From assembly GCF_029688865.1 (NCBI RefSeq), contig NZ_JARUKV010000001.1, positions 186,001 to 250,000 of the forward strand: a DNA stretch of 64,000 bases, written 5' to 3'. Shown piece by piece: positions 1 through 64,000 of this stretch. How positions within the stretch are numbered: position 1 is the first letter of the stretch; the number at the start of each line of letters is the position of its first letter. Source of the DNA: Natronococcus sp. A-GB7. GTDB lineage: Archaea; Halobacteriota; Halobacteria; Halobacteriales; Natrialbaceae. The position numbers and the translations under genes were made by a program. Under the pieces are notes generated by a model. It had not been told where the DNA came from and made no database searches. It worked only from the letters and a program-made list of their open reading frames with translations.

Positions 1-2
1 AG

Positions 3-89
3 CGGTTCGGGTTCGACGAGGTCGCCGCGGCCCACCGCCTGGGCGAGGACGGCGACTTCGTCGGGAAGCTGCTGCTGGTCACCGAGTGA
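3..89 (+). CDS. C-terminal fragment of a probable zinc-type alcohol dehydrogenase/quinone oxidoreductase
   Basis: Only the last 28 codons lie in the window, ending at the TGA at 87-89. The fragment contains FDEVAAAHRL and ends in GDFVGKLLLVTE, which resembles the final helix and strand of medium-chain dehydrogenase/reductase proteins, where the substrate-domain helix precedes a GKxVL strand. The gene starts outside the window, so substrate and cofactor cannot be judged. It converges on the lipoyl-protein gene. The family assignment rests on this short tail only. Confidence 0.45.
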   Translation, partial: RFGFDEVAAAHRLGEDGDFVGKLLLVTE

Positions 90-101
90 CGAGAGCCCCC
101 G

Positions 102-368
102 TTAGCCGGGAGCGACGTAAGCGAGGACGTCCTCGCGCGTGAGTTCGGCGTCCTCGCCGCGTTCGATCGCGACGAGTTCCCCAGTGACGGGAGCCGGCAC
201 GTCGATGCTGACCTTCTCGATCTGGATCTCGCAGATCGTCTCGCCCTCCTCGACCCGACGGCCCTCCCGGGCGAACCAGTTGACGACGACGGCCGTCTCG
301 TCGTCCTCGACGTCCTCGGGCCAGACGCCGCTCGCGGCGACGGCGACGCGGTCGTCGGTCCCGCTCAT
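102..368 (-). CDS. free-standing lipoyl-domain protein of a 2-oxoacid dehydrogenase operon
   Basis: An 88-residue protein made of a single biotinyl/lipoyl domain. The predicted lipoylated lysine is K52 in QIEKVSID, at the hairpin tip, followed by the usual second half (APVTGELVAI). There is no peripheral-subunit-binding domain and no acyltransferase catalytic domain, so this is a swinging-arm carrier rather than a complete E2. The start overlaps the stop of the E1 beta gene by 4 bases, so it is the last gene of the E1 alpha - E1 beta - lipoyl operon. By family logic it would carry the acyl group made by E1. The acyltransferase and dihydrolipoamide dehydrogenase must be encoded elsewhere or are not used. 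Confidence 0.85.
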   Translation of the reverse strand: MSGTDDRVAVAASGVWPEDVEDDETAVVVNWFAREGRRVEEGETICEIQIEKVSIDVPAPVTGELVAIERGEDAELTREDVLAYVAPG

Positions 369-1393
369 GCGTCGTGTGCGGAGCGAACCGCGCTTTCGAT
401 ATCCTCGCTATCCGGAACGACCTCGTTTTCCATCGGACGGGCGTAGGGCAGCGGTACGTCCGGCACCGCGACCCGCTCGACGGCCTCGAGGTCGGCGAGT
501 CCATCCTCGGCGACGCTGGCGATGATCTCGCCGGTGACGCCGTAGGACTGGTAGTCCTCGTCGACGACGACGAGTCGGCCCGTCTTCGCGACCGACTCGT
601 GGATCGTCTCCGTGTCGAGCGGTACCAGCGTCCGGAGGTCGATCACCTCGGCGTCGATCCCGTCCTCGGCAAGGGCGTCGGCGGCCTCGAGCGCCCGGTG
701 GACGTGCAGACCGAGCGTGACGACGGTGGCGTCCTCGCCCTCGCGTTTGACGTCGGCGCTGCCGAAGGGAATAGTATACTCCTCCTCGGGAACGGGCGTC
801 TTCGGGCCGTCGGGGGCGGGCATCCAGCCGATCCCCATCAGCCGCTTGTGGAAGAGGTAGACGACGGGATCGTCGTCCCGGATTGCGTTGTGCATCAGGC
901 CCTTGGCGTCGTAGGCCGTCGAGGGAACGACGACCTTCATTCCGGGAAGGTGGGCGAAGGTGCCGTACAGCGTCTGGGAGTGCTGGGCGGCGTCGTTGTA
1001 CGTGCCCCCGACTGCGGCCGTCAACACCATCGGGACGTTGACCGCCCCGCCGCTCATGTAGGTGTTTTTGGCCATCTGGTTGTAGATCTGGTCCATCGCG
1101 ACGCCGAAGAAGTCGACGAACATCAGCTCTGCAATGGGGCGCATCCCCTCCTGTGCGGCGCCGACGGCCGCGCCGAGGTAGGCCGTCTCGCTGATCGGCA
1201 CGTCCATGATCCGGTCGCGCCCGAACTCCTCGAGCAGCCCCTCCGTGCTGTCGAAGATGCCGCCGTAGTCGGCGACGTCCTCGCCCATGTAGAAGACCTC
1301 CTCGTCCTCGCGCATCTCGTGGGCGACGGCCTCGACCATCGCGCGGCTCATCGTCAGTTCGCGCTCGACCGCCCGCTGTTCCTGTTCCGACAT
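365..1393 (-). CDS. 2-oxoacid dehydrogenase E1 component, beta subunit
   Basis: 342 residues, the usual size for E1 beta of pyruvate, branched-chain or acetoin dehydrogenases. Typical family segments are present: GEDVADYGG near residue 40, DVPISETAYLG near 65 (cofactor region), HSQTLYGTFAHLPGMKVV near 138, and a C-terminal transketolase-C domain with DLRTLVPLD. With E1 alpha it forms the thiamine-diphosphate-dependent decarboxylase heterotetramer in the cytoplasm. Its ATG shares a base with the stop of the upstream E1 alpha gene, indicating translational coupling. The substrate (pyruvate, branched 2-oxoacid or acetoin) cannot be settled from sequence; the small set with a separate lipoyl protein leans towards an acetoin/branched-chain-like enzyme. 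Confidence 0.92.
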   Translation of the reverse strand: MSEQEQRAVERELTMSRAMVEAVAHEMREDEEVFYMGEDVADYGGIFDSTEGLLEEFGRDRIMDVPISETAYLGAAVGAAQEGMRPIAELMFVDFFGVAMDQIYNQMAKNTYMSGGAVNVPMVLTAAVGGTYNDAAQHSQTLYGTFAHLPGMKVVVPSTAYDAKGLMHNAIRDDDPVVYLFHKRLMGIGWMPAPDGPKTPVPEEEYTIPFGSADVKREGEDATVVTLGLHVHRALEAADALAEDGIDAEVIDLRTLVPLDTETIHESVAKTGRLVVVDEDYQSYGVTGEIIASVAEDGLADLEAVERVAVPDVPLPYARPMENEVVPDSEDIESAVRSAHDA

Positions 1394-2433
1394 CAGTCGT
1401 CACCTCCGGCGAGTTCGTGATCCGGCTCCTGGGCCGTCACGCCCGACGGCGGGTTGACGAAGACGTCCTCGTAGGCCGCGTCCGGATCGGGTTCGGGTTG
1501 CTCTTTCGCCCACTCGATGGCCTCGTCGACGCGCTCGCGGGCCTCCTCGCGGATCGCCTCGAGTTCGTCGTCCTCGACGCCCTCGCTTCGAAGGTCGTCG
1601 GCGAGGCGCTCGATCGAGTCGCGCTGCTCGGCGGCTGCCACGTCCTCGTCGGGCCGGTAGCTCTCGGGATCGCCCATGAAGTGACCCATCCGTCGGTGGA
1701 CCTGCACCTCGAGTAGCGTCGGCCCGTTGCCGGCTCGCGCCCGTCCGACGGCCTCCTTCGCAGCGTCGTAGACCGCCGTCGCGTCGTCGTAGTCGACGCG
1801 GACACCCGGCATGTCAAACCCGCCCGCTCGCCGGGAGCCGTCGGCGACGTCGGTGACGCGCTCTTTGGGCATGCTGATCGCCCAGTCGTTGTCCTCGATC
1901 ACGAAGACGACGGGGAGCTGCTGTACTGCGGCCAGGTTCAGCGACTCGAGGAAGGCGCCCTGGCTGATCGCCCCCTCGCCGAGGAAGGCGACGGCCACGC
2001 TGTCCTCGTTGCGCTTTTTCGCTGCGAGTCCCGCGCCGACCGCGGGCGGACAGCCCTGGGCGATGATCCCGCTGCAGGCGAAGCCAGCGTCGGGGTCGAA
2101 CAGGTGCATGTGCCCGCCCTTCCCGCTGCTCAGCCCGCTCTCCCGACCGAAGATCTCGGCGGTCATTCGCTTCAGATCGACCCCCTTCGCGATCGCGACG
2201 TGGTGGGGGCGGTGGGGCGCCGTCACGGTGTCGTCGTCGCGAAGGTGCCGACAGACGCCCGCCGCAGCGGCCTCCTGGCCCGCGGCGAGGTGTAACTCGC
2301 CGGGGATCGGCCCGGCCGAGATGTCGAACGCCGGCTGTTTGCCCTCGAGATACTCCTCCTGAAGCCGCTCCTCGTAGTATCGTGCCGTTGCCATCTCCTC
2401 GAACATTCCACGCAATACGTTACCAGCCACCAT
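1393..2433 (-). CDS. 2-oxoacid dehydrogenase E1 component, alpha subunit
   Basis: 346 residues from the ATG at 2433. An in-frame GTG at 2457 would add 8 residues, but a TATA-like stretch near 2460-2472 places the transcript start close to 2440, favouring 2433. The thiamine diphosphate motif is clear: FLGEGAISQGAFLESLNLAA followed by VIEDNDWAIS. The E1 alpha phosphorylation-loop-like region SMPKERVTDVADGSRRAGG and the histidine-rich PHRPHHVAIAKG segment are also present. It is the first gene of the operon and decarboxylates the 2-oxoacid together with E1 beta. Confidence 0.93.
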   Translation of the reverse strand: MVAGNVLRGMFEEMATARYYEERLQEEYLEGKQPAFDISAGPIPGELHLAAGQEAAAAGVCRHLRDDDTVTAPHRPHHVAIAKGVDLKRMTAEIFGRESGLSSGKGGHMHLFDPDAGFACSGIIAQGCPPAVGAGLAAKKRNEDSVAVAFLGEGAISQGAFLESLNLAAVQQLPVVFVIEDNDWAISMPKERVTDVADGSRRAGGFDMPGVRVDYDDATAVYDAAKEAVGRARAGNGPTLLEVQVHRRMGHFMGDPESYRPDEDVAAAEQRDSIERLADDLRSEGVEDDELEAIREEARERVDEAIEWAKEQPEPDPDAAYEDVFVNPPSGVTAQEPDHELAGGDD

Positions 2434-2544
2434 GATATGCGTCGCTACCATCGACACGAATTATCATATAGATGGTGTCCGCCGAGCCGTCGAAACTGCA
2501 GTGGACGGCACACAGCGTATACTCGGCCGCACGAATACAGTTAC
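2434..2544. promoter_or_regulatory. divergent promoter region between E1 alpha and the bat-like regulator
   Basis: The 111-base gap separates the E1 operon (minus strand) from an HTH gene (plus strand). An AT-rich core, aattatcatatagat (about 2459-2473), is the only low-GC stretch. Read on the minus strand it gives a TATA-like box about 30 bases before the E1 alpha start. The plus-strand gene would then start from tacagttac close to its ATG. That the neighbouring regulator controls this region is inference. Confidence 0.5.
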
Positions 2545-3201
2545 ATGAGCGTTATCGTCGAGTTCAGCATCGCGACCGAGGAGTTCGTTTTCGGCTCGGC
2601 CCTCGAGACGGTCGAGCACATGGAGATCGAACTCGAGGCGATCGTTCCCGTCGGAGGGCAGGTCGTGCCGTACTTCTGGGCGACCGGAGAGGGGTTCGAG
2701 GCGTTCGAGCGCCACGTCGGCTCGGACCCGGGCATCGAGAGCATCGCCCAGATCGATCGGATCGACGGCACCGCGCTGTACCGGGCGGTGTGGTCCGGCG
2801 ACGCCGACGGCCTGCTGGAGGGACTCGCCGACTCGGAGGCCGTCGTCCTCGAGGCGATGACGACGGAGGCAGGCTGGTACTTTCGGGTCCGGTTTTCGAG
2901 CAACGAACTGGTCGAGCGGTTCTCCGAGTACTGCACCGAGCGGTCGATCTCGATCCGCGTCGATCGGGTCCACCCCCTCGCGGAGGCCCCGCGGGCGGGC
3001 CGGCGCTTCGAACTCACGCCCGGTCAGCGGGAGGCGATCGTCCTCGCGGTCCAGCGGGGCTACTTCGAGGTGCCGCGGGAGACCGATCTCACCGCGATCG
3101 CCGACGAGCTGGGGATCTCCCAGCAGGCGGCCTCCGAGCGCGTCCGCCGCGGCGCCAACGCGGTGCTCCGGGCCGCCCTCCCCATCCCCCAATCGGAGTG
3201 A
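2545..3201 (+). CDS. bacterio-opsin-activator-type (HTH_10) transcriptional regulator
   Basis: 218 residues from the ATG at 2545; a longer open frame upstream runs into the promoter and is unlikely to be translated. The C-terminal HTH_10 domain (about residues 155-210) has the family pattern LTPGQREAIVLAVQRGYFEV, then PRETDLTAIADELGISQQAA and SERVRRG. The N-terminal about 150 residues match the small-molecule or redox-sensing domain typical of haloarchaeal bat-like proteins, with no recognised ligand. It is divergent from the E1 operon, so local control of that operon is plausible. Confidence 0.85.
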   Translation: MSVIVEFSIATEEFVFGSALETVEHMEIELEAIVPVGGQVVPYFWATGEGFEAFERHVGSDPGIESIAQIDRIDGTALYRAVWSGDADGLLEGLADSEAVVLEAMTTEAGWYFRVRFSSNELVERFSEYCTERSISIRVDRVHPLAEAPRAGRRFELTPGQREAIVLAVQRGYFEVPRETDLTAIADELGISQQAASERVRRGANAVLRAALPIPQSE

Positions 3202-3279
3202 CCGGCTCTCGCCGCTCCTTATAAACTCGTTGTCGTAACCACCCGACGTTAGAAACGGAACGGCTGTTTACCCCAGTTT

Positions 3280-3630
3280 ATGATGTCTCCCGGCCACGAC
3301 GCGTCCGACGCGGTCGACGGGATCCACGACGTCTGCGCTCACCGGACTCGGCGGCGGCTCCTCCGCGTTCTCCGATCGCGGCCCGAGACGACCCTCGAGG
3401 CCGTCGCCGCGGCGCTCGCCGAGAGCGGAGACGACGTTCGACCGTCGGAGCGAACCAGGCTCGAGGTCGCGCTCTACCACTGGCACCTGCCGAAGATGGC
3501 GGATCGGGGTGTGATCGAGTACGACCCGGAAACCGGACGGATTCGAACGAACGGCGCGACGCGCGCCGCCTGGAGTCTGCTCCGGGCGCAAGAGGAGACG
3601 GATCGATCGAACCGAACCGACGGTCGGTGA
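3280..3630 (+). CDS. small winged-helix protein, DUF7344 type
   Basis: 116 residues, starting ATGATG. The core reads HRTRRRLLRVLRSRPETTLE followed by VALYHWHLPKMADRGVIEYD, the pattern of the haloarchaeal DUF7344 winged helix (an 'ALYHxHLPKLxxxGxVEYD' block). There is no membrane segment, unlike the relative at 54083-54694. It is probably a DNA-binding regulator with unknown target. It stands alone and converges on the small membrane protein gene. Confidence 0.7.
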   Translation: MMSPGHDASDAVDGIHDVCAHRTRRRLLRVLRSRPETTLEAVAAALAESGDDVRPSERTRLEVALYHWHLPKMADRGVIEYDPETGRIRTNGATRAAWSLLRAQEETDRSNRTDGR

Positions 3631-3640
3631 CCAGCCGAAG

Positions 3641-3850
3641 CTATCGAAGCCCGGCGAGCACCAGCACGATTCCCAGCAACGCACCGACCGCGACGAGCCC
3701 GAGGCCCGTAGCACCGATCATCTCGGCAGACGTCCAGCCGGTGATCTGGTCCTCGTAGGTCATCGCTCCGGCAGAGACGACCAGCGAGAGTCCCGCGCCG
3801 AAGATCGTTGTCGCCAGGTCCACGCCGAACGGATTTCCGATATCGACCAT
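3641..3850 (-). CDS. small two-helix membrane protein of unknown function
   Basis: 69 residues with two hydrophobic segments, about 14-29 (TTIFGAGLSLVVSAGA) and 45-68 (GATGLGLVAVGALLGIVLVL), joined by a short polar loop. Codon use is GC-rich at third positions as in its neighbours. I do not recognise a family. It lies tail-to-tail with the DUF7344 gene. Confidence 0.6.
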   Translation of the reverse strand: MVDIGNPFGVDLATTIFGAGLSLVVSAGAMTYEDQITGWTSAEMIGATGLGLVAVGALLGIVLVLAGLR

Positions 3851-3962
3851 ATCGCCAGTGGACTACCGGTGCGGATACGATCCGTGCCGTCTCTCGCAGA
3901 CGGTATTTGTACTTTGCTGAGCGGTCCTCGAGGCGGCTGAGCGCGACCGTCGACGGCGACCG

Positions 3963-4202
3963 TCAACTCTCGTTCTCGTCGTCCCGTTCGTCGGGGCTGC
4001 CACCGGTCTCGTTCTCCTCGTCGATCGGGCTCCCGCCGCCGCCGTTGGAGTCGTTCGCCTCGTCCGGGTGGTCGATCTGGTCGTCGTCCTCGCCGTCGTC
4101 GTCGCTACAGCCGGCCAGCGCGGCCAGCGAGCCGACCGCAGCCAGGCCGGAGAGTTTCATCGCGTCTCTGCGCTCGAGGGGCAACTGTGAGTCCTCGGTC
4201 AT
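3963..4202 (-). CDS. small Tat-type acidic lipoprotein
   Basis: 79 residues from the ATG at 4202. The N-terminus carries a twin-arginine motif (RRDAMKL) and a hydrophobic stretch ending in the lipobox LAGC, so C32 is the likely lipidated residue. The mature part is only about 47 residues of Asp, Glu, Gly, Ser and Asn with no fold visible. Haloarchaea export many such lipoproteins by the Tat route. Longer open frames through this region are frame shadows of the dehydrogenase gene on the other strand. Confidence 0.65.
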   Translation of the reverse strand: MTEDSQLPLERRDAMKLSGLAAVGSLAALAGCSDDDGEDDDQIDHPDEANDSNGGGGSPIDEENETGGSPDERDDENES

Positions 4203-4304
4203 CGGATACGTCGAGGTTCTCGACTCGCATGGATAGCCCTCGTGCTTGCGGGATCGGACGGGCGATCGAACGCCTTTTGCGACGCCGTCGGGTACGGTAC
4301 CCCA

Positions 4305-5057
4305 ATGGACGTACTGATCGTCGGCGCGGGGGCCATGGGGACGTGGTTCGGCGGCGCCGTCGACGCCGACGTCGCCTTCGCCGACGTCGATCCGGCGACC
4401 GCCGTCGCGGCCGCGGACGCCGTCGGGGGCGAGGCCGTCCCCCTCGAGGACGGGGATATCTACGACGTCGTCTGTATCGCGGTGCCCCTCTCCTACGCCG
4501 ACGAGGCGATCGCCGCTCACGCCTCGCGAGCGAGCGATGCGATAGTCGACGTCTCGGGGGCGATGGCCGACCCGCTCGCGGCGATGGCTCGCCACGCACC
4601 CGATCTCGAGCGTGCGAGCCTTCACCCGCTCTTTGCGCCCGAACGGGCGCCGGGCTCGATCGCGGTCGTCCGCGAGAACGCGGGACCGACGACCGCGGCG
4701 ATGTTCGAGGCCCTCGAGGACCGGGGCAACGATCTCGTCGAGACGACGCCCGAAGAGCACGACGAGGCGATGGAGACGGTTCAGTCGGCGACCCACGCCG
4801 CCGTTCTCGCGTTCGCGCTGGCGGCCAGAGACGTGCCCGACGGGTTCGAGACGCCGGTCTACGAGGAACTGCGAGCGCTCGCGGCGCGGGTAACCGAGGG
4901 AACGCCTCGAGTCTACGCCGACATCCAGGAAACCTTCGACGGCGCCGACGCGGTCGCCGACGCCGCTCGAGCGCTCGCCGACGCCGACCACGACGAGTTC
5001 GAGGATCTGTACGCGGCGGCGGCACGGAAGCTACGCGAGGAGGGTGATCACGAATGA
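4305..5057 (+). CDS. tyrA: TyrA-like prephenate/arogenate dehydrogenase
   Basis: 250 residues from MDVLIVGAGAMG, an N-terminal Rossmann dinucleotide site (GAGAMGTWFGG). The segment RASLHPLFAPER matches the 'HP(M/L)FGP' block of prephenate dehydrogenases, and an all-helical C-terminal dimerisation domain follows. It would convert prephenate to 4-hydroxyphenylpyruvate in tyrosine synthesis. Its last bases overlap the start of the methyltransferase gene (ATGA, 5054-5057). The start was chosen because the Rossmann strand begins at once; upstream in-frame codons lie in the promoter. The protein is on the short side for TyrA, and no ACT domain is present. Confidence 0.8.
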   Translation: MDVLIVGAGAMGTWFGGAVDADVAFADVDPATAVAAADAVGGEAVPLEDGDIYDVVCIAVPLSYADEAIAAHASRASDAIVDVSGAMADPLAAMARHAPDLERASLHPLFAPERAPGSIAVVRENAGPTTAAMFEALEDRGNDLVETTPEEHDEAMETVQSATHAAVLAFALAARDVPDGFETPVYEELRALAARVTEGTPRVYADIQETFDGADAVADAARALADADHDEFEDLYAAAARKLREEGDHE

Positions 5058-6520
5058 CCGACCAACGAGAGGCGATCCGTTCGAACGCGAAGTACCTGCG
5101 AAACGTCCGGCCGATCGATCCAGAGGAGATCTGCGACTACGTCGAGGGCAGCCCCCATCCGGCGGTCGTCCGCCAGCACCTCCGGGAGGACGCCGTCTCG
5201 CTGGGCCTGCTCGAGCGCGAGGACGGCACCTTCGTTCCGGTCGGAGACGAGCCCGTAAGCCCGCGTCGCGGCCCCGTCGAGCGCTTTCCCGACCGCTACG
5301 GGGAGCGACTCGAGGACCTGCTCGTCGACCGCTACGGCGTCGACTGGCATCGCGACGGAACGGGACAGCTCCTGCGGTCGACGATCCGCCGGTTCAAATC
5401 CCGCTACCTCGAGGGCCGACCCGTCGAGTACGACGACGACGTCGCTGCGGGCTACGCGATCTACCACCTGCCCGGCTACTACGCGGCGGTACAGTACGCG
5501 CTCGACGATCTGGCCGAGCGAGGGCTGCTAAACCGGGAGCTTCGGGTCCTCGATATCGGGGCCGGCGTCGGCGGCCCCGCCCTCGGGCTCTGTGACTACC
5601 TTCCCGACGACGCCGTCCTCGAGTACCACGCGATCGAGCCCAGCGCGGCCGCCGACGTCCTCGAGGGGCTGCTCGAGGAGACGGGCCGGAACGTCCACTC
5701 GACGATCCACCGCGACCCCGTCGAGGACGTCGACCTCGATTCGATCGGCGACGGCGAGGGGTTCGACCTCGTGTTCGCCTGCAACGTCCTGAGCGAGCTC
5801 GCGGACGCCGAGGCGGTCGCCCGTTCGGCGCTCGAGTCGCTCGCACCCGACGGCACGTTCCTCGGGATGGCGCCCGCAGACAGGAACACGAGCATCGAGC
5901 TCCGCGAACTCGAGCGCGACCTCGAAGGGACGACGGTCGTCCCCTCGAGCGCTGACGACGGCTCCGCCCGCGAGGTCACCGTCTACGGGCCGACGGTTCG
6001 GCTCTGGCCCGGGGCGACGCCGACCGATCGGGGCTGGTCGTTCGATGCCCGCCCCGATCTGGCGGTGCCGTCGTTCCAGCGCAGGCTCGACGAGGCGACG
6101 CCGGAGGACGACGCCGACCACGCCCCCGGCGAGTTCGTCAACGTCGATGTCCAGTTCTCCTACTCGCTGCTCCGTCTGGATGGGACACGCCGGATCGAGA
6201 TCGACCTCGCGACCAGCGACCGGGCGAAGATGGCCGAGACGGAGCGCCACGTCACGAACCGGGTCGACCTCGCCGCGGCGAAGCTCAGTCGCTCGCTTTC
6301 GGCCGAGGACGCGAACCCGCTGTTCAAGATCAGCGACGGCAGCGAGACCGTCGATCACTACGCCGTGCTCACCCGGGAGAGCTCGCTCAACCGGCCGCTG
6401 GTCGAGGCCGACTACGGCGAGGTGCTCACCTTCGAGGGGATCCTGGTCCTCTGGAACGACGACGAGGAGGCCTACAACCTGGTCGTCGACGAGGAGACGA
6501 TCGTCGACCGGATCGGGTAG
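5054..6520 (+). CDS. Rsm22-family small-subunit ribosomal methyltransferase
   Basis: 488 residues. A central SAM-binding site (LRVLDIGAGVGGPALGLC, residues 163-180) is followed by the FACNVLSEL block at 241-249, the order seen in Rsm22 proteins that bind or methylate small-subunit rRNA. The N-terminal 120 residues look helical and HTH-like. The four-cysteine Fe-S motif described in mitochondrial and some bacterial Rsm22 proteins is not visible; cysteines are few and scattered. It is coupled to the tyrA-like gene by a 4-base overlap, though the two functions are unrelated. Confidence 0.8.
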   Translation: MTDQREAIRSNAKYLRNVRPIDPEEICDYVEGSPHPAVVRQHLREDAVSLGLLEREDGTFVPVGDEPVSPRRGPVERFPDRYGERLEDLLVDRYGVDWHRDGTGQLLRSTIRRFKSRYLEGRPVEYDDDVAAGYAIYHLPGYYAAVQYALDDLAERGLLNRELRVLDIGAGVGGPALGLCDYLPDDAVLEYHAIEPSAAADVLEGLLEETGRNVHSTIHRDPVEDVDLDSIGDGEGFDLVFACNVLSELADAEAVARSALESLAPDGTFLGMAPADRNTSIELRELERDLEGTTVVPSSADDGSAREVTVYGPTVRLWPGATPTDRGWSFDARPDLAVPSFQRRLDEATPEDDADHAPGEFVNVDVQFSYSLLRLDGTRRIEIDLATSDRAKMAETERHVTNRVDLAAAKLSRSLSAEDANPLFKISDGSETVDHYAVLTRESSLNRPLVEADYGEVLTFEGILVLWNDDEEAYNLVVDEETIVDRIG

Positions 6521-6568
6521 GTCGCCCCTTCCGGAGCCCTTTTCGCGCCCCCGTCCGAGAACCTCGAT

Positions 6569-7375
6569 ATGAGCGACACTCTCGAGATCCTGTTGACGAA
6601 CGACGACGGGATCGACAGCACGGGAATCAGAGCCCTCCACGACGCCCTCGCCGAGCACGCGAACGTTACCGTCGTAGCGCCCGCGAACGACCAGAGCGCC
6701 TGCGGCCGATCGATCTCCCACGCAGTCGACGTCCGGGAGCACGAACTCGGCTACGCCGTCGAGGGGACGCCGGCCGACTGCGTCGTCGCCGGCCTGGCCG
6801 AACTCGGCCCCAAGCCGGATCTCGTCGTCGCCGGCTGTAACGAGGGGGCGAACCTCGGCGAGTACGTCCTCGGACGATCGGGAACGATCAGCGCGGCCGT
6901 CGAGGCCGCGTTCTTCGACGTGCCGGCGATCGCGACCTCGCTGTACGTTCCGCTGGGCGACATCTCGTTCGACGAAATCGAGCTCGAGCCCGCGGATTTC
7001 GCGGAGGCGACCCGCGTTACCTCTTATCTCACCGAACATGCCCTCGACTCGGGGGTCTTCGAGCATGCGGCGTATCTGAACGTCAACGTTCCCCTGCCGG
7101 ACACCGATCCCGCACCGATCGAGATCACCCATCCGTCGAAGCGCTACGAGATGGACGCCGAGCGAAACGGTGATGCCATCCACCTCACCGACCGGGTCTG
7201 GGAGTCGATGGACCCCGAGACGATCCCCGATCCTGAGGGGACGGATCGCCGGGCCGTCGCCGAGGGCCGGATCAGCGTCTCGCCGCTGACGGCACCGCAC
7301 TCGACGAACCACCACGAGGCGCTCGAGGCGCTGGCCGAAACCTACCTCGAGACGGTCACCGCGGCCAGCAGGTAA
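6569..7375 (+). CDS. surE: 5'/3'-nucleotidase SurE
   Basis: 268 residues with the N-terminal metal-binding motif LLTNDDGID, the block VVAGCNEGANLGEYVLGRSG and the closing ISVSPLTAPHS of the SurE fold. It dephosphorylates nucleoside monophosphates with a divalent cation. The ATG at 6569 is 48 bases after the methyltransferase stop, so it may be co-transcribed or have its own start. Length matches archaeal SurE. Confidence 0.92.
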   Translation: MSDTLEILLTNDDGIDSTGIRALHDALAEHANVTVVAPANDQSACGRSISHAVDVREHELGYAVEGTPADCVVAGLAELGPKPDLVVAGCNEGANLGEYVLGRSGTISAAVEAAFFDVPAIATSLYVPLGDISFDEIELEPADFAEATRVTSYLTEHALDSGVFEHAAYLNVNVPLPDTDPAPIEITHPSKRYEMDAERNGDAIHLTDRVWESMDPETIPDPEGTDRRAVAEGRISVSPLTAPHSTNHHEALEALAETYLETVTAASR

Positions 7376-7611
7376 ACTCGGCGCGATCCGGAACTGTTTC
7401 TGTCTCCGCCGTCCTCCTGTTCGTACGACGCGCTCGGGAACCGATACTGGCGCTCGTACCGGGACAGAACCCTCTGGGACCACTGTCGCAACGTCGACGC
7501 CGACGGACCCCGTCGTCCTCGCGAACCGGTTCGGTCGACTTGCGCCTCGCAAGGCCGTCGCTATTCGGCCGTGATCGCATGAGCACAAACCGAACTCGAC
7601 AGCAGACCAAG
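7376..7611. other. intergenic region without a supported gene
   Basis: Between surE and the promoter of the next gene I see no coding frame with haloarchaeal codon bias and no RNA gene. Open frames on the minus strand here are compositional. Confidence 0.5.
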
Positions 7612-7619
7612 TATATAAC
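7612..7619 (+). promoter_or_regulatory. TATA box of the winged-helix gene at 7688
   Basis: The sequence tatataac stands out from GC-rich surroundings. It predicts a transcript start near 7640, giving a leader of about 45 bases that ends in a strong Shine-Dalgarno site, GGAGG at 7673-7677, 10 bases before the ATG. Confidence 0.6.
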
Positions 7620-7687
7620 GGACCGAACACAAGTGCAAGGTAGACCGACGTTCAAGCAGCGATACTCGCAGCGGAGGAGATCAACAG

Positions 7688-8083
7688 ATGGTATTTAACA
7701 CACTCTGGACCCGGCTCTCGTCGCTCTGGTCGAACGAGTCAGCCGGCGCCGACGACGCCGACTCCGGGACGGAACCGGAGACGGGGTCGACCGAAGAGCA
7801 ACGAAACGAAACACTGAGCTACGCCGAACAGATCGAGTACGGCACGGACGATCGCCAGCTCCCCGACGACGACAAGGTGTTGCGCCTGCTCGTCAAACGC
7901 GGCGGGCGCGTCGACGAATCGACGGTCCTCGAGGAGACCGACTGGTCGGAAGAACACCTGCGCGAGGTCGTCGAACGAATGGAGGACGAGGACCAGGTCA
8001 GCGCGATCACGGTGGGACAGAAGCGCGTGATCTGCCGGCGCGGGTTCGAGCCGAAGGGATACCGCTCTCACCTCAACGAGTAG
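7688..8083 (+). CDS. winged-helix protein of unknown target
   Basis: 131 residues. After a polar, acidic first half, residues 58-125 form a winged helix: DDKVLRLLVKRGGRVDESTV, then EETDWSEEHLREVVERMEDE and a wing ending in VGQKRVICRRG. The family resembles haloarchaeal DUF7343-like regulators. A strong ribosome site (GGAGG, 7673-7677) supports the ATG. It stands alone upstream of the tungsten enzyme gene; whether it controls that gene is unknown. Confidence 0.7.
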   Translation: MVFNTLWTRLSSLWSNESAGADDADSGTEPETGSTEEQRNETLSYAEQIEYGTDDRQLPDDDKVLRLLVKRGGRVDESTVLEETDWSEEHLREVVERMEDEDQVSAITVGQKRVICRRGFEPKGYRSHLNE

Positions 8084-8256
8084 TCGGAGTTCGGATCGTG
8101 TTCGAGACGAGTGATTACCAGAGACGTCTCCTCGCGCCTTCCGCTCGAGTGCGCCGCCCGGTGCTCGAATCGTTCGAAACGGTCTTCGGGCGAGATTTCT
8201 ACCCCCGTGGCCGGGATCGATCGCGACCGGAGCGATTCGACCGACGGCCGACTGTT

Positions 8257-8274
8257 GTAACCGCTACCGGTTAC
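8257..8274 (+). promoter_or_regulatory. perfect inverted repeat before the aldehyde oxidoreductase gene
   Basis: GTAACCG-ctac-CGGTTAC is a 7-base perfect dyad with a 4-base spacer. A TATA-like ctctatac follows at 8275-8282, and the ATG is at 8331. A protein bound here would overlap the TFB/TBP site, so it is a good operator candidate. The bound factor is not known. Confidence 0.5.
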
Positions 8275-8330
8275 CTCTATACGGCAACACCTAACAAGCC
8301 CCGGAACGAATGTACTGATCATACGTTACA

Positions 8331-10274
8331 ATGACCGATATCGGCGGATTCCAAGACAACGTCGCGCGCATCGACCTCAGCGAGGGCGAGGTAAACTACG
8401 AAGGTATCGACGAGGAGGACGCACGGAAGTATATCGGCGCGCGCGGACTGGGGGTAAAGTACGTTTTCGAACAGGGAGCGGACGTCGATCCGCTCGGACC
8501 GGACAACCTGCTGGCGTTCATGAACGGCCCGCTGTCGGGGACGCAGGTGACGATGAGCGGTCGGATCGCCATCTGTACGAAGTCGCCGCTAACCGGGACG
8601 GTCACCGACAGCCACCACGGCGGCTGGTCGGGCGCCCGACTGAAGTGGGCCGGGTTCGACGGCCTGCTGTTCGAGGGTGAGGCCGACGAACCGGTCTACG
8701 CCTACGTCGAGGACGGCGAGGTCGAACTTCGCGACGCCTCCCACCTCTGGGGGAAGGGCGTCCACGAGACCCGTGACACGATCGAGGAGGAGGTCGACGG
8801 CCAGTACGGCAAGAACCTCTCGATCATGGCGATCGGCGACGGCGGCGAGAACCAGGTCCGGTACGCCTGCATCATGAACGAGGACGACCGGGCCTCGGGA
8901 CGGGGCGGCACCGGCTGCGTCGCCGGCTCGAAGAACCTCAAGGCCGTCGTCATCAAGTCCAACACGAAGATGCCCCAGCCTGCCGACCCGGAGACGTTCA
9001 AGGAGGGTCACCAGCAGGCGATGCAGGCGATCACCGAGTCCGACGTCACCGCGCCCAACGAGGGCGGACTCTCGATGTACGGCACCAACGTCCTGATGAA
9101 CATCACCGAGGAGATGGACGGCCACCCGACCAAGAACGGTCGGTACACCTCGGCGATCTCCTACAACGACGCCGAACAGGGCGGCGAGAACGTTCTCGAC
9201 GCCGAGCGGATCAGCGGCGAGAACGTCCGCGAGAACATCCTCGTCGACGAGCCGACCTGTCACTCCTGTCCCGTCGCCTGCAAGAAGGAAGTCGAGGTCG
9301 ACGTGATGCACAAGGGCGAGGAGATGAACGTCCGGATGGAGTCGTTCGAGTACGAGTCCGCCTGGGCGCTCGGCACGAACTCGCTGAACGACGACCGCGA
9401 CAAGATCGCGGTGATGATCGATCGCTGTAACGACATGGGGATCGACACGATCGAGGCGGGCAACATCATGGCGATGGCGATGGACGCCACCGAAGAGGGC
9501 AAGCTCGACGACGTCGACGAGGGAATGGAGTGGGGCGACGCCGACGAGATGATCGAGATGATCGAGCGCATCGCCAACCGCGACGGCGAGCTTCCGGACC
9601 TGCTCGCGGAGGGCCAGGAGCGGTTCGCCGACGCCGTCGACGCTCACGGCTGCCGCCTCGACGTCAAGGGCCAGGCGATCGCGGCCTACGACCCCCGCTG
9701 CATGAAGGGGATGGGGATCGGCTACGCCACCTCGAACCGCGGCGCCTGCCACCTGCGTGGCTACACCCCCGCCGCCGAGATTCTGGGGATTCCCGAGAAG
9801 GTCGACCCCTACGAGTACGAGGGCAAGGGCGAACTCACCGCCGAGTTCCAGGACCTGCACGCCATCTCCGACTCGTTCGACATCTGCAAGTTCAACGCCT
9901 TCGCCGAGGGAATCGAGGAGTACGTCGACCAGTACAACGGGATGACCGGTTTCGACGTCACCGAGGACGAACTGATGGAAACCGGCGAGCGCATCTACAA
10001 CTTGGAGCGCTACTACAACAACCTCGTCGGCTTCGACGGTGACGACGACTCCCTGCCGGAGGTCTTCCTCGAGGAGGGCGGTACGCCCGGCCAGGGCGCA
10101 AGCGAGGGCGAGTACTGCGAGCTCGAGGAGATGAAAGAGGAGTACTACGAGCACCGCGGCTGGGTCGACGGCGTCGTCCCGGACGAGAAACTCGAGGCAC
10201 TCGAGATCGATATCGGCCCCGGTACCGGCGTCAGTGCCGGCGACAGCGCCGGTGCGGCACCGAGCGACGACTGA
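8331..10274 (+). CDS. tungsten-dependent aldehyde:ferredoxin oxidoreductase family protein
   Basis: 647 residues, full length for the AOR family. The N-terminal domain carries the tungstopterin-binding pattern (YIGARGLGVKYVFEQG; ICTKSPLTGTVTDSHHGG). The [4Fe-4S] ligands are C310, C313 and C317 in PTCHSCPVAC plus C519 in FDICKFNAF. It oxidises aldehydes to acids and passes electrons to ferredoxin in the cytoplasm; the true substrate cannot be read from sequence. The C-terminus ends in a Gly/Ser/Ala-rich tail. It is a single-gene unit with its own promoter and a T-run after the stop. Confidence 0.93.
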   Translation: MTDIGGFQDNVARIDLSEGEVNYEGIDEEDARKYIGARGLGVKYVFEQGADVDPLGPDNLLAFMNGPLSGTQVTMSGRIAICTKSPLTGTVTDSHHGGWSGARLKWAGFDGLLFEGEADEPVYAYVEDGEVELRDASHLWGKGVHETRDTIEEEVDGQYGKNLSIMAIGDGGENQVRYACIMNEDDRASGRGGTGCVAGSKNLKAVVIKSNTKMPQPADPETFKEGHQQAMQAITESDVTAPNEGGLSMYGTNVLMNITEEMDGHPTKNGRYTSAISYNDAEQGGENVLDAERISGENVRENILVDEPTCHSCPVACKKEVEVDVMHKGEEMNVRMESFEYESAWALGTNSLNDDRDKIAVMIDRCNDMGIDTIEAGNIMAMAMDATEEGKLDDVDEGMEWGDADEMIEMIERIANRDGELPDLLAEGQERFADAVDAHGCRLDVKGQAIAAYDPRCMKGMGIGYATSNRGACHLRGYTPAAEILGIPEKVDPYEYEGKGELTAEFQDLHAISDSFDICKFNAFAEGIEEYVDQYNGMTGFDVTEDELMETGERIYNLERYYNNLVGFDGDDDSLPEVFLEEGGTPGQGASEGEYCELEEMKEEYYEHRGWVDGVVPDEKLEALEIDIGPGTGVSAGDSAGAAPSDD

Positions 10275-10305
10275 GGCCGACGATCGGACCGTTCGCGGTC
10301 GACGA

Positions 10306-10311
10306 TTTTTT
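10306..10311 (+). terminator. T-run terminator after the aldehyde oxidoreductase
   Basis: Six consecutive T residues follow the stop codon by about 30 bases, a typical archaeal oligo-T terminator. The next gene starts 15 bases later. Confidence 0.45.
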
Positions 10312-10325
10312 GCGGCCTGTCACTG

Positions 10326-10667
10326 ATGACCGACTCCGAACCCGAACTGCCACGTCTCGCCGACCTCGACCCGTTAGCTGACCGACTGCTCGAGCATGCC
10401 GCTTCCGAGTTCGAGCCCGCCCGAACGACCCTCGAGCTGACGGGGTACGCCGACGGCGACTACGAACTTCGGGCGTTCGAGACCGTCTCGATTCGCTCGG
10501 CCCCCGACGGCGACGGGGACATCTGGGAACGAGTCGAAATCAGGTACGATCGACGGCTCGAGTGGATTCAGCGCCGCCACTACTACGAAACCGACGAGGA
10601 GTGCCTCGAGGAAACGGTCACCGACCTCGAGGCGTATCCGGACCCGACGACCGCTGTCGACGAGTGA
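10326..10667 (+). CDS. conserved-looking acidic hypothetical protein
   Basis: 113 residues with strong haloarchaeal codon bias. It has a helical start (ADLDPLADRLLEHAA) and alternating strands with YADGDYELRAF and RVEIRYDRRLEWIQRRHYYE. No signal, membrane segment or cysteine is present. I do not recognise the family. It begins just after the T-run of the aldehyde oxidoreductase gene. Confidence 0.6.
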   Translation: MTDSEPELPRLADLDPLADRLLEHAASEFEPARTTLELTGYADGDYELRAFETVSIRSAPDGDGDIWERVEIRYDRRLEWIQRRHYYETDEECLEETVTDLEAYPDPTTAVDE

Positions 10668-10823
10668 ACGCTCACGAACTCGGGATCGGACGGACCGTTT
10701 CGCGACCCGATCTGCCTCGTCGATAGCGAAGCAGTGAGCGAAGGCCGGTCCGTTGCTCGAGACGTCTCTCGTGGAACGAATCTCACCAAAGAATAACGGC
10801 GGTATCGAGATTGCTACCAGCGG

Positions 10824-11639
10824 TTAGCAGTAGCTTTTCTTCACGTCGTCGTTCTTGTCGGCGTAGTCGTCGTGCTTGTCGTCGTTCTTGTCGGCGTAGT
10901 CGTCGTGCTTGTCGTCGTTCTTGTCGGCGTAGTCGTCGTGCTTGTCGTCAGCCTTGTCGTTGACGTCGTCGTGCTTGTCGTCAGCCTTGTCGTTGACGTC
11001 GTCGTGCTTGTCGTCAGCCTTGTCGTCGACCTTGTCGTTGACGTCGTCGTGCTTGTCGTCAGCCTTGTCGTCGACCTTGTCGTTGACGTCGTCGTGCTTG
11101 TCGTCGGCCTTGTCGTCAACCTTCTCGTCGGCCTTGTCGTTGACGTCGTCGTGCTTGTCGTCAGCCTTGTCGTCAACCTTCTCGTCGGCCTTCTCGTCAG
11201 CCTTGTCGTCAACCTTCTCGTCGGCCTTCTCGTCAGCCTTGTCGTCAGCCTTCTCGTCGGCCTTGTCGTTGACGTCGTCGTGCTTCTCGTCGGCCTTCTC
11301 GTCAGCCTTGTCGTCGACCTTCTCGTCAGCCTTGTCGTCGACCTTGTCGTTGACGTCGTCGTGCTTGTCGTCAGCTTTGTCGTCGGCCTTCTCGTCGACG
11401 TCGTCAGCCTTCTCGTCGGCTTTCTCGTCGACGTCGTCAGCCTTGTCGTCGGCCTTCTCGTCAGCCTCCTCCTCAGCTTTGTCGTCGGCTTTCTCTACCT
11501 CCTCTTTGTCGACACCATCGTCGACTTTCTCCTCATCGTGATCGTCATCGGTCGCAATCACGCCGGCGCCGCTGACGATGGCCACCGCCATCATCAGCGC
11601 CATCACGAGCGCAATCGCACGTTTTGAGATGTTTACCAT
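10824..11639 (-). CDS. secreted Asp/Lys/Ala/His repeat protein
   Basis: 271 residues. The N-terminus is a Sec-type signal peptide (KRAIALVMALMMAVAIVSGA, residues 6-25). From about residue 30 to the end the chain uses almost only Asp, Lys, Glu, Ala, Val, His and Asn. The body is a ladder of tetrapeptides D(D/E)K(A/V), interrupted by DDKHDDVN blocks (seven copies of KHDDVN) and closed by three 11-residue units DDKHDDYADKN. The only cysteine is the last residue (KKSYC). Unit lengths of 11, 15 and 19 differ by 4, so the tetrapeptide is the expanding module. Such a chain is probably disordered or a highly charged helix. Metal binding (Asp/His) or an LEA-like protective role are possibilities, not findings. 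Confidence 0.75.
   Translation of the reverse strand: MVNISKRAIALVMALMMAVAIVSGAGVIATDDDHDEEKVDDGVDKEEVEKADDKAEEEADEKADDKADDVDEKADEKADDVDEKADDKADDKHDDVNDKVDDKADEKVDDKADEKADEKHDDVNDKADEKADDKADEKADEKVDDKADEKADEKVDDKADDKHDDVNDKADEKVDDKADDKHDDVNDKVDDKADDKHDDVNDKVDDKADDKHDDVNDKADDKHDDVNDKADDKHDDYADKNDDKHDDYADKNDDKHDDYADKNDDVKKSYC
10847..11492 (-). repeat. in-frame coding minisatellite
   Basis: Direct repeats with 12-base core periodicity (one tetrapeptide D-D/E-K-A/V) and compound units of 33, 45 and 57 bases, all inside the repeat-protein gene. The 33-base unit for the Tyr-containing 11-mer is repeated three times nearly identically at about 10850-10945. All unit lengths are multiples of three, so expansion or contraction keeps the frame. 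Confidence 0.85.
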
Positions 11640-12228
11640 TGGTAGCTCTGCACACCCGAAGCGGCCAGTACGGCGCCGTCACGCACCGGGTGCACGGGAA
11701 CAGCTATCCAGAGACCGGATAGTAAGTATCTGCAGGCTACTCGATTCCGCTCGAGACAGCGCTATCGCCGAGATGTCTAGATGAAGCTTACGTACCGATC
11801 GGAACCCGTTTGTCGCACCGAACCATCCGAACCGCGATACTGTACACGTTCGGGACAGTTCTCGTGTACCGCCGAGATCGTCGTGGGCACAGGTAACGCG
11901 ACCGTCATGCGGAGAACACCCTTTTCGAAGCCCGAACTGTAGCTCCCGACGACCTTCCTCCCCCTTTCTACTGACGTGTAGTACTGTCATAGAGCGGAAT
12001 CTATCGGTGAGATTCCCGTTCGATCGGCAGTAGGTTGGACGTACACCGCGGATCCGCGGATCGAACCGGCTCGAGACGGAGTCGAGTACCGAAGGGAGAC
12101 TCGTCTCGCAGTACGGACGGATCGATCGGTGGATATCGGACTCGAGTGCGAGTCACCACGGAGCGGCGTCTCCCCGGTCGGTCTCGAGACCGTAGAAGCG
12201 TGTGACGACCGCGACCGGAAGGTCAGCG
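11640..12228. other. gene-poor region
   Basis: About 590 bases with mixed composition and no convincing coding frame on either strand. It holds the promoter region of the repeat protein (a TATA-like tactatcc near 11720 on the minus strand is the best candidate). No RNA gene or repeat is visible. Confidence 0.5.
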
Positions 12229-12378
12229 ATGGGTAGCAGTCGCCCGTGTCGTCGTACTCGACGTCACCGTCGTTGGAAAAGTCTTCGCGCTGTCGGTTGC
12301 ACCGCCGCGTTTCTCGGCGTCATCGTCGTCCTCCTCGGTAGTTCGGCGGCGTGGTCATCTGATTTCGGGACGTCGTAA
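12229..12378 (+). CDS. possible 49-residue membrane or signal-peptide-like small protein
   Basis: The ATG at 12229 opens 49 codons to TAA at 12376-12378. An arginine-rich start (CRRTRRHRRWKSLR) is followed by a hydrophobic stretch (GCTAAFLGVIVVLLGSSAAW). This is the layout of a single-span membrane protein or a signal peptide whose mature part is lost. No clear ribosome site is seen, so it may be chance. Confidence 0.3.
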   Translation: MGSSRPCRRTRRHRRWKSLRAVGCTAAFLGVIVVLLGSSAAWSSDFGTS

Positions 12379-12460
12379 CTCGGATCTCTACGATCGGTTT
12401 CCCCCGAGAGCGCAATTTACTCGACTCGAGAGGCTCGTCCGTTCTCAGATACGAAAGGAG

Positions 12461-13186
12461 TCAGTCCGCGTCCTCGTCGTCCGCCGCGTCGTCGGGATCC
12501 GCGGGTGCCCGATAGATCGGTTCGTCGGCGTCCTCCTCGTCGGTATCGGACTCCGCAGCCTCCTCGTCTTCGACGGGTTCCTCCTCGGTATCGGATTCCG
12601 CAGTGTCTGCGTCGTCTAAATCGTCGGTCTCCGACACCTCCGACGAACCGTCCTCGAGTACGATCTGCCCGCGAATCTCGCCCTCCGGATTGGCCTCGGT
12701 AGCCACGCCGACGTAGATCTCTCGGTCGGCCAGCTTGGCCGCGACCGTCTCGAGATCGTGTCGCTCGAACGCCTCGAGTAACTCGTCGACGGTGAGGGTC
12801 CCCTCGGCGAGGGTCCCGTCGAACCGTCCCTCGGCGGACTCGTCGTCGGCACCGGGGTAGAGCTGAACGAACCTCTCTCCGGTCTCGCCGTCGGCTCCGT
12901 ACCCGATATGTGCGTCCGTCGGATCACAGAGGTAGTCGACGTCGAGCACGTAGTGGACGGCTCGCTCCTCGAAATCGATCTCGAACGTGGCGGTTCCGCT
13001 CGCGTCCGTCTCGACGTCTCGCGGAACGGACCCCGCCGTGAGCTCCGCGGCGAACGTCGTCGGGAGATCCTCGAGATCGGTTTCGTCGTCGGTATCCGCG
13101 CCCGCAGTCCCCGCTGCGAGTCCGCTACCGATGGTTATACCCGTGGCCCGTAGCACCCATCGCCTGGATCGAAGAGCATCAGTCAT
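12461..13186 (-). CDS. Tat-exported CHRD-domain protein
   Basis: 241 residues. It starts with a twin-arginine signal (SRRWVLRATG, then a short hydrophobic core ending near AGTAGA). Residues about 45-175 form a CHRD domain: it opens TTFAAELTAG, has DASGTATFEIDFEERAVHYV in the middle and closes with EANPEGEIRGQIVL. The last 60 residues are an Asp/Glu tail (DEEDADEPIY). CHRD domains are extracellular beta domains of unknown biochemical role. Stand-alone gene with its own AT-rich promoter at about 13200-13260. Confidence 0.85.
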   Translation of the reverse strand: MTDALRSRRWVLRATGITIGSGLAAGTAGADTDDETDLEDLPTTFAAELTAGSVPRDVETDASGTATFEIDFEERAVHYVLDVDYLCDPTDAHIGYGADGETGERFVQLYPGADDESAEGRFDGTLAEGTLTVDELLEAFERHDLETVAAKLADREIYVGVATEANPEGEIRGQIVLEDGSSEVSETDDLDDADTAESDTEEEPVEDEEAAESDTDEEDADEPIYRAPADPDDAADDEDAD

Positions 13187-14012
13187 GTATAGTTGAACTA
13201 CAGTAGCAGAGATATTTCTGCGAAACCCGATAAACCCATTTTACGGAATTATATGAGTTTCAGAGTTTCTAATATGAATTGGGTCGAAAGTCAATCGGTA
13301 TCCGTTCGCCGTTTCCGAGGCTCAGTTCTCAACTCAGGGTTTGCGGACCGAACGCGGTCCCCAGCGTTCCGACAGAGGGGTTCGACGGGTACCGGACGGC
13401 CAAGTTCGCGTTCGGAGTCCGTTTTTCGAGACCGTACGAGAAGGCTCCTACGACGTCGGCGTTCCCCTCGGATTCACGGACGTGGCGGGATCGGAGGAGT
13501 ACCACTACGATGCAATCCACGGAACGAGTAAACGATCGGCTTCGACTGCGAGCCGACGGCGGTCGACCACTCGGACGATGGCAACCACGAGCTGAACGTC
13601 GGGCTCGAGCCCGAGCAACTTGGAGCCGAAAACCCACATCGAAGCTACGGAGTTTGCCCCGAGTGGGCGCGTCCAAACCGAGCAACCACGTCCTCCCGAT
13701 GTACGACCCCGACGGCACGATGCGCAACCAGCGCGAGGAACCGGAGCAACCGATCAATCGGAGTTTGTTGCTCGATAAGACGCAGAAGCGTCGAGTCCCG
13801 CTCGAGACGCTCTGTTCGGCTCACCTATCTCGGGGCCGCTCGATTCCACGCTCTTTTCTCCTCGTGAAAGCCGATTTCTACCACGGAACGCACGAGTAGA
13901 GGGCCAAGAACGGGGAGGAGACGGGACGAACCCGCCGGGACTGAGCGACTCCTATAGGTTTATGAGGGACGGCGAGGACGCTGCTGGAGCGAGTGAAACG
14001 AACGGAAGGAAG
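13187..14012. other. gene-poor region with coding debris
   Basis: About 825 bases between the CHRD gene and tRNA-Ala. The first 100 bases are the AT-rich CHRD promoter. The open frames of 60-206 codons crossing 13280-13900 have poor codon bias and give arginine/serine-rich translations. Only the stretch at about 13425-13690 looks like former coding sequence, and it is listed separately. Confidence 0.5.
13425..13690 (+). pseudogene. possible frameshifted gene remnant
   Basis: Two neighbouring stretches read like haloarchaeal protein but in different frames. The first gives REGSYDVGVPLGFTDVAGSE and EYHYDAI (about 13430-13520). After roughly 40 bases the second gives FDCEPTAVDHSDDGNHELNV and GLEPEQL (about 13545-13620). 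Both show G/C third positions and acidic composition. A frameshift inside a decayed gene explains this. The parent family is not certain; a metal-transporter accessory (DUF7350-like) beta domain is a guess. Confidence 0.35.
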
Positions 14013-14084
14013 TGGACTCGCGGGGATTTGAACCCCGGGCCTTCCCCGTGCCAGGGGGATGATCTACCACTGATCTACGAGCCC
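14013..14084 (-). tRNA. tRNA-Ala (anticodon GGC)
   Basis: The minus strand folds as a complete cloverleaf: acceptor GGGCTCG with CGAGTCC, D arm GATC/GATC, anticodon stem TCCCC/GGGGA enclosing CTGGCAC (anticodon GGC), and T arm CGGGG-TTCAAAT-CCCCG, with discriminator A. The acceptor pairs G3 with U70, the identity element of alanine tRNAs. CCA is not encoded and no intron is present. Confidence 0.96.
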
Positions 14085-14288
14085 TCTCTGCACTCCCTGT
14101 TTTCGCACACATCGGTATAAACCCCTCGATATCGGGTGACAGCGGCGGGGAGGAACACGGTACGTGATCTCGAGCCACGCCCCTCTTTCGGTCGCGTCGC
14201 AGTCTCCTCGAGCGCCGAATCGCCGGGGGGCATCCGTGTGCATGATAAATGATTAGGCAGATACTGCCGTTGGATGTGAACGGGAACC

Positions 14289-15883
14289 ATGAAAACGGCA
14301 ATGCGGACCACCGACTTCCTCGACCGGGCCGTCGACCTCTACGACGACGTGACGGGTATCGTCGCCCACGACGGAACGGAGTACACCTACGCGGAGGTGA
14401 ACGAGCGAGTGAATCGGCTCGCACACGCCCTCGAGGAGAGCGGCGTCGAGCAGGGTGATCGGGTGGCTCTGTTGGCGCCGAACACCCACTACTTCATCGA
14501 GACGCTGTACGCGACGAACAAGCTGGGCGCGGTGTTCGTCCCGCTGAACTACCGTCTGACGAGTGGCGAGTACGAGTACATCCTCGGGGACTGTGCCGCG
14601 AACACCCTGATCGCCGACTACGACTACGCCGACAAGGTCGAGCCGATCCGGGACTCGATCCCCGCCGAAACGTTCGTCGGCTACCGGGCCGACGAGATCG
14701 AGGGCGAGTGGACCGACTACGAGGCGTTCCTCGAGGGCCACTCCGCCGACGAACCCGACCGCCCCGATATCGGCGAGGACGACGACGCCAGCATCAACTA
14801 CACCTCCGGCACTACGGGCGACCCGAAGGGTGTCGTCCGCACCCACCGCACCGAACACTGGCACGCCCTCGTGCTCAACCAGCACATGGAGATCCGCGAC
14901 GACGACAACTATCTCTGGACGCTCCCGATGTTCCACTGCAACGGCTGAGGCCACACCTACGCGATCACGGGCACCGGTGGAACCCACGTCTGCCAGCGCA
15001 CCTTCGACGCCGAGGGCGTCTTCGATCGGGTTCGGGAGTACGACGTCACGTTCATGTGCGGCGCGCCGACGGTGCTGAACTCGCTGATCCAGTACCACGA
15101 AGCAAACGACGTGGAGACGACGGGCGACCGCGACGTTCGGCTCGCGACCGCGGACAGCGCACCCGCCACCACCACCATCGAGACCGTCGAGGACGAGTTC
15201 GACTGGCGGATCATCCACATCTACGGGCTGACCGAGACCGCGCCGATCATCACGACCAGTAACTCGCCGCGGCGGCTCGCCCAGCGCGGGCGCGAACTCA
15301 AGGTCAAACAGGGCGCCGAGACCCTCTGTACGGACGTCAGGGTCGTCGACGAGGACGGCGAGGACGTTCCCCGCGACGGAGACACCATCGGCGAGATCGT
15401 CGTTTGGGGTAACCAGGGATGGATCGCTACCTGAACAAACCCGATGCCACCGAACGAGCGTTCTCCGAGCGCCTCGAGGGCTACTTCCACACTGGCGACC
15501 TCGCGACGATCGACGAGGACGGGATGGTCGCCATCCAGGACCGAAAGAAGGACATCATCATCTCCGGCGGGGAGAACATCTCGAGCATCGAACTCGAGGA
15601 CGTCCTCTACGATCATCCGGCCGTCCAGAAGGCCGCGGTGATCCCCGTCCCCAGCGAGCAGTGGGGCGAGACCCCGAAGGCGCTGATCGTCCCCGGTGCG
15701 GACGCCGACCCAACCGAGGACGGGATCGTCGAGTTCGTCACCGACCGCCTGGCGGGCTACAAGAAGCCGACGAGCGTCGAGATCGTCGAGGATCTCCCGG
15801 AAACGGCGACGGGGAAGGTCCAGAAGTACGAACTCCGCGAGGAGTACTGGGACGACGCCGAGCGCCGCGTCGGCCAGCAGTAG
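14289..15883 (+). pseudogene. acyl-CoA synthetase broken by a nonsense codon and a frameshift
   Basis: The reading frame matches the intact neighbour at 15978-17600 from TTDFLDRA to the C-terminal TATGKVQKYELREE, so the original protein was about 531 residues. Two lesions are visible. TGA at 14946-14948 stands where the neighbour has Trp222 in FHVNGWGH (TGG to TGA). One base is missing at 15417-15418, where the neighbour reads GNQVMDGY. The core AMP-binding P-loop (YTSGTTGDPKG) is intact, but a conserved block that reads TAAGAAPP in the neighbour is changed to TADSAPAT, which suggests relaxed selection before or after the breaks. Read-through or sequencing error are alternatives. Confidence 0.85.
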
Positions 15884-15977
15884 GCCGAACTGGTTCGGCT
15901 CGGTCCCCGGTTTTGCTCTCGACACCGATTGATCCATCCGCAAGGAGTATAATGAACGATATCCAAGGATCTCGTAT

Positions 15978-17600
15978 ATGGAGGTTCCGCTCCTCGTAAC
16001 CGACTTTCTCGACCGCGCACGGAAGTACTACGGCGACGAAGAGGCCGTCGTCGCGACGACAGGTGAACGCTACACCTACGACGAGTTCGGTGACCGCGCT
16101 GACCGCCTTTCCGCGGTACTCCAGGAGCGGGGCATCGAGAAGGGCGATCGGGTCGCGGTGCTCGACCCGAACACCCACTACCAGCTCGAGGCGGCCTACG
16201 GGATAATGCAGCTCGGGGCGATCCACACCCCGTTGAACTACCGGCTGACGCCCGCGGACTACGAGTACATGCTGAACGATGCCGGTGTCGACGCCGTCGT
16301 CGCGGACTACGAGTACGCCCACAAGATCGATGCCGTTCGCGAGGAGGTGCCGACGGAGACGTTTATCGCAACCGACGCCGACGCCCTCGAGGACTGTGAC
16401 GGCGAGTGGCTCGACTTCGAGGAGGTCATCGCCGAGGCCGACGCTGACTACGACCGCCCCGAGATGAGCGAGGACGACGTCATCACGATCAACTACACCT
16501 CGGGGACGACGGGCGATCCGAAGGGCGTCATGCGGACCCATCGGACCGAGTCCTTACACGCCCAGCTGGTGACGATCCACCACGAGATCCGCGACGACGA
16601 CGTCTACCTCTGGACACTGCCGATGTTCCACGTCAACGGCTGGGGACACATCTACGCGATCACGGGGATGGGCGCGAAACACGTCTGTACACGCGGGACC
16701 GACGCCGAGACGAACCTCCGGCAGATACGCGAGGAGGACGTCTCCTTCCTCTGTTGTGCGCCGACCGTCCTCACCCTGTTCGAGGAGTACCTCGAGGACA
16801 ACAAGGTTCCGACGACCGGTGACGCGCCGATGCGGGTCACCGCCGCCGGCGCCGCGCCACCCGAGAGCATCATCGAGACCGTCGAGACGGAGTTCGGCTG
16901 GCACTTCCGCCAGCTCTACGGCGCGACCGAGACCGGTCCCCTGATCGGTACCTCCGCGACCCGGCGACTGATCGACGAGGACAGCGAGGAGCGCTTCGCC
17001 CTCAAGAAGCGCCAGGGGATCGCCCCTCTCGCGACCGAGGTCGAGGTCGTCGACGACGACGGGAACGAAGTCCCCTGGGACGACGAAACGATCGGCGAGA
17101 TCGTCGTCCGGGGCAACCAGGTGATGGACGGCTACTGGGAGAAACCCGAGGAGACCGAAGAGGCGTTCGACGACAAACGCGAGGGCTGGTTCCACACCGG
17201 CGATCTGGCAGTCGTGAACGAAGACGGCCTGATGGCGATCCAGGACCGCAAGAAGGACATCATCATCTCGGGCGGGGAGAACATCTCGAGCATCGAACTC
17301 GAGGACACCCTCTTCGACCACCCCGACGTCGGCGACGTCGCGATCATCCCTGCGCCCAGCGAGAAGTGGGGTGAGACGCCGAAGGCGTTCGTCGTCCCCG
17401 CCAATGGCGACCCGGAGAACCCGCCGGTCACCGAGGACGATCTGACGGCCTACACCCGCGAGCGGCTCGCGGGCTACAAGGTGGTTCACCAGGTCGAGTT
17501 CGTCGACGAACTCCCCAAGACCGCGACGGGCAAGATCCAGAAGTACGAACTCCGCGAGCGGGAGTGGGAGGACGAGGAGTCGATGGTCGGGCAGGGCTGA
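15978..17600 (+). CDS. long-chain fatty acid--CoA ligase / acyl-CoA synthetase
   Basis: 540 residues, complete for the ANL superfamily. Motifs in order: P-loop YTSGTTGDPKGVMRTHR (173-189), LPMFHVNGWGH (214-224), YGATETGPL (aromatic-TE motif), TGDLAVVNEDG, KKDIIISGGENISSIELED and the C-terminal catalytic lysine in PKTATGKIQKYELR. It activates a carboxylic acid to acyl-AMP and then acyl-CoA. Chain length is not readable; the family members most like it are medium- to long-chain ligases. It directly follows a decayed paralogue, so it is probably the surviving copy of a tandem duplication. Confidence 0.92.
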   Translation: MEVPLLVTDFLDRARKYYGDEEAVVATTGERYTYDEFGDRADRLSAVLQERGIEKGDRVAVLDPNTHYQLEAAYGIMQLGAIHTPLNYRLTPADYEYMLNDAGVDAVVADYEYAHKIDAVREEVPTETFIATDADALEDCDGEWLDFEEVIAEADADYDRPEMSEDDVITINYTSGTTGDPKGVMRTHRTESLHAQLVTIHHEIRDDDVYLWTLPMFHVNGWGHIYAITGMGAKHVCTRGTDAETNLRQIREEDVSFLCCAPTVLTLFEEYLEDNKVPTTGDAPMRVTAAGAAPPESIIETVETEFGWHFRQLYGATETGPLIGTSATRRLIDEDSEERFALKKRQGIAPLATEVEVVDDDGNEVPWDDETIGEIVVRGNQVMDGYWEKPEETEEAFDDKREGWFHTGDLAVVNEDGLMAIQDRKKDIIISGGENISSIELEDTLFDHPDVGDVAIIPAPSEKWGETPKAFVVPANGDPENPPVTEDDLTAYTRERLAGYKVVHQVEFVDELPKTATGKIQKYELREREWEDEESMVGQG

Positions 17601-17775
17601 CGGCAGGACGCAACCCTTTAGTCGCTGCTCCCGGTAGCGACGGTGGGAAGCGCACGGCCGCAAATCCGACTCGCTGTCCACCCTTTCGGGCAGCTTGGGA
17701 TTGCGGAAGTGCACGGGCAGCCGGAGATCCGGCTGCCGAACACTCGAGCGGTCAGTGCGGTTCCTATCCTCACCA

Positions 17776-18243
17776 ATGGCACGAATGCACACCCGCCGTC
17801 GCGGCTCGTCCGGATCGGACAAGCCGACGGCAGACGAACCGCCGGAGTGGAGCGACGTCGACGCGGACGACATCGAAGCCCGCGTCGTCGAACTGGCAGA
17901 GCAGGGTCACGATCCCAGCCAGATCGGGATCAAGCTGCGCGACGAGGGCGTCACGGGGACGCCCGTCCCGGACGTCAAGCTGGCGACCGGAAAGAAGGTC
18001 ACCGAGATCCTCGAGGAGAACGACGCGAAAGCGGACATCCCCGAGGACCTGCGCAGCCTGATGCAGCGCGCGGTGCGCCTGCGCGAGCACATCCGGGAGA
18101 ACCCCCAGGACTACCAGAACAAGCGCGCCCTGCAAAACACCGAGTCGAAGGTCCGTCGCCTGGTCAACTACTACCGCGGCGACGAGCTCGAGGCCGACTT
18201 CCAGTACTCCTACGACGTGGCAGTCGAGCTCCTCGAGGAGTAA
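17776..18243 (+). CDS. rps15: 30S ribosomal protein S15 (uS15)
   Basis: 155 residues from MARMHTRRRGSSGSDKP, the archaeal/eukaryotic N-terminal extension of uS15. The conserved core follows: SQIGIKLRDEGVTGTP, and the C-terminal block DYQNKRALQNTESKVRRLVN. The longer open frame upstream is not conserved in style and the ATG at 17776 is the natural start. It opens the operon rps15 - RecJ-like - pcc1 - rps3ae, with only 3 bases to the next start codon. Confidence 0.96.
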   Translation: MARMHTRRRGSSGSDKPTADEPPEWSDVDADDIEARVVELAEQGHDPSQIGIKLRDEGVTGTPVPDVKLATGKKVTEILEENDAKADIPEDLRSLMQRAVRLREHIRENPQDYQNKRALQNTESKVRRLVNYYRGDELEADFQYSYDVAVELLEE

Positions 18244-18246
18244 GGA

Positions 18247-19425
18247 ATGTCTACAGAGGGTCGAACCGCCGAGGCGTCGATCGCCCCCCTCGAGAGCGCG
18301 GGCTTCGTCCGGCTCGTGGCGAGCGCCGACGGCGACGCGCTCGCGGCGACCGGGCTGCTCGCGCGGGCGATCCGCGAACGCGGAACGCCGTTCCAGGTAA
18401 CCGTCGGCCGCACCGTTGCCGAACGGACCGAACGGGCGACGGCCGACGAACCCGAGGCCGACGACGCGACGATCGTCGTCGGTAGCGCCGACGCCGATCT
18501 CGACGCGACCCGGCTCGCAGCGGCCGACAGGGCCGCCACGCTCGAGGCCGTCGAACTCGTTCGCGGGCTGGGCGAGACGCCCGACCCCGTGCTCGCGCTT
18601 GCGGGACTCGTCGCGGCCGGGAGCGAACCCGGCGCCGGCGAGAGCGAGTGGGTACTCGAGACCGCACGGGATCGAAGCCTCGTCGATCGAGGACCCGGGG
18701 TCGCACTGGCGACCACGGATCCAGTCGACGGGCTCGCACACTCGACGCGCGTTCGCGCACCGTGGTCCGGCAACCCGGACGCGGTCCGCGACGCGCTTTC
18801 GGGGCTCGAGCTCCCCGAGCCAGACGCGCTCGAGATCGATGACCATCGTGCGATCGCCTCGCTGGTCGCGCTCGACGCGGTCGGCGCCGAGAACGCACAC
18901 GAGCAAAGCGCCCGATCGGTCGGGCGCGCGCTGAAGCCGTACGCGACGCCCGAGGGACCGTTCGCAACCGTCGGCGGCTACGCCGACGTGCTGGCGGCGA
19001 CGGCCAGGACCGAACCCGGGACCGGCGTCGCCCTCGCGATGGGCCACGGCGTCGACCGGGCCGCACTCGAGGCCTGGCGAACCCACGGTCGACGCGCCCA
19101 CGCGGCGCTCGACTCGGCGTCGATCAGCCGACACGACGGCCTGTTCGTCCTCGAGATCGAGGACGGCCCCGTCGAGACGGTTGCCGAGGTCGCCGTCGCC
19201 TACCGATCGCCGGAACCGACCGTGCTGGTCGTCGGCGACGGCGAGGCCGCACTCGCGACTCGGACCGACGAGTCACTCGGCTCGACAGTCGAAGCGATCG
19301 CCAGGGCCCTCGAGGGCGACGTCGACGGGCTCGAGTACGACGACGGCCGGCGACGCGGCTACCTGCGGTACGACCCCGAGACGGACGACTCGACGATCAT
19401 CGCGACGACGAGGGAGTTCAGATGA
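18247..19425 (+). CDS. RecJ-like (DHH superfamily) protein in the ribosomal operon
   Basis: 392 residues. Position and layout match the haloarchaeal gene usually called exonuclease RecJ between rps15 and pcc1. Residues 23-43 (RLVASADGDALAATGLLARA) resemble DHH motif I, and GGYADVLAATARTEPGTGVA resembles the DHHA1 C-terminal domain. However, the name-giving DHH triad is not visible; the closest segment is EIDDHRAIASL. Metal ligands may therefore be incomplete and the protein may be a non-catalytic partner, as reported for some RecJ/Cdc45-type proteins. It overlaps pcc1 by 4 bases. Confidence 0.75.
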   Translation: MSTEGRTAEASIAPLESAGFVRLVASADGDALAATGLLARAIRERGTPFQVTVGRTVAERTERATADEPEADDATIVVGSADADLDATRLAAADRAATLEAVELVRGLGETPDPVLALAGLVAAGSEPGAGESEWVLETARDRSLVDRGPGVALATTDPVDGLAHSTRVRAPWSGNPDAVRDALSGLELPEPDALEIDDHRAIASLVALDAVGAENAHEQSARSVGRALKPYATPEGPFATVGGYADVLAATARTEPGTGVALAMGHGVDRAALEAWRTHGRRAHAALDSASISRHDGLFVLEIEDGPVETVAEVAVAYRSPEPTVLVVGDGEAALATRTDESLGSTVEAIARALEGDVDGLEYDDGRRRGYLRYDPETDDSTIIATTREFR

Positions 19426-19715
19426 CCCGACGAGCGACGATTCGGACGACCCACGACGATCCGGCGCTGATCGCGCGCGCGATCGCGCCGGACAACACCG
19501 ACGAGATGGAGACGACGGTCGACGACGGCGAGGGAGGCGATTCCTCGAGCGACGACGCGGTCGTTACCCGGATCGAACGCGAGACGACGTCGGGGCTGCA
19601 GTCGACGGTCGACGACTACGTCGTCAACCTCGCGGTCGCGATCGAGGTCGCACAGCACGCACACCCGACGGACACGGGCACTGTGTCCGACACCCCAGAT
19701 AACACCCAACTATGA
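19422..19715 (+). CDS. pcc1: KEOPS complex subunit Pcc1
   Basis: 97 residues in the conserved slot between the RecJ-like gene and rps3ae. It opens RRATIRTTHDDPALIARAIA and has the later block VTRIERETTSGLQSTVDDYV and VNLAVA, the alpha-beta pattern of Pcc1. Pcc1 is the dimerising subunit of KEOPS, which makes t6A37 in tRNA. The start overlaps the RecJ-like stop (ATGA) and its own stop overlaps the rps3ae start, so the operon is tightly coupled. Confidence 0.88.
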   Translation: MTRRATIRTTHDDPALIARAIAPDNTDEMETTVDDGEGGDSSSDDAVVTRIERETTSGLQSTVDDYVVNLAVAIEVAQHAHPTDTGTVSDTPDNTQL

Positions 19716-20353
19716 GTGAACGATCGGTTTCACGAACGAAACAGGAAAAGCGGTGGTACACCATCCTCGCGCCCGAGCAGTTCGATCGCAAGGAGCTCGG
19801 TGAGACCCCCGCCGACGAACCGGAGAAAGTCTACGACCGAACCATCGAAACGACGCTCGGCGAGTTGACGAACAACGCCAGCGAGAACAACACGAAACTG
19901 ACCTTCAAGATCACCGACGTCGGCAGCGACGCGGCGTACACGGAGTTCCAGGAACACGCCCTGACCCGTGACTACCTGCGCTCGCTGGTCCGCCGTGGCG
20001 CCTCGAAGGTCGAGGCCTACGTCACCGTCCTCACGACCGACGACTACCGTGTCCAGATCCAGCCCGTCGCCTTTACGACCAAAAAGGCCGACGCGAGCCA
20101 GGAGAAGGCCATCCGCGAGCAGATGGTCCAGATGATCGAGGAGGCCGCCGCCGAGCGGACCTTCGATGAACTCATCGACAGCATCGTCGAGGGACGACTC
20201 TCCTCGGCGATCTACGGCGAGGCCAAGACGATCTACCCGCTTCGCCGCGTCGAGATCCAGAAGACGACCCTCGAGGCCCACCCCGAGGAAGTCGCCGAGG
20301 AGGAAGCGACCTCCGTCGACGTCGAGGAAGAAGACGTCGCAGCCGAGGACTGA
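19712..20353 (+). CDS. rps3ae: 30S ribosomal protein S3ae (eS1)
   Basis: 213 residues. The block KRWYTILAPEQFDRKELGET and the later TFKITDVGSDAAYTEFQEHA, then TRDYLRSLVRRG, are diagnostic of archaeal eS1. The last 30 residues are an acidic tail typical of halophiles. Last gene of the rps15 operon; a short T-run (20382-20386) follows. Confidence 0.96.
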   Translation: MSERSVSRTKQEKRWYTILAPEQFDRKELGETPADEPEKVYDRTIETTLGELTNNASENNTKLTFKITDVGSDAAYTEFQEHALTRDYLRSLVRRGASKVEAYVTVLTTDDYRVQIQPVAFTTKKADASQEKAIREQMVQMIEEAAAERTFDELIDSIVEGRLSSAIYGEAKTIYPLRRVEIQKTTLEAHPEEVAEEEATSVDVEEEDVAAED

Positions 20354-20384
20354 CGCGACGCTCGAACCCGTTCGATCCCGATTT

Positions 20385-21338
20385 TTACGGCCGACCGTAG
20401 AACGCGTCGACGCCGTGATCGTCCCGCCAGGCGAACGCGAACAGCCGACGGGCCGGGAGTCGCTCGAGCCGTCGACCGTCCGCAGCCGAACCGGTGGCGG
20501 GGTCCCACGCGGTCCCGTCGGCGCGGATCGTCCCGTTGTCGGCCCTGTCGAACTCGAAGCCCGGGTTCTCGAACGCGTGAATTCCATCGTCGGTCGCGAG
20601 GACGACGGTATCGGTTCCGCCGACGGCCTCGTGGACGACTCCTCCCTCAGATTCCACCCGCGGGAGAGGGAATCCGCGCGCTTCGGAGCCGATCTCGAGT
20701 CCGAGAACGACGGTCTTGGGGCCGAACTCGGGGTAGTCCCAGGTGCGTTCGTCGCCCGTTCCCCGGTGGGCCGCGAGGCCGAACCCGTCGCTCTCGAAGT
20801 ACGCTGCGTACGGCGCCTCGTCGTACTCGATCGGAGTCGGCTTGTCACCGTCGCTCGCCGCTTCGCTCACCGCGTTCTCTGGGGGCTGAAGCACCTTTCC
20901 GTTCGAATAGCGCTCTCGAAACCCCCTCCAAGTGAGTACGCCCGCAGGGCGAACCCGAAGCTCCCGCCCCCGCAGCGGGCCGTCGATACACTTACCAGAC
21001 GACTGCTTCCACTCGGAACCGGTCTCTCGATCGTACATGACCAGATCGTCGTCGACGAGTTTCCCGCTGACGCCGAACTCGAGGACGCGGTCGTCGACCG
21101 TTCGATCGTAGACGACGGCGCTCCCGCAGAGCGGACACCACGTGACCGCGATCGGGTCTCCGTCGACGGCGTCGTTGACAATTTCGTGATAGTCCAGCAC
21201 GCGGACCGGATACGCCTTCGGTGTCGACGCCTCGACGGCGACCACCTCGTCGTCGGGTTCGCCGACGCGTTCGGTCCCGAAGGTCGGGTCGTCGATGCTC
21301 GGAATCGCGTCCCTCGGAATCACCTGACGGACGTTCAT
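20385..21338 (-). CDS. DUF3179 domain protein
   Basis: 317 residues from MNVRQVIPRD; a start 4 codons upstream is possible. The DUF3179 hallmark WCPLCGSAVVYDR sits near residue 70, followed by FGVSGKLVDDDLVMYDRETG and SEWKQSSGKCIDGPL. The role of the family is unknown; the CPLCG and GKCIDG cysteines suggest metal or redox chemistry. No signal peptide is seen in this member. It is convergent with the rps3ae operon. Confidence 0.85.
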   Translation of the reverse strand: MNVRQVIPRDAIPSIDDPTFGTERVGEPDDEVVAVEASTPKAYPVRVLDYHEIVNDAVDGDPIAVTWCPLCGSAVVYDRTVDDRVLEFGVSGKLVDDDLVMYDRETGSEWKQSSGKCIDGPLRGRELRVRPAGVLTWRGFRERYSNGKVLQPPENAVSEAASDGDKPTPIEYDEAPYAAYFESDGFGLAAHRGTGDERTWDYPEFGPKTVVLGLEIGSEARGFPLPRVESEGGVVHEAVGGTDTVVLATDDGIHAFENPGFEFDRADNGTIRADGTAWDPATGSAADGRRLERLPARRLFAFAWRDDHGVDAFYGRP

Positions 21339-21360
21339 GATCCGGCCCACGGTCCGCTGT

Positions 21361-21367
21361 AAAAAAA
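21361..21367 (-). terminator. oligo-T terminator of the halocyanin gene
   Basis: Seven consecutive A on the plus strand give T7 on the minus strand, 18 bases after the halocyanin stop. It also separates this gene from the DUF3179 gene downstream. Confidence 0.55.
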
Positions 21368-21384
21368 GATCCGCGCCGCGCGGG

Positions 21385-21825
21385 CTACTCGACGACGACT
21401 TCGCCGATCATTCCGCCCTTGACGTGGGGCTCGCAGATGTAGGCGTACGTCCCGGGAACCTCGAAGGTATGCTCGTACGTGTCCCGCGTTCCGAGCCGTC
21501 CACCCCGGTACTCGTGCCAGGCGTCGATCGCCGTATCCTCGTCCTCGTACCCGCCGCTCGCGAAATACGCGGCATCTTCGGGGATCTGGTTCTCGAGAGC
21601 GGTGACGGTGTGGTCGGCGCCGCTCGTGTTCTTCCAGACGACGGTCTCGCCGACGCTCGCGGTGTAGGTCTCGGGGAGGAACTCGTTGCGGCTCATCCCG
21701 ATGTCACACTCCTCGCCGGCACACGGTCCGTCGTCGTCATCGAAGACGCTGAGGACGGACGAGCAGCCGGCCAGGCTGGCCGAGGCGGCGGTCCCGACGG
21801 CCGCAAGGTAGACGCGCCGGTGCAT
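21385..21825 (-). CDS. halocyanin-type blue copper lipoprotein
   Basis: 146 residues. The signal has RR near the start (MHRRVYLAAVG) and a lipobox SLAGC, so C21 is the lipid anchor. The plastocyanin fold follows with all four type-1 copper ligands: H72 in DHTVTA, C131 in YAYICEPH, H134 and M139 in HVKGGM. A further cysteine pair, C35 and C40 (PCAGEEC), sits just after the anchor. It would carry electrons on the outer face of the membrane. Stand-alone gene with its own terminator. Confidence 0.92.
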   Translation of the reverse strand: MHRRVYLAAVGTAASASLAGCSSVLSVFDDDDGPCAGEECDIGMSRNEFLPETYTASVGETVVWKNTSGADHTVTALENQIPEDAAYFASGGYEDEDTAIDAWHEYRGGRLGTRDTYEHTFEVPGTYAYICEPHVKGGMIGEVVVE

Positions 21826-22037
21826 ACGCGAGCGTTGGGACGGTCGCGGTATAACGGGTCCGGTTCGATTCTCGAACCGGAGGTTCGGCGTCGAACACGT
21901 TCGGATCCGTCCGCCGACCGCTCGAAGGACTCGAGTCGGTCTCGCGTCCCCTCGGGTTCGATTCGACCGTCGATCAGATTAGTTCACCGCCCCTCGAAAC
22001 GAAAACAGTAAGGTGGCCGCCGCTCGAATCGAGGAGT

Positions 22038-22769
22038 ATGCTTCCGCGGTTCGTCGGACGACTGGGGATCGCGGACGCGGTGACGATCGCCAACGCGACG
22101 CTTGGCTTCGTCGCGATCGTCGTCGCGTTCGTCGACATCGAACTCGCGGCGCGGCTCATCCTGCTGGCGGCGATCGCCGACGGCCTCGACGGGCTACTCG
22201 CGCGCCGGTACGGCGGGACCGAGGCGGGACCCTACCTCGACTCGCTGGCCGACGTCGCCTCGTTCGCCGTCGCCCCGGCCGTCCTCGCGTTCGTCGTCGT
22301 CAGCGACGGGCTCGGACTGAGCTTCGACGCCGTCACCGCCGAGTTGCTTGTCGTCACCGCGGTCTGTGCGCTGTTCGTCGCGATGGCCGTCACTCGCCTG
22401 GGACTGTACACCGCCTACGACACGACCGGTAGCTACACCGAGGGGGTCCAGACGACGCTGGCTGCGACGATCATCGGTGCTGCCATCCTCGCCGGTGACC
22501 CTGCCGACGCCCCCGTGCTCATCCTGGCGATCACGGCCGCTTTCACGTACCTGATGGTCTCGCGGATCCCCTACCCCGACCTGCTCGCTCGAGACGCCGC
22601 CATCATGGGGGTCGTCCACGCGCTGGCGATCCTCGTGCCGACGGCCGCCGGCCGAACCTTTCCCTACGCCCTGTTGACCCTCGGAATCGCGTACATGACG
22701 TTGAGTCCCTGGCTCTACTGGCGCCCCGAACCCCGCCCGGCCGAAACCGACCTGCATGGAAACGCTTAG
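22038..22769 (+). CDS. pssA: CDP-alcohol phosphatidyltransferase, probable archaetidylserine synthase
   Basis: 243 residues, about six to seven membrane spans. The catalytic CDP-alcohol motif is complete: DGLDGLLAR (DxxDGxxAR) followed by GPYLDSLAD (GxxxDxxxD), about residues 48-76. The family member in haloarchaea makes archaetidylserine, the lipid precursor linked to archaeosortase-dependent protein anchoring. That specific role is inferred from family resemblance. It lies alone on the plus strand before the HEAT gene. Confidence 0.85.
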   Translation: MLPRFVGRLGIADAVTIANATLGFVAIVVAFVDIELAARLILLAAIADGLDGLLARRYGGTEAGPYLDSLADVASFAVAPAVLAFVVVSDGLGLSFDAVTAELLVVTAVCALFVAMAVTRLGLYTAYDTTGSYTEGVQTTLAATIIGAAILAGDPADAPVLILAITAAFTYLMVSRIPYPDLLARDAAIMGVVHALAILVPTAAGRTFPYALLTLGIAYMTLSPWLYWRPEPRPAETDLHGNA

Positions 22770-22835
22770 GAACGTGCTGACACGACCTGTACGTATGAAC
22801 GAAGTCACGCGTCGGTGTCGTCCCCGGGTGGTTCC

Positions 22836-24428
22836 ATGAGCGAGGACGAGGCGAACGGTGACGAGGAGCCGGCCGACGAGCCGGACGAGCGGGAAACGGC
22901 CGACGAGGAAGCCGAAACCGAGGAGGAAGCGGAAGACCGGGCCGACGACGGAGCCGACTCCGACGAAGACGAGACCGAGGAGGAGCCCGAATCGCCCGAA
23001 GCGGGCGAAGTAGACGAAGACGACGGAGAGGATGCGGACGACGAAGAGGGCGCAGCGGACGAGGAAGACGAGAAAGACCTGGACGAGGACGCAAACGAAC
23101 TCGAGGCGATCCGCGGCCAGCTCGAGGCCTTCGAGACCCAGATCGAGGAGTTCGAGGCCGAACTCGAGGCCGCCGAGACCGAGGACGACCTCGACGAGGT
23201 CGAGCCGAAGCTCGAGGCGTTCCGCGAGGAACTCGAGGGTCTCGAGATTCCCGACCCGCCCGAGGAAGACGAGGACGACGATGACGAGGAGGAAGACGTC
23301 GTCCACCCCGAAGAGGAGCTCCAGGACCGCTACGACGAGATCGAGGACGACCTCGACGACCTCGAGGACGACCTCGAGGACCAGCGCGGCCCCTACGCCG
23401 AGGACGTGATCGGCGAGATAAACGGCGTCGCCGGAACGATCACCGGCACCCGCTGGACGATCGAGGGCGAGGAGGAGCTGATCGACCCCGTCGAGGCGTT
23501 CGTCGCGGACGCAAACGAGCTGCTGGGCGCGTCCGTTTCAGTTCCTGACGACCTCGAACCCACCGAGTGTGCCGAACTCCGCGAGGACGTTCCCGACGAG
23601 GACGAGGGCGTTCCCGAACGGCTCGCGGCGACGCTCGAGGACGTCACCGACGCCGTCGAGGACGCCGATCTCGACGCCGACGAGGACGCCGAGACGATCG
23701 CCGCGCTGCTCGAGGCGACCGACGTCCTCGAGGACGGGGTCGAGGAGGCCACCGAGTGGACCGACCTGAAGGTCCGCGAACAGCTCCGTCGAGAGGGCTT
23801 TTACGACGTACTCGACCACGTCAAGGACTTCCCGCCGGAGTGGCACGCCCTGAAGGTCCACGAGAAGCGGGGCAACGTCGAGCTGATCCTGCTCGCGCTC
23901 GACTCCCTGGGATCGGAGTTCATGGAGGACCACTGCATGGAGGCCCTCGAGCGAATGGGCCGCGAGGAGGCTATCGAGCCGATGATCCAGAAGGCAAACC
24001 GCCGGGACACCAAGGCGATGAGCATCCTCGGGAAGATCGGCGCCGACGACGAGGAGGTCGTCGACACGCTGCTCGACTACGTCGACTCGAACATCCAGCT
24101 CCAGCGGCCCGCGTTCAGGGCGCTGGGCGAGATCGGCGCCGAGGACGCCGTCCAGCCGATCGCCGAGGAGCTCGCCACCAACGACGAGCCGGCCGTCCGC
24201 AGCAACGCCGCCCGCGCGCTCGGGCTGATCGGCGACACGCGGGCGATCCAGCCGCTTTCCGACGTCCTCGAGGACGACGACGCCGACCGCGTCCGTGCCA
24301 GCGCCGCGTGGGCGCTCAACCAGATCGGCACGGAGGACGCACTCGAGGTCGTCGCCGACTACGCCGACGACCGGGCCTACCTCGTCCAGGCCGAGGCCGA
24401 ACGCGCCGACCTCGAGCCGGCTGCCTGA
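22836..24428 (+). CDS. acidic HEAT-repeat protein
   Basis: About 530 residues from MSEDEANGDEEP; an ATG 7 codons earlier is possible. Residues 1-90 are almost pure Asp/Glu/Ala, 90-190 are predicted coiled coil (ELEAIRGQLEAFETQIEEFE), and about 335-525 hold HEAT/PBS-lyase-type repeats (ALDSLGSEF..., ALGEIGAEDAVQPIAEEL, ALGLIGDTRAIQPLSDVL, ALNQIGTEDALEVVADY). HEAT arrays usually bind other proteins. Partner and role are unknown. No signal or membrane segment. Confidence 0.85.
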   Translation: MSEDEANGDEEPADEPDERETADEEAETEEEAEDRADDGADSDEDETEEEPESPEAGEVDEDDGEDADDEEGAADEEDEKDLDEDANELEAIRGQLEAFETQIEEFEAELEAAETEDDLDEVEPKLEAFREELEGLEIPDPPEEDEDDDDEEEDVVHPEEELQDRYDEIEDDLDDLEDDLEDQRGPYAEDVIGEINGVAGTITGTRWTIEGEEELIDPVEAFVADANELLGASVSVPDDLEPTECAELREDVPDEDEGVPERLAATLEDVTDAVEDADLDADEDAETIAALLEATDVLEDGVEEATEWTDLKVREQLRREGFYDVLDHVKDFPPEWHALKVHEKRGNVELILLALDSLGSEFMEDHCMEALERMGREEAIEPMIQKANRRDTKAMSILGKIGADDEEVVDTLLDYVDSNIQLQRPAFRALGEIGAEDAVQPIAEELATNDEPAVRSNAARALGLIGDTRAIQPLSDVLEDDDADRVRASAAWALNQIGTEDALEVVADYADDRAYLVQAEAERADLEPAA

Positions 24429-24482
24429 TCGTCGCTCTTTCTCTCCGCGGGTTTATATCCGAAAGCGCGGCCAGGAGAGCCG

Positions 24483-26258
24483 ATGGCCTCCAGGCGAGTC
24501 GCGCTCGTACTCTGCGCGACGGCCCTGCTCGGTACTCTCCTCGGGCTCCCGCTCGCGGCGAGCCTCGGCGCCGCCTCTCCCTCGTCGGGGCTCGACGGTT
24601 CGGGCGCGACAGCCGAGCGTTCGCAGTTGACAGCCGAAGCCGACGAAGCCGACGCCCTCCGCTGTCCGCAACCGGTTGACGCTACCGAAACGGTCGCCGA
24701 TCCCCGAATCGTCGAGCTGTATCCGAACCCGACGACACACGGAAACGTCGGCGAGTACCTCGTCGTCGAGACGCCGCCGGAAACCGACCTCGAGAACTGG
24801 TCGCTCACCGACGGCCACACGACCGCGCAACTCCCGAACGAGACGGTGTCGGGCCGGATCGCGCTCACGAGCGATCCCGAAGAGACCCGCGAACTGACCG
24901 ACGATTCGGTCGGCGAGCTCGAGGGAACGGTGCGACTCGCCGCCGACGGGGACGACCTCGAGCTTCGAAACGGGAGCCGAACGGTAGACGCGGTGAGCTA
25001 CGACCGCGCGCCGACGGCCGAGCGGTGGTACCGAACGGCCGAGATCGACGGCAGCGAGCCGAGCGACGAGACACCCGGCAGCGGCGAGTGGTGGCCCCGC
25101 GGCGCGACCTGTCTTCCGTCGTCGACCGTCGACATCGACGAGGCGACCGCGTTCGTTCTTCCCGACAGCCCCGACGTCCCGCGGGAGACGATTCGGGAGG
25201 CCGACGACCGACTCCTGGTAGCCGGCTACACGTTCACCGACGAGGACGTCGCCGCCGACCTCGTCGCGGCCGCCGACCGCGGCGTCGACGTGGCGGTACT
25301 GCTCGAGTCGGGACCCGTCGGCGGGACGCCCGCGGCGACCGAGTCCGTCGTCGAGACGCTCGAGCGCGGCGGCGTCGACGTTCGGTTCGTCGGCGGCGAG
25401 GGGGCGCGCTACCGATTTCACCACCCGAAGTACGCGGTCGCCGACGACTCAGTTCTCGTGACGAGCGAGAACTGGAAGCCCGCGGGCGTCGGCGGCGAGT
25501 CGAGTCGCGGCTGGGGCGTCCGTCTCGCGGACGACGCGCTCGCCGACGAACTGGCCGCGATCTTTCGGGCGGACTTCGAGGGCTGGGACGCCAAGTCGGG
25601 AGCGAGCTTCCGGGAGGACACCTCGTTCGTCGAGGACGACGCCGCACCGCCGCGGGAGTTTCCGGCCAACCACGGGGCAGAGACCGTGTCGATCGACGAG
25701 GCCGAGCTCCTGCTCGCGCCGGAGAACGCCGAGCCCCGGCTGCTGGAGCTACTCGACGATGCCGACGACGAGATCCTGATCAAACAGGCCAGCATCGCCG
25801 ACGACGTCTCCCTGCTCGAGGCGACGCTCGACGCAGCCCGGCGGGGCGTCGACGTCCGAATCCTGCTCGATTCGAGCTGGTACGTCGAGGACGAACACGA
25901 GACGCTGGCGGACGACCTCGAACGCACCGCTGACGACGAGGAGCTGTCGCTCGAGGTAACACTCGTCGAGGACACCGACGCGTTCGAGAAGATCCACGCG
26001 AAAGGGATCGTGATCGACCGCGAGGTCGCCGTCGTCGGCAGCGCGAACTGGAACGAAAACTCGCTGCAAAACAACCGCGAGGTATTGCTCGCCCTGCACG
26101 GAACGGAAGCGGCGACGTACTACGCCGACGTCTTCGAGAGCGATCAGGATACCGGCGACGCCTGGTTGCTTCCGTTCGAACTCTCCGTCGCGGTCGTCGT
26201 CGCACTCGCGGTTGCGGCGGTCGTCGGTCACCGATACGTGCGATTCGGTTCGGAGTAG
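24483..26258 (+). CDS. secreted membrane-anchored phospholipase-D-fold protein with lamin-tail-like domain
   Basis: 591 residues. Signal peptide at 5-30; a lamin-tail-like beta domain at about 74-175 (RIVELYPNPTTHGNVGEYLV, ENWSLTDG); then two PLD domains with HKD motifs H314-K316-D321 (HHPKYAVADDS) and H505-K507-D512 (IHAKGIVIDRE, VVGSANWNENS). A C-terminal span (about 562-583) is followed by a short basic tail. Both HKD half-sites look complete, so it may be an active phosphodiesterase or nuclease on the cell exterior. Substrate is unknown. Confidence 0.88.
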   Translation: MASRRVALVLCATALLGTLLGLPLAASLGAASPSSGLDGSGATAERSQLTAEADEADALRCPQPVDATETVADPRIVELYPNPTTHGNVGEYLVVETPPETDLENWSLTDGHTTAQLPNETVSGRIALTSDPEETRELTDDSVGELEGTVRLAADGDDLELRNGSRTVDAVSYDRAPTAERWYRTAEIDGSEPSDETPGSGEWWPRGATCLPSSTVDIDEATAFVLPDSPDVPRETIREADDRLLVAGYTFTDEDVAADLVAAADRGVDVAVLLESGPVGGTPAATESVVETLERGGVDVRFVGGEGARYRFHHPKYAVADDSVLVTSENWKPAGVGGESSRGWGVRLADDALADELAAIFRADFEGWDAKSGASFREDTSFVEDDAAPPREFPANHGAETVSIDEAELLLAPENAEPRLLELLDDADDEILIKQASIADDVSLLEATLDAARRGVDVRILLDSSWYVEDEHETLADDLERTADDEELSLEVTLVEDTDAFEKIHAKGIVIDREVAVVGSANWNENSLQNNREVLLALHGTEAATYYADVFESDQDTGDAWLLPFELSVAVVVALAVAAVVGHRYVRFGSE

Positions 26259-26271
26259 CCGGTTTCGGCCG

Positions 26272-26700
26272 CTAATCCGCCCGGGTGGAGGCCTCGAGGT
26301 ACTTGCAACAGTCCGCCTCGGGGTCGAAACAGTCCGGACACTCCTCGGGGCGGTCGATGATCGTGTCGAGCCGGTCGGCGACGGTGTCGTCGATCACCGC
26401 TTCGAGCGCGTGGGCTTCCTCCCGGAACTCCTCGACCTCGAGGACGTTCGCGAGGAACCGCTCGATGATGCAGTAGGTCTGGAGAGCGTCGTGGGCGCGC
26501 TCGAGTCCCTCGTCGGTCAGGCTCGCCCCCTTGTACTTCTCGTGTTCGACCAGGCCGCGCTCCTCGAGCTTGCCGATCATCTCGTTGACGCTGGCCGGGC
26601 TAACCTCGAGCAGGTCGGCGAGCGTGCCGGTCGAGGCCGGGCCGTCGTCGATGCGCTGTGCGAGGTAGATCGCCTTGAGATACTGGTCTGCGGTGTTCAT
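26272..26700 (-). CDS. DtxR-family metal-dependent transcriptional regulator
   Basis: 142 residues. The N-terminal winged helix (MNTADQYLKAIYLAQRIDDG, then LADLLEVSPASVNEMIGKLE) and dimerisation helices (CIIERFLANVLEVEEF, EAHALEAVIDDTVADRLDT) follow the DtxR/SirR pattern. The C-terminus has a cysteine cluster (CPDCFDPEADCCKY) that may join the metal site. No SH3 domain, as is common in archaea. It sits 64 bases downstream of a ferritin-like gene on the same strand, so iron or manganese control is likely. Confidence 0.9.
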   Translation of the reverse strand: MNTADQYLKAIYLAQRIDDGPASTGTLADLLEVSPASVNEMIGKLEERGLVEHEKYKGASLTDEGLERAHDALQTYCIIERFLANVLEVEEFREEAHALEAVIDDTVADRLDTIIDRPEECPDCFDPEADCCKYLEASTRAD

Positions 26701-26764
26701 CGCGTCCCTCCGTCGGTGTCGGTCCGGCTGCGATCCGTCGGTCGTCGCTCGGTCGGGGCGCCGA

Positions 26765-27259
26765 TCATGCTCTGCGCTCCATAATCTCGGTAACTTCTTC
26801 GACGCCCTCTCGTTCCTCCTCGCGGATGTCGTACAGCGTCTCGAGGAGCCGATCGCGGTCGATGGCGAACGCCGCGTCGGACGCTTCGATCGCCTCGATC
26901 AGGTCGTCGTAGAACTTGTAAGCGGTCTCCTCGTTACAGAGCTGATCGTAGAGCACGCCGTCGGTGTCCTCGGGAGGACCGTACTGTGCGTCGACCAGAG
27001 CGTTGATCTCCTCGTAGGCGACCGTCTCGGCGTCGAGGTCGTCGACCAGTGTCTCGAGTCGCTCGCGGTGCTCGGCCGATTCCTCGGCGGCCTCGGCGAG
27101 CAGCGCCCGTACCTCGTCGTCGATCGCCTCGCGCTCGTCGGCCGGCAGCGACTCGAGGTGGTGGGCCGCGCGTGACTCGACCACCTCCTCCAGGACGACC
27201 CCGATCTGGAGGAGTCGGGCGAGCTGGTGGTCGCTCGAGACGCGCTGTCCCAGACTCAT
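26765..27259 (-). CDS. ferritin-like / rubrerythrin-type protein
   Basis: 164 residues from MSLGQRVSSDHQ; longer frames upstream run through another gene. Four long helices carry Glu/His patterns of the ferritin-like fold: LEEVVESRAAHHLESL, AEESAEHRERLETL (ExxxH-like), NEETAYKFYDDLIEAI and REEEREGVEEVTEI. There is no C-terminal rubredoxin domain. Di-iron binding or iron storage is plausible but the ligand set is not complete by eye. It is upstream of the DtxR gene in the same direction. Confidence 0.7.
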   Translation of the reverse strand: MSLGQRVSSDHQLARLLQIGVVLEEVVESRAAHHLESLPADEREAIDDEVRALLAEAAEESAEHRERLETLVDDLDAETVAYEEINALVDAQYGPPEDTDGVLYDQLCNEETAYKFYDDLIEAIEASDAAFAIDRDRLLETLYDIREEEREGVEEVTEIMERRA

Positions 27260-27291
27260 ACACGTACCGTCGGTGAGCGTGCTACTTAACT

Positions 27292-28038
27292 TCAGGCATC
27301 CCGCCTCTGAGTGCTGCCGACGTACCGCCAGACGCGGCTGCCGGCACCGCCCTCGACCGCGTCGACCTGCTCGAAGACGTCTTTGAGAAACGCCCACCAG
27401 CCGTCTGCGGTTTCGTAGCCGGCTGGATGAGAGTCGTACAGCTCCGCGACGACCGCCGCCTTCTTCGTCTGCCCCTCGTCGCGAAGGAAGGCGATCGCGC
27501 GTCCGGCGACGGTCCGTCGCCGCTCGCGTCGATCCGCGGATCGACCCGGAACCGACAGCGCGTCGAGATCGACGAGATCGGAACCGGGCCGGAGCGTCTC
27601 CCGCCCGATCGGGGTCGTCGATCGGTACTCGAGGCCCGTCTCGACGTCCCGGTCCAGCCGACTGCGCGTCTCGGCGATCGCCCGCCGCGAGAATTCGTCG
27701 AGGCGATCGACCCGGACCGTCTCGAGGACGGTCGCATCCGCGCCGACGTCGTCCTCGGAAACTCTGATGACACGCTCCGGAGTCAGCGATCCCGGAGCGT
27801 CGTCGAATCCGGGGGTTTCGGTCGACCCACTCGTGTCGTCCGCGTCCGTCGTGGTCGAAGCCCGGTCCTCGGACTCGATCCCGAGCCCGTCCGCTCGAGG
27901 TCGAGCGTCCTCGGGCGCGTCCCGTCGATCGACGATCCACCGGACGTAGGCGTCTCGACTCTCGAACCCGAGCAGCCGTCGCTCCGTCTCGAGTTGCTCG
28001 AGCGTTTCGGCGTCGAACGCGACCGACAGCCCCGGCAT
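27292..28038 (-). CDS. two-part DNA-binding-like protein, ribbon-helix-helix-like N-terminus and winged C-terminus
   Basis: 248 residues. The N-terminus (LSVAFDAETLEQLETERRLL, FESRDAYVRWIVDRR) looks like a ribbon-helix-helix or CopG-type domain. The C-terminal 70 residues (GRAIAFLRDEGQTKKAAVVA, ELYDSHPAGYETADGWWAFL, WRYVGS) match a haloarchaeal winged-helix pattern. The middle is a disordered Asp/Thr/Ser linker. A perfect 12-base palindrome touches its start codon. Target unknown; autoregulation is a testable idea. Confidence 0.65.
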   Translation of the reverse strand: MPGLSVAFDAETLEQLETERRLLGFESRDAYVRWIVDRRDAPEDARPRADGLGIESEDRASTTTDADDTSGSTETPGFDDAPGSLTPERVIRVSEDDVGADATVLETVRVDRLDEFSRRAIAETRSRLDRDVETGLEYRSTTPIGRETLRPGSDLVDLDALSVPGRSADRRERRRTVAGRAIAFLRDEGQTKKAAVVAELYDSHPAGYETADGWWAFLKDVFEQVDAVEGGAGSRVWRYVGSTQRRDA

Positions 28039-28050
28039 TACCGATCGGTA
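28039..28050. promoter_or_regulatory. palindrome abutting a start codon
   Basis: TACCGATCGGTA is a perfect 12-base palindrome immediately upstream of the ATG at 28038 (minus strand). A dimer bound here would block initiation of the ribbon-helix-helix-like gene. Palindromes of this length do arise by chance in GC-rich DNA, so support is modest. Confidence 0.35.
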
Positions 28051-28064
28051 CCGGGCTTCGATAC

Positions 28065-28070
28065 AAAAAA
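28065..28070 (-). terminator. oligo-T terminator of the suf operon
   Basis: A6 on the plus strand gives T6 on the minus strand, about 50 bases after the sufD stop and before the next minus-strand gene, the expected place for an operon terminator. Confidence 0.5.
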
Positions 28071-28118
28071 GCTCGTCAGACGGACGAAAACGGAGTGTCC
28101 GAACCGCTTCGATCCTCG

Positions 28119-29339
28119 TCAGTCGCGCTTCCGGAGACGCGCCGCGACGAGGTCCTCGAGGTCCTCACGGAGTTCGTCGACCGCGATCTCGTCGAGGACG
28201 GGCACGAAGAACCCTTCGACGAGCATGTTGCGTGCGGCTCGGGGCGAGATACCTCGGGAGGTCATATACAGCAGATCCTCCTGATCGATCTGGCCGACCG
28301 TCGCGGAGTGGCTGGCCTCGGTGTCGTGGTTGTTGATGATCAGCTTCGGCGAGGCGTCGGCCTCGCTTTCGTCACTGAGCATCAGCGTGTTCTCGCGCTG
28401 GTAGGAGCTGGTGTCCCACGCGTCGCGACCGACGTCCTGGACACCCTCGTACACCGAGCGAGCGATGTCGTCGGTGACGCCGCGGGTGACGAGGTCTGCC
28501 GTCGTGTGCTCGGCGCGGTGCCAGACCTTCGCGTCGAGGTCGAAGTGCTGGTCGTTGTGGCCGTAGAAGGCACCGACGATCTGGGTCTCCGAGGAGTCGC
28601 CGTTGAGCTCCGTGGAGACGCCGGACTTGGTCAGCTGCGTGCCGAAGTTGACCTCGATCCAGTTGATCGTCGCGTAGGTGTCGGCGTCGCCGCGCTTGAG
28701 CGCGAAGTTGTAGGCCTCCTCCGAGAGGTTCTGGAGACTGCCGTACTGAACGTTGCTGTTCTCGCCGGCGACGACCTCGACGATTCCGCTGTAGTACTGC
28801 TCTTCGGCCTCCTCGCCGGTCGACTGACGCTCCATGATCGTGACCGAGGAAGACTCCTCGGTGACGACGAGCGTGTAGTTGAACAGCGAGCTGGAGTTCT
28901 GCTCGGTTCGGATCGTCACGTCCTCGGCGTCAACGCCCTCGGGGACGTAGACCACGGTCCCGGTGCTGAACAGCGCCGTGGACAGGGCCGTCAGGTAGTT
29001 CTCCTGGGGGTCGACGATCGAGCCGAAGTGCTCCTTCAGGAGCTCCTCGTGTTCGGCAACGGCGTCGCTCCAGGGCAGAACCTCGGCTTCGTCGGGACCG
29101 ACCTGGTCCTTGTTCTCCGCCGCGTTCAGCGGGTCGACGAGCGACTCGAAATCGAGCTCGTGGAGGTTCGTCCAGTCTCGACCCGGCGTCCGGATGACGT
29201 CGGGCATATCGAGCTCCTCGAGGGCTTCGAGCGCCTCGAGACGGGTCTCGAGCAGCCAGTCGGGCTCGTCCAGCCCGTCGGAAATCTCGCGTACCTGTTC
29301 CTCCGTCAGATTGGCGTGTACCTGCGTTCCTGCGCTCAT
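28119..29339 (-). CDS. sufD: Fe-S cluster assembly protein SufD
   Basis: 406 residues, third gene of sufC-sufB-sufD. The parallel beta-helix core common to SufB and SufD is visible (TGTVVYVPEGVDAEDVTIRT; FNYTLVVTEESSSVTIMERQ; GAFYGHNDQHFDLDAKVWHR), with the C-terminal block LLYMTSRGISPRAARNMLVE. With SufB and SufC it forms the SufBC2D scaffold that builds Fe-S clusters. It starts 1 base after the sufB stop. Confidence 0.95.
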   Translation of the reverse strand: MSAGTQVHANLTEEQVREISDGLDEPDWLLETRLEALEALEELDMPDVIRTPGRDWTNLHELDFESLVDPLNAAENKDQVGPDEAEVLPWSDAVAEHEELLKEHFGSIVDPQENYLTALSTALFSTGTVVYVPEGVDAEDVTIRTEQNSSSLFNYTLVVTEESSSVTIMERQSTGEEAEEQYYSGIVEVVAGENSNVQYGSLQNLSEEAYNFALKRGDADTYATINWIEVNFGTQLTKSGVSTELNGDSSETQIVGAFYGHNDQHFDLDAKVWHRAEHTTADLVTRGVTDDIARSVYEGVQDVGRDAWDTSSYQRENTLMLSDESEADASPKLIINNHDTEASHSATVGQIDQEDLLYMTSRGISPRAARNMLVEGFFVPVLDEIAVDELREDLEDLVAARLRKRD

Positions 29340-29340
29340 A

Positions 29341-30771
29341 TTATCCGAGGCTCCCCTCCATCTCGAGTTCGATGAGGCGGTTGAGTTCGACCGCGTACTC
29401 GATGGGCAGTTCCTCCGTGATCGGCTCGATGAAGCCGGCGACGATCATCTTCTTGGCGTCGTCGTCGTCCAGGCCGCGGCTCTGGAGGTAGAAGATGTCC
29501 TCGTCGCCGATCTTGCCGACGGTCGCCTCGTGGGCGACGTCGACCTTCGACTCCTCGATCTCCATGTACGGCATCGTGTCGCTGGTCGACTCGTTGTCGA
29601 ACATCAGCGCGTCACACTCGACCGCGGTGCTCGAGTTCTCGGCGCCGTCGGCAATGTGGACGAGGCCGCGATAGTTGGTGCGGCCGCCGTCCTTCGAGAT
29701 CGACTTCGACTCGATGGTCGAGCTCGTGTCGGGCGCGTTGTGGTAGACCTTCGCGCCGGTGTCGATGTCCTGGTCCTCGCCCGCGAAGGCGATGGTGATG
29801 TGGGTGTCCGTCGCGCCGCGACCCTTGAGAATCGTACACGGATAGAGCATGGTGGCCTTCGAGCCCATCGAGCCCGAGACCCACTCCATCGTTCCGTTCT
29901 CCTCACAGATCGCGCGCTTGGTGTTGAGGTTGAACGTGTTCTTCGACCAGTTCTGGACCGTCGAGTACTGGACGTGGGCGTCCTCGCCGACGAACACCTC
30001 GACGCCTCCGCTGTGGAGGTTGTGGGTGCCGTACTTCGGTGCGGAACAGCCCTCGATGTAGTGGACCTCCGAACCCTCCTCGGCGATGATGAGCGTGTGC
30101 TCGAACTGGCCCATCCCCTCGGAGTTCATGCGGAAGTACGCCTGCACGGGCATCTCGACGGTGACGTCCTCGGGGACGTAGACGAACGAGCCGCCCGACC
30201 AGACGGCGCCGTGGAGTGCGGCGAACTTGTTGTCGCTCGGGGGGACGCAGGTCGTCATGAAGTGCTCCTTGACGAGCTCAGGGTGCTCCTGAACCGCCTT
30301 GTCCATGTTCATGAAGACGACGCCCTTCTCCTCCCACTGCTCTTGCATGTTCTGGTAGACGACCTCAGACTCGTACTGAGCGCCGACGCCCGAGAGGGCG
30401 TTCTTCTCGGCTTCCGGGATGCCCAGCTTGTCGAAGGTGTCCTTGATCTCGTCGGGGAGCTCGGTCCAGTCGTCGACGCCTTCGCGCTTGTCGACGTCCG
30501 GGCGGATGTAGGGAACGATCTCCTCGATGTCCAGCTCGGTCAGATCGGGCTGACCGGGCCAGTCGGTCGGCATCGGCATGTTCTGGTACTGCTTGAGCGC
30601 GCGCAGACGCCGCTCGAGCATCCAGTCGGGTTCGTCCTTGTCCTCGGAGATCATGCGGATGACCTCTTCGGTCAGGCCCTTGTCGGACTTGACGGCGGCG
30701 TTCTGCTCCTTCTTGAACTCGAAGCGCGCCTCGGTGTCGGTTTCTTTGAGGTGGTCTTGTTCGGAACTCAT
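29341..30771 (-). CDS. sufB: Fe-S cluster assembly scaffold SufB
   Basis: 476 residues, full length. Characteristic segments: PDWMLERRLRALKQYQNMPM near the start, GGSFVYVPEDVTVEMPVQAY and the C-terminal FYLQSRGLDDDDAKKMIVAG. The conserved SufB features for cluster building are present in the region HYIEGCSAPKYGTHNLHSGG, including the cysteine. It acts in the cytoplasm with SufC and SufD. It is closely spaced on both sides: 62 bases after sufC and 1 base before sufD. Confidence 0.97.
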   Translation of the reverse strand: MSSEQDHLKETDTEARFEFKKEQNAAVKSDKGLTEEVIRMISEDKDEPDWMLERRLRALKQYQNMPMPTDWPGQPDLTELDIEEIVPYIRPDVDKREGVDDWTELPDEIKDTFDKLGIPEAEKNALSGVGAQYESEVVYQNMQEQWEEKGVVFMNMDKAVQEHPELVKEHFMTTCVPPSDNKFAALHGAVWSGGSFVYVPEDVTVEMPVQAYFRMNSEGMGQFEHTLIIAEEGSEVHYIEGCSAPKYGTHNLHSGGVEVFVGEDAHVQYSTVQNWSKNTFNLNTKRAICEENGTMEWVSGSMGSKATMLYPCTILKGRGATDTHITIAFAGEDQDIDTGAKVYHNAPDTSSTIESKSISKDGGRTNYRGLVHIADGAENSSTAVECDALMFDNESTSDTMPYMEIEESKVDVAHEATVGKIGDEDIFYLQSRGLDDDDAKKMIVAGFIEPITEELPIEYAVELNRLIELEMEGSLG

Positions 30772-30832
30772 GATTGGTATGTATTCGTGTTTACGGCTGC
30801 AGCGTTATTACGGTTGTTCTAGTCGAATTCGG

Positions 30833-31741
30833 TTACGCCGTGCCGTAGACCTCTTCGCGGACCCAGTCGTACCCCTTGTCCTCGAGCTCCTCGGCGAGGG
30901 AAGCGTCGCCGCTCTTGGCGATCTGACCGTCGAGCATCACGTGGACGTGATCGGGCTCGACGTAGTCGAGGATGCGCTGGTAGTGGGTGATCTGAAGGAT
31001 CCCGGTGCCCTGCTCGTCGCGCAGGGCGTTGATCCCGTTCGAGACGTCCTGGAGGCGGTCGATGTCGAGCCCCGAGTCGATCTCGTCGAGGACGGCGACC
31101 GACGGCTCGAGGATGGCTGCCTGAAGGACCTCGTTCTGTTTCTTCTCCCCGCCGGAGAAGCCGGCGTTGAGGTATCGCTGGGCGAACCGCTCGTCCATGT
31201 CCAGCTGCTCCATCTTCTCCTGGAGGATCTCCTGGAACTCGGCGACGCCGACCTCGCCCTCGTCGACGTTTCCTTCCATCGGGGACGTCTCGAAGCCGGC
31301 CTCCTCCTCTTCCTCCTCGTCGCCGTCTTCGCCCTCGAAGAGCTCCTCGCGCTCCTCGATCTTGGCGTTGAGCGCCGTGCGCAGGAAGTTGACCATCGTG
31401 ACGCCCTCGATCTCGGCGGGGTACTGGAAGCCGAGGAAGACGCCGAGCGCCGCGCGCTCGTTGGGTTCGAGTTCGAGCAGGTTCCAGGTGCGCTGGTCCT
31501 CGTCGATCTCGATGTCCTCGCCGAACTCGTCGTCCTCGAGGTGGAGCAGGACCTCACCTTCGGTGACGTCGTAGGCCGGGTGGCCGGCGATGACCTTTGC
31601 ACAGGTCGACTTCCCGGAGCCGTTCGGTCCCATCAGGGCGTGGATCTCGCCCGACTCGACCTCGAGGTTGACGCCCTCGAGGATCTTCTCGTCACCGTCC
31701 GCCACTTCCGCGTGCAGGTTGCGTAGTTCGAGGCGTGCCAT
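30833..31741 (-). CDS. sufC: Fe-S cluster assembly ATPase SufC with an acidic insertion
   Basis: 302 residues, about 50 longer than usual SufC. Walker A GPNGSGKST (38-46), ABC signature FSGGEKKQNE (195-204) and Walker B VAVLDEIDSGLD (215-226) are intact. The extra length is an acidic loop at about 134-166 (LFEGEDGDEEEEEEAGFET) placed between the two ATPase subdomains. First gene of the operon, with an AT-rich promoter about 80-95 bases upstream. Confidence 0.97.
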   Translation of the reverse strand: MARLELRNLHAEVADGDEKILEGVNLEVESGEIHALMGPNGSGKSTCAKVIAGHPAYDVTEGEVLLHLEDDEFGEDIEIDEDQRTWNLLELEPNERAALGVFLGFQYPAEIEGVTMVNFLRTALNAKIEEREELFEGEDGDEEEEEEAGFETSPMEGNVDEGEVGVAEFQEILQEKMEQLDMDERFAQRYLNAGFSGGEKKQNEVLQAAILEPSVAVLDEIDSGLDIDRLQDVSNGINALRDEQGTGILQITHYQRILDYVEPDHVHVMLDGQIAKSGDASLAEELEDKGYDWVREEVYGTA

Positions 31742-31820
31742 AGTAGTCTGTCGTGTGAACCGTGGGTCGTCTGCCTGATAACGGTTTCGTATGCGGTTGG
31801 ATACGGTTTCGAATAACCAA

Positions 31821-31835
31821 GAATATTTTATTGAG
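31821..31835 (-). promoter_or_regulatory. promoter of the suf operon
   Basis: gaatattttattgag is the most AT-rich point of the 212-base gap and reads as a TATA box on the minus strand (aataaaatattc). It predicts a start near 31797 and a leader of about 55 bases before sufC. Confidence 0.55.
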
Positions 31836-31953
31836 CGGGAATCACCGCCGGAGTATCCGAAACCCCTACTGGCAGTGACTCCGAGTCATTCGGTCGGCAC
31901 AGCCGCCTAATCTGCCCCAGGCGGACGAATTACTCAGTTCCCTCGAGCGGCCC

Positions 31954-34900
31954 CTACCAGTACTGGTCGAGCCCGGTCTGCTCCTGACCCGACTTTATCT
32001 CCTCCCAGGAGACGTCCAGCGCCTCGAGGATCCGCGAGATCGGTCCCTTCAGGGTCTTCTCGAGCATCGTGTCGTAGTCGACCGCGAACTCCTCGGGAAT
32101 CTGATCGTCGTACTCGAAGCAGATAACGTCGGGATCGCGCTTGAACGCACCGTAGACGGGATCCCGGCGCGCGTCGAGCCCTTCCTCGTCCTCGAGTCGC
32201 TCGAAGAAGGCGGGATCGACGCGCTCGAGGTAGAGCCGTTTCGGCTTGCTTCCGCGCTGGAAGTTCGTTCCGAGCACCCGGTTTGCGTACTTCGCGCCCC
32301 GAACCTGGGCCGTATCCGTGTCGTAGTTGTCCAGACGCTTGCCGATCCCGCCCGGGATGGAGATCTCCTCGAGGCTCACCTCGCCCGCGCGGACGTCCTC
32401 GATGACTCCCTGGACGTACTCCTTGGCGCCCTCGACGTCGCCGTCCCTGACGATCATCTCGATCACCCGGTGTTGGACCTCCTTGGTGATCGGCGCGATG
32501 TCCGAGCGCTGGTACTCGAAGCCGACGATGTCGATGTCGTCGACGTCCTTGCCCTCCTTCCAGGTGATGTGGCCGGCGTAGCGTTTCTTCTTGCCCGCCT
32601 GGAAGAAGCGCCGGTAGAGCTTCTCGAACTCGATCTGGAAGCGGTGGAACTCCGCGTTGAGTTCGTCGCGCGCGAAGTCGTCGTAACGGTCGTTGATGTG
32701 CTCCTCGATGTCGAAGGACTGCTCGAGGGCCTCCTCCTTCGAGACGCCGGGTCCGAGCTCGAGCATGACGCTGTCGGTGTCGCCGTAGGTGACCTGGTAG
32801 TCGATCTCGTTCGCGGCCGTCTCGGTGAACTCGATGACTTCTCGCCCAGTGGCAGTGATCGCGGAGGCCGCTTCCTTGTCGTACAGACGGAACTGTTCCC
32901 ATCCGGAGACGCCGTACAGCGATTGGCCGACGAACTGGAACTTTCCGTTTCGTCCTGCGAGCAGCGTGTGATTGTCCTCGACGGTAACACAGTAGACGCC
33001 GTTCTCGGCCGTGCTCCGGGACGAGCTTCGATGCATCCGAAGCGTGTTCTTCGACGCTTCCGTCACGTAGATCCGCCACGTCCCGCTGTCTCGGCTGTAG
33101 TTGGCGGTCAGGCCGAGGTGTGCACAGAGCCGAAGAACGTCGTCGCGAAGCTCGTCGCTCGAGGTAGAGTATCGCCAGGAGTTCACCTGTCGATCGCCGT
33201 CCCCGTCGATGAGAACCTCCAGAAACCGTCGCTTCTGTCGACGGCTACACTCGAAGACGAGGTCGGGAATTCGTTTCTCGAAACTCCCGTCGCCACAGCG
33301 TTCGGTCACGAGATCGCCGAGAAGCTTCGACGTGATCGTATACGACCGATCGTCGACGTACGAGTCGAATCCCATCCCGTCAAGGAGGTCACCGATCGTC
33401 GTGTGGTGATTTTCACCCCCATCAGCGACGGGACGATCGTCCTGCGCGAGCTTGACGGTCGTCGCAGAGCCACGGAAGTTCTCGCCGAACTGCTTGTCCT
33501 CGGACGTGTAGACGTTCCCTTCCGTGACGAACCACGCGAGGAGATCGAGGAAGTCGTCCCCGTCGTACGTCCGCGGAATCCACTTCCGGCCGGATTCACG
33601 GTGAACGAAGCTCGTCTCACAGACGTCTTCGATATACTCGCGGTGCTGTTCGAACTCCTCGGCAGTGAACACGTAGCCCACTTCCCCCACGTCGGCTTTC
33701 GGCACGCGGCGGGGCGTCCACCCCAACTCCGCGGTGAACGTGTGGCCGTGTACGGACGGCCGAACCCACACCTCGTACTCGCCGTCGATCAGCTCCGTAA
33801 GGTCGACGCTCTCGAGTTTGTCACCGTCGGGACCCTCCCAATCGTGGGGAAGTTCGTAGTTCGTCGCCCGGTCGAGATCGCCCGCCTCGACGAACCTGTA
33901 TTCGTCTTCCGTGATCCCGTTCGTCTCGTTCTTGCGGACGAGCATTCGGTGGTTCGGCGTGACGCTGAAATCTATCTTGCTCGTCTCGATATCGATCAGA
34001 TCGCCGTCATAGTCGGGGTAGGAATGGGTCTCGACGACGGGCTTGATTTCCAGTTCCTCCGTTTTCGGATCGAGCGAGTACACCTCGTCGCTGACCTCGA
34101 GATCGGTGATATCTCGGACGCCCTCGGGAGTCAACACCTCCGTATCTGGCGTGAAGCAGTTCATGATGACCTTCACCGCACCCTGCTGGCGGTCGTACTG
34201 CTCGTAGGCCGGCGTTCCGGGTTCGTGTTCGTTCCGGAGTCCCTTCTTCTCCTCGCGCTCGGCGAGCAGCTCCGTGATCATCTCGCGCATCACGCCGTCG
34301 GGCTCCTTGCGAAAGTGGATGGGCTCGGGTTGGGTTGGCGCGGTGTAGGTCTCGCCGTCGTACTCGTCGGGATCGACCCGCGTCTCCGGCGAGGCGTTGA
34401 CCGTCGTCATACACATCGGATACAGCGACTTCAGGTCCAGTACGGTAACGTTCTCCTTGACGCCCGTAATCGGGTCGAAGACGGCCCCGCCCTCGTACTC
34501 CTCGCCGGCCTCCTGCTGGCCCTTCGATGGTAAGGCGAACTGCCCGTGGGCCTGGTGGAGGACGTACATGTCGACCGCATCGCCGGGCGTGGGAGCGTCC
34601 TCTAACTTGCAGCCGACGAACGCGCGCACCTCGTCCCAGAACGGAATGATGCTCTGCTGGCGGTCGAGCTCGACGCAGATTTCGACGTCCCGAAGGTTGT
34701 ACGCGAGCAGCTGCGTGGGATCACCCTCCCAGAGGTCGCCGATGTCGCCCGCGTAGCGTTCCTTGCCGACGCCGAGTTCGGACTCGCCGACGGCGTCCAG
34801 TCGGTACGAATCGAGCTCGGAGAAGACCATCCGCTGGTAGCCGTACAGCAGGTCGAAGACGACCCGACCCTTGATATCGGGGCCGCCCCAGTTGCTGCGC

Positions 34901-35916
34901 CAGACCTCGTCGATCCGCGAGAGCCGGTCGATCTCGAGGTCGTACTCGTGGCCGCCCTGGAGGACCTCGAGGCGATCCAGCAGGTACGGCGCGTCGAAGT
35001 CCTCGAAGTTCCACCCCGTCAGCACGTCGGGATCCGTTTCCCGAATATAGTCGACGAACGCCTCGAGCATCGCCTCCTCCTCGTCGAAACTCCGCACCTC
35101 GTGGTCGAGCGGTCCCTCGATGGGGTCGTACTCCTCGATCGCGTCGGGGATCGGCCCGTCGCCGATCGGCGCCTCGTAGAGCCACATGACGTACTCGTCG
35201 CGGTACGAATCGTGGCTCGTGAGACAGATGATCGGCTCCTCGCCGTCCTCGGGGAACCCGGAGCGGTCGTCGACCTCGATGTCGAACGTCTGTACCCGGG
35301 GTTCGGCGTCGACGTCGACCGCCTCGACCTCCTCGTGGGGGACGACCAGCGAGTCGTCGTCGGCCCGTCGCTCGGGGACGCGGATCCCGCTGCGGACGTC
35401 CTTGTCGATGAGAAACCGGTTCGGGAACAGAATGTCGGCCTCGTAGTGTTCGAACTCGTCGCGGACCTGTCCGACGTCCCGGGGCGTCTGGCCGAAGATC
35501 TTCGTCAGCTTCTCGCCGCGAATACTCTCGTAGGGCTCTCCGTTTCGATCCTCCTCACGACTGCCGGTGAGACGGTCGTAAGCCTCCTCGGGCGGCCGCT
35601 CGAGGCTCTCGGTTGGCGCGTAGAAGTACGGGCGAAAGCCGACGACCTGGACGTGCTCGAGGTCGCCGTCGGAAGTTCGGCCGAAGACGTGCATGATCGG
35701 GCGCTCGTCGTCGCCGTAGCCGGCGATGGTGTAGTCAACCTGCATCACGGCGAGCTCGAGTGCCCCCGTCGGCTCCGGAAGCGTTTCCTCGCGAACGTCG
35801 ACCACGGTTGTGCTCTCTCCCGTCCCGTCGCCGGCGACGGCGGCTGCCTCTTCGTCCGGCCGTTCGGAAGACTCGCGGGAAAACTCCGCGAGTCCGGTCT
35901 GGCCCGCCTCGGTCAT
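31954..35916 (-). CDS. polB: family B DNA polymerase containing one intein
   Basis: The precursor has 1320 residues; removal of the intein (587-998) leaves 908. The N-terminal 3'-5' exonuclease has ExoI FDIEVDDRSG, ExoII TGWNFEDFDAPYL and ExoIII YNLRDVEICVEL. Polymerase motif A is DLKSLYPMCM, motif B is KVIMN//SLYG interrupted by the intein, and motif C is YGDTDSV. It is the replicative or repair polymerase of haloarchaea. It is transcribed away from three small haloarchaeal genes; the TATA-like ggtttttaac lies about 25 bases before the start. Confidence 0.97.
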   Translation of the reverse strand: MTEAGQTGLAEFSRESSERPDEEAAAVAGDGTGESTTVVDVREETLPEPTGALELAVMQVDYTIAGYGDDERPIMHVFGRTSDGDLEHVQVVGFRPYFYAPTESLERPPEEAYDRLTGSREEDRNGEPYESIRGEKLTKIFGQTPRDVGQVRDEFEHYEADILFPNRFLIDKDVRSGIRVPERRADDDSLVVPHEEVEAVDVDAEPRVQTFDIEVDDRSGFPEDGEEPIICLTSHDSYRDEYVMWLYEAPIGDGPIPDAIEEYDPIEGPLDHEVRSFDEEEAMLEAFVDYIRETDPDVLTGWNFEDFDAPYLLDRLEVLQGGHEYDLEIDRLSRIDEVWRSNWGGPDIKGRVVFDLLYGYQRMVFSELDSYRLDAVGESELGVGKERYAGDIGDLWEGDPTQLLAYNLRDVEICVELDRQQSIIPFWDEVRAFVGCKLEDAPTPGDAVDMYVLHQAHGQFALPSKGQQEAGEEYEGGAVFDPITGVKENVTVLDLKSLYPMCMTTVNASPETRVDPDEYDGETYTAPTQPEPIHFRKEPDGVMREMITELLAEREEKKGLRNEHEPGTPAYEQYDRQQGAVKVIMNCFTPDTEVLTPEGVRDITDLEVSDEVYSLDPKTEELEIKPVVETHSYPDYDGDLIDIETSKIDFSVTPNHRMLVRKNETNGITEDEYRFVEAGDLDRATNYELPHDWEGPDGDKLESVDLTELIDGEYEVWVRPSVHGHTFTAELGWTPRRVPKADVGEVGYVFTAEEFEQHREYIEDVCETSFVHRESGRKWIPRTYDGDDFLDLLAWFVTEGNVYTSEDKQFGENFRGSATTVKLAQDDRPVADGGENHHTTIGDLLDGMGFDSYVDDRSYTITSKLLGDLVTERCGDGSFEKRIPDLVFECSRRQKRRFLEVLIDGDGDRQVNSWRYSTSSDELRDDVLRLCAHLGLTANYSRDSGTWRIYVTEASKNTLRMHRSSSRSTAENGVYCVTVEDNHTLLAGRNGKFQFVGQSLYGVSGWEQFRLYDKEAASAITATGREVIEFTETAANEIDYQVTYGDTDSVMLELGPGVSKEEALEQSFDIEEHINDRYDDFARDELNAEFHRFQIEFEKLYRRFFQAGKKKRYAGHITWKEGKDVDDIDIVGFEYQRSDIAPITKEVQHRVIEMIVRDGDVEGAKEYVQGVIEDVRAGEVSLEEISIPGGIGKRLDNYDTDTAQVRGAKYANRVLGTNFQRGSKPKRLYLERVDPAFFERLEDEEGLDARRDPVYGAFKRDPDVICFEYDDQIPEEFAVDYDTMLEKTLKGPISRILEALDVSWEEIKSGQEQTGLDQYW
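32923..34158 (-). mobile_element. intein in PolB motif B with a LAGLIDADG homing endonuclease and Gln terminus
   Basis: 412 residues (587-998 of the precursor), inserted between Asn and Ser of the KxxxNSxYG motif. Splicing block A starts at C587 (CFTPDTEVLTPEG); block B has TPNH656; the endonuclease carries two LAGLIDADG-type helices, DLLAWFVTEG (791-800) and FLEVLIDGDGD (898-908). Block F is VTVEDNHTLLAGRNGKFQFV, then Gly-Gln, and the next extein residue is Ser. The canonical His-Asn end is replaced by Gly-Gln. Splicing must occur or the polymerase would be interrupted at an essential motif. Confidence 0.95.
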
Positions 35917-36026
35917 TGTGTCGACGTTTGGCGCCGCCGGTTAAAAACCCACCATTCCCGTCGATACCACGCAAAACTGAAGGAAGAACAAAGCATATAA
36001 TGTGGTAACACATAGCAAGGGCTACG

Positions 36027-36215
36027 GTGACCGACGTGTCCATTCGAGCCAACGAAGACGAGGTGGCGAATCGAGACGAACCGAGTAGCGAACCCGAGGG
36101 CACAGCGACGATCGAGGCCTACGAGATCGAAGATGGCGTCGTGTTCTACGACGCGGAGAACCCCCTCGCGTGGGTCGAGACGAACAGGACGCTGACGCTC
36201 GAGGAGTTCGTCTGA
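36027..36215 (+). CDS. small haloarchaeal protein, DUF7331 type
   Basis: 62 residues from a GTG start at 36027, 27 bases after a TATA-like gcatataatg. It has an acidic disordered start and a folded end, IEAYEIEDGVVFYDAENPLA then WVETNRTLTLEEFV. The short pattern matches small haloarchaeal DUF7331 proteins. Function unknown. It is divergent from polB. Confidence 0.65.
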   Translation: MTDVSIRANEDEVANRDEPSSEPEGTATIEAYEIEDGVVFYDAENPLAWVETNRTLTLEEFV

Positions 36216-36269
36216 GGCTCCCGCGGGTGAACGCGAATCCTTTTCCTTGCGCTTCCCGTCTTCGACCGT

Positions 36270-36788
36270 GTGGTGTTCGACCGATCCGAACACGAACCCG
36301 AGGAGTGGGACCCCGAGGAGGAGTTTACCGACCCCGACAGCGACTCGCTGACGATTCCGAAAGTGTCAACCGAGGACGCGGGATCCGACCTCGGGTCGGA
36401 TCTGCGCTCGGAGTTCGAGTCGACAGCCGACTCGGAGGCGGCGGTCGAAACCGACGTCTCGAGCGACCTGCTGCAGGCGTTCTGGTCGATCGTCCTCGTC
36501 GTCAACGCGGCCGTGCTCGCGTTCTCGCTCGGCGTGTTGTTCCTGCTCTTCGACGGCCCCTCGACGAACGCGTTCGTTCTCGTCGCCGGCGGACTCGTTC
36601 TCTCCGGGTTCGCCGTCTACCGCTACCGAGGCTACCAGGCGACGAACCGCGAGAACCCGCCGACAGCCGACGACGGGGCGGATGACGACGACGACGTCGA
36701 CACGGATACCGCACCGCCAACACCCGGCGAAACGACTTCGGAGCCGGAGTCCGAACACCGATCACCCGACGACCCCGACCGCACATGA
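36270..36788 (+). CDS. two-span membrane protein, DUF7322 type
   Basis: 172 residues, GTG start. Acidic ends flank two hydrophobic segments, about 71-92 (IVLVVNAAVLAFSLGVLFLL) and 99-115 (AFVLVAGGLVLSGFAVY), joined by a short loop. Its last bases overlap the start of the next gene (ATGA, 36785-36788). The haloarchaeal DUF7322 family fits; role unknown. Confidence 0.7.
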   Translation: MVFDRSEHEPEEWDPEEEFTDPDSDSLTIPKVSTEDAGSDLGSDLRSEFESTADSEAAVETDVSSDLLQAFWSIVLVVNAAVLAFSLGVLFLLFDGPSTNAFVLVAGGLVLSGFAVYRYRGYQATNRENPPTADDGADDDDDVDTDTAPPTPGETTSEPESEHRSPDDPDRT

Positions 36789-37276
36789 AACCCGTCCAAG
36801 ACGACACCGGGAAGCGATACGTCCTTCTCAAACGTTCCGAGCACGCGAGTCTCGTTCGCGATCCCGAAACCGGAAACGAGTGTTACGTCCAGAACGACCG
36901 CCTCGAGCACCTCGCAGAGGAGTCCGTCCTCGAGACCGCCGCTCGGACGGTCGAGGGACCCGTCAGAACGCTGCTGTCGGCCGTCCACGACGAGACCGGT
37001 CTCGGGCTGCTCGTCGAACTCGGCAAGCGCGGCCCGCTTGGCGTTCGCGAGATGATGGATACCTACGACTGCTGCGAGAGCGATCTTCACGGCCGGCTCA
37101 CGGTGCTGACGGCGGCGGACCTGATCGCCGAAACCGACGTCGCCGGCGAGCGCGGGTATCGACTCACCGACGACGCCGAGACCGCACTCGAGACGATCGG
37201 TGCCGATATCGGCGAGGAGTCGGCGGCCACTCGCTCGACCGACGACGGTCCGTCCGGGAACGACTCCGACTCCTGA
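36785..37276 (+). CDS. winged-helix protein, DUF7346 type
   Basis: 163 residues. The first 50 residues hold a beta region with a single Cys (NECYVQND). A winged helix follows at about 78-125: LLVELGKRGPLGVREMMDTY, DCCESDLHGRLTVLTAADLI, with a wing ETDVAGERGYRLT. The tail is acidic. It is coupled to the membrane protein gene and ends 28 bases before the convergent rad50 gene. Function unknown. Confidence 0.7.
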   Translation: MKPVQDDTGKRYVLLKRSEHASLVRDPETGNECYVQNDRLEHLAEESVLETAARTVEGPVRTLLSAVHDETGLGLLVELGKRGPLGVREMMDTYDCCESDLHGRLTVLTAADLIAETDVAGERGYRLTDDAETALETIGADIGEESAATRSTDDGPSGNDSDS

Positions 37277-37304
37277 CCGAATCTCCTCGCCGTTTTCGAA
37301 CCCG

Positions 37305-39983
37305 TCAGTCCGAGGTCAGCAGCGCCGCCTCCGTCGGCCGGCCGCGCTCGAGCCGGGATCGGTTCGAGGTCGCGTCCTTCTCGACGCGGACCAGCGAGTC
37401 GGCCGCACCGATCAGCTCCTCGTCGTGGCTGACGACGACGATCTGTTCGACGCCCAGATCCCGCATCGACTCGACCAGCGAGACCAGCTGCGTGACGTGT
37501 CCCGAGTCGAGGAAGACCGTCGGCTCGTCCAGAATGAGCGGCGGCATCGGCGCGGTTCCCTCGACGCCCTCCGCGAGCAGCCGGTAGATGGCACACCGCA
37601 GACTGAGATTAAAGAGCGCTCGCTCTCCGCCCGAGAGCTGTTCGGGCTCGAGCGGTTCGCCGTCCTTCTGGTAGACGGTCAGTCGGTACTCCCCGTCCAG
37701 ATCGATCGCGGCGTAGGAGTCGTTCTGGTAGACCAGGTCGAAGGTCTCGTTCAGCAGTCGCTCGAGGGTCTCGACGTTTCGCTGGCGAAGCTCCGCGCGC
37801 AACTCCCCGTAGGTCGTCTGCAGGGTCTCGGCCTCGTCGTACAGCGAGTCGAGCTGCTCGAGTTTCCCCTCGACGGTCTCGAGGCGTTCTCGAAGCCGCT
37901 CGAGCTCCTCGATCTTCTCCTCGACGCCGCCGATCTTCCCCTGTAGCTCGTCGCGGTCGGCCTCGAGCTGCTCGAGTTTCTCCTCGACCTTCTCGAGGTA
38001 CTGCTCGGCGTTGGACTTCTCGGTCCGGGCGGTCTCGATCCGATCGTCGTCGAACTCGGACTCGAGTTCGCGCTTGCGTTCGCGGTCGGCCGAGAGCTGG
38101 TCGCGGCGCTCGTCGTTCATCGTCTCCCAGTCCGCGCGTCGCTCCCGTAGCGTCTCGATCTCGTGCGCGAGTTCGGCGCGCTCGGTCTCGATCTCGCTCG
38201 CTCGACGAAGCGTCTCCAGGCGCTCCTTGATCTCGCCGCGCTCGGCGTTGATCTCGCCGAGTTCGGTCCGCGCGTCCGCGACCTCGCTCTCGAGGTCGCT
38301 CGCCCGCTCGCGTTTCGTCTCGGCCTCGCGCTCGTGCTCGTCGGCCTCCTCGCGGAGTCGGTCCCGCTGCTCCCGTCGGTCCTCGAGGCTCTCGCGCTTC
38401 TCTTCGAGCAGCTGTGTGACGTTCTCACGGTTCTCCTCGAGGCGGTCGACGCGTCGCTCGGCCTCGACCAGCGACTCGGCGCGCTCGATTCGCTCGTCGA
38501 GCTCCTCGCGGTCGTCCTCGAGCCCCGACAGCCGCTTCTCGAGCGTCGTGAGCGTCTCGCGTTTCTCCTCGAGGACGTCGACGTGAGGCGAGTCCGCGAC
38601 GTCCTGGCCGCACTCGGGGCACTTCCCCTCCTCGCGGAGCCGTTCGCCCTCCTCGATCGCGTTCTCGATCGACCGGACCTCGGCGGTGACGTCGTTGATC
38701 GTCGAGACCAGCTCCTCGCGGTCGTCTTCGAGCTCCGCGAGGCGGGAGTCGGCCTCGCCGAACTCGATCGGTGCGCCGTCGAACGCCGAGCGGGCGGACT
38801 CGATGTCGTCCTCGAGGTCGTCGACTTTCCCCTCGCGGTCCGTGATGGCCTCGCGGTCGTCCTCGATCCGCTCGTCGAGCTCGTCGGCCTCCTCGCGGGC
38901 CCGCTCGGCCTGGGACTCGAGCTCGTCGGCCTCCTCGCGCAGCCGCTCGACCTCGCCGTTGCGCTCCGTGATCGAGACGCGGACGTCCTCGAGGTCGTCC
39001 CGGAGCTCCTCGTCGCGGGCCTCCAGTTCCTCGATTCGGGACCCGACCGCGTCGGCGTCGCCCGTTTCGAGTTCGGTGGCCGCGAGCAGCGACTCGCGTT
39101 CGTCCGCGAGCTCCTCGCGGTCGCTCCTGCGCTCGCGGAGGGTCTCGCCGGCGTTCTCGCGCTTTCGCTCGGTCTCGTCGATCTTCGAGCGCAGCTCCTC
39201 GATCCCCTCCTCGAGGTCGGCGATCTCCTCGCGGGTCTCCTCGTGGCGCTCGAGGACGTCCGCGGCCGTCTCGAGGGTCTCCCGCGCGTTCTCGCGCTGG
39301 GACTCGAAGCGCTCGATGTCCGAGACGACGTCGGCGTGACTCGACTCGAGCGCGTTCAGCCGGTCGTGGAGCTCCTGGTCTTCCTTGCGCTTCACCTGCG
39401 TCCGGAGATCCTCGAGCACCTCGCGCTGGCCGTCGAGCACCGACTTGACGCCGAGTCGGGCGTCGCTCGCCCGCTCGCGGTACTCCTCGAGCGCGCCCAG
39501 CTGCAGGAGGTCGTCGATCATGTCCTGGCGCTCGCCCGGCGAGGCGTGGATCAGCTTGTTCACCTCGCCCTGGCGGACGTACGCGCAGTTGACGAACGCC
39601 TCGGCGTCCATCCGCAGCAGCTCGGTCACCTCGTGACGGACGTCCCGCGCCCCCTCGATCGTCCCGTCCGGACCCTCGAGGACGCACTTGGTCGTCGTCG
39701 CGCGGTCGCCTCGCAGTTTGAGTCGGCGCTCGACGCGGTAGCTCTCGCCGTCGTGAGTGAACTCGAGTTCGACCTCACACTCCTCCTCGCCGGTCGTGAT
39801 CACGTCGTCGAGGGTGCGATCACCCAGCGCCTTCGAGCCGTACAGCGCGAAGAAGACGGCCTCGAGCAGCGTCGACTTCCCGCTTCCGTTGACGCCGTGG
39901 ACGATCGTTACACCGCGCTCGAGGCCGAGCTCGGCCTCGCCGTAACACTTGAAGTTCCGCAGGCGAACGCGGTCGACTCTCAT
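37305..39983 (-). CDS. rad50: DNA double-strand break repair ATPase Rad50
   Basis: 892 residues. Walker [16 protein letters not shown] near residue 34; long coiled coils; zinc hook CPECGQD with C455 and C458 at the apex; ABC signature [14 protein letters not shown] and Walker [12 protein letters not shown] near the C-terminus; D-loop [12 protein letters not shown]. It forms the Mre11-Rad50 complex that tethers and processes DNA ends. Its start overlaps the mre11 stop by 4 bases, so the pair is one operon. Confidence 0.97.
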
Positions 39984-41437
39984 TCGAAATCACCCAGCGA
40001 GGCGTACTCGCCGTCGGAGCTCGGCTTCGGCTCGGTCCGGTCCCCCGACTCCGCGTCATCGGTCTCGTCGGCCGACGGTCGGTCCGCTTCGGTTCCGTCG
40101 CCGTCGGCAGTGTCCTCGGACGCCGCGGCGACGTCGGGTTCGGAGTCCGCGCTCGAGTCGTCCGTCGCGGATTCGTCGGCGGCCGCTTCCGTCGCCGCGT
40201 CGGTCGTTTCCCCGCCGTTCGCCTGTACGTCGACCGCTTCCGCGTCGTCCGCGTCCGTCAGCTGATCCGCGACCGTCGACACGTCCTCGTCGCTCGGCTT
40301 CCGATCGGGTGCGGGTTCGAACGCCGTCTCGTCGTCCTCGAGCAGCTCTCGCGTGCGTCGCTCGACCTGTTCGCGGACGTTCGCGTCCGCGAGGTCGTCG
40401 TCGCGAACGGTGCGGTCGATCTCGAGGGCGGCGTCGCTGAGGCCGAGTTCGCGGACCCGCTCGCGGACCGCGTCGTCGGGGTTGGCGAAGCTGACCGAGA
40501 CGCCCTCGCCCTCGTCGGGCAGCTCCCGGCGGTCGTTCACGCGAGCGACGAGCGCGCCGCGGTCGACGGCGAGCTCCTCGACGGCTGCGGGCGCGATCGG
40601 CTTCCCCTCGCCCTCGATCGTGACGATGACGACCGCGTCATCGAGGTCGTGCTGACGGACTCGTTCCTGGACCCGGTCGACGCCCTCGCCCTCGGCGAGT
40701 TCGATGTCGACGAAGACGAACTCGCGGGTCGACTCGAGGCCGCGACGGCGGATCGCCGGCTCCTGACCGGGTTCGAACGCGACGAGGTTGTACCCCCGAT
40801 CCTCGCGCTCGCTTGCGCTCGCCCGCTCGGTGGAGCCGCAGTAGGTAACCCACGTCTCCCGTAGCTCGGCGGTGTCGGGGTGGTGGTTGTCGCCCAGCAG
40901 GACGGCGTCGAAGTCGACGGTCGACTCCGCGAGCAGCCGTTCGGTGTCCCAGTCCGCGTGGGGGAACGGCTCGAACAGCCCGTGGCTCACGAGTGCGGCG
41001 TGTGCCGCCTCGTCGGGAAGAGGTGCGAACTCGTACTCGAGGTCCTCGCGTCGGGATCGGGGCACGAAGTCGAGCCCGTAGAACGCGACGTTGCCGAGTA
41101 CGTACGGCTCGGCACCGAGTCGAGTCGCGAGCCCCAGATCGGCGAAGAGATCGAGCCACTGGGCGTCGCGTTTCCCTTCGTGGTTGCCGACGACCGCGAG
41201 GAAGGGGACGTCGGCGTCCTCGAGCGAGCGAAGGATCTCGACGGTTCCCTGAAGATCGACCAGGTTCGGCCGACGGTCGTGAAAGAGATCGCCCGCGTGG
41301 ATCACGGCGTCTACGTCGCCCTCGATAGCGTCCTCGGCTACGCTCCGGAACGCCTCGAGGAAATCCCGTCGTCGCTCGGGCGAGTTGTACTGCTGGTACC
41401 CGATGTGGGTGTCGCCCGTGTGTATCACCCGCGTCAT
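39980..41437 (-). CDS. mre11: DNA repair nuclease Mre11
   Basis: 485 residues. The calcineurin-like phosphoesterase motifs are complete: HTGDTHIGY (6-14), [33 protein letters not shown] and [10 protein letters not shown]. The capping domain follows. From about residue 365 the chain becomes an Asp/Glu/Ala/Ser/Thr-rich tail of roughly 110 residues ending EYASLGDFE, which may hold the Rad50-binding end. First gene of the mre11-rad50 operon. Confidence 0.97.
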
Positions 41438-41550
41438 CTACCGGGAGTTGATTACGGGGCCCTAAATGGATTCCGCGACCGGACTGAAAGTAGAGCGCGC
41501 TGACGAAAACGGAACGGCGACCCGTGGATGGAATCGGCGAGAGCGTCTCG

Positions 41551-41820
41551 CTACGACTCGATGTCGAGGCTGTACAGACGCTTGCGCGCGTCCGAGAACG
41601 AGAAGCGGGAGTCGATGACGTTCTCCTCGTCGAGTCGGTTCAGCGCGTACCGAACCGTCCGTGCCGGCAGGAGCGTCTCCTCGGCGATCTGCTGTTGGGT
41701 CATGGTGTCGTTGTACTCGAGAACCTTGGCGACGAGTTTCGCACTCGGTGGGAGCTCGCGGACGTCGTCCCACGACCCCCGGTTCGTGGGTTCGGGCTGT
41801 GGCGACTCTAGAGAACTCAT
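41551..41820 (-). CDS. small winged-helix regulator (MarR/TrmB-like)
   Basis: 89 residues. A compact winged helix: AKLVAKVLEYNDTMTQQQIA, EETLLPARTVRYALNRLDEE, then wing SRFSFSDARKRLYSL. No ligand domain. It is divergent from the PAN gene across a 122-base AT-rich gap (tgataatattttctattcc), so it is a natural candidate to act on that shared promoter. Confidence 0.8.
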   Translation of the reverse strand: MSSLESPQPEPTNRGSWDDVRELPPSAKLVAKVLEYNDTMTQQQIAEETLLPARTVRYALNRLDEENVIDSRFSFSDARKRLYSLDIES

Positions 41821-41942
41821 CCTGTACTCCCATTACGAATACGGCCTGATAATATTTTCTATTCCATTCTATGTTCTATGGTAATATTCCTGTAGGGCTG
41901 TAGTTACCCGAAGCCTCTTATGAGCCAACACCCAACTCACGA

Positions 41943-43163
41943 GTGATGAGCGACACTGTGGACGACGTCGACCTCCCCTACGACGAGGACGAGGCGTCCC
42001 AACAGGAGAAAATCCAAGCACTCGAGGATCGGTTAGAGATTCTCGAGTCGCAAAACGAGGAGATGCGCGACAAGCTCCTCGATGCGAACGCCGAGAACAA
42101 CAAGTACCAGCAGAAGCTCGAGCGGCTTACCCACGAGAACAAGAAGCTCAAGCAGTCTCCCCTGTTTGTCGCCACGGTCCAGGAACTGACGGACGAAGGC
42201 GTCATCATCAAACAACACGGGAACAACCAGGAGGCGCTGACCGAAGTGACAGAGGAGATGCGCGAGGACATCGAGCCCGATGCCCGCGTGGCCGTCAACA
42301 ACTCGCTGTCGATCGTCAAGACCCTCTCGAACGAGACCGACGTCCGGGCCCGCGTGATGGAAGTCACCGAGAGCCCCGAGGTCAGCTACGAGGACATCGG
42401 CGGCCTCGAGGAGCAGATGCAGGAAGTGCGGGAAACCGTCGAGATGCCCCTCGAGAAGCCCGAGATGTTCGACGACGTCGGCATCGAACCCCCGAGCGGC
42501 GTCCTGCTGTACGGTCCGCCCGGCACCGGGAAGACGATGCTCGCCAAGGCAGTGGCCAACCAGACCGACGCCACCTTCATCAAGATGGCCGGCTCCGAGC
42601 TGGTCCACAAGTTCATCGGTGAGGGCGCGAAGCTCGTGCGGGACCTGTTCAAGGTCGCTCGCGAGCACGAGCCAGCCGTCATCTTCATCGACGAGATCGA
42701 CGCCATCGCCGCCAAGCGCACGGAGTCCAAAACGTCGGGTGACGCCGAGGTTCAGCGGACGATGATGCAGCTTCTGAGCGAGATGGACGGCTTCGAGGAC
42801 CGCGGCGAGATCCGCATCATCGCCGCCACCAACCGCTTCGACATGCTCGATCGCGCGATCCTCCGGCCGGGCCGGTTCGATCGGCTCATCGAGGTCCCCA
42901 AGCCCAACCAGGAGGGCCGCGAGATCATCTTCGAGATCCACACCCGCGGCATGAACGTCGCCGACGACGTCGACTTCTCGGAGCTGGCCGCCGAGGCCGA
43001 GGAGGCCTCCGGCGCCGACGTCAAGGCGATCTGCACCGAGGCCGGGATGTTCGCCATCCGCGACGACCGCACCGAGATCCGGATGGAGGACTTCCGTGGC
43101 GCCTGGGAGAAAGTTCAGGCCGAGACCGACGAGACCGACGAGGTCTCGAAGACGTTCGCCTGA
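41943..43163 (+). CDS. pan: proteasome-activating nucleotidase
   Basis: 406 residues. Coiled coil at about 18-70, OB domain to about 145, then AAA+ ATPase: Walker A GPPGTGKT (191-198), Walker B AVIFIDEIDA (245-254), second region of homology RAILRPGRFDR. PAN forms a hexameric ring that unfolds substrates for the 20S proteasome. The C-terminus ends KTFA, so the canonical hydrophobic-Tyr-X docking tail is not present as such. ATGATG start; the second ATG is equally good. Confidence 0.95.
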   Translation: MMSDTVDDVDLPYDEDEASQQEKIQALEDRLEILESQNEEMRDKLLDANAENNKYQQKLERLTHENKKLKQSPLFVATVQELTDEGVIIKQHGNNQEALTEVTEEMREDIEPDARVAVNNSLSIVKTLSNETDVRARVMEVTESPEVSYEDIGGLEEQMQEVRETVEMPLEKPEMFDDVGIEPPSGVLLYGPPGTGKTMLAKAVANQTDATFIKMAGSELVHKFIGEGAKLVRDLFKVAREHEPAVIFIDEIDAIAAKRTESKTSGDAEVQRTMMQLLSEMDGFEDRGEIRIIAATNRFDMLDRAILRPGRFDRLIEVPKPNQEGREIIFEIHTRGMNVADDVDFSELAAEAEEASGADVKAICTEAGMFAIRDDRTEIRMEDFRGAWEKVQAETDETDEVSKTFA

Positions 43164-43200
43164 TCGGACTGTCGGGTCGACTCGTCCCGTCGTTTTCTCT

Positions 43201-43338
43201 CTACAGCGCGACGAAGACGAGCCACGGCACTACGAACAGCGCCACCGTCAGCACGGCGAGAATCAGGAGGTAGCCGACGACGGTGCTTCCCGCAGTGAGC
43301 CAGGCGGGATGCTCGAATTCGCGCATATCGATTGCCAT
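43201..43338 (-). CDS. small one- or two-span membrane protein
   Basis: 45 residues from the ATG at 43338. After MREFEHPAWLTAGS a long hydrophobic stretch VVGYLLILAVLTVALFVVPW runs to the end. Too short for a usual annotation track but with sensible codons and a position between convergent/divergent genes. Function unknown; small haloarchaeal membrane proteins of this type are common. Confidence 0.5.
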   Translation of the reverse strand: MAIDMREFEHPAWLTAGSTVVGYLLILAVLTVALFVVPWLVFVAL

Positions 43339-43428
43339 GTGGGTACGAACCGGGGAGGCGTCCATAAACGTACCGACGCACTCGCGGTTCCGGTCCGCTT
43401 TTACCGGCCCACTGGCTATACGGTCGTA

Positions 43429-43989
43429 ATGACGAAGATCGTCGTGGTGGACAATCACGGACAGTTCACCCATCTCGAGCAGCGAGCGCTTCGGGACCTG
43501 GGCATCCAGACGGAACTGATCGACAACGACACGGACCCCGCGGAGGTCGACGCCGACGGCGTCGTCCTCTCCGGCGGTCCCGACATGGATCGGATCGGCC
43601 GCTCGGCGGAGTACCTCGAGTCCGACGTCCCCGTCCTCGGCATCTGTCTCGGGATGCAACTGATCGCGACGGAACTCGGTGGCTCCGTCGGCAGCGGCGA
43701 GTACGGCGGCTACGCCGACGTGACCGTCGACATTGTCGACGAGAACGATCCGCTCACCGGTAGCCTCCACCCCGAAACCCGTGTCTGGGCGAGCCACGCC
43801 GACGAGGTCACCGAACTCCCCGAGGGGTTCGAACTCACCGCCCACAGCGACGTCTGTGACGTCGAGGCGATGAGCGACACCGACCGGGACCTCTACGGCG
43901 TCCAGTGGCACCCTGAAGTAGCCCACACCGAGGAAGGCGAGGAAATCTTCGAGAACTTCCTCGAGATCTGCGAGGAAAACGGCGTGTAA
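43429..43989 (+). CDS. guaAa: GMP synthase, glutamine amidotransferase subunit
   Basis: 186 residues from MTKIVVVDNHGQF. Class I amidotransferase triad: C73 in LGICLGMQ, then the His and Glu of VQWHPEVAHTEEG near residues 162-164. Archaea encode the GMP synthase glutaminase and ATP-pyrophosphatase parts as separate genes; this is the ammonia-supplying half. The start was chosen because the fold begins at once; upstream codons in frame are not conserved in style. Confidence 0.92.
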   Translation: MTKIVVVDNHGQFTHLEQRALRDLGIQTELIDNDTDPAEVDADGVVLSGGPDMDRIGRSAEYLESDVPVLGICLGMQLIATELGGSVGSGEYGGYADVTVDIVDENDPLTGSLHPETRVWASHADEVTELPEGFELTAHSDVCDVEAMSDTDRDLYGVQWHPEVAHTEEGEEIFENFLEICEENGV

Positions 43990-44120
43990 CGAGAGGGGAG
44001 TCGCTACTCGTCCCCGGTTTGCGTTTCGCTCTTTTCGAACCGACCTTCCGAACAGCGACGGCTCGAGCGCACAGCGGGCCGATAACACCGGTGTTACGTG
44101 GTATCTCCGATGTCGCCAAA

Positions 44121-44152
44121 CGCGTATATGGTTACGTGACGAATCAGGTAAC
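44121..44152 (+). promoter_or_regulatory. promoter with a near-perfect palindrome before the NmrA-like gene
   Basis: A TATA-like cgcgtatatg (44121-44130) is followed at once by GTTACGTGA-CGAA-TCAGGTAAC (44131-44152), an inverted repeat matching at 8 of 9 positions with a 4-base spacer. A second half-site GTTACGTG occurs at 44094-44101, next to a palindrome aacaccggtgtt. The dyad covers the predicted transcript start, the place for a repressor. Confidence 0.55.
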
Positions 44153-44155
44153 GTA

Positions 44156-44230
44156 ATGCAACCACAAACCGACGCCGCTCGAGCCGAGTCCGCCGCACCG
44201 ATCGCGACCGACGAACGGAGGGTGAACTGA
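44156..44230 (+). CDS. possible 24-codon leader ORF before the NmrA-like gene
   Basis: The ATG at 44156 is the first start codon after the putative promoter and opens 24 codons to TGA at 44228-44230, 1 base before the NmrA-like ATG. The strong Shine-Dalgarno-like GGAGGGTGA used by the main gene lies inside its end. It could couple translation or be chance. Confidence 0.3.
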   Translation: MQPQTDAARAESAAPIATDERRVN

Positions 44231-44231
44231 G

Positions 44232-45137
44232 ATGAGTACGAGTGTTCTCGTCACCGGCGCAACCGGCAACCAGGGCGGTGCGGTCGTCGACCACCTGCTC
44301 GAGAGCGATACCGAGTTCGACGTCTACGGACTGACCCGGGACGCCTCGAGCGAGACGGCTCAGGAACTGTCCGAGCGAGGGGTAACGATGGTCGAAGGCA
44401 ATTTGGACGAGACGGAGTCGTTCGCGCCCCACGTCGCCGAGGTCGACGCCGTCTTCGCCGTCACAAACTTCTGGACCCAGGGGTACGACGCACAGGTCCA
44501 GCAGGGGAAGAATATCGCCGAGGTCGCCGCCGACGAAGGCGTCGAGCAGTTCGTCCTCAGCGGCGTCGGCAGCCACTGGGAGGACACCGGCGTCCCCCAC
44601 TTCGACTCGGCACAGGAGATCGATCAGCACGCACAGGATCTCGAGCTCCCGATGACGGTTCTCGGCCCCGTGTTCTTCTTCCAGAACTTCGAGGCGTTCG
44701 CCGAGGACGTCGTCGAAGACGGCCAGATCGCGCTACCCCTCGAGGAGGGCGTCTCGCTGCAGATGATCGACACCGACGACGTCGGCCACGCCGCCGCCGT
44801 CGCGCTCGCGGACCCCGAGGCGTTCGTCGGCGAGCGGATCGAACTCGCGGGCGACGAGCTCAGCCTGGCGGAAGCCGCGGAGACCCTCTCAGAGGTGACG
44901 GGCCGGGACGTCGAGCCGGTTCACGTCCCGATCGAGGACGCCTACGACTCCTTCGGCGAGGAGTTTACGGTCATGTGCGAGTGGTTCAACGAGGTCGGCT
45001 ACAGCGCGGATCTCGAGGGACTCGAGGAGCGCTTCGGCTTCGAGTTCACCGAGTTCGAGAGCTACCTCCGCGAGCACGGCTGGGAGGACAAGGAGGGGAT
45101 GGCCTCGGTTCCGGGCTGGGTCAAGGCGATGCAGTAG
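44232..45137 (+). CDS. NmrA-family NAD(P)-binding protein
   Basis: 301 residues. Rossmann motif VTGATGNQGGAVVDHLLE (7-24) with the NmrA-type spacing, DAVFAVTNFW near residue 75, and a C-terminal domain with FGFEFTEFESYLREHGWE. Such proteins are atypical short-chain reductases that often sense the NAD(P) redox state or reduce quinones or aldehydes. Start supported by GGAGGGTGA at 44217-44225. The upstream palindrome suggests repression by a dedicated regulator not in the window. Confidence 0.85.
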   Translation: MSTSVLVTGATGNQGGAVVDHLLESDTEFDVYGLTRDASSETAQELSERGVTMVEGNLDETESFAPHVAEVDAVFAVTNFWTQGYDAQVQQGKNIAEVAADEGVEQFVLSGVGSHWEDTGVPHFDSAQEIDQHAQDLELPMTVLGPVFFFQNFEAFAEDVVEDGQIALPLEEGVSLQMIDTDDVGHAAAVALADPEAFVGERIELAGDELSLAEAAETLSEVTGRDVEPVHVPIEDAYDSFGEEFTVMCEWFNEVGYSADLEGLEERFGFEFTEFESYLREHGWEDKEGMASVPGWVKAMQ

Positions 45138-45151
45138 AACTCGAGCCGTTC

Positions 45152-46237
45152 TCAATCGTCGCTCGCGACGGGCACGCTTGCGCGGACCTCGAGTCGATCC
45201 AGGTCGCCGACGAAGGAGGCGAGCATCTCGCGGGTGACGTGGGGCATGCAGACGACCCGAAGCTCGCCCGTCGCGGTTCTGGAGAGCCGCCACCCCTTCG
45301 CCCGGAGCGCGTCGAACGTCGGTCGAGGGACCGACGCCGCAACCAGCGGCAGGGTCGGCTCGACGACTTCGTATCCTCGCTTCTCGAGGGCGTCGGCCAG
45401 CCACTCGGCGTTGTGCTGCGAGCGGACGTACTGCTCGCGGTACCCCTCGGGCCACAACGCCTCCATCGCCGCCACGGCGCTGGCGACGCCCGCACCCGAC
45501 CGAGTCCCGGTCAGCGTCGCCTGGGCGGTCGACTCGAGATACGGCGTGTCGACGGCGAGTTCGTCGAGTAGCGACTCGGAACGGGCGAGCAGTCCTCCGG
45601 CGGGAACCGCGGCCTGGCCCATCTTGTGGGGGTCGATCGCCATCGTGTCGACGGGTGCGTGGCCGAAGTGCCACTCGTGGTCCGTGAAGGGAAGGACGAA
45701 CCCGCCCCAGGCGGCGTCGACGTGTAATAGGGCACCGACCGAGTCGGCGATTCGGCCGAGTTCGGGGATCGGATCGACCCGACCGTACTCCGTGGTTCCG
45801 GCGACGCCGACGACCATGGCGGTGTCCGCATCGACGGAGGCTCGAACCGCCTCGAGGTCCGCCCGGTGGTCGTCGTCGGTCGGCACGAGTCGGAGCTCGA
45901 CCTCGAGCACGTCCGCGGCCTTCTGAAAGCTGAAGTGGCCCGACTCGGAGATGACGACGTTCGGCCTCGGCGAGTCGGCCCGCTCGCGGGCGATCCGGAC
46001 CGCCTGGACGTTCGCCTCCGTCCCGCCGCTGGCGACGTAGCCGACGGGATCCTCGAGGCCGGCGACCTCGCCGAGCAGGTCGACGGCCTCGTCCTCGAGG
46101 GCCGCGACCCGCTGGTAGGTGGCGGGATCGCCGGGGTTCGTCGCGAGAAACCGTTCGGCCGCATCGCGCGCGTCCGGGTGGGGTTCCGTACACATCGAGG
46201 ATAGCACCCGGTCGAACGCCTGCGGCTCCGCTTGCAT
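45152..46237 (-). CDS. mfnA: pyridoxal-phosphate amino acid decarboxylase MfnA (aspartate/tyrosine)
   Basis: 361 residues of the group II decarboxylase fold. PLP lysine K205 in [14 protein letters not shown]; phosphate/ring motifs [10 protein letters not shown] (67-76) and [14 protein letters not shown] (170-183). In haloarchaea this family supplies beta-alanine for coenzyme A by aspartate decarboxylation; methanogen relatives decarboxylate tyrosine. Substrate is therefore aspartate by inference. It lies tail-to-tail with the NmrA-like gene. Confidence 0.9.
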
Positions 46238-46395
46238 ATCACTCAGCAGTCGGGTCAGCCGCTTAGTAGTTGCGTTCTCCCCGAACGGACCGTCCTCAGG
46301 GGTGGCGGTCTGCTCGATCGATGGCAGATACTCCGTTACACTACATACAGAGATACACTAGGAACACTTACGGGCGATCGGCGGTAAGAACACGT

Positions 46396-46770
46396 ATGGC
46401 GATCGACATCGAAACGTTCGAGAAGACACCTGAAGACGAACTCCGGGAGCTAAGTAATCCGGAGAAGGTTCTGCAATTTCTAATCGCGAACGACGATCAA
46501 GCGTTCAAAGCAACGGAGATAGCCGAACGAACGGAAATCAACCGGAACTCGATTAGCACCGTCCTCGGCCGGCTCGAGGACCGCGACCTCGTCCGTCACA
46601 AAGGGGAATACTGGGCGATCGGCGACCGAGAACGGATTCGGTCGTTCGACCGATATCGACGGGCAACCGAACGGCTAAACGAACGATACGGGCCAGAGGA
46701 CAAGGATGCGTGGCGAGCGCATGCAGTCGGCGCGGAGACACGGAACGACGGATCGGATGATGGCGAGTGA
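46396..46770 (+). CDS. MarR-type HTH protein paired with a PemK-like gene
   Basis: 124 residues from MAIDIETFEKTPEDE. The winged helix covers about 20-78: NPEKVLQFLIANDDQAFKAT, EIAERTEINRNSISTVLGRL, EDRDLVRHKGEYWAIGD. The C-terminal helical tail is basic/acidic and could be the toxin-contacting part. Upstream in-frame codons lie in an AT-rich promoter (acactacatacagagatacac). Its end overlaps the PemK-like start by 14 bases, so this is a two-gene unit. Confidence 0.75.
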   Translation: MAIDIETFEKTPEDELRELSNPEKVLQFLIANDDQAFKATEIAERTEINRNSISTVLGRLEDRDLVRHKGEYWAIGDRERIRSFDRYRRATERLNERYGPEDKDAWRAHAVGAETRNDGSDDGE

Positions 46771-47113
46771 CTTCGAGCGCTGTGACGTCTGCTACGGAGC
46801 GGACCCGTTCAAAGGTGACGACTACGCTCGGCCGTGGTTGATCATCAGTAACGAACAGCACCCGTTTCAGGGAGAACAGTACGTCGTGCTGGCGTTAACG
46901 ACTCGAACGTGGCACGACGGGTTCGTTCGTATTTCCGAGGACGAATGGATCGAAGGCGGCACGCCGAAGCCGAGTAGTATCGTCCCGTGGAGCGTCGAAA
47001 CGATCGAACGCGGGGATATCGAATTTCGGCAGGGACGAATCGAGAGCAGTCTCGTCGACGGGACGGTTGCTGAACTTACCGACTACCTTCGATCCGAAAC
47101 GGTCGCCCGATAG
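46757..47113 (+). CDS. PemK/MazF-like protein, candidate toxin
   Basis: 118 residues from ATGATG at 46757, inside the end of the HTH gene. The SH3-like PemK/MazF fold is indicated by FKGDDYARPWLIISNEQHPF, then YVVLALTTRTWHDGFVRISE, and PSSIVPWSVETIERGDIEFR. A CxxC pair near the start (CDVCYG, C9 and C12) is unusual for MazF. The likely activity is RNA cleavage; antitoxin function of the HTH partner is inferred from overlap and order. Confidence 0.75.
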   Translation: MMASDFERCDVCYGADPFKGDDYARPWLIISNEQHPFQGEQYVVLALTTRTWHDGFVRISEDEWIEGGTPKPSSIVPWSVETIERGDIEFRQGRIESSLVDGTVAELTDYLRSETVAR

Positions 47114-47149
47114 CCGACACGAAATCGCGAACCGAACGACTGTCCTCGA

Positions 47150-49492
47150 TCAGCGCACCGAGTCGAGCAACAGCTTCTGCTCGACGCGCTTGACTTCGTG
47201 TTGGACGTCACGGACGGCGTCGATGTTCGCCGAGATCGAGTGGATCCCCTCGTTGACGAGGAACTGGACCATCTCGGGTTTCGAGCCGGCCTGGCCGCAG
47301 ATGCTCGTGTCGACGTCGTGTTCGCGACAGGTCTCGATGACGTCGGCGATCAAGCGGAGTACGGAGGGGTGGAGCTCGTCGAAGCGGTCGGCGACGTGCT
47401 CGTTGTTGCGATCGACCGCGAGCGTGTACTGTGTGAGGTCGTTCGTCCCGAAGGAGGCGAAGTCGATCCCGGCGTCGGCCATTCCCTCGACGGCCAGCGC
47501 CGAGGCCGGCGTCTCGATCATCACGCCCCAGGTTCGCTTCTCGGGGTCGATCCCCGCCTCGGTCATGAGCTGCTTGGTCCGGTAGACGTCCTCGGCGTCG
47601 TTGACCAGCGGGAACATGATCTCGACGTTGTCGTAGCCCATCTCGTACAGCCGGCGGAACGCCTCGAGCTCGTGGGCGAAGACGTCGGGTCGATCGAGTG
47701 AACGGCGGATCCCTCGATAGCCCAGCATCGGATTGTGCTCGTGGGGTTCGTCCTCGCCGCCCTCGAGCTGGCGGAACTCGTCGGTCGGCGCGTCCAGGGT
47801 CCGGACGCGGACGGGTCGGGGGTAGAACTCGTCGGCGACGCCGCGAACGCCCTGTACGAGCTCCTTGATGTAGGCGTCCTCACCGTTCTCTTCGATGAAC
47901 TTCGCTGGCGTCTGGTTCAGCGAGAGGATCATGTGCTCCGTGCGAAGCAGCCCGACCCCGTCGGCACCGGTCGCGGCGGCCCGCTCTGCAGCCTCCGGAA
48001 TGGAGACGTTGACCTTGACCTCGGTCGCGGTCATCGGCTTGACCGGCGACTGCGGGCGTACCTCCTCGACGGGTTCGGCCTCCTCCTCGGGCGAGACGAC
48101 GTCACCCTCGAGGACCGAGCCCTTGTCGCCGTCGAGCGTGACGACCTGGCCGTCCTCGAGGACGGTCGTGGCGTTGGTCGTGCCGACGATCGCGGGCACG
48201 CCGAGTTCGCGGGAGACGATGGCCGCGTGGCTGGTCATTCCGCCCTCGTCGGTGATGATCCCTGCGGCGCGTTTCATCGCGGGTACCATGTCGGGCATCG
48301 TCATCTCGGTGACGATGATGTCGCCCTCGCCGACTTTGTCGAGTTCGTCGAGCTTGGTGACGATCCGAGCGGCGCCGCTGACCCGACCCGGACTCGAGCC
48401 CAGGCCGTCGACCACCACGTCGCCCGTCCCGGCTCCGGTCGCGCTCTCGGAGCTGTCGGCGGGCTGGGTCTGCGTCCCGCTCCCATCGGTGAGCCCCGCC
48501 GTGATGTCGCCGGCGTCGGTGGCGCTCGTCGCGTCGGCGTCGCCCTCGTCGATCGTCGTGATCGGTCGCGACTGGAGCATGAAGACCTCGCCGTCGAGGA
48601 TCGCCCACTCGACGTCCTGAGGGGTGTCGTAGTGGTCCTCGACGTGCTCGCCGAGCTCGACGAGTCGGTCGATCTCCTCCGACGAGAGGACGCGGGCGGT
48701 GCGTTTGTCCTCCGGAACCTCGATCTCGTGGGTTTCGCCGGTTTCCTCGTCCTTGGTGTGCATCACCTTCTTTTCGGCGATGGTAACGTCGGTGTCACCG
48801 CCATCCCGCGGAACGATGTAGTTGTCCGGGGAGACGGCCCCCGAGACGACGGCCTCGCCAAGTCCCCACGCGGCCTCGATGATCATCGTGGGATCGCCGG
48901 TCGAGGGGTGACTCGTGAACATGACGCCGGATTTCTCGGCCTCGACCATCTGCTGGACGACGACGGCGATGTTCACCGCGGAGTGGTCGAACCCCTTCTC
49001 CTGTCGATAGTAGATCGCCCGCTGAGTGAAAAGAGAGGCCCAGCAGCTCCGGACGCGGTCGAGCAGGTCGTCCTCGGTGATGTTGAGGTAGGTCTCCTGC
49101 TGGCCGGCGAAGGAGGCGTCCGGAAGGTCCTCGGCGGTCGCGGAGGAGCGGACGGCGACGAACGCCTCCTCGCCCGAATCGCCGACCCGTCGGTAGGCCT
49201 CGAGGATCTCCTCGCGAACGTCCTCGGGGAACGGCGTCTCGAGGATGAGTTCCTGGGCGCGCTCGGCCGCCCCCGCGAGCGCGCTCGAGTCGTCGACGTC
49301 GACGTCGACGACCTCGAACAGTTCCTCGTCGATGTTCGCGTTCTCGATGAACGATCGGTAGGTGTCCGCAGTTACGACGAAGCCAGGTGGGACGGGAAGT
49401 CCAGCGCCCGTGAGCTCGCCCAGAGAAGCTCCCTTGCCGCCGACTCTCTCGAGGTCACCGGCGCTGATCTCGTCCAACCAGAGTACAGCCAT
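47150..49492 (-). CDS. ppsA: phosphoenolpyruvate synthase (pyruvate, water dikinase)
   Basis: 780 residues from MAVLWLDEI; the frame stays open 17 codons further up but the family starts here. Nucleotide-binding domain with VGGKGASLGEL (residues 16-26) and FVAVRSSATAEDLPDASFAG; swivelling His domain with catalytic H422 in GGMTSHAAIVSRELG; PEP-binding barrel with MIETPASALAVEGMADAGID and the closing CGQAGSKPEMV. A Thr/Ser/Ala/Gly linker of about 45 residues precedes the His domain. It makes PEP from pyruvate for gluconeogenesis. Confidence 0.96.
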   Translation of the reverse strand: MAVLWLDEISAGDLERVGGKGASLGELTGAGLPVPPGFVVTADTYRSFIENANIDEELFEVVDVDVDDSSALAGAAERAQELILETPFPEDVREEILEAYRRVGDSGEEAFVAVRSSATAEDLPDASFAGQQETYLNITEDDLLDRVRSCWASLFTQRAIYYRQEKGFDHSAVNIAVVVQQMVEAEKSGVMFTSHPSTGDPTMIIEAAWGLGEAVVSGAVSPDNYIVPRDGGDTDVTIAEKKVMHTKDEETGETHEIEVPEDKRTARVLSSEEIDRLVELGEHVEDHYDTPQDVEWAILDGEVFMLQSRPITTIDEGDADATSATDAGDITAGLTDGSGTQTQPADSSESATGAGTGDVVVDGLGSSPGRVSGAARIVTKLDELDKVGEGDIIVTEMTMPDMVPAMKRAAGIITDEGGMTSHAAIVSRELGVPAIVGTTNATTVLEDGQVVTLDGDKGSVLEGDVVSPEEEAEPVEEVRPQSPVKPMTATEVKVNVSIPEAAERAAATGADGVGLLRTEHMILSLNQTPAKFIEENGEDAYIKELVQGVRGVADEFYPRPVRVRTLDAPTDEFRQLEGGEDEPHEHNPMLGYRGIRRSLDRPDVFAHELEAFRRLYEMGYDNVEIMFPLVNDAEDVYRTKQLMTEAGIDPEKRTWGVMIETPASALAVEGMADAGIDFASFGTNDLTQYTLAVDRNNEHVADRFDELHPSVLRLIADVIETCREHDVDTSICGQAGSKPEMVQFLVNEGIHSISANIDAVRDVQHEVKRVEQKLLLDSVR

Positions 49493-49599
49493 CTGTAGCT
49501 GGAAGGTCACCGGACCGGCTAAAGAAGGTTGCGAACGGCACACATGATTTAGAACTCGTGACCGAATGAGTTTGTCGTAGCCGCGGCAATTTTGATCTG

Positions 49600-50499
49600 T
49601 CAGCCCTCGATTATTTCGTCGCCGTCGTCGTCGGGAACGACGAGGGAACCGTCGAGCGCCGTCACGCCGCGGCCCCCGACCCGAACGCGGTCGCCGACCC
49701 GAACGAGGACCGTTCCGGGGCGGTCAACGTAGTGGCCCTGCTCGAGGCGAAGCTCCTCGGGAAAGTCGTCGTCGAACGCGCCGAACCGGTCGAGGTACGC
49801 GCCGACGGCGCCGCTTGCAGTCCCGGTGACTGGATCCTCCGGAACGCCGGCGCCGGGGGCGAACATCCGCCCGTGCAGCGTCGACTCGCGCTCGAGGGTG
49901 TCGAACGAGAAGAGGTAGATTCCGGTCGCCTCGAGTTCGTCGGTAAGCTCCTCGATCGCGGCCGTATCGGGATCGGCCGCACCGAGATCCGAGAGATACG
50001 TAATCGGGACGATCAGGAACGAAAGTCCCGTCGAGGCGACCGCCAGCGGGATGTCGTCGCTGGCGCCCTCGAGCGCGCCGGTTTCGACGCCCAGCGCGTC
50101 GGCGACGCGGTCGTAGCCGACCTCGACCTCCCGGATTCGGGGATCGCTCTGGGCCATCCAGACCGTTCCGTCGGCCTCGAGCTCGGTCTCGAGGACGCCG
50201 ACGTTCGTCTCGAGGGTCGTCGTCCCCGGCTCGAGGCCCTCATCGTGGAGGTGGGCGTAGCTCCCGATCGTCGCGTGGCCGCAGAGGTCGACCTCCTGCG
50301 TGGGGGTGAAGTACCGAATCCGACGGTCGGCGTCGTCGCTCGAGCGGAGGAAGGCGGTCTCGCTCAGCGCCAGCTCACGGGCGATCGCCTGCATCTGCTC
50401 GTCGGTGAGCCCGTCGGCGTCGGGGACGATGCCGGCTGGATTGCCCGTCAGCGCCTCGTCGGTGAACGCGTCGACCTGCAGGACCCGAATCGTCTTCAT
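49600..50499 (-). CDS. PhzF-family isomerase
   Basis: 299 residues with the PhzF signature start (VLQVDAFTDEALTGNPAGIV), catalytic-type glutamate E47 in LALSETAFL, and VDLCGHATIGSYAHL and EDPVTGTASGAVGAYL. The fold is diaminopimelate-epimerase-like. True phenazine synthesis is not expected in haloarchaea, so the physiological substrate is unknown. Single gene. Confidence 0.9.
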   Translation of the reverse strand: MKTIRVLQVDAFTDEALTGNPAGIVPDADGLTDEQMQAIARELALSETAFLRSSDDADRRIRYFTPTQEVDLCGHATIGSYAHLHDEGLEPGTTTLETNVGVLETELEADGTVWMAQSDPRIREVEVGYDRVADALGVETGALEGASDDIPLAVASTGLSFLIVPITYLSDLGAADPDTAAIEELTDELEATGIYLFSFDTLERESTLHGRMFAPGAGVPEDPVTGTASGAVGAYLDRFGAFDDDFPEELRLEQGHYVDRPGTVLVRVGDRVRVGGRGVTALDGSLVVPDDDGDEIIEG

Positions 50500-50589
50500 A
50501 CGTCGGGATCGAACGGGCTCGGCATCAAACCATCGCAGCGTCGGCGGGCGATCGGTCGCGCCCGCGGATGCGTCAGCGCGCGAGCGCGA

Positions 50590-51903
50590 TCACTCGACGG
50601 GACCGCCGCGGACGGAGAGAGTTACCGATCCGTCGGCCCTGTCCGGAATCTGCACCTCGACTTCGACCGACCGATCGCGGTCGTCGGGTTCAACCTCGAG
50701 CGTCCGTCGCTCGCCGTCGACCTCGAGCCAGTACGCGCCCGGCTCGCTCGCCTCGACGACGACCGTCGCCGGAACGGTCGTTCCCGGGAGGAGTCGGTCG
50801 TCGAACGTCACCGACTCGAGCTCGAGGGTCGCGCCCTCGAGATCGACCTCGAGGTCGGTCTCGAACGAGGTCGTGTAGACCGAAACGTCCCGATCGTCCT
50901 CGTCGTCGTCCCCGCCACCGTTGCCGTCGTCCGGCTCCTCGAGCAGGATCTCGACACCCAGTTCTCGCTCGACGTTCCCGATCCGGTTGCAGATCGTCTG
51001 CTGGGCCGAACCGGCAAAGAGGAGGCCGACGAGCTGGCCGTCCTCGAGAAAGACCGGCGACCCACTGTCCCCGCCCTCGGACATGTAGCCCGTGATCAGC
51101 TGGTCACGCAGGGTGACGGTTCCCTGTTCCGGACCGAACTCGACGTCGACGCTCGCGCTCGTCGCCTCGACCGTCGCGCTGGTGACGCCGGTCGTCCGTC
51201 CGGTTTTCGTCACCGTCTCCCCGCGGAGTTGCCCGTAGCCGTCGCGGCGAACACCGGTCGGCCACTCCGGGTCGAGTTCGTAGTACCGATCGGACTCCCG
51301 CTCCCGATCGACGGATCTGGCGGCGACGTCGACGCGGACCCCGTCCGCGATCGGAACGTAGCCGACGAGGTCGCCGACTGCGTCGTCGGGACCGCCGTCG
51401 TCGCGAGGTGCGGGCTGGCGAATCGGTTCGCCAGGGTCTGCCTCGTTCGAGCGCGCGTAGACGTGGTTGTTGGACAGCCGAACGAGATCGCCCGGCTCGG
51501 CGGCGTCACTCCAGACGGCGTCGCTGTCGGCGTCGTCTGCCACTCGTGCGGGATAGGGACCGCCGGTGCCGGCCGTCAGCTCTGCGTTGCTCTCGCTGAC
51601 GCCGGCCGGAATCGGACGGTGGCGGTCGTTTCGTCCCGCCGCGGCCTCGGGAACCACCTCGAGCGTCGCTAGCGGATCGAACCCCTGCCGTTCCTCGCCG
51701 TAGCCGGCGTCGACGACGTCGACGGTGATGTCCGCGTCGCCGACCTCGTGGATCCGTTTCTCGACGTCGTCCTTGTCCTCGAGGGAGCTGGGTGGCTCCT
51801 TCTGTGAGACGAACACCCGAACCTCGTTTTCGCTCTCGTCGTAATCGACGCCGATCACGTTCTTGCACTCGAGCAGGTACTCGAAATCCTGTGTTGTAGG
51901 CAT
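50590..51903 (-). CDS. chymotrypsin-fold serine protease-like protein without signal peptide
   Basis: 437 residues. The first 85 residues form a small alpha-beta domain (LECKNVIGVDYDESENEVRV). The protease domain has H147 in VRLSNNHVYA, a likely D192 in VRVDVAARS and S280 in EGGDSGSPVF, so the triad looks complete. An Asp-rich linker (330-340) leads to a C-terminal beta-sandwich of about 95 residues. No signal peptide or lipobox is present and the start is well placed after a TATA-like caacacattcg region. The layout resembles NAL1-type/plain S1 peptidases. Target unknown. Confidence 0.75.
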   Translation of the reverse strand: MPTTQDFEYLLECKNVIGVDYDESENEVRVFVSQKEPPSSLEDKDDVEKRIHEVGDADITVDVVDAGYGEERQGFDPLATLEVVPEAAAGRNDRHRPIPAGVSESNAELTAGTGGPYPARVADDADSDAVWSDAAEPGDLVRLSNNHVYARSNEADPGEPIRQPAPRDDGGPDDAVGDLVGYVPIADGVRVDVAARSVDRERESDRYYELDPEWPTGVRRDGYGQLRGETVTKTGRTTGVTSATVEATSASVDVEFGPEQGTVTLRDQLITGYMSEGGDSGSPVFLEDGQLVGLLFAGSAQQTICNRIGNVERELGVEILLEEPDDGNGGGDDDEDDRDVSVYTTSFETDLEVDLEGATLELESVTFDDRLLPGTTVPATVVVEASEPGAYWLEVDGERRTLEVEPDDRDRSVEVEVQIPDRADGSVTLSVRGGPVE

Positions 51904-52030
51904 AATTTGAATCTACAACACATTCGTACTGAACTATCTTAGATGTGTGGCTGTCTCTCGCATTCTGGGACGCCCGTTTCAGCCCCACTTATGAGGACAG
52001 GGCGAATTCCTTCGGATAGGTGGCCACCAG

Positions 52031-52726
52031 ATGTCCGACTTACCGGACGATTTCGACTGTACGATAACGAACTGGGACTACATCTACAGCCTCTGTCGCG
52101 ACGTCAGCGACGAGGTCCGTCGAGACGACTTCGAGCCCGACGTCATCGTCGCGCTCGCTCGCGGCGGCTGGTTCGCGGGTCGCTGTATCTGTGACTTCCT
52201 CGGGATGGACGATCTGACGAGCCTGAAGATGGAACACTACGTCGGGACGGCCGAAAAAAGCGGCGAGCCGACCGTTCGCTACCCCATGCCGGAGGGGAGC
52301 GTCGAGGGGAAGGACGTCCTCATCATCGACGACATCGCCGACACGGGCGGCTCGATCGAGCGCGCCCACGAGTACGTCGACGAGCGCAACGCCGGCGAGG
52401 TCCGCACCGCGACCCTCCAGTTGCTCCAGACCAGCGAGTACGAACCCGACTACATCGGGGAACGACTCGAGGAGTGGACCTGGGTCGTCTACCCGTGGAA
52501 CTTCATCGAGGATATGGTCGATCTGATCTCGGGGGCGATGGAGCGGGCCGACCGGGAGCAGTTCACCAGCGAGGAGATCCGCCACTTCCTCTCGGAGTAC
52601 CACGGGATCGAGCGCATGGAGATGGAGATCGCCCAGCCAGACCGTCTTCAGGAAGTTCTCCGGGAGATGGATCGACGGGAGGTCGTCGAGATGGCCGACC
52701 ACGGCGAGTGGCGGCTGCTTGAGTAG
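52031..52726 (+). CDS. purine-type phosphoribosyltransferase
   Basis: 231 residues. The PRPP loop DVLIIDDIADTGGSIE (95-110) and FEPDVIVALARGGWFAG (35-50) are typical of hypoxanthine/xanthine-type transferases. The C-terminal 70 residues are an added helical domain (EEIRHFLSEYHGIERMEMEI; MDRREVVEMADHGEWRLLE) that looks like a small winged helix. It probably salvages a purine base. It lies 49 bases before the MTA phosphorylase gene on the same strand, so a purine-salvage unit is likely. Confidence 0.85.
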   Translation: MSDLPDDFDCTITNWDYIYSLCRDVSDEVRRDDFEPDVIVALARGGWFAGRCICDFLGMDDLTSLKMEHYVGTAEKSGEPTVRYPMPEGSVEGKDVLIIDDIADTGGSIERAHEYVDERNAGEVRTATLQLLQTSEYEPDYIGERLEEWTWVVYPWNFIEDMVDLISGAMERADREQFTSEEIRHFLSEYHGIERMEMEIAQPDRLQEVLREMDRREVVEMADHGEWRLLE

Positions 52727-52775
52727 TCGGTCCGAACCCACACCGTTTACGTCCTCGCCCGCGCGAGGTGACCGT

Positions 52776-53630
52776 ATGACCATCGGTGTCATCGGCGGCA
52801 GCGGTATCTACGAGGCACTGCCACTCGAGAACGTTTCGACGAAGTCGGTTTCGACGCCGTACGGCGAACCGAGCGAGGACGTAACGCTCGGCGAACTCGG
52901 CGGTCGAGAGGTCGCTTTTCTCCCGCGCCACGGCGGGGACCACCAGCACACGCCGACGCAGGCGAGCTACCGGGCGAACATCTACGCGCTGAAGTCGGTC
53001 GGTGTCGATCGGGTGATCTCGACGAACGCCGTCGGCAGCCTCCGCGAGGAGCTACCGCCCCGGACGCTCGTCGTGCCGGATCAGATCTACGATCGGACCA
53101 AACACCGGACGCCGACGTTCTTCGGCGACGGGATGGTCGTCCACATGAGTTTCGCCGAGCCGTACTGTCCGGAGATGACCGCACACCTCGCGGAGTCCGC
53201 CCGTGAAGCGACCGACGCCGACGTCTCGGAGGACGGAACCTACGTCTGTATCGAGGGACCGCAGTACTCGACGAAAGCCGAAAGCGAGTTCTACCGCGAG
53301 CAGGGGTGGGATATCGTCGGGATGACGACGATCCCGGAAGCGAAACTGGCCCGCGAAGCCGAACTGAGCTACGCGACTGTCGCGGGCGTCACCGACTACG
53401 ACGTCTGGAAGGACGACAGCGAGGTCAGCCTCGAGGAAGTGCTCGCGAACGCGGAGGCGAACCAGGAGTCGATCAACGCCGTCATCGAGCACGCGATCCG
53501 GACGATGCCCGAGGACTTCGAGAGCGAGGCCTGGAACGCCCTGGAGGGAACGATCAACACCCCGACCGACGCGATTCCCGAGGAGACCCGCGAACGGATC
53601 GACCTGCTGGCCGGCGAGTACCTCCAGTAA
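52776..53630 (+). CDS. mtnP: 5'-methylthioadenosine phosphorylase
   Basis: 284 residues from MTIGVIGGSGIYEAL, the phosphate-binding start of the family. Further blocks: FLPRHGGDHQHTPTQASYRA, ISTNAVGSLREELPPRTLVV and IEGPQYSTKAESEFYREQ. It cleaves methylthioadenosine to adenine and methylthioribose-1-phosphate. An upstream in-frame ATG would overlap the transferase stop and adds no conserved residues. Pairs with the preceding salvage gene. Confidence 0.93.
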   Translation: MTIGVIGGSGIYEALPLENVSTKSVSTPYGEPSEDVTLGELGGREVAFLPRHGGDHQHTPTQASYRANIYALKSVGVDRVISTNAVGSLREELPPRTLVVPDQIYDRTKHRTPTFFGDGMVVHMSFAEPYCPEMTAHLAESAREATDADVSEDGTYVCIEGPQYSTKAESEFYREQGWDIVGMTTIPEAKLAREAELSYATVAGVTDYDVWKDDSEVSLEEVLANAEANQESINAVIEHAIRTMPEDFESEAWNALEGTINTPTDAIPEETRERIDLLAGEYLQ

Positions 53631-54082
53631 CAGACGTCTGCCGGCGCTGAAACGTCGACTACCGCGGTTCGTTCGTTTCGTGGAACCGTTTCTATTCGGG
53701 CAATCGGTCCGTTATCGACCGCGTAGAGGTGACGTATCGATCGGATACTGAGTCCCATGTTCGACAGGAATCCCGACAGCAGGGTGGGATCGGCCGTTAT
53801 GGTGATACTATCCGAATCCTGCGAGCGAGTACCATACCAAATATCGTTGGAGCAACCCCTATGCCACTCTCACCCCTTTCCGTAAGTACGAGACGAACTG
53901 AGCCCGCCGATATGCTCGAGGAGGCGGTCGACGACACACCGTCGATCCCGAAGTGCAACAGTTGTGCACTTTCTCAGCGATTAATTCTTCATTAGTATCC
54001 TATGTTTAGGTATATCTTCAGAAGTTGAGATTGTCACGGAAAGTTTTATGTATGTACGGCCACCACTGTTCGAGTGAAGAGC
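53631..54082. other. intergenic region with a promoter at its end
   Basis: About 450 bases. The open frame across 53729-53995 has weak codon bias and no homology by eye, so I leave it out. Near 53955 a short dyad (gtgca...tgcac) occurs. The last 80 bases are AT-rich; ttttatgtatgt (54042-54053) is a fair TATA box for the next gene with a leader of about 15 bases. Confidence 0.5.
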
Positions 54083-54694
54083 ATGACCCTCGAAACTGAC
54101 CACTCAGCCCACTCATCGGACGACGAGGAAGAGGCGGTGTCCGACGAGACGCCGACCCTCTCCAGTGACGATATCTTCCACCTGCTCCAGACCAACCGCC
54201 GGCGGGACACCATCCGCTACCTCCTCGAGGAGGAGGGTCCCGTCAAGATGCGCGACGTCGCCGAGTACGTCGCCGCCCGCGAGAACGATACGACCGTCGC
54301 GGAGCTGTCCTCGACCGAGCGACAGCGCGTGTACATTCCGCTGTATCAGTCGCACCTGCCAAAGCTCGACGAGGAAGGCGTCGTCGAGTACAACCAGCCC
54401 CGCGGGATCGTCAAACCGACCGACAACCTCGAGATCTTCGCGCCCTACATCGAAGCGACCGAGAAGGGAACCGCGGAGCTCGACTCCCATCTCGCGAGCA
54501 ACCGTGCGGTTCGAGAGTACTACGTCACCGCGGTCGCCGCGAGCGCGAGCCTGCTGTTCGCCTCCGCGGTCGGCCTCCTCTCGATCCCCGGCGTCGCCCT
54601 CGCGGCGATCATCACGGCGCTGTTCGCGCTGATCACGCTCGTCACGAACCTCTCGCAGTTCGTGGAGTCGGCGAACAGTCTCACCGCACAGTAA
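54083..54694 (+). CDS. DUF7344 winged-helix protein with two membrane spans
   Basis: 203 residues from MTLETDH (a GTG three codons earlier is possible). Winged helix about 28-112: SSDDIFHLLQTNRRRDTIRY, VYIPLYQSHLPKLDEEGVVE, YNQPRGIVKPT. Two spans follow (about 145-163, AVAASASLLFASAVGLLSIP; about 165-186, VALAAIITALFALITLVTNL). It may link membrane state to transcription. A soluble relative is at 3280-3630. Confidence 0.8.
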   Translation: MTLETDHSAHSSDDEEEAVSDETPTLSSDDIFHLLQTNRRRDTIRYLLEEEGPVKMRDVAEYVAARENDTTVAELSSTERQRVYIPLYQSHLPKLDEEGVVEYNQPRGIVKPTDNLEIFAPYIEATEKGTAELDSHLASNRAVREYYVTAVAASASLLFASAVGLLSIPGVALAAIITALFALITLVTNLSQFVESANSLTAQ

Positions 54695-54767
54695 CGTCTC
54701 TCTCTCGTCTGTAGTGGTTCGAGTGCGGGTTCGCCCGACCGAACCCGCTCCGGTTTTGCAACGATCG

Positions 54768-55706
54768 TTAGTTCGCTACCGGCTCGGCCCGATCGGTGTC
54801 GGCGTCGGTCCGCTGGAGCCAGAGATCACCGAACAGCTCGTCCTGCTCGAGCGTGATCGTTCCCCTGTGTGACAGAAAGAGCACGGCGAGATACGTCATC
54901 ACGCGCGAGCCACCGACCTCGTCGATTTCGGCGTACAGGACCTCCTCGCGGCCCCGGTCGTACCGGCTCTCGAGTTCGGCCGCGACGTCGTCGATCACCC
55001 GTTCGATGTCCTCCTCGTGGGTCGTGTGCGTGACGTCATCGCTGGTCGGCTCGTCGTCGACCCGAAACTGGTCCTCCGCGTGGTAGCTCAGCTCCTGGAC
55101 GCCGCGGTCGTACCCCCGAGGCGAGTCGCTCGTGTCGTAGCTCCGGGATTCTTTCCACCAGGTGTCCCGCTCGGCGTCCCTGAGATCGCGAACCAGTTCG
55201 TCGAGCGTCTCGGGTTTCCCGCGGGCCTGTTTGCGCTCGAGGCGGCGTTCCATCTCCGCCTCGAGCCCCTCGACGGGGTCGAACGCGGGCGCGTCGCCGC
55301 CCTCCTGAATCGGTCCGTCGTCGGCGAACGGCGCCTCCCACGGGGGCAGCTCCTCCTCCTCGGGCTCGTCCGGGCCGAACAGCTCGTCGCTTTTCATCCG
55401 CAACAGGACGCTCGCGTAGAACAGCGCCCGACCCGAGGTCCGCAGATCGGCGTCGTCTAACGCCTCGAGGAACCGATCGGTTACCTCGACGATGTCGATG
55501 TCCCAGGGGTCGATCTCCCCGTTCTCGGCGAGCTGGACGAGCAGTTCGACGGGCTCGACCTCGTCTTCGTCCTCGCCGTCGTCCTCGTCGACCGGTCCGA
55601 CCTCCTCGTCGTCGAACTCGAACACCGCCTCCTCGTCGCTCGGTCGACCCCGTTCCTCGTGGCCGGCGATATTCAGCGGGATCTCGTCGTCGGAGTCGCT
55701 AGTCAT
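54768..55706 (-). CDS. scpA: segregation and condensation protein A (kleisin)
   Basis: 312 residues. N-terminal region DEVEPVELLVQLAENGEIDP, DIDIVEVTDRFLEALDDADL and RALFYASVLLRMKSDELFGP is the ScpA SMC-binding block. The middle is acidic and the C-terminal winged helix ends VMTYLAVLFLSHRGTITLEQ, DELFGDLWLQR. It closes the SMC ring. Its start overlaps the smc stop by 8 bases, so it is co-translated with smc. Confidence 0.93.
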   Translation of the reverse strand: MTSDSDDEIPLNIAGHEERGRPSDEEAVFEFDDEEVGPVDEDDGEDEDEVEPVELLVQLAENGEIDPWDIDIVEVTDRFLEALDDADLRTSGRALFYASVLLRMKSDELFGPDEPEEEELPPWEAPFADDGPIQEGGDAPAFDPVEGLEAEMERRLERKQARGKPETLDELVRDLRDAERDTWWKESRSYDTSDSPRGYDRGVQELSYHAEDQFRVDDEPTSDDVTHTTHEEDIERVIDDVAAELESRYDRGREEVLYAEIDEVGGSRVMTYLAVLFLSHRGTITLEQDELFGDLWLQRTDADTDRAEPVAN

Positions 55707-58700
55707 CGGCCGGAACCTCCGCCGTCTCCCCGTCGCCCAGATCGATACCGGTTACCGCGCTCACGTTGTCCCGTTGCATCGTCACCCCGATCGCGCGCTC
55801 GGCGCGGTCGAGCATCGCCGAGCGGTGGGAGACGACCGCGAACTGGGCGTCCTCGGAGAGCTCGTCGACCATCTCGCCTACCCGATCGGCGTTGACCGCG
55901 TCGAGGAAGGCGTCGATCTCGTCGAGCGCGTAGAACGGCGCCGGGTTGTGCCGCTGGATCGCGAAGATAAACGCCAGCGCGGTCAGGGATTTCTCGCCGC
56001 CCGACATCGCGTCCAGACGCTGGATCGGCTTGTCGCCCGGCTGGGCCTTCATCGTCAGCCCGCCCTCGAAGGGGTCGTCCTCGTCCTCGAGGTGCAGCGA
56101 TCCGGTCCCCTCAGAGAGCTGTTCGAAGATGTCGGTGAAGTGGCCGGCAATCGCCTCGTAGGCATCCATGAACGTCCGCTTCTTCTGGGTCTCGTACTGC
56201 TCGATCCGATCGCGGATGCCGTCGGCCTCCTCGACCAGCGTCGCCTTCCCCTCCTCGAGCTCCGCGAGGTCCTCCCGGACCTCGTCGTACTCGTCGATCG
56301 CGAGCATGTTGACCGGCTCCATCGCCTCCATGTCGGCTCCCAGGAGCTCGATCGTCTCGAGAACCGTCTCGTGGTCGGGAACGTCCTCGGGATCGTAGTC
56401 GCCGACCTCGGCCTCGAGGCTCTCGATCTCCCACTCGAGGTCCTCGAGCCGGCCCCGTTTGTCCTCGAGTTTGCTCTCGACGGCGTTGACCCGGTCCTGT
56501 TGCTGGTCGCGTTTCGTTCGAGCGTCGGCGAGCTCCTCCTTGAGTTCGCTGCGGTCGTCCTTGAGCTCGGTCAGCTCGTCCTCGAGCGCCGCGACGGCCT
56601 CGTGTTTCGCCTCGAGCTCCTCGCGTTTCTCCTCGATCGTCGCCTCGTGGTCGTCGATCCGGTCTTCGTGATCCGCCTTTCGGTTCTGGGCGTCCTCGAT
56701 GTCGTCGTGGAGCTCCTCGATCGCGTCCTCGGTGTACTCCTTCTCCAGGCGGAGCTCGTTGAGTTTGCCGTCGAGGTCGTCGATACGCTCCTCGCGCTCG
56801 TCGATCTCGGCCTCGAGCTCCTCGATCTCCGCGGTGAGTTCGGGGATCTTCGAGTCCGCGAGTTCGGACTCGAGCTCCTCGATGTCGGCCTCGATCTCCT
56901 CGATCCGCTCGGTCTTCGCGTCGATCTCGTCGGAGATCTCGGTCATCCGCTCGTCGACCGACTCGCGCTCCTCGCGCAGCTCCTCGAGTTCGCTCTCGAG
57001 GTCGTCGATCTCTGCCCGTACCGTCTCGCGGTCGCTCTCGATGCTCTCGAGTCCGCTCTCGATAGAGCGGACCTCGTCGGCCGCGTCGGTCTTCCGGTCG
57101 CGGGCGTCGTCGAGGCGTTCCTCGACGCTCCGGAGCTCCTCGCGCAGTTCCTCGCGCTCTTCCTGCAGGTCGGTGATCCGGCTCGCGACGCGCTCGAGCT
57201 GGCCCTCGCCTCCGCCGGTAAAGGAGTACCGAGAGCCCTTCCGGGAGCCCCCGGTCATCGCGCCGCTTTTTTCGACGAGGTCGCCGTCGAGCGTGACCAT
57301 CCGGTAGTCGCCCGTGTACGAGCGGGCCGTCTCGAGGTCCTCGACGACCAGCGTATCGCCGAGCACGTACGAGAAGATCCCCGCGTACTGCTCGTCGAAC
57401 TCGACGAGATTGTACGCGAAGCCGACGATACCGGGATCGGTCGGCGCCGACGGGAGTCGGCGCTCGTGCATGTCGGTCATCGGGAGGAAGGTCGCGCGCC
57501 CGGCGTTGCGCGATTTCAGGTGTTCGATACACCGCTGGCCGACGCCGTCGTCGTCGACGACGACGTTCGCGAGTCGACCGCCGGCTGCGGTCTCGCAGGC
57601 GACGGCGTACTCGCCCGGTACCGATCCCAGCTGGGCGACCGCGCCGTGGACGCCGTCGACCCCCGCGTTCAGGATCGTCGTCACGGCGCGGCCAAAAGAG
57701 GAGTCGCCGCTCTCGCCGGCCTTCGCCTCGAGTTCGGCGTACTCCTGTTGTTTGGCCTGGATCTCGTCGTCGAGTTCGTCGAGCTCCGACTGGGTTCGGC
57801 GCTTCTCGGCTTTCAGGTCGTCGACGACGTCTGCGATGTTCTCGCGGTTCGTCTCGGCCTTCTGGAGCTCGCGCTCGAGGTCCGACTCCCGCTCCTCGAG
57901 TTCCGGAAGCTCCTCGCGTTTCTCCTCGATCGTCGCCTCCGTCTCCTCGATGGCGTTCGAGCGCCGCCGGGCCTCGTCGAGCAGGCGGTCCTGCTCGCGC
58001 TGGAGGTCGTTGCGTTCCGTCTTAGCTCCCTCGAGGTCGTCCTTACGGTCGGCGAGATCCGCCTTGAGTTCGTCGAACTCGGTGTCGACGGCCTCGATCT
58101 CGGCCTCGAGCTCGTCGCGTTCGGCCTCGCGTTCGGCGATCTCGGTTTTGACCGACGCCTTCTCGAGTTTGTGCTCGCGGATGTCGTCGTCGAGCTCGTC
58201 GACCTGTTCCTGCTTGCGGTCGATCCCGACGAACGCCTCCCGTCGATCGGACTCGGCGGCCTCGATCTGTTCCTCGCTGGCCTCGATCTTGTCCTCGAGC
58301 CGGGAGATGTCGCCCTTGATCTCCTCGATCTCGCCCTTGATTCGGAGCTGTTCGTCCTCGCCTTTCCGTTCGATCTCCGCGTTCAGATCCTCGAGATCCT
58401 CCTGGAGGCGAACGACCGTTCCCTGGCGTTCGTCCAACGTCCGTCGGAGTCCCTCGAGTTCGGATTCGAGCTCGTCGACGTTCGCCTCGAGCCCGCCGAG
58501 CTCCTCGCGTTTCTCCTCGAGTTCGCTGGCCTTCTTGTAGCTCTCGTACTCCTCTTTCTCGCGGCGAAGCCGTCGGTAGCGAAGCGCCTCCCGTCGTTCG
58601 TCCTCGAGCTGTGTGAGTCGAGTTCGCTTCTCCTCGATCCGGAGTTCGGCCTCGTCGATTCGTTCCTGAACGGTTTCGAGCTCCGCGAAGGCGTCTTCCT

Positions 58701-59280
58701 TTTTCGCGTCGAACTCCGCGACGCCGGCGATTTCGTCGATGATCTCCCGGCGGGCGTGGGGCGTCATGTTGATGATCTCGGTGACGTCGCCCTGCATGAC
58801 GACGTTGTACCCCTCCGGGGTGACGCCAGCCTGGGCCAGCAGGTCCTGGATGTCCGAGAGGTTGACCGACCGGTCGTTGAGGTAGTAGTAGGAGTAGTAG
58901 TTGTCCTCGGTCTCCTTGACGCGGCGACGGATGCGGATCTCGTCGACGTCGCCGACGTCGTCGCTGCCGGCGGCGTTGACGACCTGGGACCGCTCGAGCG
59001 TTCGATCCGAGTTGTCGAGGATCACCTCGACGGTCGCCTCGCGGGGTCCGCCCGAGGAGGCGTCGTCCTCGTGTCCGGGGTTGTAGATGAGGTCGGTCAG
59101 CTTCTCGGCGCGAATCCCGCGGGTTCGGGCGAGCCCCAGCGCGAACAGCACGCCGTCGATGATGTTCGACTTCCCGGAGCCGTTCGGGCCGGTGACGACG
59201 GTAAAGTCCTCGTAGAACGGAATTTTGGTCTTGCGTCCGAAGCTCTTGAAGTTGTCTAAGACGAGCGCCTTGATGTACAT
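55699..59280 (-). CDS. smc: chromosome segregation ATPase SMC
   Basis: 1193 residues. Walker A GPNGSGKSNII (31-41); coiled coil; hinge domain about 515-680 (SVPGEYAVACETAAGGRLAN; YSFTGGGEGQLE just after it); second coiled coil; ABC signature MSGGEKSLTALAF near 1092 and Walker B FYALDEIDAFLD near 1116-1127. It organises and segregates the chromosome with ScpA. First gene of the smc-scpA operon. Confidence 0.97.
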   Translation of the reverse strand: MYIKALVLDNFKSFGRKTKIPFYEDFTVVTGPNGSGKSNIIDGVLFALGLARTRGIRAEKLTDLIYNPGHEDDASSGGPREATVEVILDNSDRTLERSQVVNAAGSDDVGDVDEIRIRRRVKETEDNYYSYYYLNDRSVNLSDIQDLLAQAGVTPEGYNVVMQGDVTEIINMTPHARREIIDEIAGVAEFDAKKEDAFAELETVQERIDEAELRIEEKRTRLTQLEDERREALRYRRLRREKEEYESYKKASELEEKREELGGLEANVDELESELEGLRRTLDERQGTVVRLQEDLEDLNAEIERKGEDEQLRIKGEIEEIKGDISRLEDKIEASEEQIEAAESDRREAFVGIDRKQEQVDELDDDIREHKLEKASVKTEIAEREAERDELEAEIEAVDTEFDELKADLADRKDDLEGAKTERNDLQREQDRLLDEARRRSNAIEETEATIEEKREELPELEERESDLERELQKAETNRENIADVVDDLKAEKRRTQSELDELDDEIQAKQQEYAELEAKAGESGDSSFGRAVTTILNAGVDGVHGAVAQLGSVPGEYAVACETAAGGRLANVVVDDDGVGQRCIEHLKSRNAGRATFLPMTDMHERRLPSAPTDPGIVGFAYNLVEFDEQYAGIFSYVLGDTLVVEDLETARSYTGDYRMVTLDGDLVEKSGAMTGGSRKGSRYSFTGGGEGQLERVASRITDLQEEREELREELRSVEERLDDARDRKTDAADEVRSIESGLESIESDRETVRAEIDDLESELEELREERESVDERMTEISDEIDAKTERIEEIEADIEELESELADSKIPELTAEIEELEAEIDEREERIDDLDGKLNELRLEKEYTEDAIEELHDDIEDAQNRKADHEDRIDDHEATIEEKREELEAKHEAVAALEDELTELKDDRSELKEELADARTKRDQQQDRVNAVESKLEDKRGRLEDLEWEIESLEAEVGDYDPEDVPDHETVLETIELLGADMEAMEPVNMLAIDEYDEVREDLAELEEGKATLVEEADGIRDRIEQYETQKKRTFMDAYEAIAGHFTDIFEQLSEGTGSLHLEDEDDPFEGGLTMKAQPGDKPIQRLDAMSGGEKSLTALAFIFAIQRHNPAPFYALDEIDAFLDAVNADRVGEMVDELSEDAQFAVVSHRSAMLDRAERAIGVTMQRDNVSAVTGIDLGDGETAEVPADD

Positions 59281-59342
59281 ACCCTTCTCGAATCCTCCGT
59301 CAACTCGGCCGCCGCGGGTCGACCTGCGGTGCGGTCGTGCGG

Positions 59343-59663
59343 TTATGCGACGATAATGTCGTCGCTACCTGAGTCTTCCGCTTCGTCGCCGTCGCTCTCC
59401 TCGGTCGCCTCGGCGTCCGCGGGTTCGGCCTCGGCCTCGACCTCGTCGGCCGAGGGCTCGGTTTCATCGCTCACCGCTGTGTCGACCGGCTCCTCGCTCT
59501 CGCTTCGTCGTTCGGGAACGCGGGTCGGGGTGTCGGCGTCCAGTTCGGCCTCGAGGACGCGAATACGTTCTTTCGCCTCGATAAGTTCGCTCGTCAGTCC
59601 CTCGACGGTCGACTCGAGTTCGGCGACGGTCGACTCGAGTTGCTCCACGCGATTGTTCGACAT
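59343..59663 (-). CDS. small coiled-coil protein, DUF7518 type
   Basis: 106 residues from MSNNRVEQLES. Residues 5-45 are a heptad-rich coiled coil (LESTVAELESTVEGLTSELI, EAKERIRVLEAEL); the rest is an Asp/Glu/Ala tail ending SDDIIVA. It lies 63 bases before the smc start on the same strand and is a common haloarchaeal neighbour of smc. Function unknown. Confidence 0.75.
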   Translation of the reverse strand: MSNNRVEQLESTVAELESTVEGLTSELIEAKERIRVLEAELDADTPTRVPERRSESEEPVDTAVSDETEPSADEVEAEAEPADAEATEESDGDEAEDSGSDDIIVA

Positions 59664-59747
59664 ACCTTCTAGGGAAGGGTCCGGAACCATAAACGTACGT
59701 CAGACACAACTAACAGTTTTGGTAACTTACTGTGAATCTGTACCAAA

Positions 59748-60464
59748 CTACAGCTCGCCGTGGTCGTCCATCCCCTCGATCGCACCCAGCGCGGCCTTCA
59801 GGATCTTCCGTTCGCTGCGTCGCAGGTTCATCGAGACGGCGGTCTTCGAGATGTCGAAGTGGTCGGCCAACTCGTCGAGGGTCGTCTCCCGGGGCGTCTC
59901 GTAGTAGCCGTTCTTCGAGGCGACCTCGAAGGTCTCCTGTTCGGTCTCGGTGAGGGAGCGACAGCCCTCGAGCAGGCGCAGCGCGCTGTCGGAGTTCTCG
60001 AGCAGGTCGAACAGCGTCGTCGGTCCGAACTGGTCGCGGTCCTCGACCTCGTAGTCGTTGTGTCGCTCGAGTTCGGCGAGAGTGCGGTCCTCGGCGTCGT
60101 CGTCGTCGAAGCCGACGTGCCAGCGCTCGCGGCCGTCCTCGATCCGGAACGGACCGGTGATGTAGCCGTCGTTCTCCTGGATCGCCCGCATCGCGTTCGT
60201 CTGTTCGATCGTCGTCCCGATCTGGGCGACGTTGTCTCGCTTCGTGAGGATGTAACAGTCGCGCATGTTCGGATGGGTCCGAAGCTCGTGGAGCCCCTGT
60301 TCCAGCGCCGGCGCCGACTCCCCCTTCGCGATGAGCCGCGTCTCGAGCTTCTCGGCGTCGGTGTCGAGTTGCCACTGGACGGCCGAGAACGCGACGTCGA
60401 CGTCGTCAGTGGTGTCGATAAAGGGGCAGTCGTACTGCCGCATGTCGAGATCGAGGTCGATCAT
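59748..60464 (-). CDS. bacterio-opsin-activator-type (HTH_10) regulator
   Basis: 238 residues from MIDLDLDMRQYDC; an ATG at 60476 would add 4. The C-terminal HTH_10 is clear: LTETEQETFEVASKNGYYET, PRETTLDELADHFDISKTAV, SMNLRRSERKILKAAL. The N-terminal sensor has a Cys in MRQYDCPF and a second in RDCYILTK. AT-rich cgattaatatccgtatta upstream is the promoter. It is divergent from the dehydrogenase-acyl-CoA synthetase operon, a possible target. Confidence 0.88.
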   Translation of the reverse strand: MIDLDLDMRQYDCPFIDTTDDVDVAFSAVQWQLDTDAEKLETRLIAKGESAPALEQGLHELRTHPNMRDCYILTKRDNVAQIGTTIEQTNAMRAIQENDGYITGPFRIEDGRERWHVGFDDDDAEDRTLAELERHNDYEVEDRDQFGPTTLFDLLENSDSALRLLEGCRSLTETEQETFEVASKNGYYETPRETTLDELADHFDISKTAVSMNLRRSERKILKAALGAIEGMDDHGEL

Positions 60465-60607
60465 AGCACGGTACATTATAACCATAATACGGATATTAAT
60501 CGTTCGCATCCGCGGCCGGCGCGAATTGCGGCCGCGCCGGCGGGTCGGCGAACGCCGTTGATATGTTAACGGGACCGCTTTAGCCCGTCCCGGTACACTG
60601 ATACGGT

Positions 60608-61465
60608 ATGTCACAGGATACCGTGAGCCCGCCGACGATCACGAACGAGGACATCCACAGGATCGCTGACGACTCCTTTGTCGCCCGAAACGTCTGTCTG
60701 GTTACCGGGGGTGGGTCCGGTATCGGCCGGGCGACCGCGCTGGCAGCCGCGGGCAACGGGCTCACCGTCGCGATCACCGACATCGACGAAGACGGGCTCG
60801 ATGAGACCGTCGCCCGCGGCGAGGAACTCGACCTCGAGGGGGAGATCGTCCCGATCGCCGGGGATCTCACCGATGACGACGACATCGAACGAATCGTCGC
60901 CGAAGCGGCCGAACTGGGCGATCTCAAGTACCTCGCGAACGTCGCGGGGATGCAACACATCGACTCGATCGAGGAGTTCCCGATGGAGACCTACGACATG
61001 ATTCACCGGATCATGCTCCGAGCCCCGATCTACCTCTCGAAGCTCTGTCTGCCCCACTTCCGGGACACCGAGGACGGACGGGGCTGCGTCGGCAACATGG
61101 CCTCGGTCCACGCCCACTTCGTCACGAGCGACAAGGTCGCCTACAACGTCTCGAAGTTCGGGCTGCGCGGGCTCACCCAGTCGATCGCGGCCGAGGGTGA
61201 CGGCGAGGTTCGGGCCTTCTCGGTGAGTACCGCCTACGTGAAGACGCCGCTGGTGACCGCCCAGCTCGAGGATACGGCCGAGCAGCGCGGGATCAGCGTC
61301 CAGGAGGTGATCGAGGAGGTAATGCTGGGCCACTCCCGGGTCAAGGAGATGATGGAGCCGATCGACGTCGGCAACCTGTTCGTGCTCGGCTTCTCCGATC
61401 TCGGCCGACACCTCGACGGCGGCGACCTGTTGTTTGATGGGGGTATGACGCTAACCTACGAGTGA
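60608..61465 (+). CDS. short-chain dehydrogenase, probable 3-hydroxybutyrate dehydrogenase
   Basis: 285 residues. NAD site VTGGGSGIGRA (32-42), catalytic S166, Y179 and K183 (VHAH, AYNVSKFG). The closing SDLGRHLDGGDLLFDGGMTL is typical of hydroxybutyrate-type SDRs. A 25-residue N-terminal extension precedes the fold. It is followed at once by an acyl-CoA synthetase, so oxidation of a hydroxy acid followed by CoA activation is a sensible route. The exact substrate is inferred. Confidence 0.8.
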   Translation: MSQDTVSPPTITNEDIHRIADDSFVARNVCLVTGGGSGIGRATALAAAGNGLTVAITDIDEDGLDETVARGEELDLEGEIVPIAGDLTDDDDIERIVAEAAELGDLKYLANVAGMQHIDSIEEFPMETYDMIHRIMLRAPIYLSKLCLPHFRDTEDGRGCVGNMASVHAHFVTSDKVAYNVSKFGLRGLTQSIAAEGDGEVRAFSVSTAYVKTPLVTAQLEDTAEQRGISVQEVIEEVMLGHSRVKEMMEPIDVGNLFVLGFSDLGRHLDGGDLLFDGGMTLTYE

Positions 61466-61473
61466 GAGTAACG

Positions 61474-63492
61474 ATGGGAGAAACCACCAGTCTGGAAGAC
61501 GTCGACGAGATCGTTCACGAACCCGACGAGGCGTTCGTCGAGTCGACCAACGTCGCGGCGTTCATGCGGGAGTACGGGATCGACGACTACGAGGCGCTGA
61601 TCGAACGGACGACGACCGAACTCGAGGACGAGCCCGAGAGCGGGGTCGACTGGTTCTGGGACGAGCTGGTCGACTACCTCGGGATCGAGTTCTACGAGGA
61701 GTACGACGAGGTACGGGACGACGGCGAGGGGCCCCAGTTCACCGACTGGTACCCCGGCGGCGAACTCAACCTCGCCCACAACGTCGCCGACCGCCACGCC
61801 GCCCGCGACGAGGAGCGACGGAACAAGGTCGCGACGATCTGGGAGGGCGAGGACGGCGAGATTCGGGAGATCACCTACCACGAGCTTCGTCGCCAGTCGA
61901 ACCAGGTAGCGAACGCGCTCGAGGAGCGAGGGATCGAGACGGGCGATACGGTCGGGCTCTACATGCCGATGGTCCCCGAGGTCGCCGCGATCCTCTACGG
62001 CTGTTTCAAGGTCGGTGCGATCGCGGTACCGATCTTCTCTGGTTTCGGCGTCGACGCGACCGCGACTCGGATCGCCGACTCGGAGTGTTCGGTGCTGTTT
62101 ACCGGCGACGGCTTCTACCGGCGGGGGAGCCCCGTCCGTCTCAAGGGGTCGGCCGACGAGGCGATCGAGGAGGCCGGGTACGTCGAGGACGTGATCGTCT
62201 TCGATCGACTCGGTACCAGCAGTGACACCAGTGAGAACGACGTTCCCTGGACAGACGACCGCGACGAGTGGTGGGCCGACGCCGTCGAGAGCCGGTCCGA
62301 CGAGTACGAGACGAAGTCGCTGGCCTCCGACCAGGAGTCGATGCTGCTGTACTCGTCGGGAACGACCGGGAAACCGAAGGGGATCGTCCACACCCACGCG
62401 GGTGTCCAGGTCCAGTGTCCGAAGGAGGTCCACTTCGGGATGGATCTCAAGCCCTCGGATCGGTTCTTCTGGGTCTCCGACATCGGCTGGATGATGGGCC
62501 CCTGGACGCTGATCGGGACCCACACCTTCGGCGGCACCGTCTTCATGTACGAGGGCGCGCCCGACCACCCGCAGCCGGATCGGTTCTGGGAGATGATCGA
62601 CCGCCACGAGCTGACCCAGTTCGGGATCTCCCCGACGGCGATCCGGGCGCTTCGGAAACACGGCGACGACTGGCTCTCCGGCCACGACCTCTCCTCGCTC
62701 CGGTTGCTGGGGTCGACGGGCGAACCCTGGGACCCCGAATCCTGGCAGTGGTTCTACGAGAACGTCGGCGGTGGCGAGGCGCCGATCATCAACATCTCCG
62801 GGGGTACCGAGATCTGTGGCTGCTTCCTGATGCCGATGCCGACCGAACCCCTCAAGCCCTGTACGCTGGGCGGCCCCGGCCTCGGCATGGACATCGACAT
62901 CGTCGACGCCACCGGCGAGTCGATCAAGGACGACAACGAACGGGGCTACCTCGTCGCCCGGGACTCCTGTCCGTCGATGACCAAGTCGCTGTGGTCGGGC
63001 GACGAGCGCTACCTCGAGGAGTACTGGTCCCGGTTCGACGACATGTGGAACCACGGCGACTGGGCCCAGAAGGACGAGGACGGGTTCTGGTTCCTCCACG
63101 GGCGGGCCGACGACGCGCTCAACGTCGCGGGACGGAAGGTCGGCCCCGCGGAGGTCGAGGGCGCGCTGATCGACCACGAGGCGGTCAACCAGGCCGCGGC
63201 GATCGGCGCCCCCGACGACACCACGGGCACGGCGGTCGTCACCTACGTCATCCTCGAGGACGGCTACGAGGAGAGCGACGACCTCCGCGGCGAACTGCGC
63301 GCGCAGGTCGGCGAGGAACTGGGCAAACCGTTCCGTCCGCGAGAGGTGCTGTTCGTCGACGAGTTCCCCAAGACTCAGTCGGGCAAGATCATCCGTCGGG
63401 CGATCGAAGCGACCTACACCGGCGAGGATCTGGGCGATATGAGCAGTATCGAGAACCCAGAGGCGCTCGAAAAGCTGGAAGAGGCCCAGTAG
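61474..63492 (+). CDS. acetyl/acyl-CoA synthetase (AMP-forming)
   Basis: 672 residues from the ATG at 61474; a GTG at 61462 overlaps the dehydrogenase stop. The acetyl-CoA-synthetase-type N-terminus (FTDWYPGGELNLAHNVADRH) is followed by P-loop LLYSSGTTGKPKGIVHTH, FFWVSDIGWMMGPWTLIGTH, ISGGTEICG, DDALNVAGRKVGPAEVE and the catalytic lysine in KTQSGKIIRRAIE. Acetate, propionate or acetoacetate are all possible; the dehydrogenase partner favours a C4 acid. Confidence 0.9.
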   Translation: MGETTSLEDVDEIVHEPDEAFVESTNVAAFMREYGIDDYEALIERTTTELEDEPESGVDWFWDELVDYLGIEFYEEYDEVRDDGEGPQFTDWYPGGELNLAHNVADRHAARDEERRNKVATIWEGEDGEIREITYHELRRQSNQVANALEERGIETGDTVGLYMPMVPEVAAILYGCFKVGAIAVPIFSGFGVDATATRIADSECSVLFTGDGFYRRGSPVRLKGSADEAIEEAGYVEDVIVFDRLGTSSDTSENDVPWTDDRDEWWADAVESRSDEYETKSLASDQESMLLYSSGTTGKPKGIVHTHAGVQVQCPKEVHFGMDLKPSDRFFWVSDIGWMMGPWTLIGTHTFGGTVFMYEGAPDHPQPDRFWEMIDRHELTQFGISPTAIRALRKHGDDWLSGHDLSSLRLLGSTGEPWDPESWQWFYENVGGGEAPIINISGGTEICGCFLMPMPTEPLKPCTLGGPGLGMDIDIVDATGESIKDDNERGYLVARDSCPSMTKSLWSGDERYLEEYWSRFDDMWNHGDWAQKDEDGFWFLHGRADDALNVAGRKVGPAEVEGALIDHEAVNQAAAIGAPDDTTGTAVVTYVILEDGYEESDDLRGELRAQVGEELGKPFRPREVLFVDEFPKTQSGKIIRRAIEATYTGEDLGDMSSIENPEALEKLEEAQ

Positions 63493-63829
63493 GGCGATCG
63501 TCGCGGACCGTTCCCGCGTTCCGGAACGGCTCGCCGGCGTCGATCTTTTCGACGAGACCGTCGGGGTCTTCGCTCCCGGCACCTTCGGCCTATCGTTCCG
63601 ACACTCGAGACACGCAGGAAACCGACCCGACTCGAATCGGCCGCTCGGCTATAGCGGTGTCGGTACACGGTCGAGTTCGGTGCCGAGTACGGTTGGGTTC
63701 CATCCTCCGTCGGTGGGAATTCGCACAAGGGTATTAATCGGGCCGCTGCTTACAGGCCACATATCCACCCAGGGTGTACCATGACATGACCGAGTCGGGG
63801 ACTGGATCGAGGGAGGGAAACTGACAGGA
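63493..63829. other. intergenic region
   Basis: About 340 bases. The minus-strand open frames here have poor bias. gggtattaatcggg near 63730 is a TATA-like element for the following small ORF. A 12-codon ORF, ATGACCGAG to TGA, ends just before the next start and is too short to judge. Confidence 0.45.
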
Positions 63830-63919
63830 ATGGACGGGATCGTAGCCCTCTCCCTCGCCGCGTCCGTCGGCATCGTCACACTGCTTTTCACGCGCGTCCG
63901 CTTCCCGGAGGTGCTCTAA
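63830..63919 (+). CDS. possible 29-residue single-span membrane protein
   Basis: ATG at 63830 preceded by a GGGAGGGAAACTGACAGG region with a Shine-Dalgarno-like GGAGG. The peptide MDGIVALSLAASVGIVTLLF continues to RVRFPEVL and stop. Small membrane subunits beside transporters look like this, and another gene starts 62 bases on. Too short for a confident call. Confidence 0.4.
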   Translation: MDGIVALSLAASVGIVTLLFTRVRFPEVL

Positions 63920-63981
63920 CGAGTCAGGAACCGAACTCGAGCGACGGTATCGACTGTAGACCACACGCGACCACGAATCCG

Positions 63982-64000
63982 ATGGCAACAGACCCAATCG
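63982..64000 (+). CDS. start of the next gene (truncated by the window)
   Basis: ATG at 63982 opens MATDPI and is cut by the window end. A sodium:solute symporter after an acetyl-CoA synthetase and a small membrane peptide would be a familiar order, but six residues do not allow an assignment. Confidence 0.3.

Follow-up and report, generated by a model that had tools for sequence, protein, structure and literature searches.

Why would a haloarchaeon encode a trypsin-fold enzyme that has a complete serine-protease triad and no export signal, and what would make such an enzyme safe inside the cell? The question is raised by a 437-aa open reading frame in the 64,000-nucleotide stretch of Natronococcus sp. 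A-GB7 DNA analysed here (the window). The original prediction had correctly delimited the frame at 50590..51903; it lies on the minus strand, with its start ATG at 51903 and its stop codon at 50590-50592. The gene is single-copy in its own genome, the sole further match being a 42-residue stretch at E 0.1, and it encodes a strongly acidic protein (100 D/E vs 36 K/R) with two cysteines only, C13 and C305. From its match to the proteases of PHROG 20754 and from its fold, we identify the product as a NAL1-like trypsin-fold peptidase, a family on which the original prediction was silent, as it was on the strand and on the large size of the family. We consider it likely that the gene specifies a cytoplasmic NAL1-like serine endopeptidase that cuts selected intracellular proteins and is kept in check by its assembly and by narrow substrate recognition.

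A distant relative of rice NAL1

A structure model built from a 51-row alignment of relatives (A3) reached a mean pLDDT of 85.1 and a pTM of 0.73, residues 329-354 being the sole segment below 50; a model from a shallow alignment of four near-identical rows (A1, pLDDT 37.5) was set aside in its favour. The N-terminal alpha-beta domain and the C-terminal beta-sandwich that had been proposed from the sequence are both present in the model. The former, of NAL1_N type, occupies residues 1-72 (51688..51903, minus strand) with the elements H4-12, E16-22, E27-32, H47-54 and E60-65. A chymotrypsin-fold protease domain follows (residues 96-320; 50944..51618, minus strand), and an acidic, mostly low-confidence linker (residues 321-341; 50881..50943, minus strand) leads to the six-stranded C-terminal sandwich (residues 342-437; 50593..50880, minus strand), whose strands span 360-435.

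When the model was compared with the PDB by Foldseek, the best 33 matches were all rice NAL1 (top E 1.2e-13), followed by streptogrisin B. VIA-align superimposed model residues 1 to 328 on NAL1 (Z 25.1, 291 residues, 3.6 A, ~20% identity); streptogrisins and alpha-lytic protease followed with Z ~19-20 over residues 96/98-322, and HtrA/Deg proteins with Z ~13-15. The trypsin fold of the original prediction is therefore borne out, the model matching NAL1 and the streptogrisins across the whole protease domain. Among the fold matches NAL1 is the one that covers the N-terminal domain too, from residue 1 onwards; for the C-terminal sandwich we report no NAL1 counterpart, residues beyond 326 being barely probed by the fold library used. 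The rice NAL1 entries concerned are 7y77, 8has, 8hat, 8hau, 8pm*, 8pn1 and 8pn2; according to the PDB listings the NAL1 sequences are present in 3, 6, 9 or 12 chains, often 6, and the titles include 'open' and 'close'. NAL1 stands for NARROW LEAF 1, a rice leaf-width protein encoded by a rice yield gene.

The same relationship emerges from sequence profiles. The A3 profile picks up the NAL1 chains with an E of 1.1e-14. There are two matching stretches, one running through the N-terminal part as far as the histidine motif TNRHV and the other taking in the KxGR...GDSGS part, so that the histidine motif and the KxGR...GDSGS motifs are common to both proteins. The protein also matches PHROG 20754, annotated 'protease', at E 3.9e-30 (residues 8-320 on positions 17-318 of the 324-position profile). 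NAL1_N exceeds its Pfam cut-off in one relative (L029, 34.1 vs 27) and is found at E<=1e-3 in 20 of the 51 A3 rows. For the window protein itself, Pfam gives Trypsin_2 and Nal1_C under their cut-offs (Nal1_C 15.6 vs 26.1 bits) and does not report NAL1_N; as these cut-offs are unreached, we class the protein as a distant NAL1 relative and not as NAL1 itself, with the understanding that a Pfam cut-off is a library threshold and no biological feature. The arrangement by which we recognise a NAL1-like protein, a trypsin-fold domain immediately preceded by one of NAL1_N type, is found both in the model and in the two-stretch profile match. By sequence and model, then, the protein is a prokaryotic NAL1-like peptidase, one member of a large family and a distant relative of rice NAL1. 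An archaeal protein missed by standard family cut-offs is thereby tied to solved NAL1 structures, and what had been a trypsin-fold enzyme without a signal becomes a well-defined protein that can be put to the test and whose fold partner is known. One further Pfam candidate, PCC_BT, was returned for the C-terminal part at E 0.17 only and is taken as a chance match.

Other known proteases share less with the protein. Streptogrisins and alpha-lytic protease are secreted bacterial S1 proteases with pro-regions and disulfides; they resemble it in the fold of the protease domain (Z ~20) and in the KxG...GGDSG motif region, but the window protein has an unrelated N-terminal domain, which aligns with NAL1 where a streptogrisin would have its pro-region, no signal peptide and only its two cysteines. 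HtrA/Deg proteins share the trypsin-type fold and the triad positions, whereas the window protein lacks the export signal of that group and ends in a beta-sandwich, there being no PDZ among its Pfam matches. The PHROG 20754 proteases, which include the relatives on viral contigs and, through one of them (L057), an Aeropyrum coil-shaped virus protein, have the same two-domain core; the window protein differs in being chromosomal and in carrying the C-terminal sandwich, and no named phage matched it directly. Among the matches listed, a literature search on NAL1 structures or prokaryotic NAL1 gave no such paper, and one on haloarchaeal serine proteases gave nothing relevant. Intracellular trypsin-like proteins in conflict systems are reportedly the topic of some papers; when the window protein was searched against the PADLOC defence models, no family matched at E<=0.01.

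Distribution and chromosomal setting

The family is patchily distributed. A class-wide search found a match in 36 of 292 genomes at E 1e-3, and the A3 profile likewise in 36 of 292 at E 1e-5, the two sets not being exactly identical; in its own family of archaea the gene is present in about 21 of ~75 sampled genomes (E 3e-99 level, counted by hand). Where present, its place is rather constant. A phosphoribosyltransferase gene (PF00156; 52031..52726, plus strand) is its divergent neighbour across a shared intergenic region of 127 bp (51904..52030, assigned to neither strand). The two genes adjoin in 21 of the 23 genomes whose match is at least as strong as E 3e-99, and they are divergent and 127-191 bp apart in all 24 loci for which both were in hand, a set that includes the window itself and apparently one contig twice. 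The phosphoribosyltransferase gene is found in 277 of 292 genomes, with or without the protease, and it thus serves as a landmark of the locus and not as proof of joint function. In one genome (G052, L120:1426-1716) a protease remnant of ~29 residues in a disrupted frame lies beside the phosphoribosyltransferase gene, a decayed copy indicating that the gene can be lost.

Within 51904-52030, good conservation across the 24 loci marks a block around the core CCCACTTATG; it lies on the phosphoribosyltransferase side of the gap and looks like an archaeal promoter of that gene. A sigma-70 promoter and terminator scan, whose model is unsuited to archaea, gave no sites. The phosphoribosyltransferase was also considered as a functional partner of the protease, and this is left unproven, the gene being near-ubiquitous and the conserved block lying on its side.

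Viral relatives

With the window protein alone as query, neither tblastn against plasmids and phages nor a scan of viral contigs gave a match; the same viral scan with a 32-row haloarchaeal alignment (A2) as query showed that at least 80 viral contigs encode a relative. One of these, L057, is matched at E 7e-20 by ORF 25-326 of the Aeropyrum coil-shaped virus, a 'putative serine protease'. In a quick, midpoint-rooted tree, the 23 Natrialbaceae-type rows form one clade (support 99), and a 28-row clade (support 99) holds these rows together with three viral ones, L035, L036 and L037. All three of these nearest viral relatives sit in terminase/portal modules: L035 (292-5281) has the order terminase, portal, protease; in L036 (3980-7401) the terminase lies downstream of the protease; and in L037 (508-6070) a portal gene precedes the protease and a head morphogenesis gene directly follows it. 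Elsewhere in the tree, L040 (2188-5093) too has a terminase downstream. To judge from gene order, the protease in these four contigs occupies the place in which one would look for a head maturation protease.

It is conceivable that the chromosomal gene stems from a NAL1-like head-assembly protease of haloarchaeal tailed viruses, or was exchanged with one, and that its product now has the task of either processing a host protein or interfering with related viruses, a scenario compatible with an active cytoplasmic protease. In the well-supported 28-row clade, all three viral members have terminase, portal or head morphogenesis genes around them, which makes such a domestication possible. We nonetheless regard it as unlikely, as no viral genes flank the window locus, where the gene keeps its fixed place beside the phosphoribosyltransferase gene. 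Moreover, of 150 listed proteins flanking the viral relatives, 131 were compared, drawn from 38 of 40 loci; no more than 5 of them belong with the main terminase family, and canonical head maturation proteases occur among them as well. In Hardycor1, the named virus whose portal is nearest to that of L035 (34%), it is MuF that follows the portal. Being midpoint-rooted, the tree gives no direction of transfer.

A broader and still more doubtful proposal would be that NAL1-like proteases form a chymotrypsin-fold class of head-module enzymes in archaeal tailed viruses, that a haloarchaeal lineage domesticated one for regulatory use in the cytoplasm and added the beta-sandwich, and that rice NAL1, the haloarchaeal enzymes and the viral ones share a mechanism in which the N-terminal domain restrains a streptogrisin-type site until assembly or substrate opens it. 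If the link to viral head modules were true, a chymotrypsin-fold protease would take part in archaeal tailed-virus assembly; for specialists, this virus-head context of the nearest viral relatives and the tie to plant NAL1 are the parts of most concern.

The active site

The reading of the protein as an active cytoplasmic NAL1-like endopeptidase depends on an intact active site. The original prediction had named H147, D192 and S280 as the catalytic triad, and both positions and motifs are correct, in the order His-Asp-Ser: H147 lies in LSNNHVY (codon 51463..51465), D192 in RVDVAAR (codon 51328..51330) and S280 in the GDSGS loop of GGDSGSP (codon 51064..51066), all on the minus strand, the last being also covered by the match of the A3 profile to NAL1. 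All 32 rows of A2, which is haloarchaeal, and all 51 of A3, which comes mostly from viral contigs, carry the three residues and the GDSGS loop without exception. A2 omits the window itself (L004), L005, which is not a family member, L006, an apparent duplicate of L002, and weaker class-wide matches for which no locus was obtained. A3 took 47 of 53 selected viral sequences and left out six (L097, L079, L091, L086, L095 and L108), the selection having beforehand dropped L076 and L090 with their large insertions, L105, matches that were partial and copies that were identical. Its 51/51 count therefore applies to full-length, alignable rows.

Of the three histidines in the protein, H147 alone is invariant. 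D168 and S103 are invariant as well, so conservation alone cannot single out D192; it is picked out as the catalytic aspartate because a profile-profile alignment of A2 with three HtrA-type proteins from the same genome (A5; L115-L117) pairs it with D154, next to the pairs H147-H124 and S280-S232 (probability 70, E 4e-5), the corresponding motifs being NNH147V/TNEH124V, VD192VAA/SD154LAV and GDS280GS/GNS232GG. The deeper A3 profile confirmed the serine part only against A5. The protein thus has an intact His-Asp-Ser active site in a trypsin fold, by motif and alignment, from which catalysis itself is predicted.

Could the trypsin fold merely bind partners, cleavage having been lost? The proteolytic activity of the prokaryotic members is a prediction from sequence, and non-proteolytic trypsin-fold proteins exist, MamO reportedly being one. 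Pseudoenzymes usually lose catalytic residues, however, and the invariance of the triad and of GDSGS in every row of both alignments makes this scenario improbable. The pattern of selection argues in the same direction: dN/dS was estimated for eight pairs and came to 0.11-0.28 for the protease domain against 0.35-0.73 for the C-terminal domain; the C-terminal value exceeds that of the protease domain in 8 of 8 pairs, and the protease domain is lowest in most pairs. The reading frame is, by these estimates, under purifying selection that is strongest in the protease domain.

Two viral relatives (L076:2636-4717 and L090:2525-4603) are interrupted at the catalytic-histidine motif (SNNHVLAA / LNNH) by intein-like insertions, recognised by eye, whose first residue is Cys and whose last is Asn before Ser or Cys.

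Cellular location

The absence of a Sec, Tat or lipobox signal, already claimed for the window protein, extends to its close relatives. Across 26 sequences (L001-L004 and L006-L027; L004 stands for the window, and L002 and L006 seem to be one contig), that is, the protein and 25 close relatives, there is neither an RR motif nor a lipobox in the first 45 residues, and the peak 12-residue hydropathy within the N-terminal 60 residues is 0.5-1.2; for the window protein, the top 12-residue Kyte-Doolittle mean in this segment is 0.58. The more distant rows L028-L034 are less clear, 4 of 7 having an RR pair within the first 45 residues and hydropathy reaching 1.78. As a positive control, the other three Trypsin_2 proteins of the genome all have a twin-arginine signal. 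That of L115 is at residue 30, with a hydropathy of 2.18; that of L116 is at residue 31, with 1.97, and a lipobox is present too; L117 has a STRRGVLKQLTIGGVLSVAG stretch. An upstream start that would add a signal peptide was also sought, and an in-frame stop is reached before any further start codon. Since the signal is absent and the three other trypsin-fold proteins of the genome bear one, a cytoplasmic location is the best inference, and the protein is probably cytoplasmic. That it works outside the cell all the same, exported by another route or from a start that was wrongly assigned, as might be imagined from its relatives by the protease domain alone (the secreted streptogrisins and alpha-lytic protease), is highly improbable given the upstream stop, the lack of a hydrophobic stretch in close relatives and an N-terminus that is a conserved NAL1_N-type domain from residue 4, 97% identical to that of L001.

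Flanking domains and control

If the protein is a cytoplasmic endopeptidase, its activity must be reconciled with life inside the cell, and the original prediction had suggested that the flanking domains give the control. While its triad, trypsin fold, missing signal and flanking domains all stand, control by both flanks is unsupported as stated. The sandwich is missing from one relative (L022, 335 aa) and other sequence takes its place in distant haloarchaeal rows, so it is unlikely to be an essential switch. In the viral relative L035, residues 347-410 match phrog_11214, which suggests that the C-terminal domain there may have been swapped for another. Taken with the dN/dS values, the comparisons mark the C-terminal sandwich as a fast-evolving, dispensable accessory and the N-terminal domain plus protease as the conserved unit. 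The sandwich, which is lineage-specific and held on an acidic linker, would probably be an optional module for binding or localisation. Of the two flanks, the N-terminal domain is the better candidate for control, a role suggested by analogy with rice NAL1.

In the scenario that we favour, the enzyme would have one specific intracellular substrate, or a few, as opposed to digesting protein in bulk, and would be made safe in the cytoplasm by narrow substrate recognition combined with assembly through the N-terminal domain, as may hold for rice NAL1. The best reading is a cytoplasmic regulatory protease, whose substrate and control we infer. According to a study in maize, ZmNAL1a acts inside cells, the purified protein degrades a TOPLESS-like corepressor, and this degradation is inhibited in extracts by PMSF (PMC12915138). 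Intracellular action, as described in that study for ZmNAL1a and indicated for the window protein by signal absence, is a further likeness. The corepressor substrates are plant proteins, however, and rice NAL1 is only ~20% identical to the archaeal protein, so function need not carry over. The patchy distribution of the gene and the unreached Pfam cut-offs likewise count against the reading. How NAL1-type activity is controlled inside cells is a question for which this compact archaeal version could serve.

Some relatives show other combinations of domains. The HVO_A0114 family was found, with an E of 2.3e-10, in one A3 row, suspected to be L035:4001-5281, and a viral contig encodes an 883-aa protein (L066:3773-6421) in which a NAL1-like protease is fused to a long C-terminal part. 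A haloarchaeal protein of 1100 aa (L119:1627-4926, G166:C45) opens with the NAL1-like domain pair and continues into a long later region that reads, by eye, as tail/baseplate-like; the same genome, G166, also has an ordinary copy.
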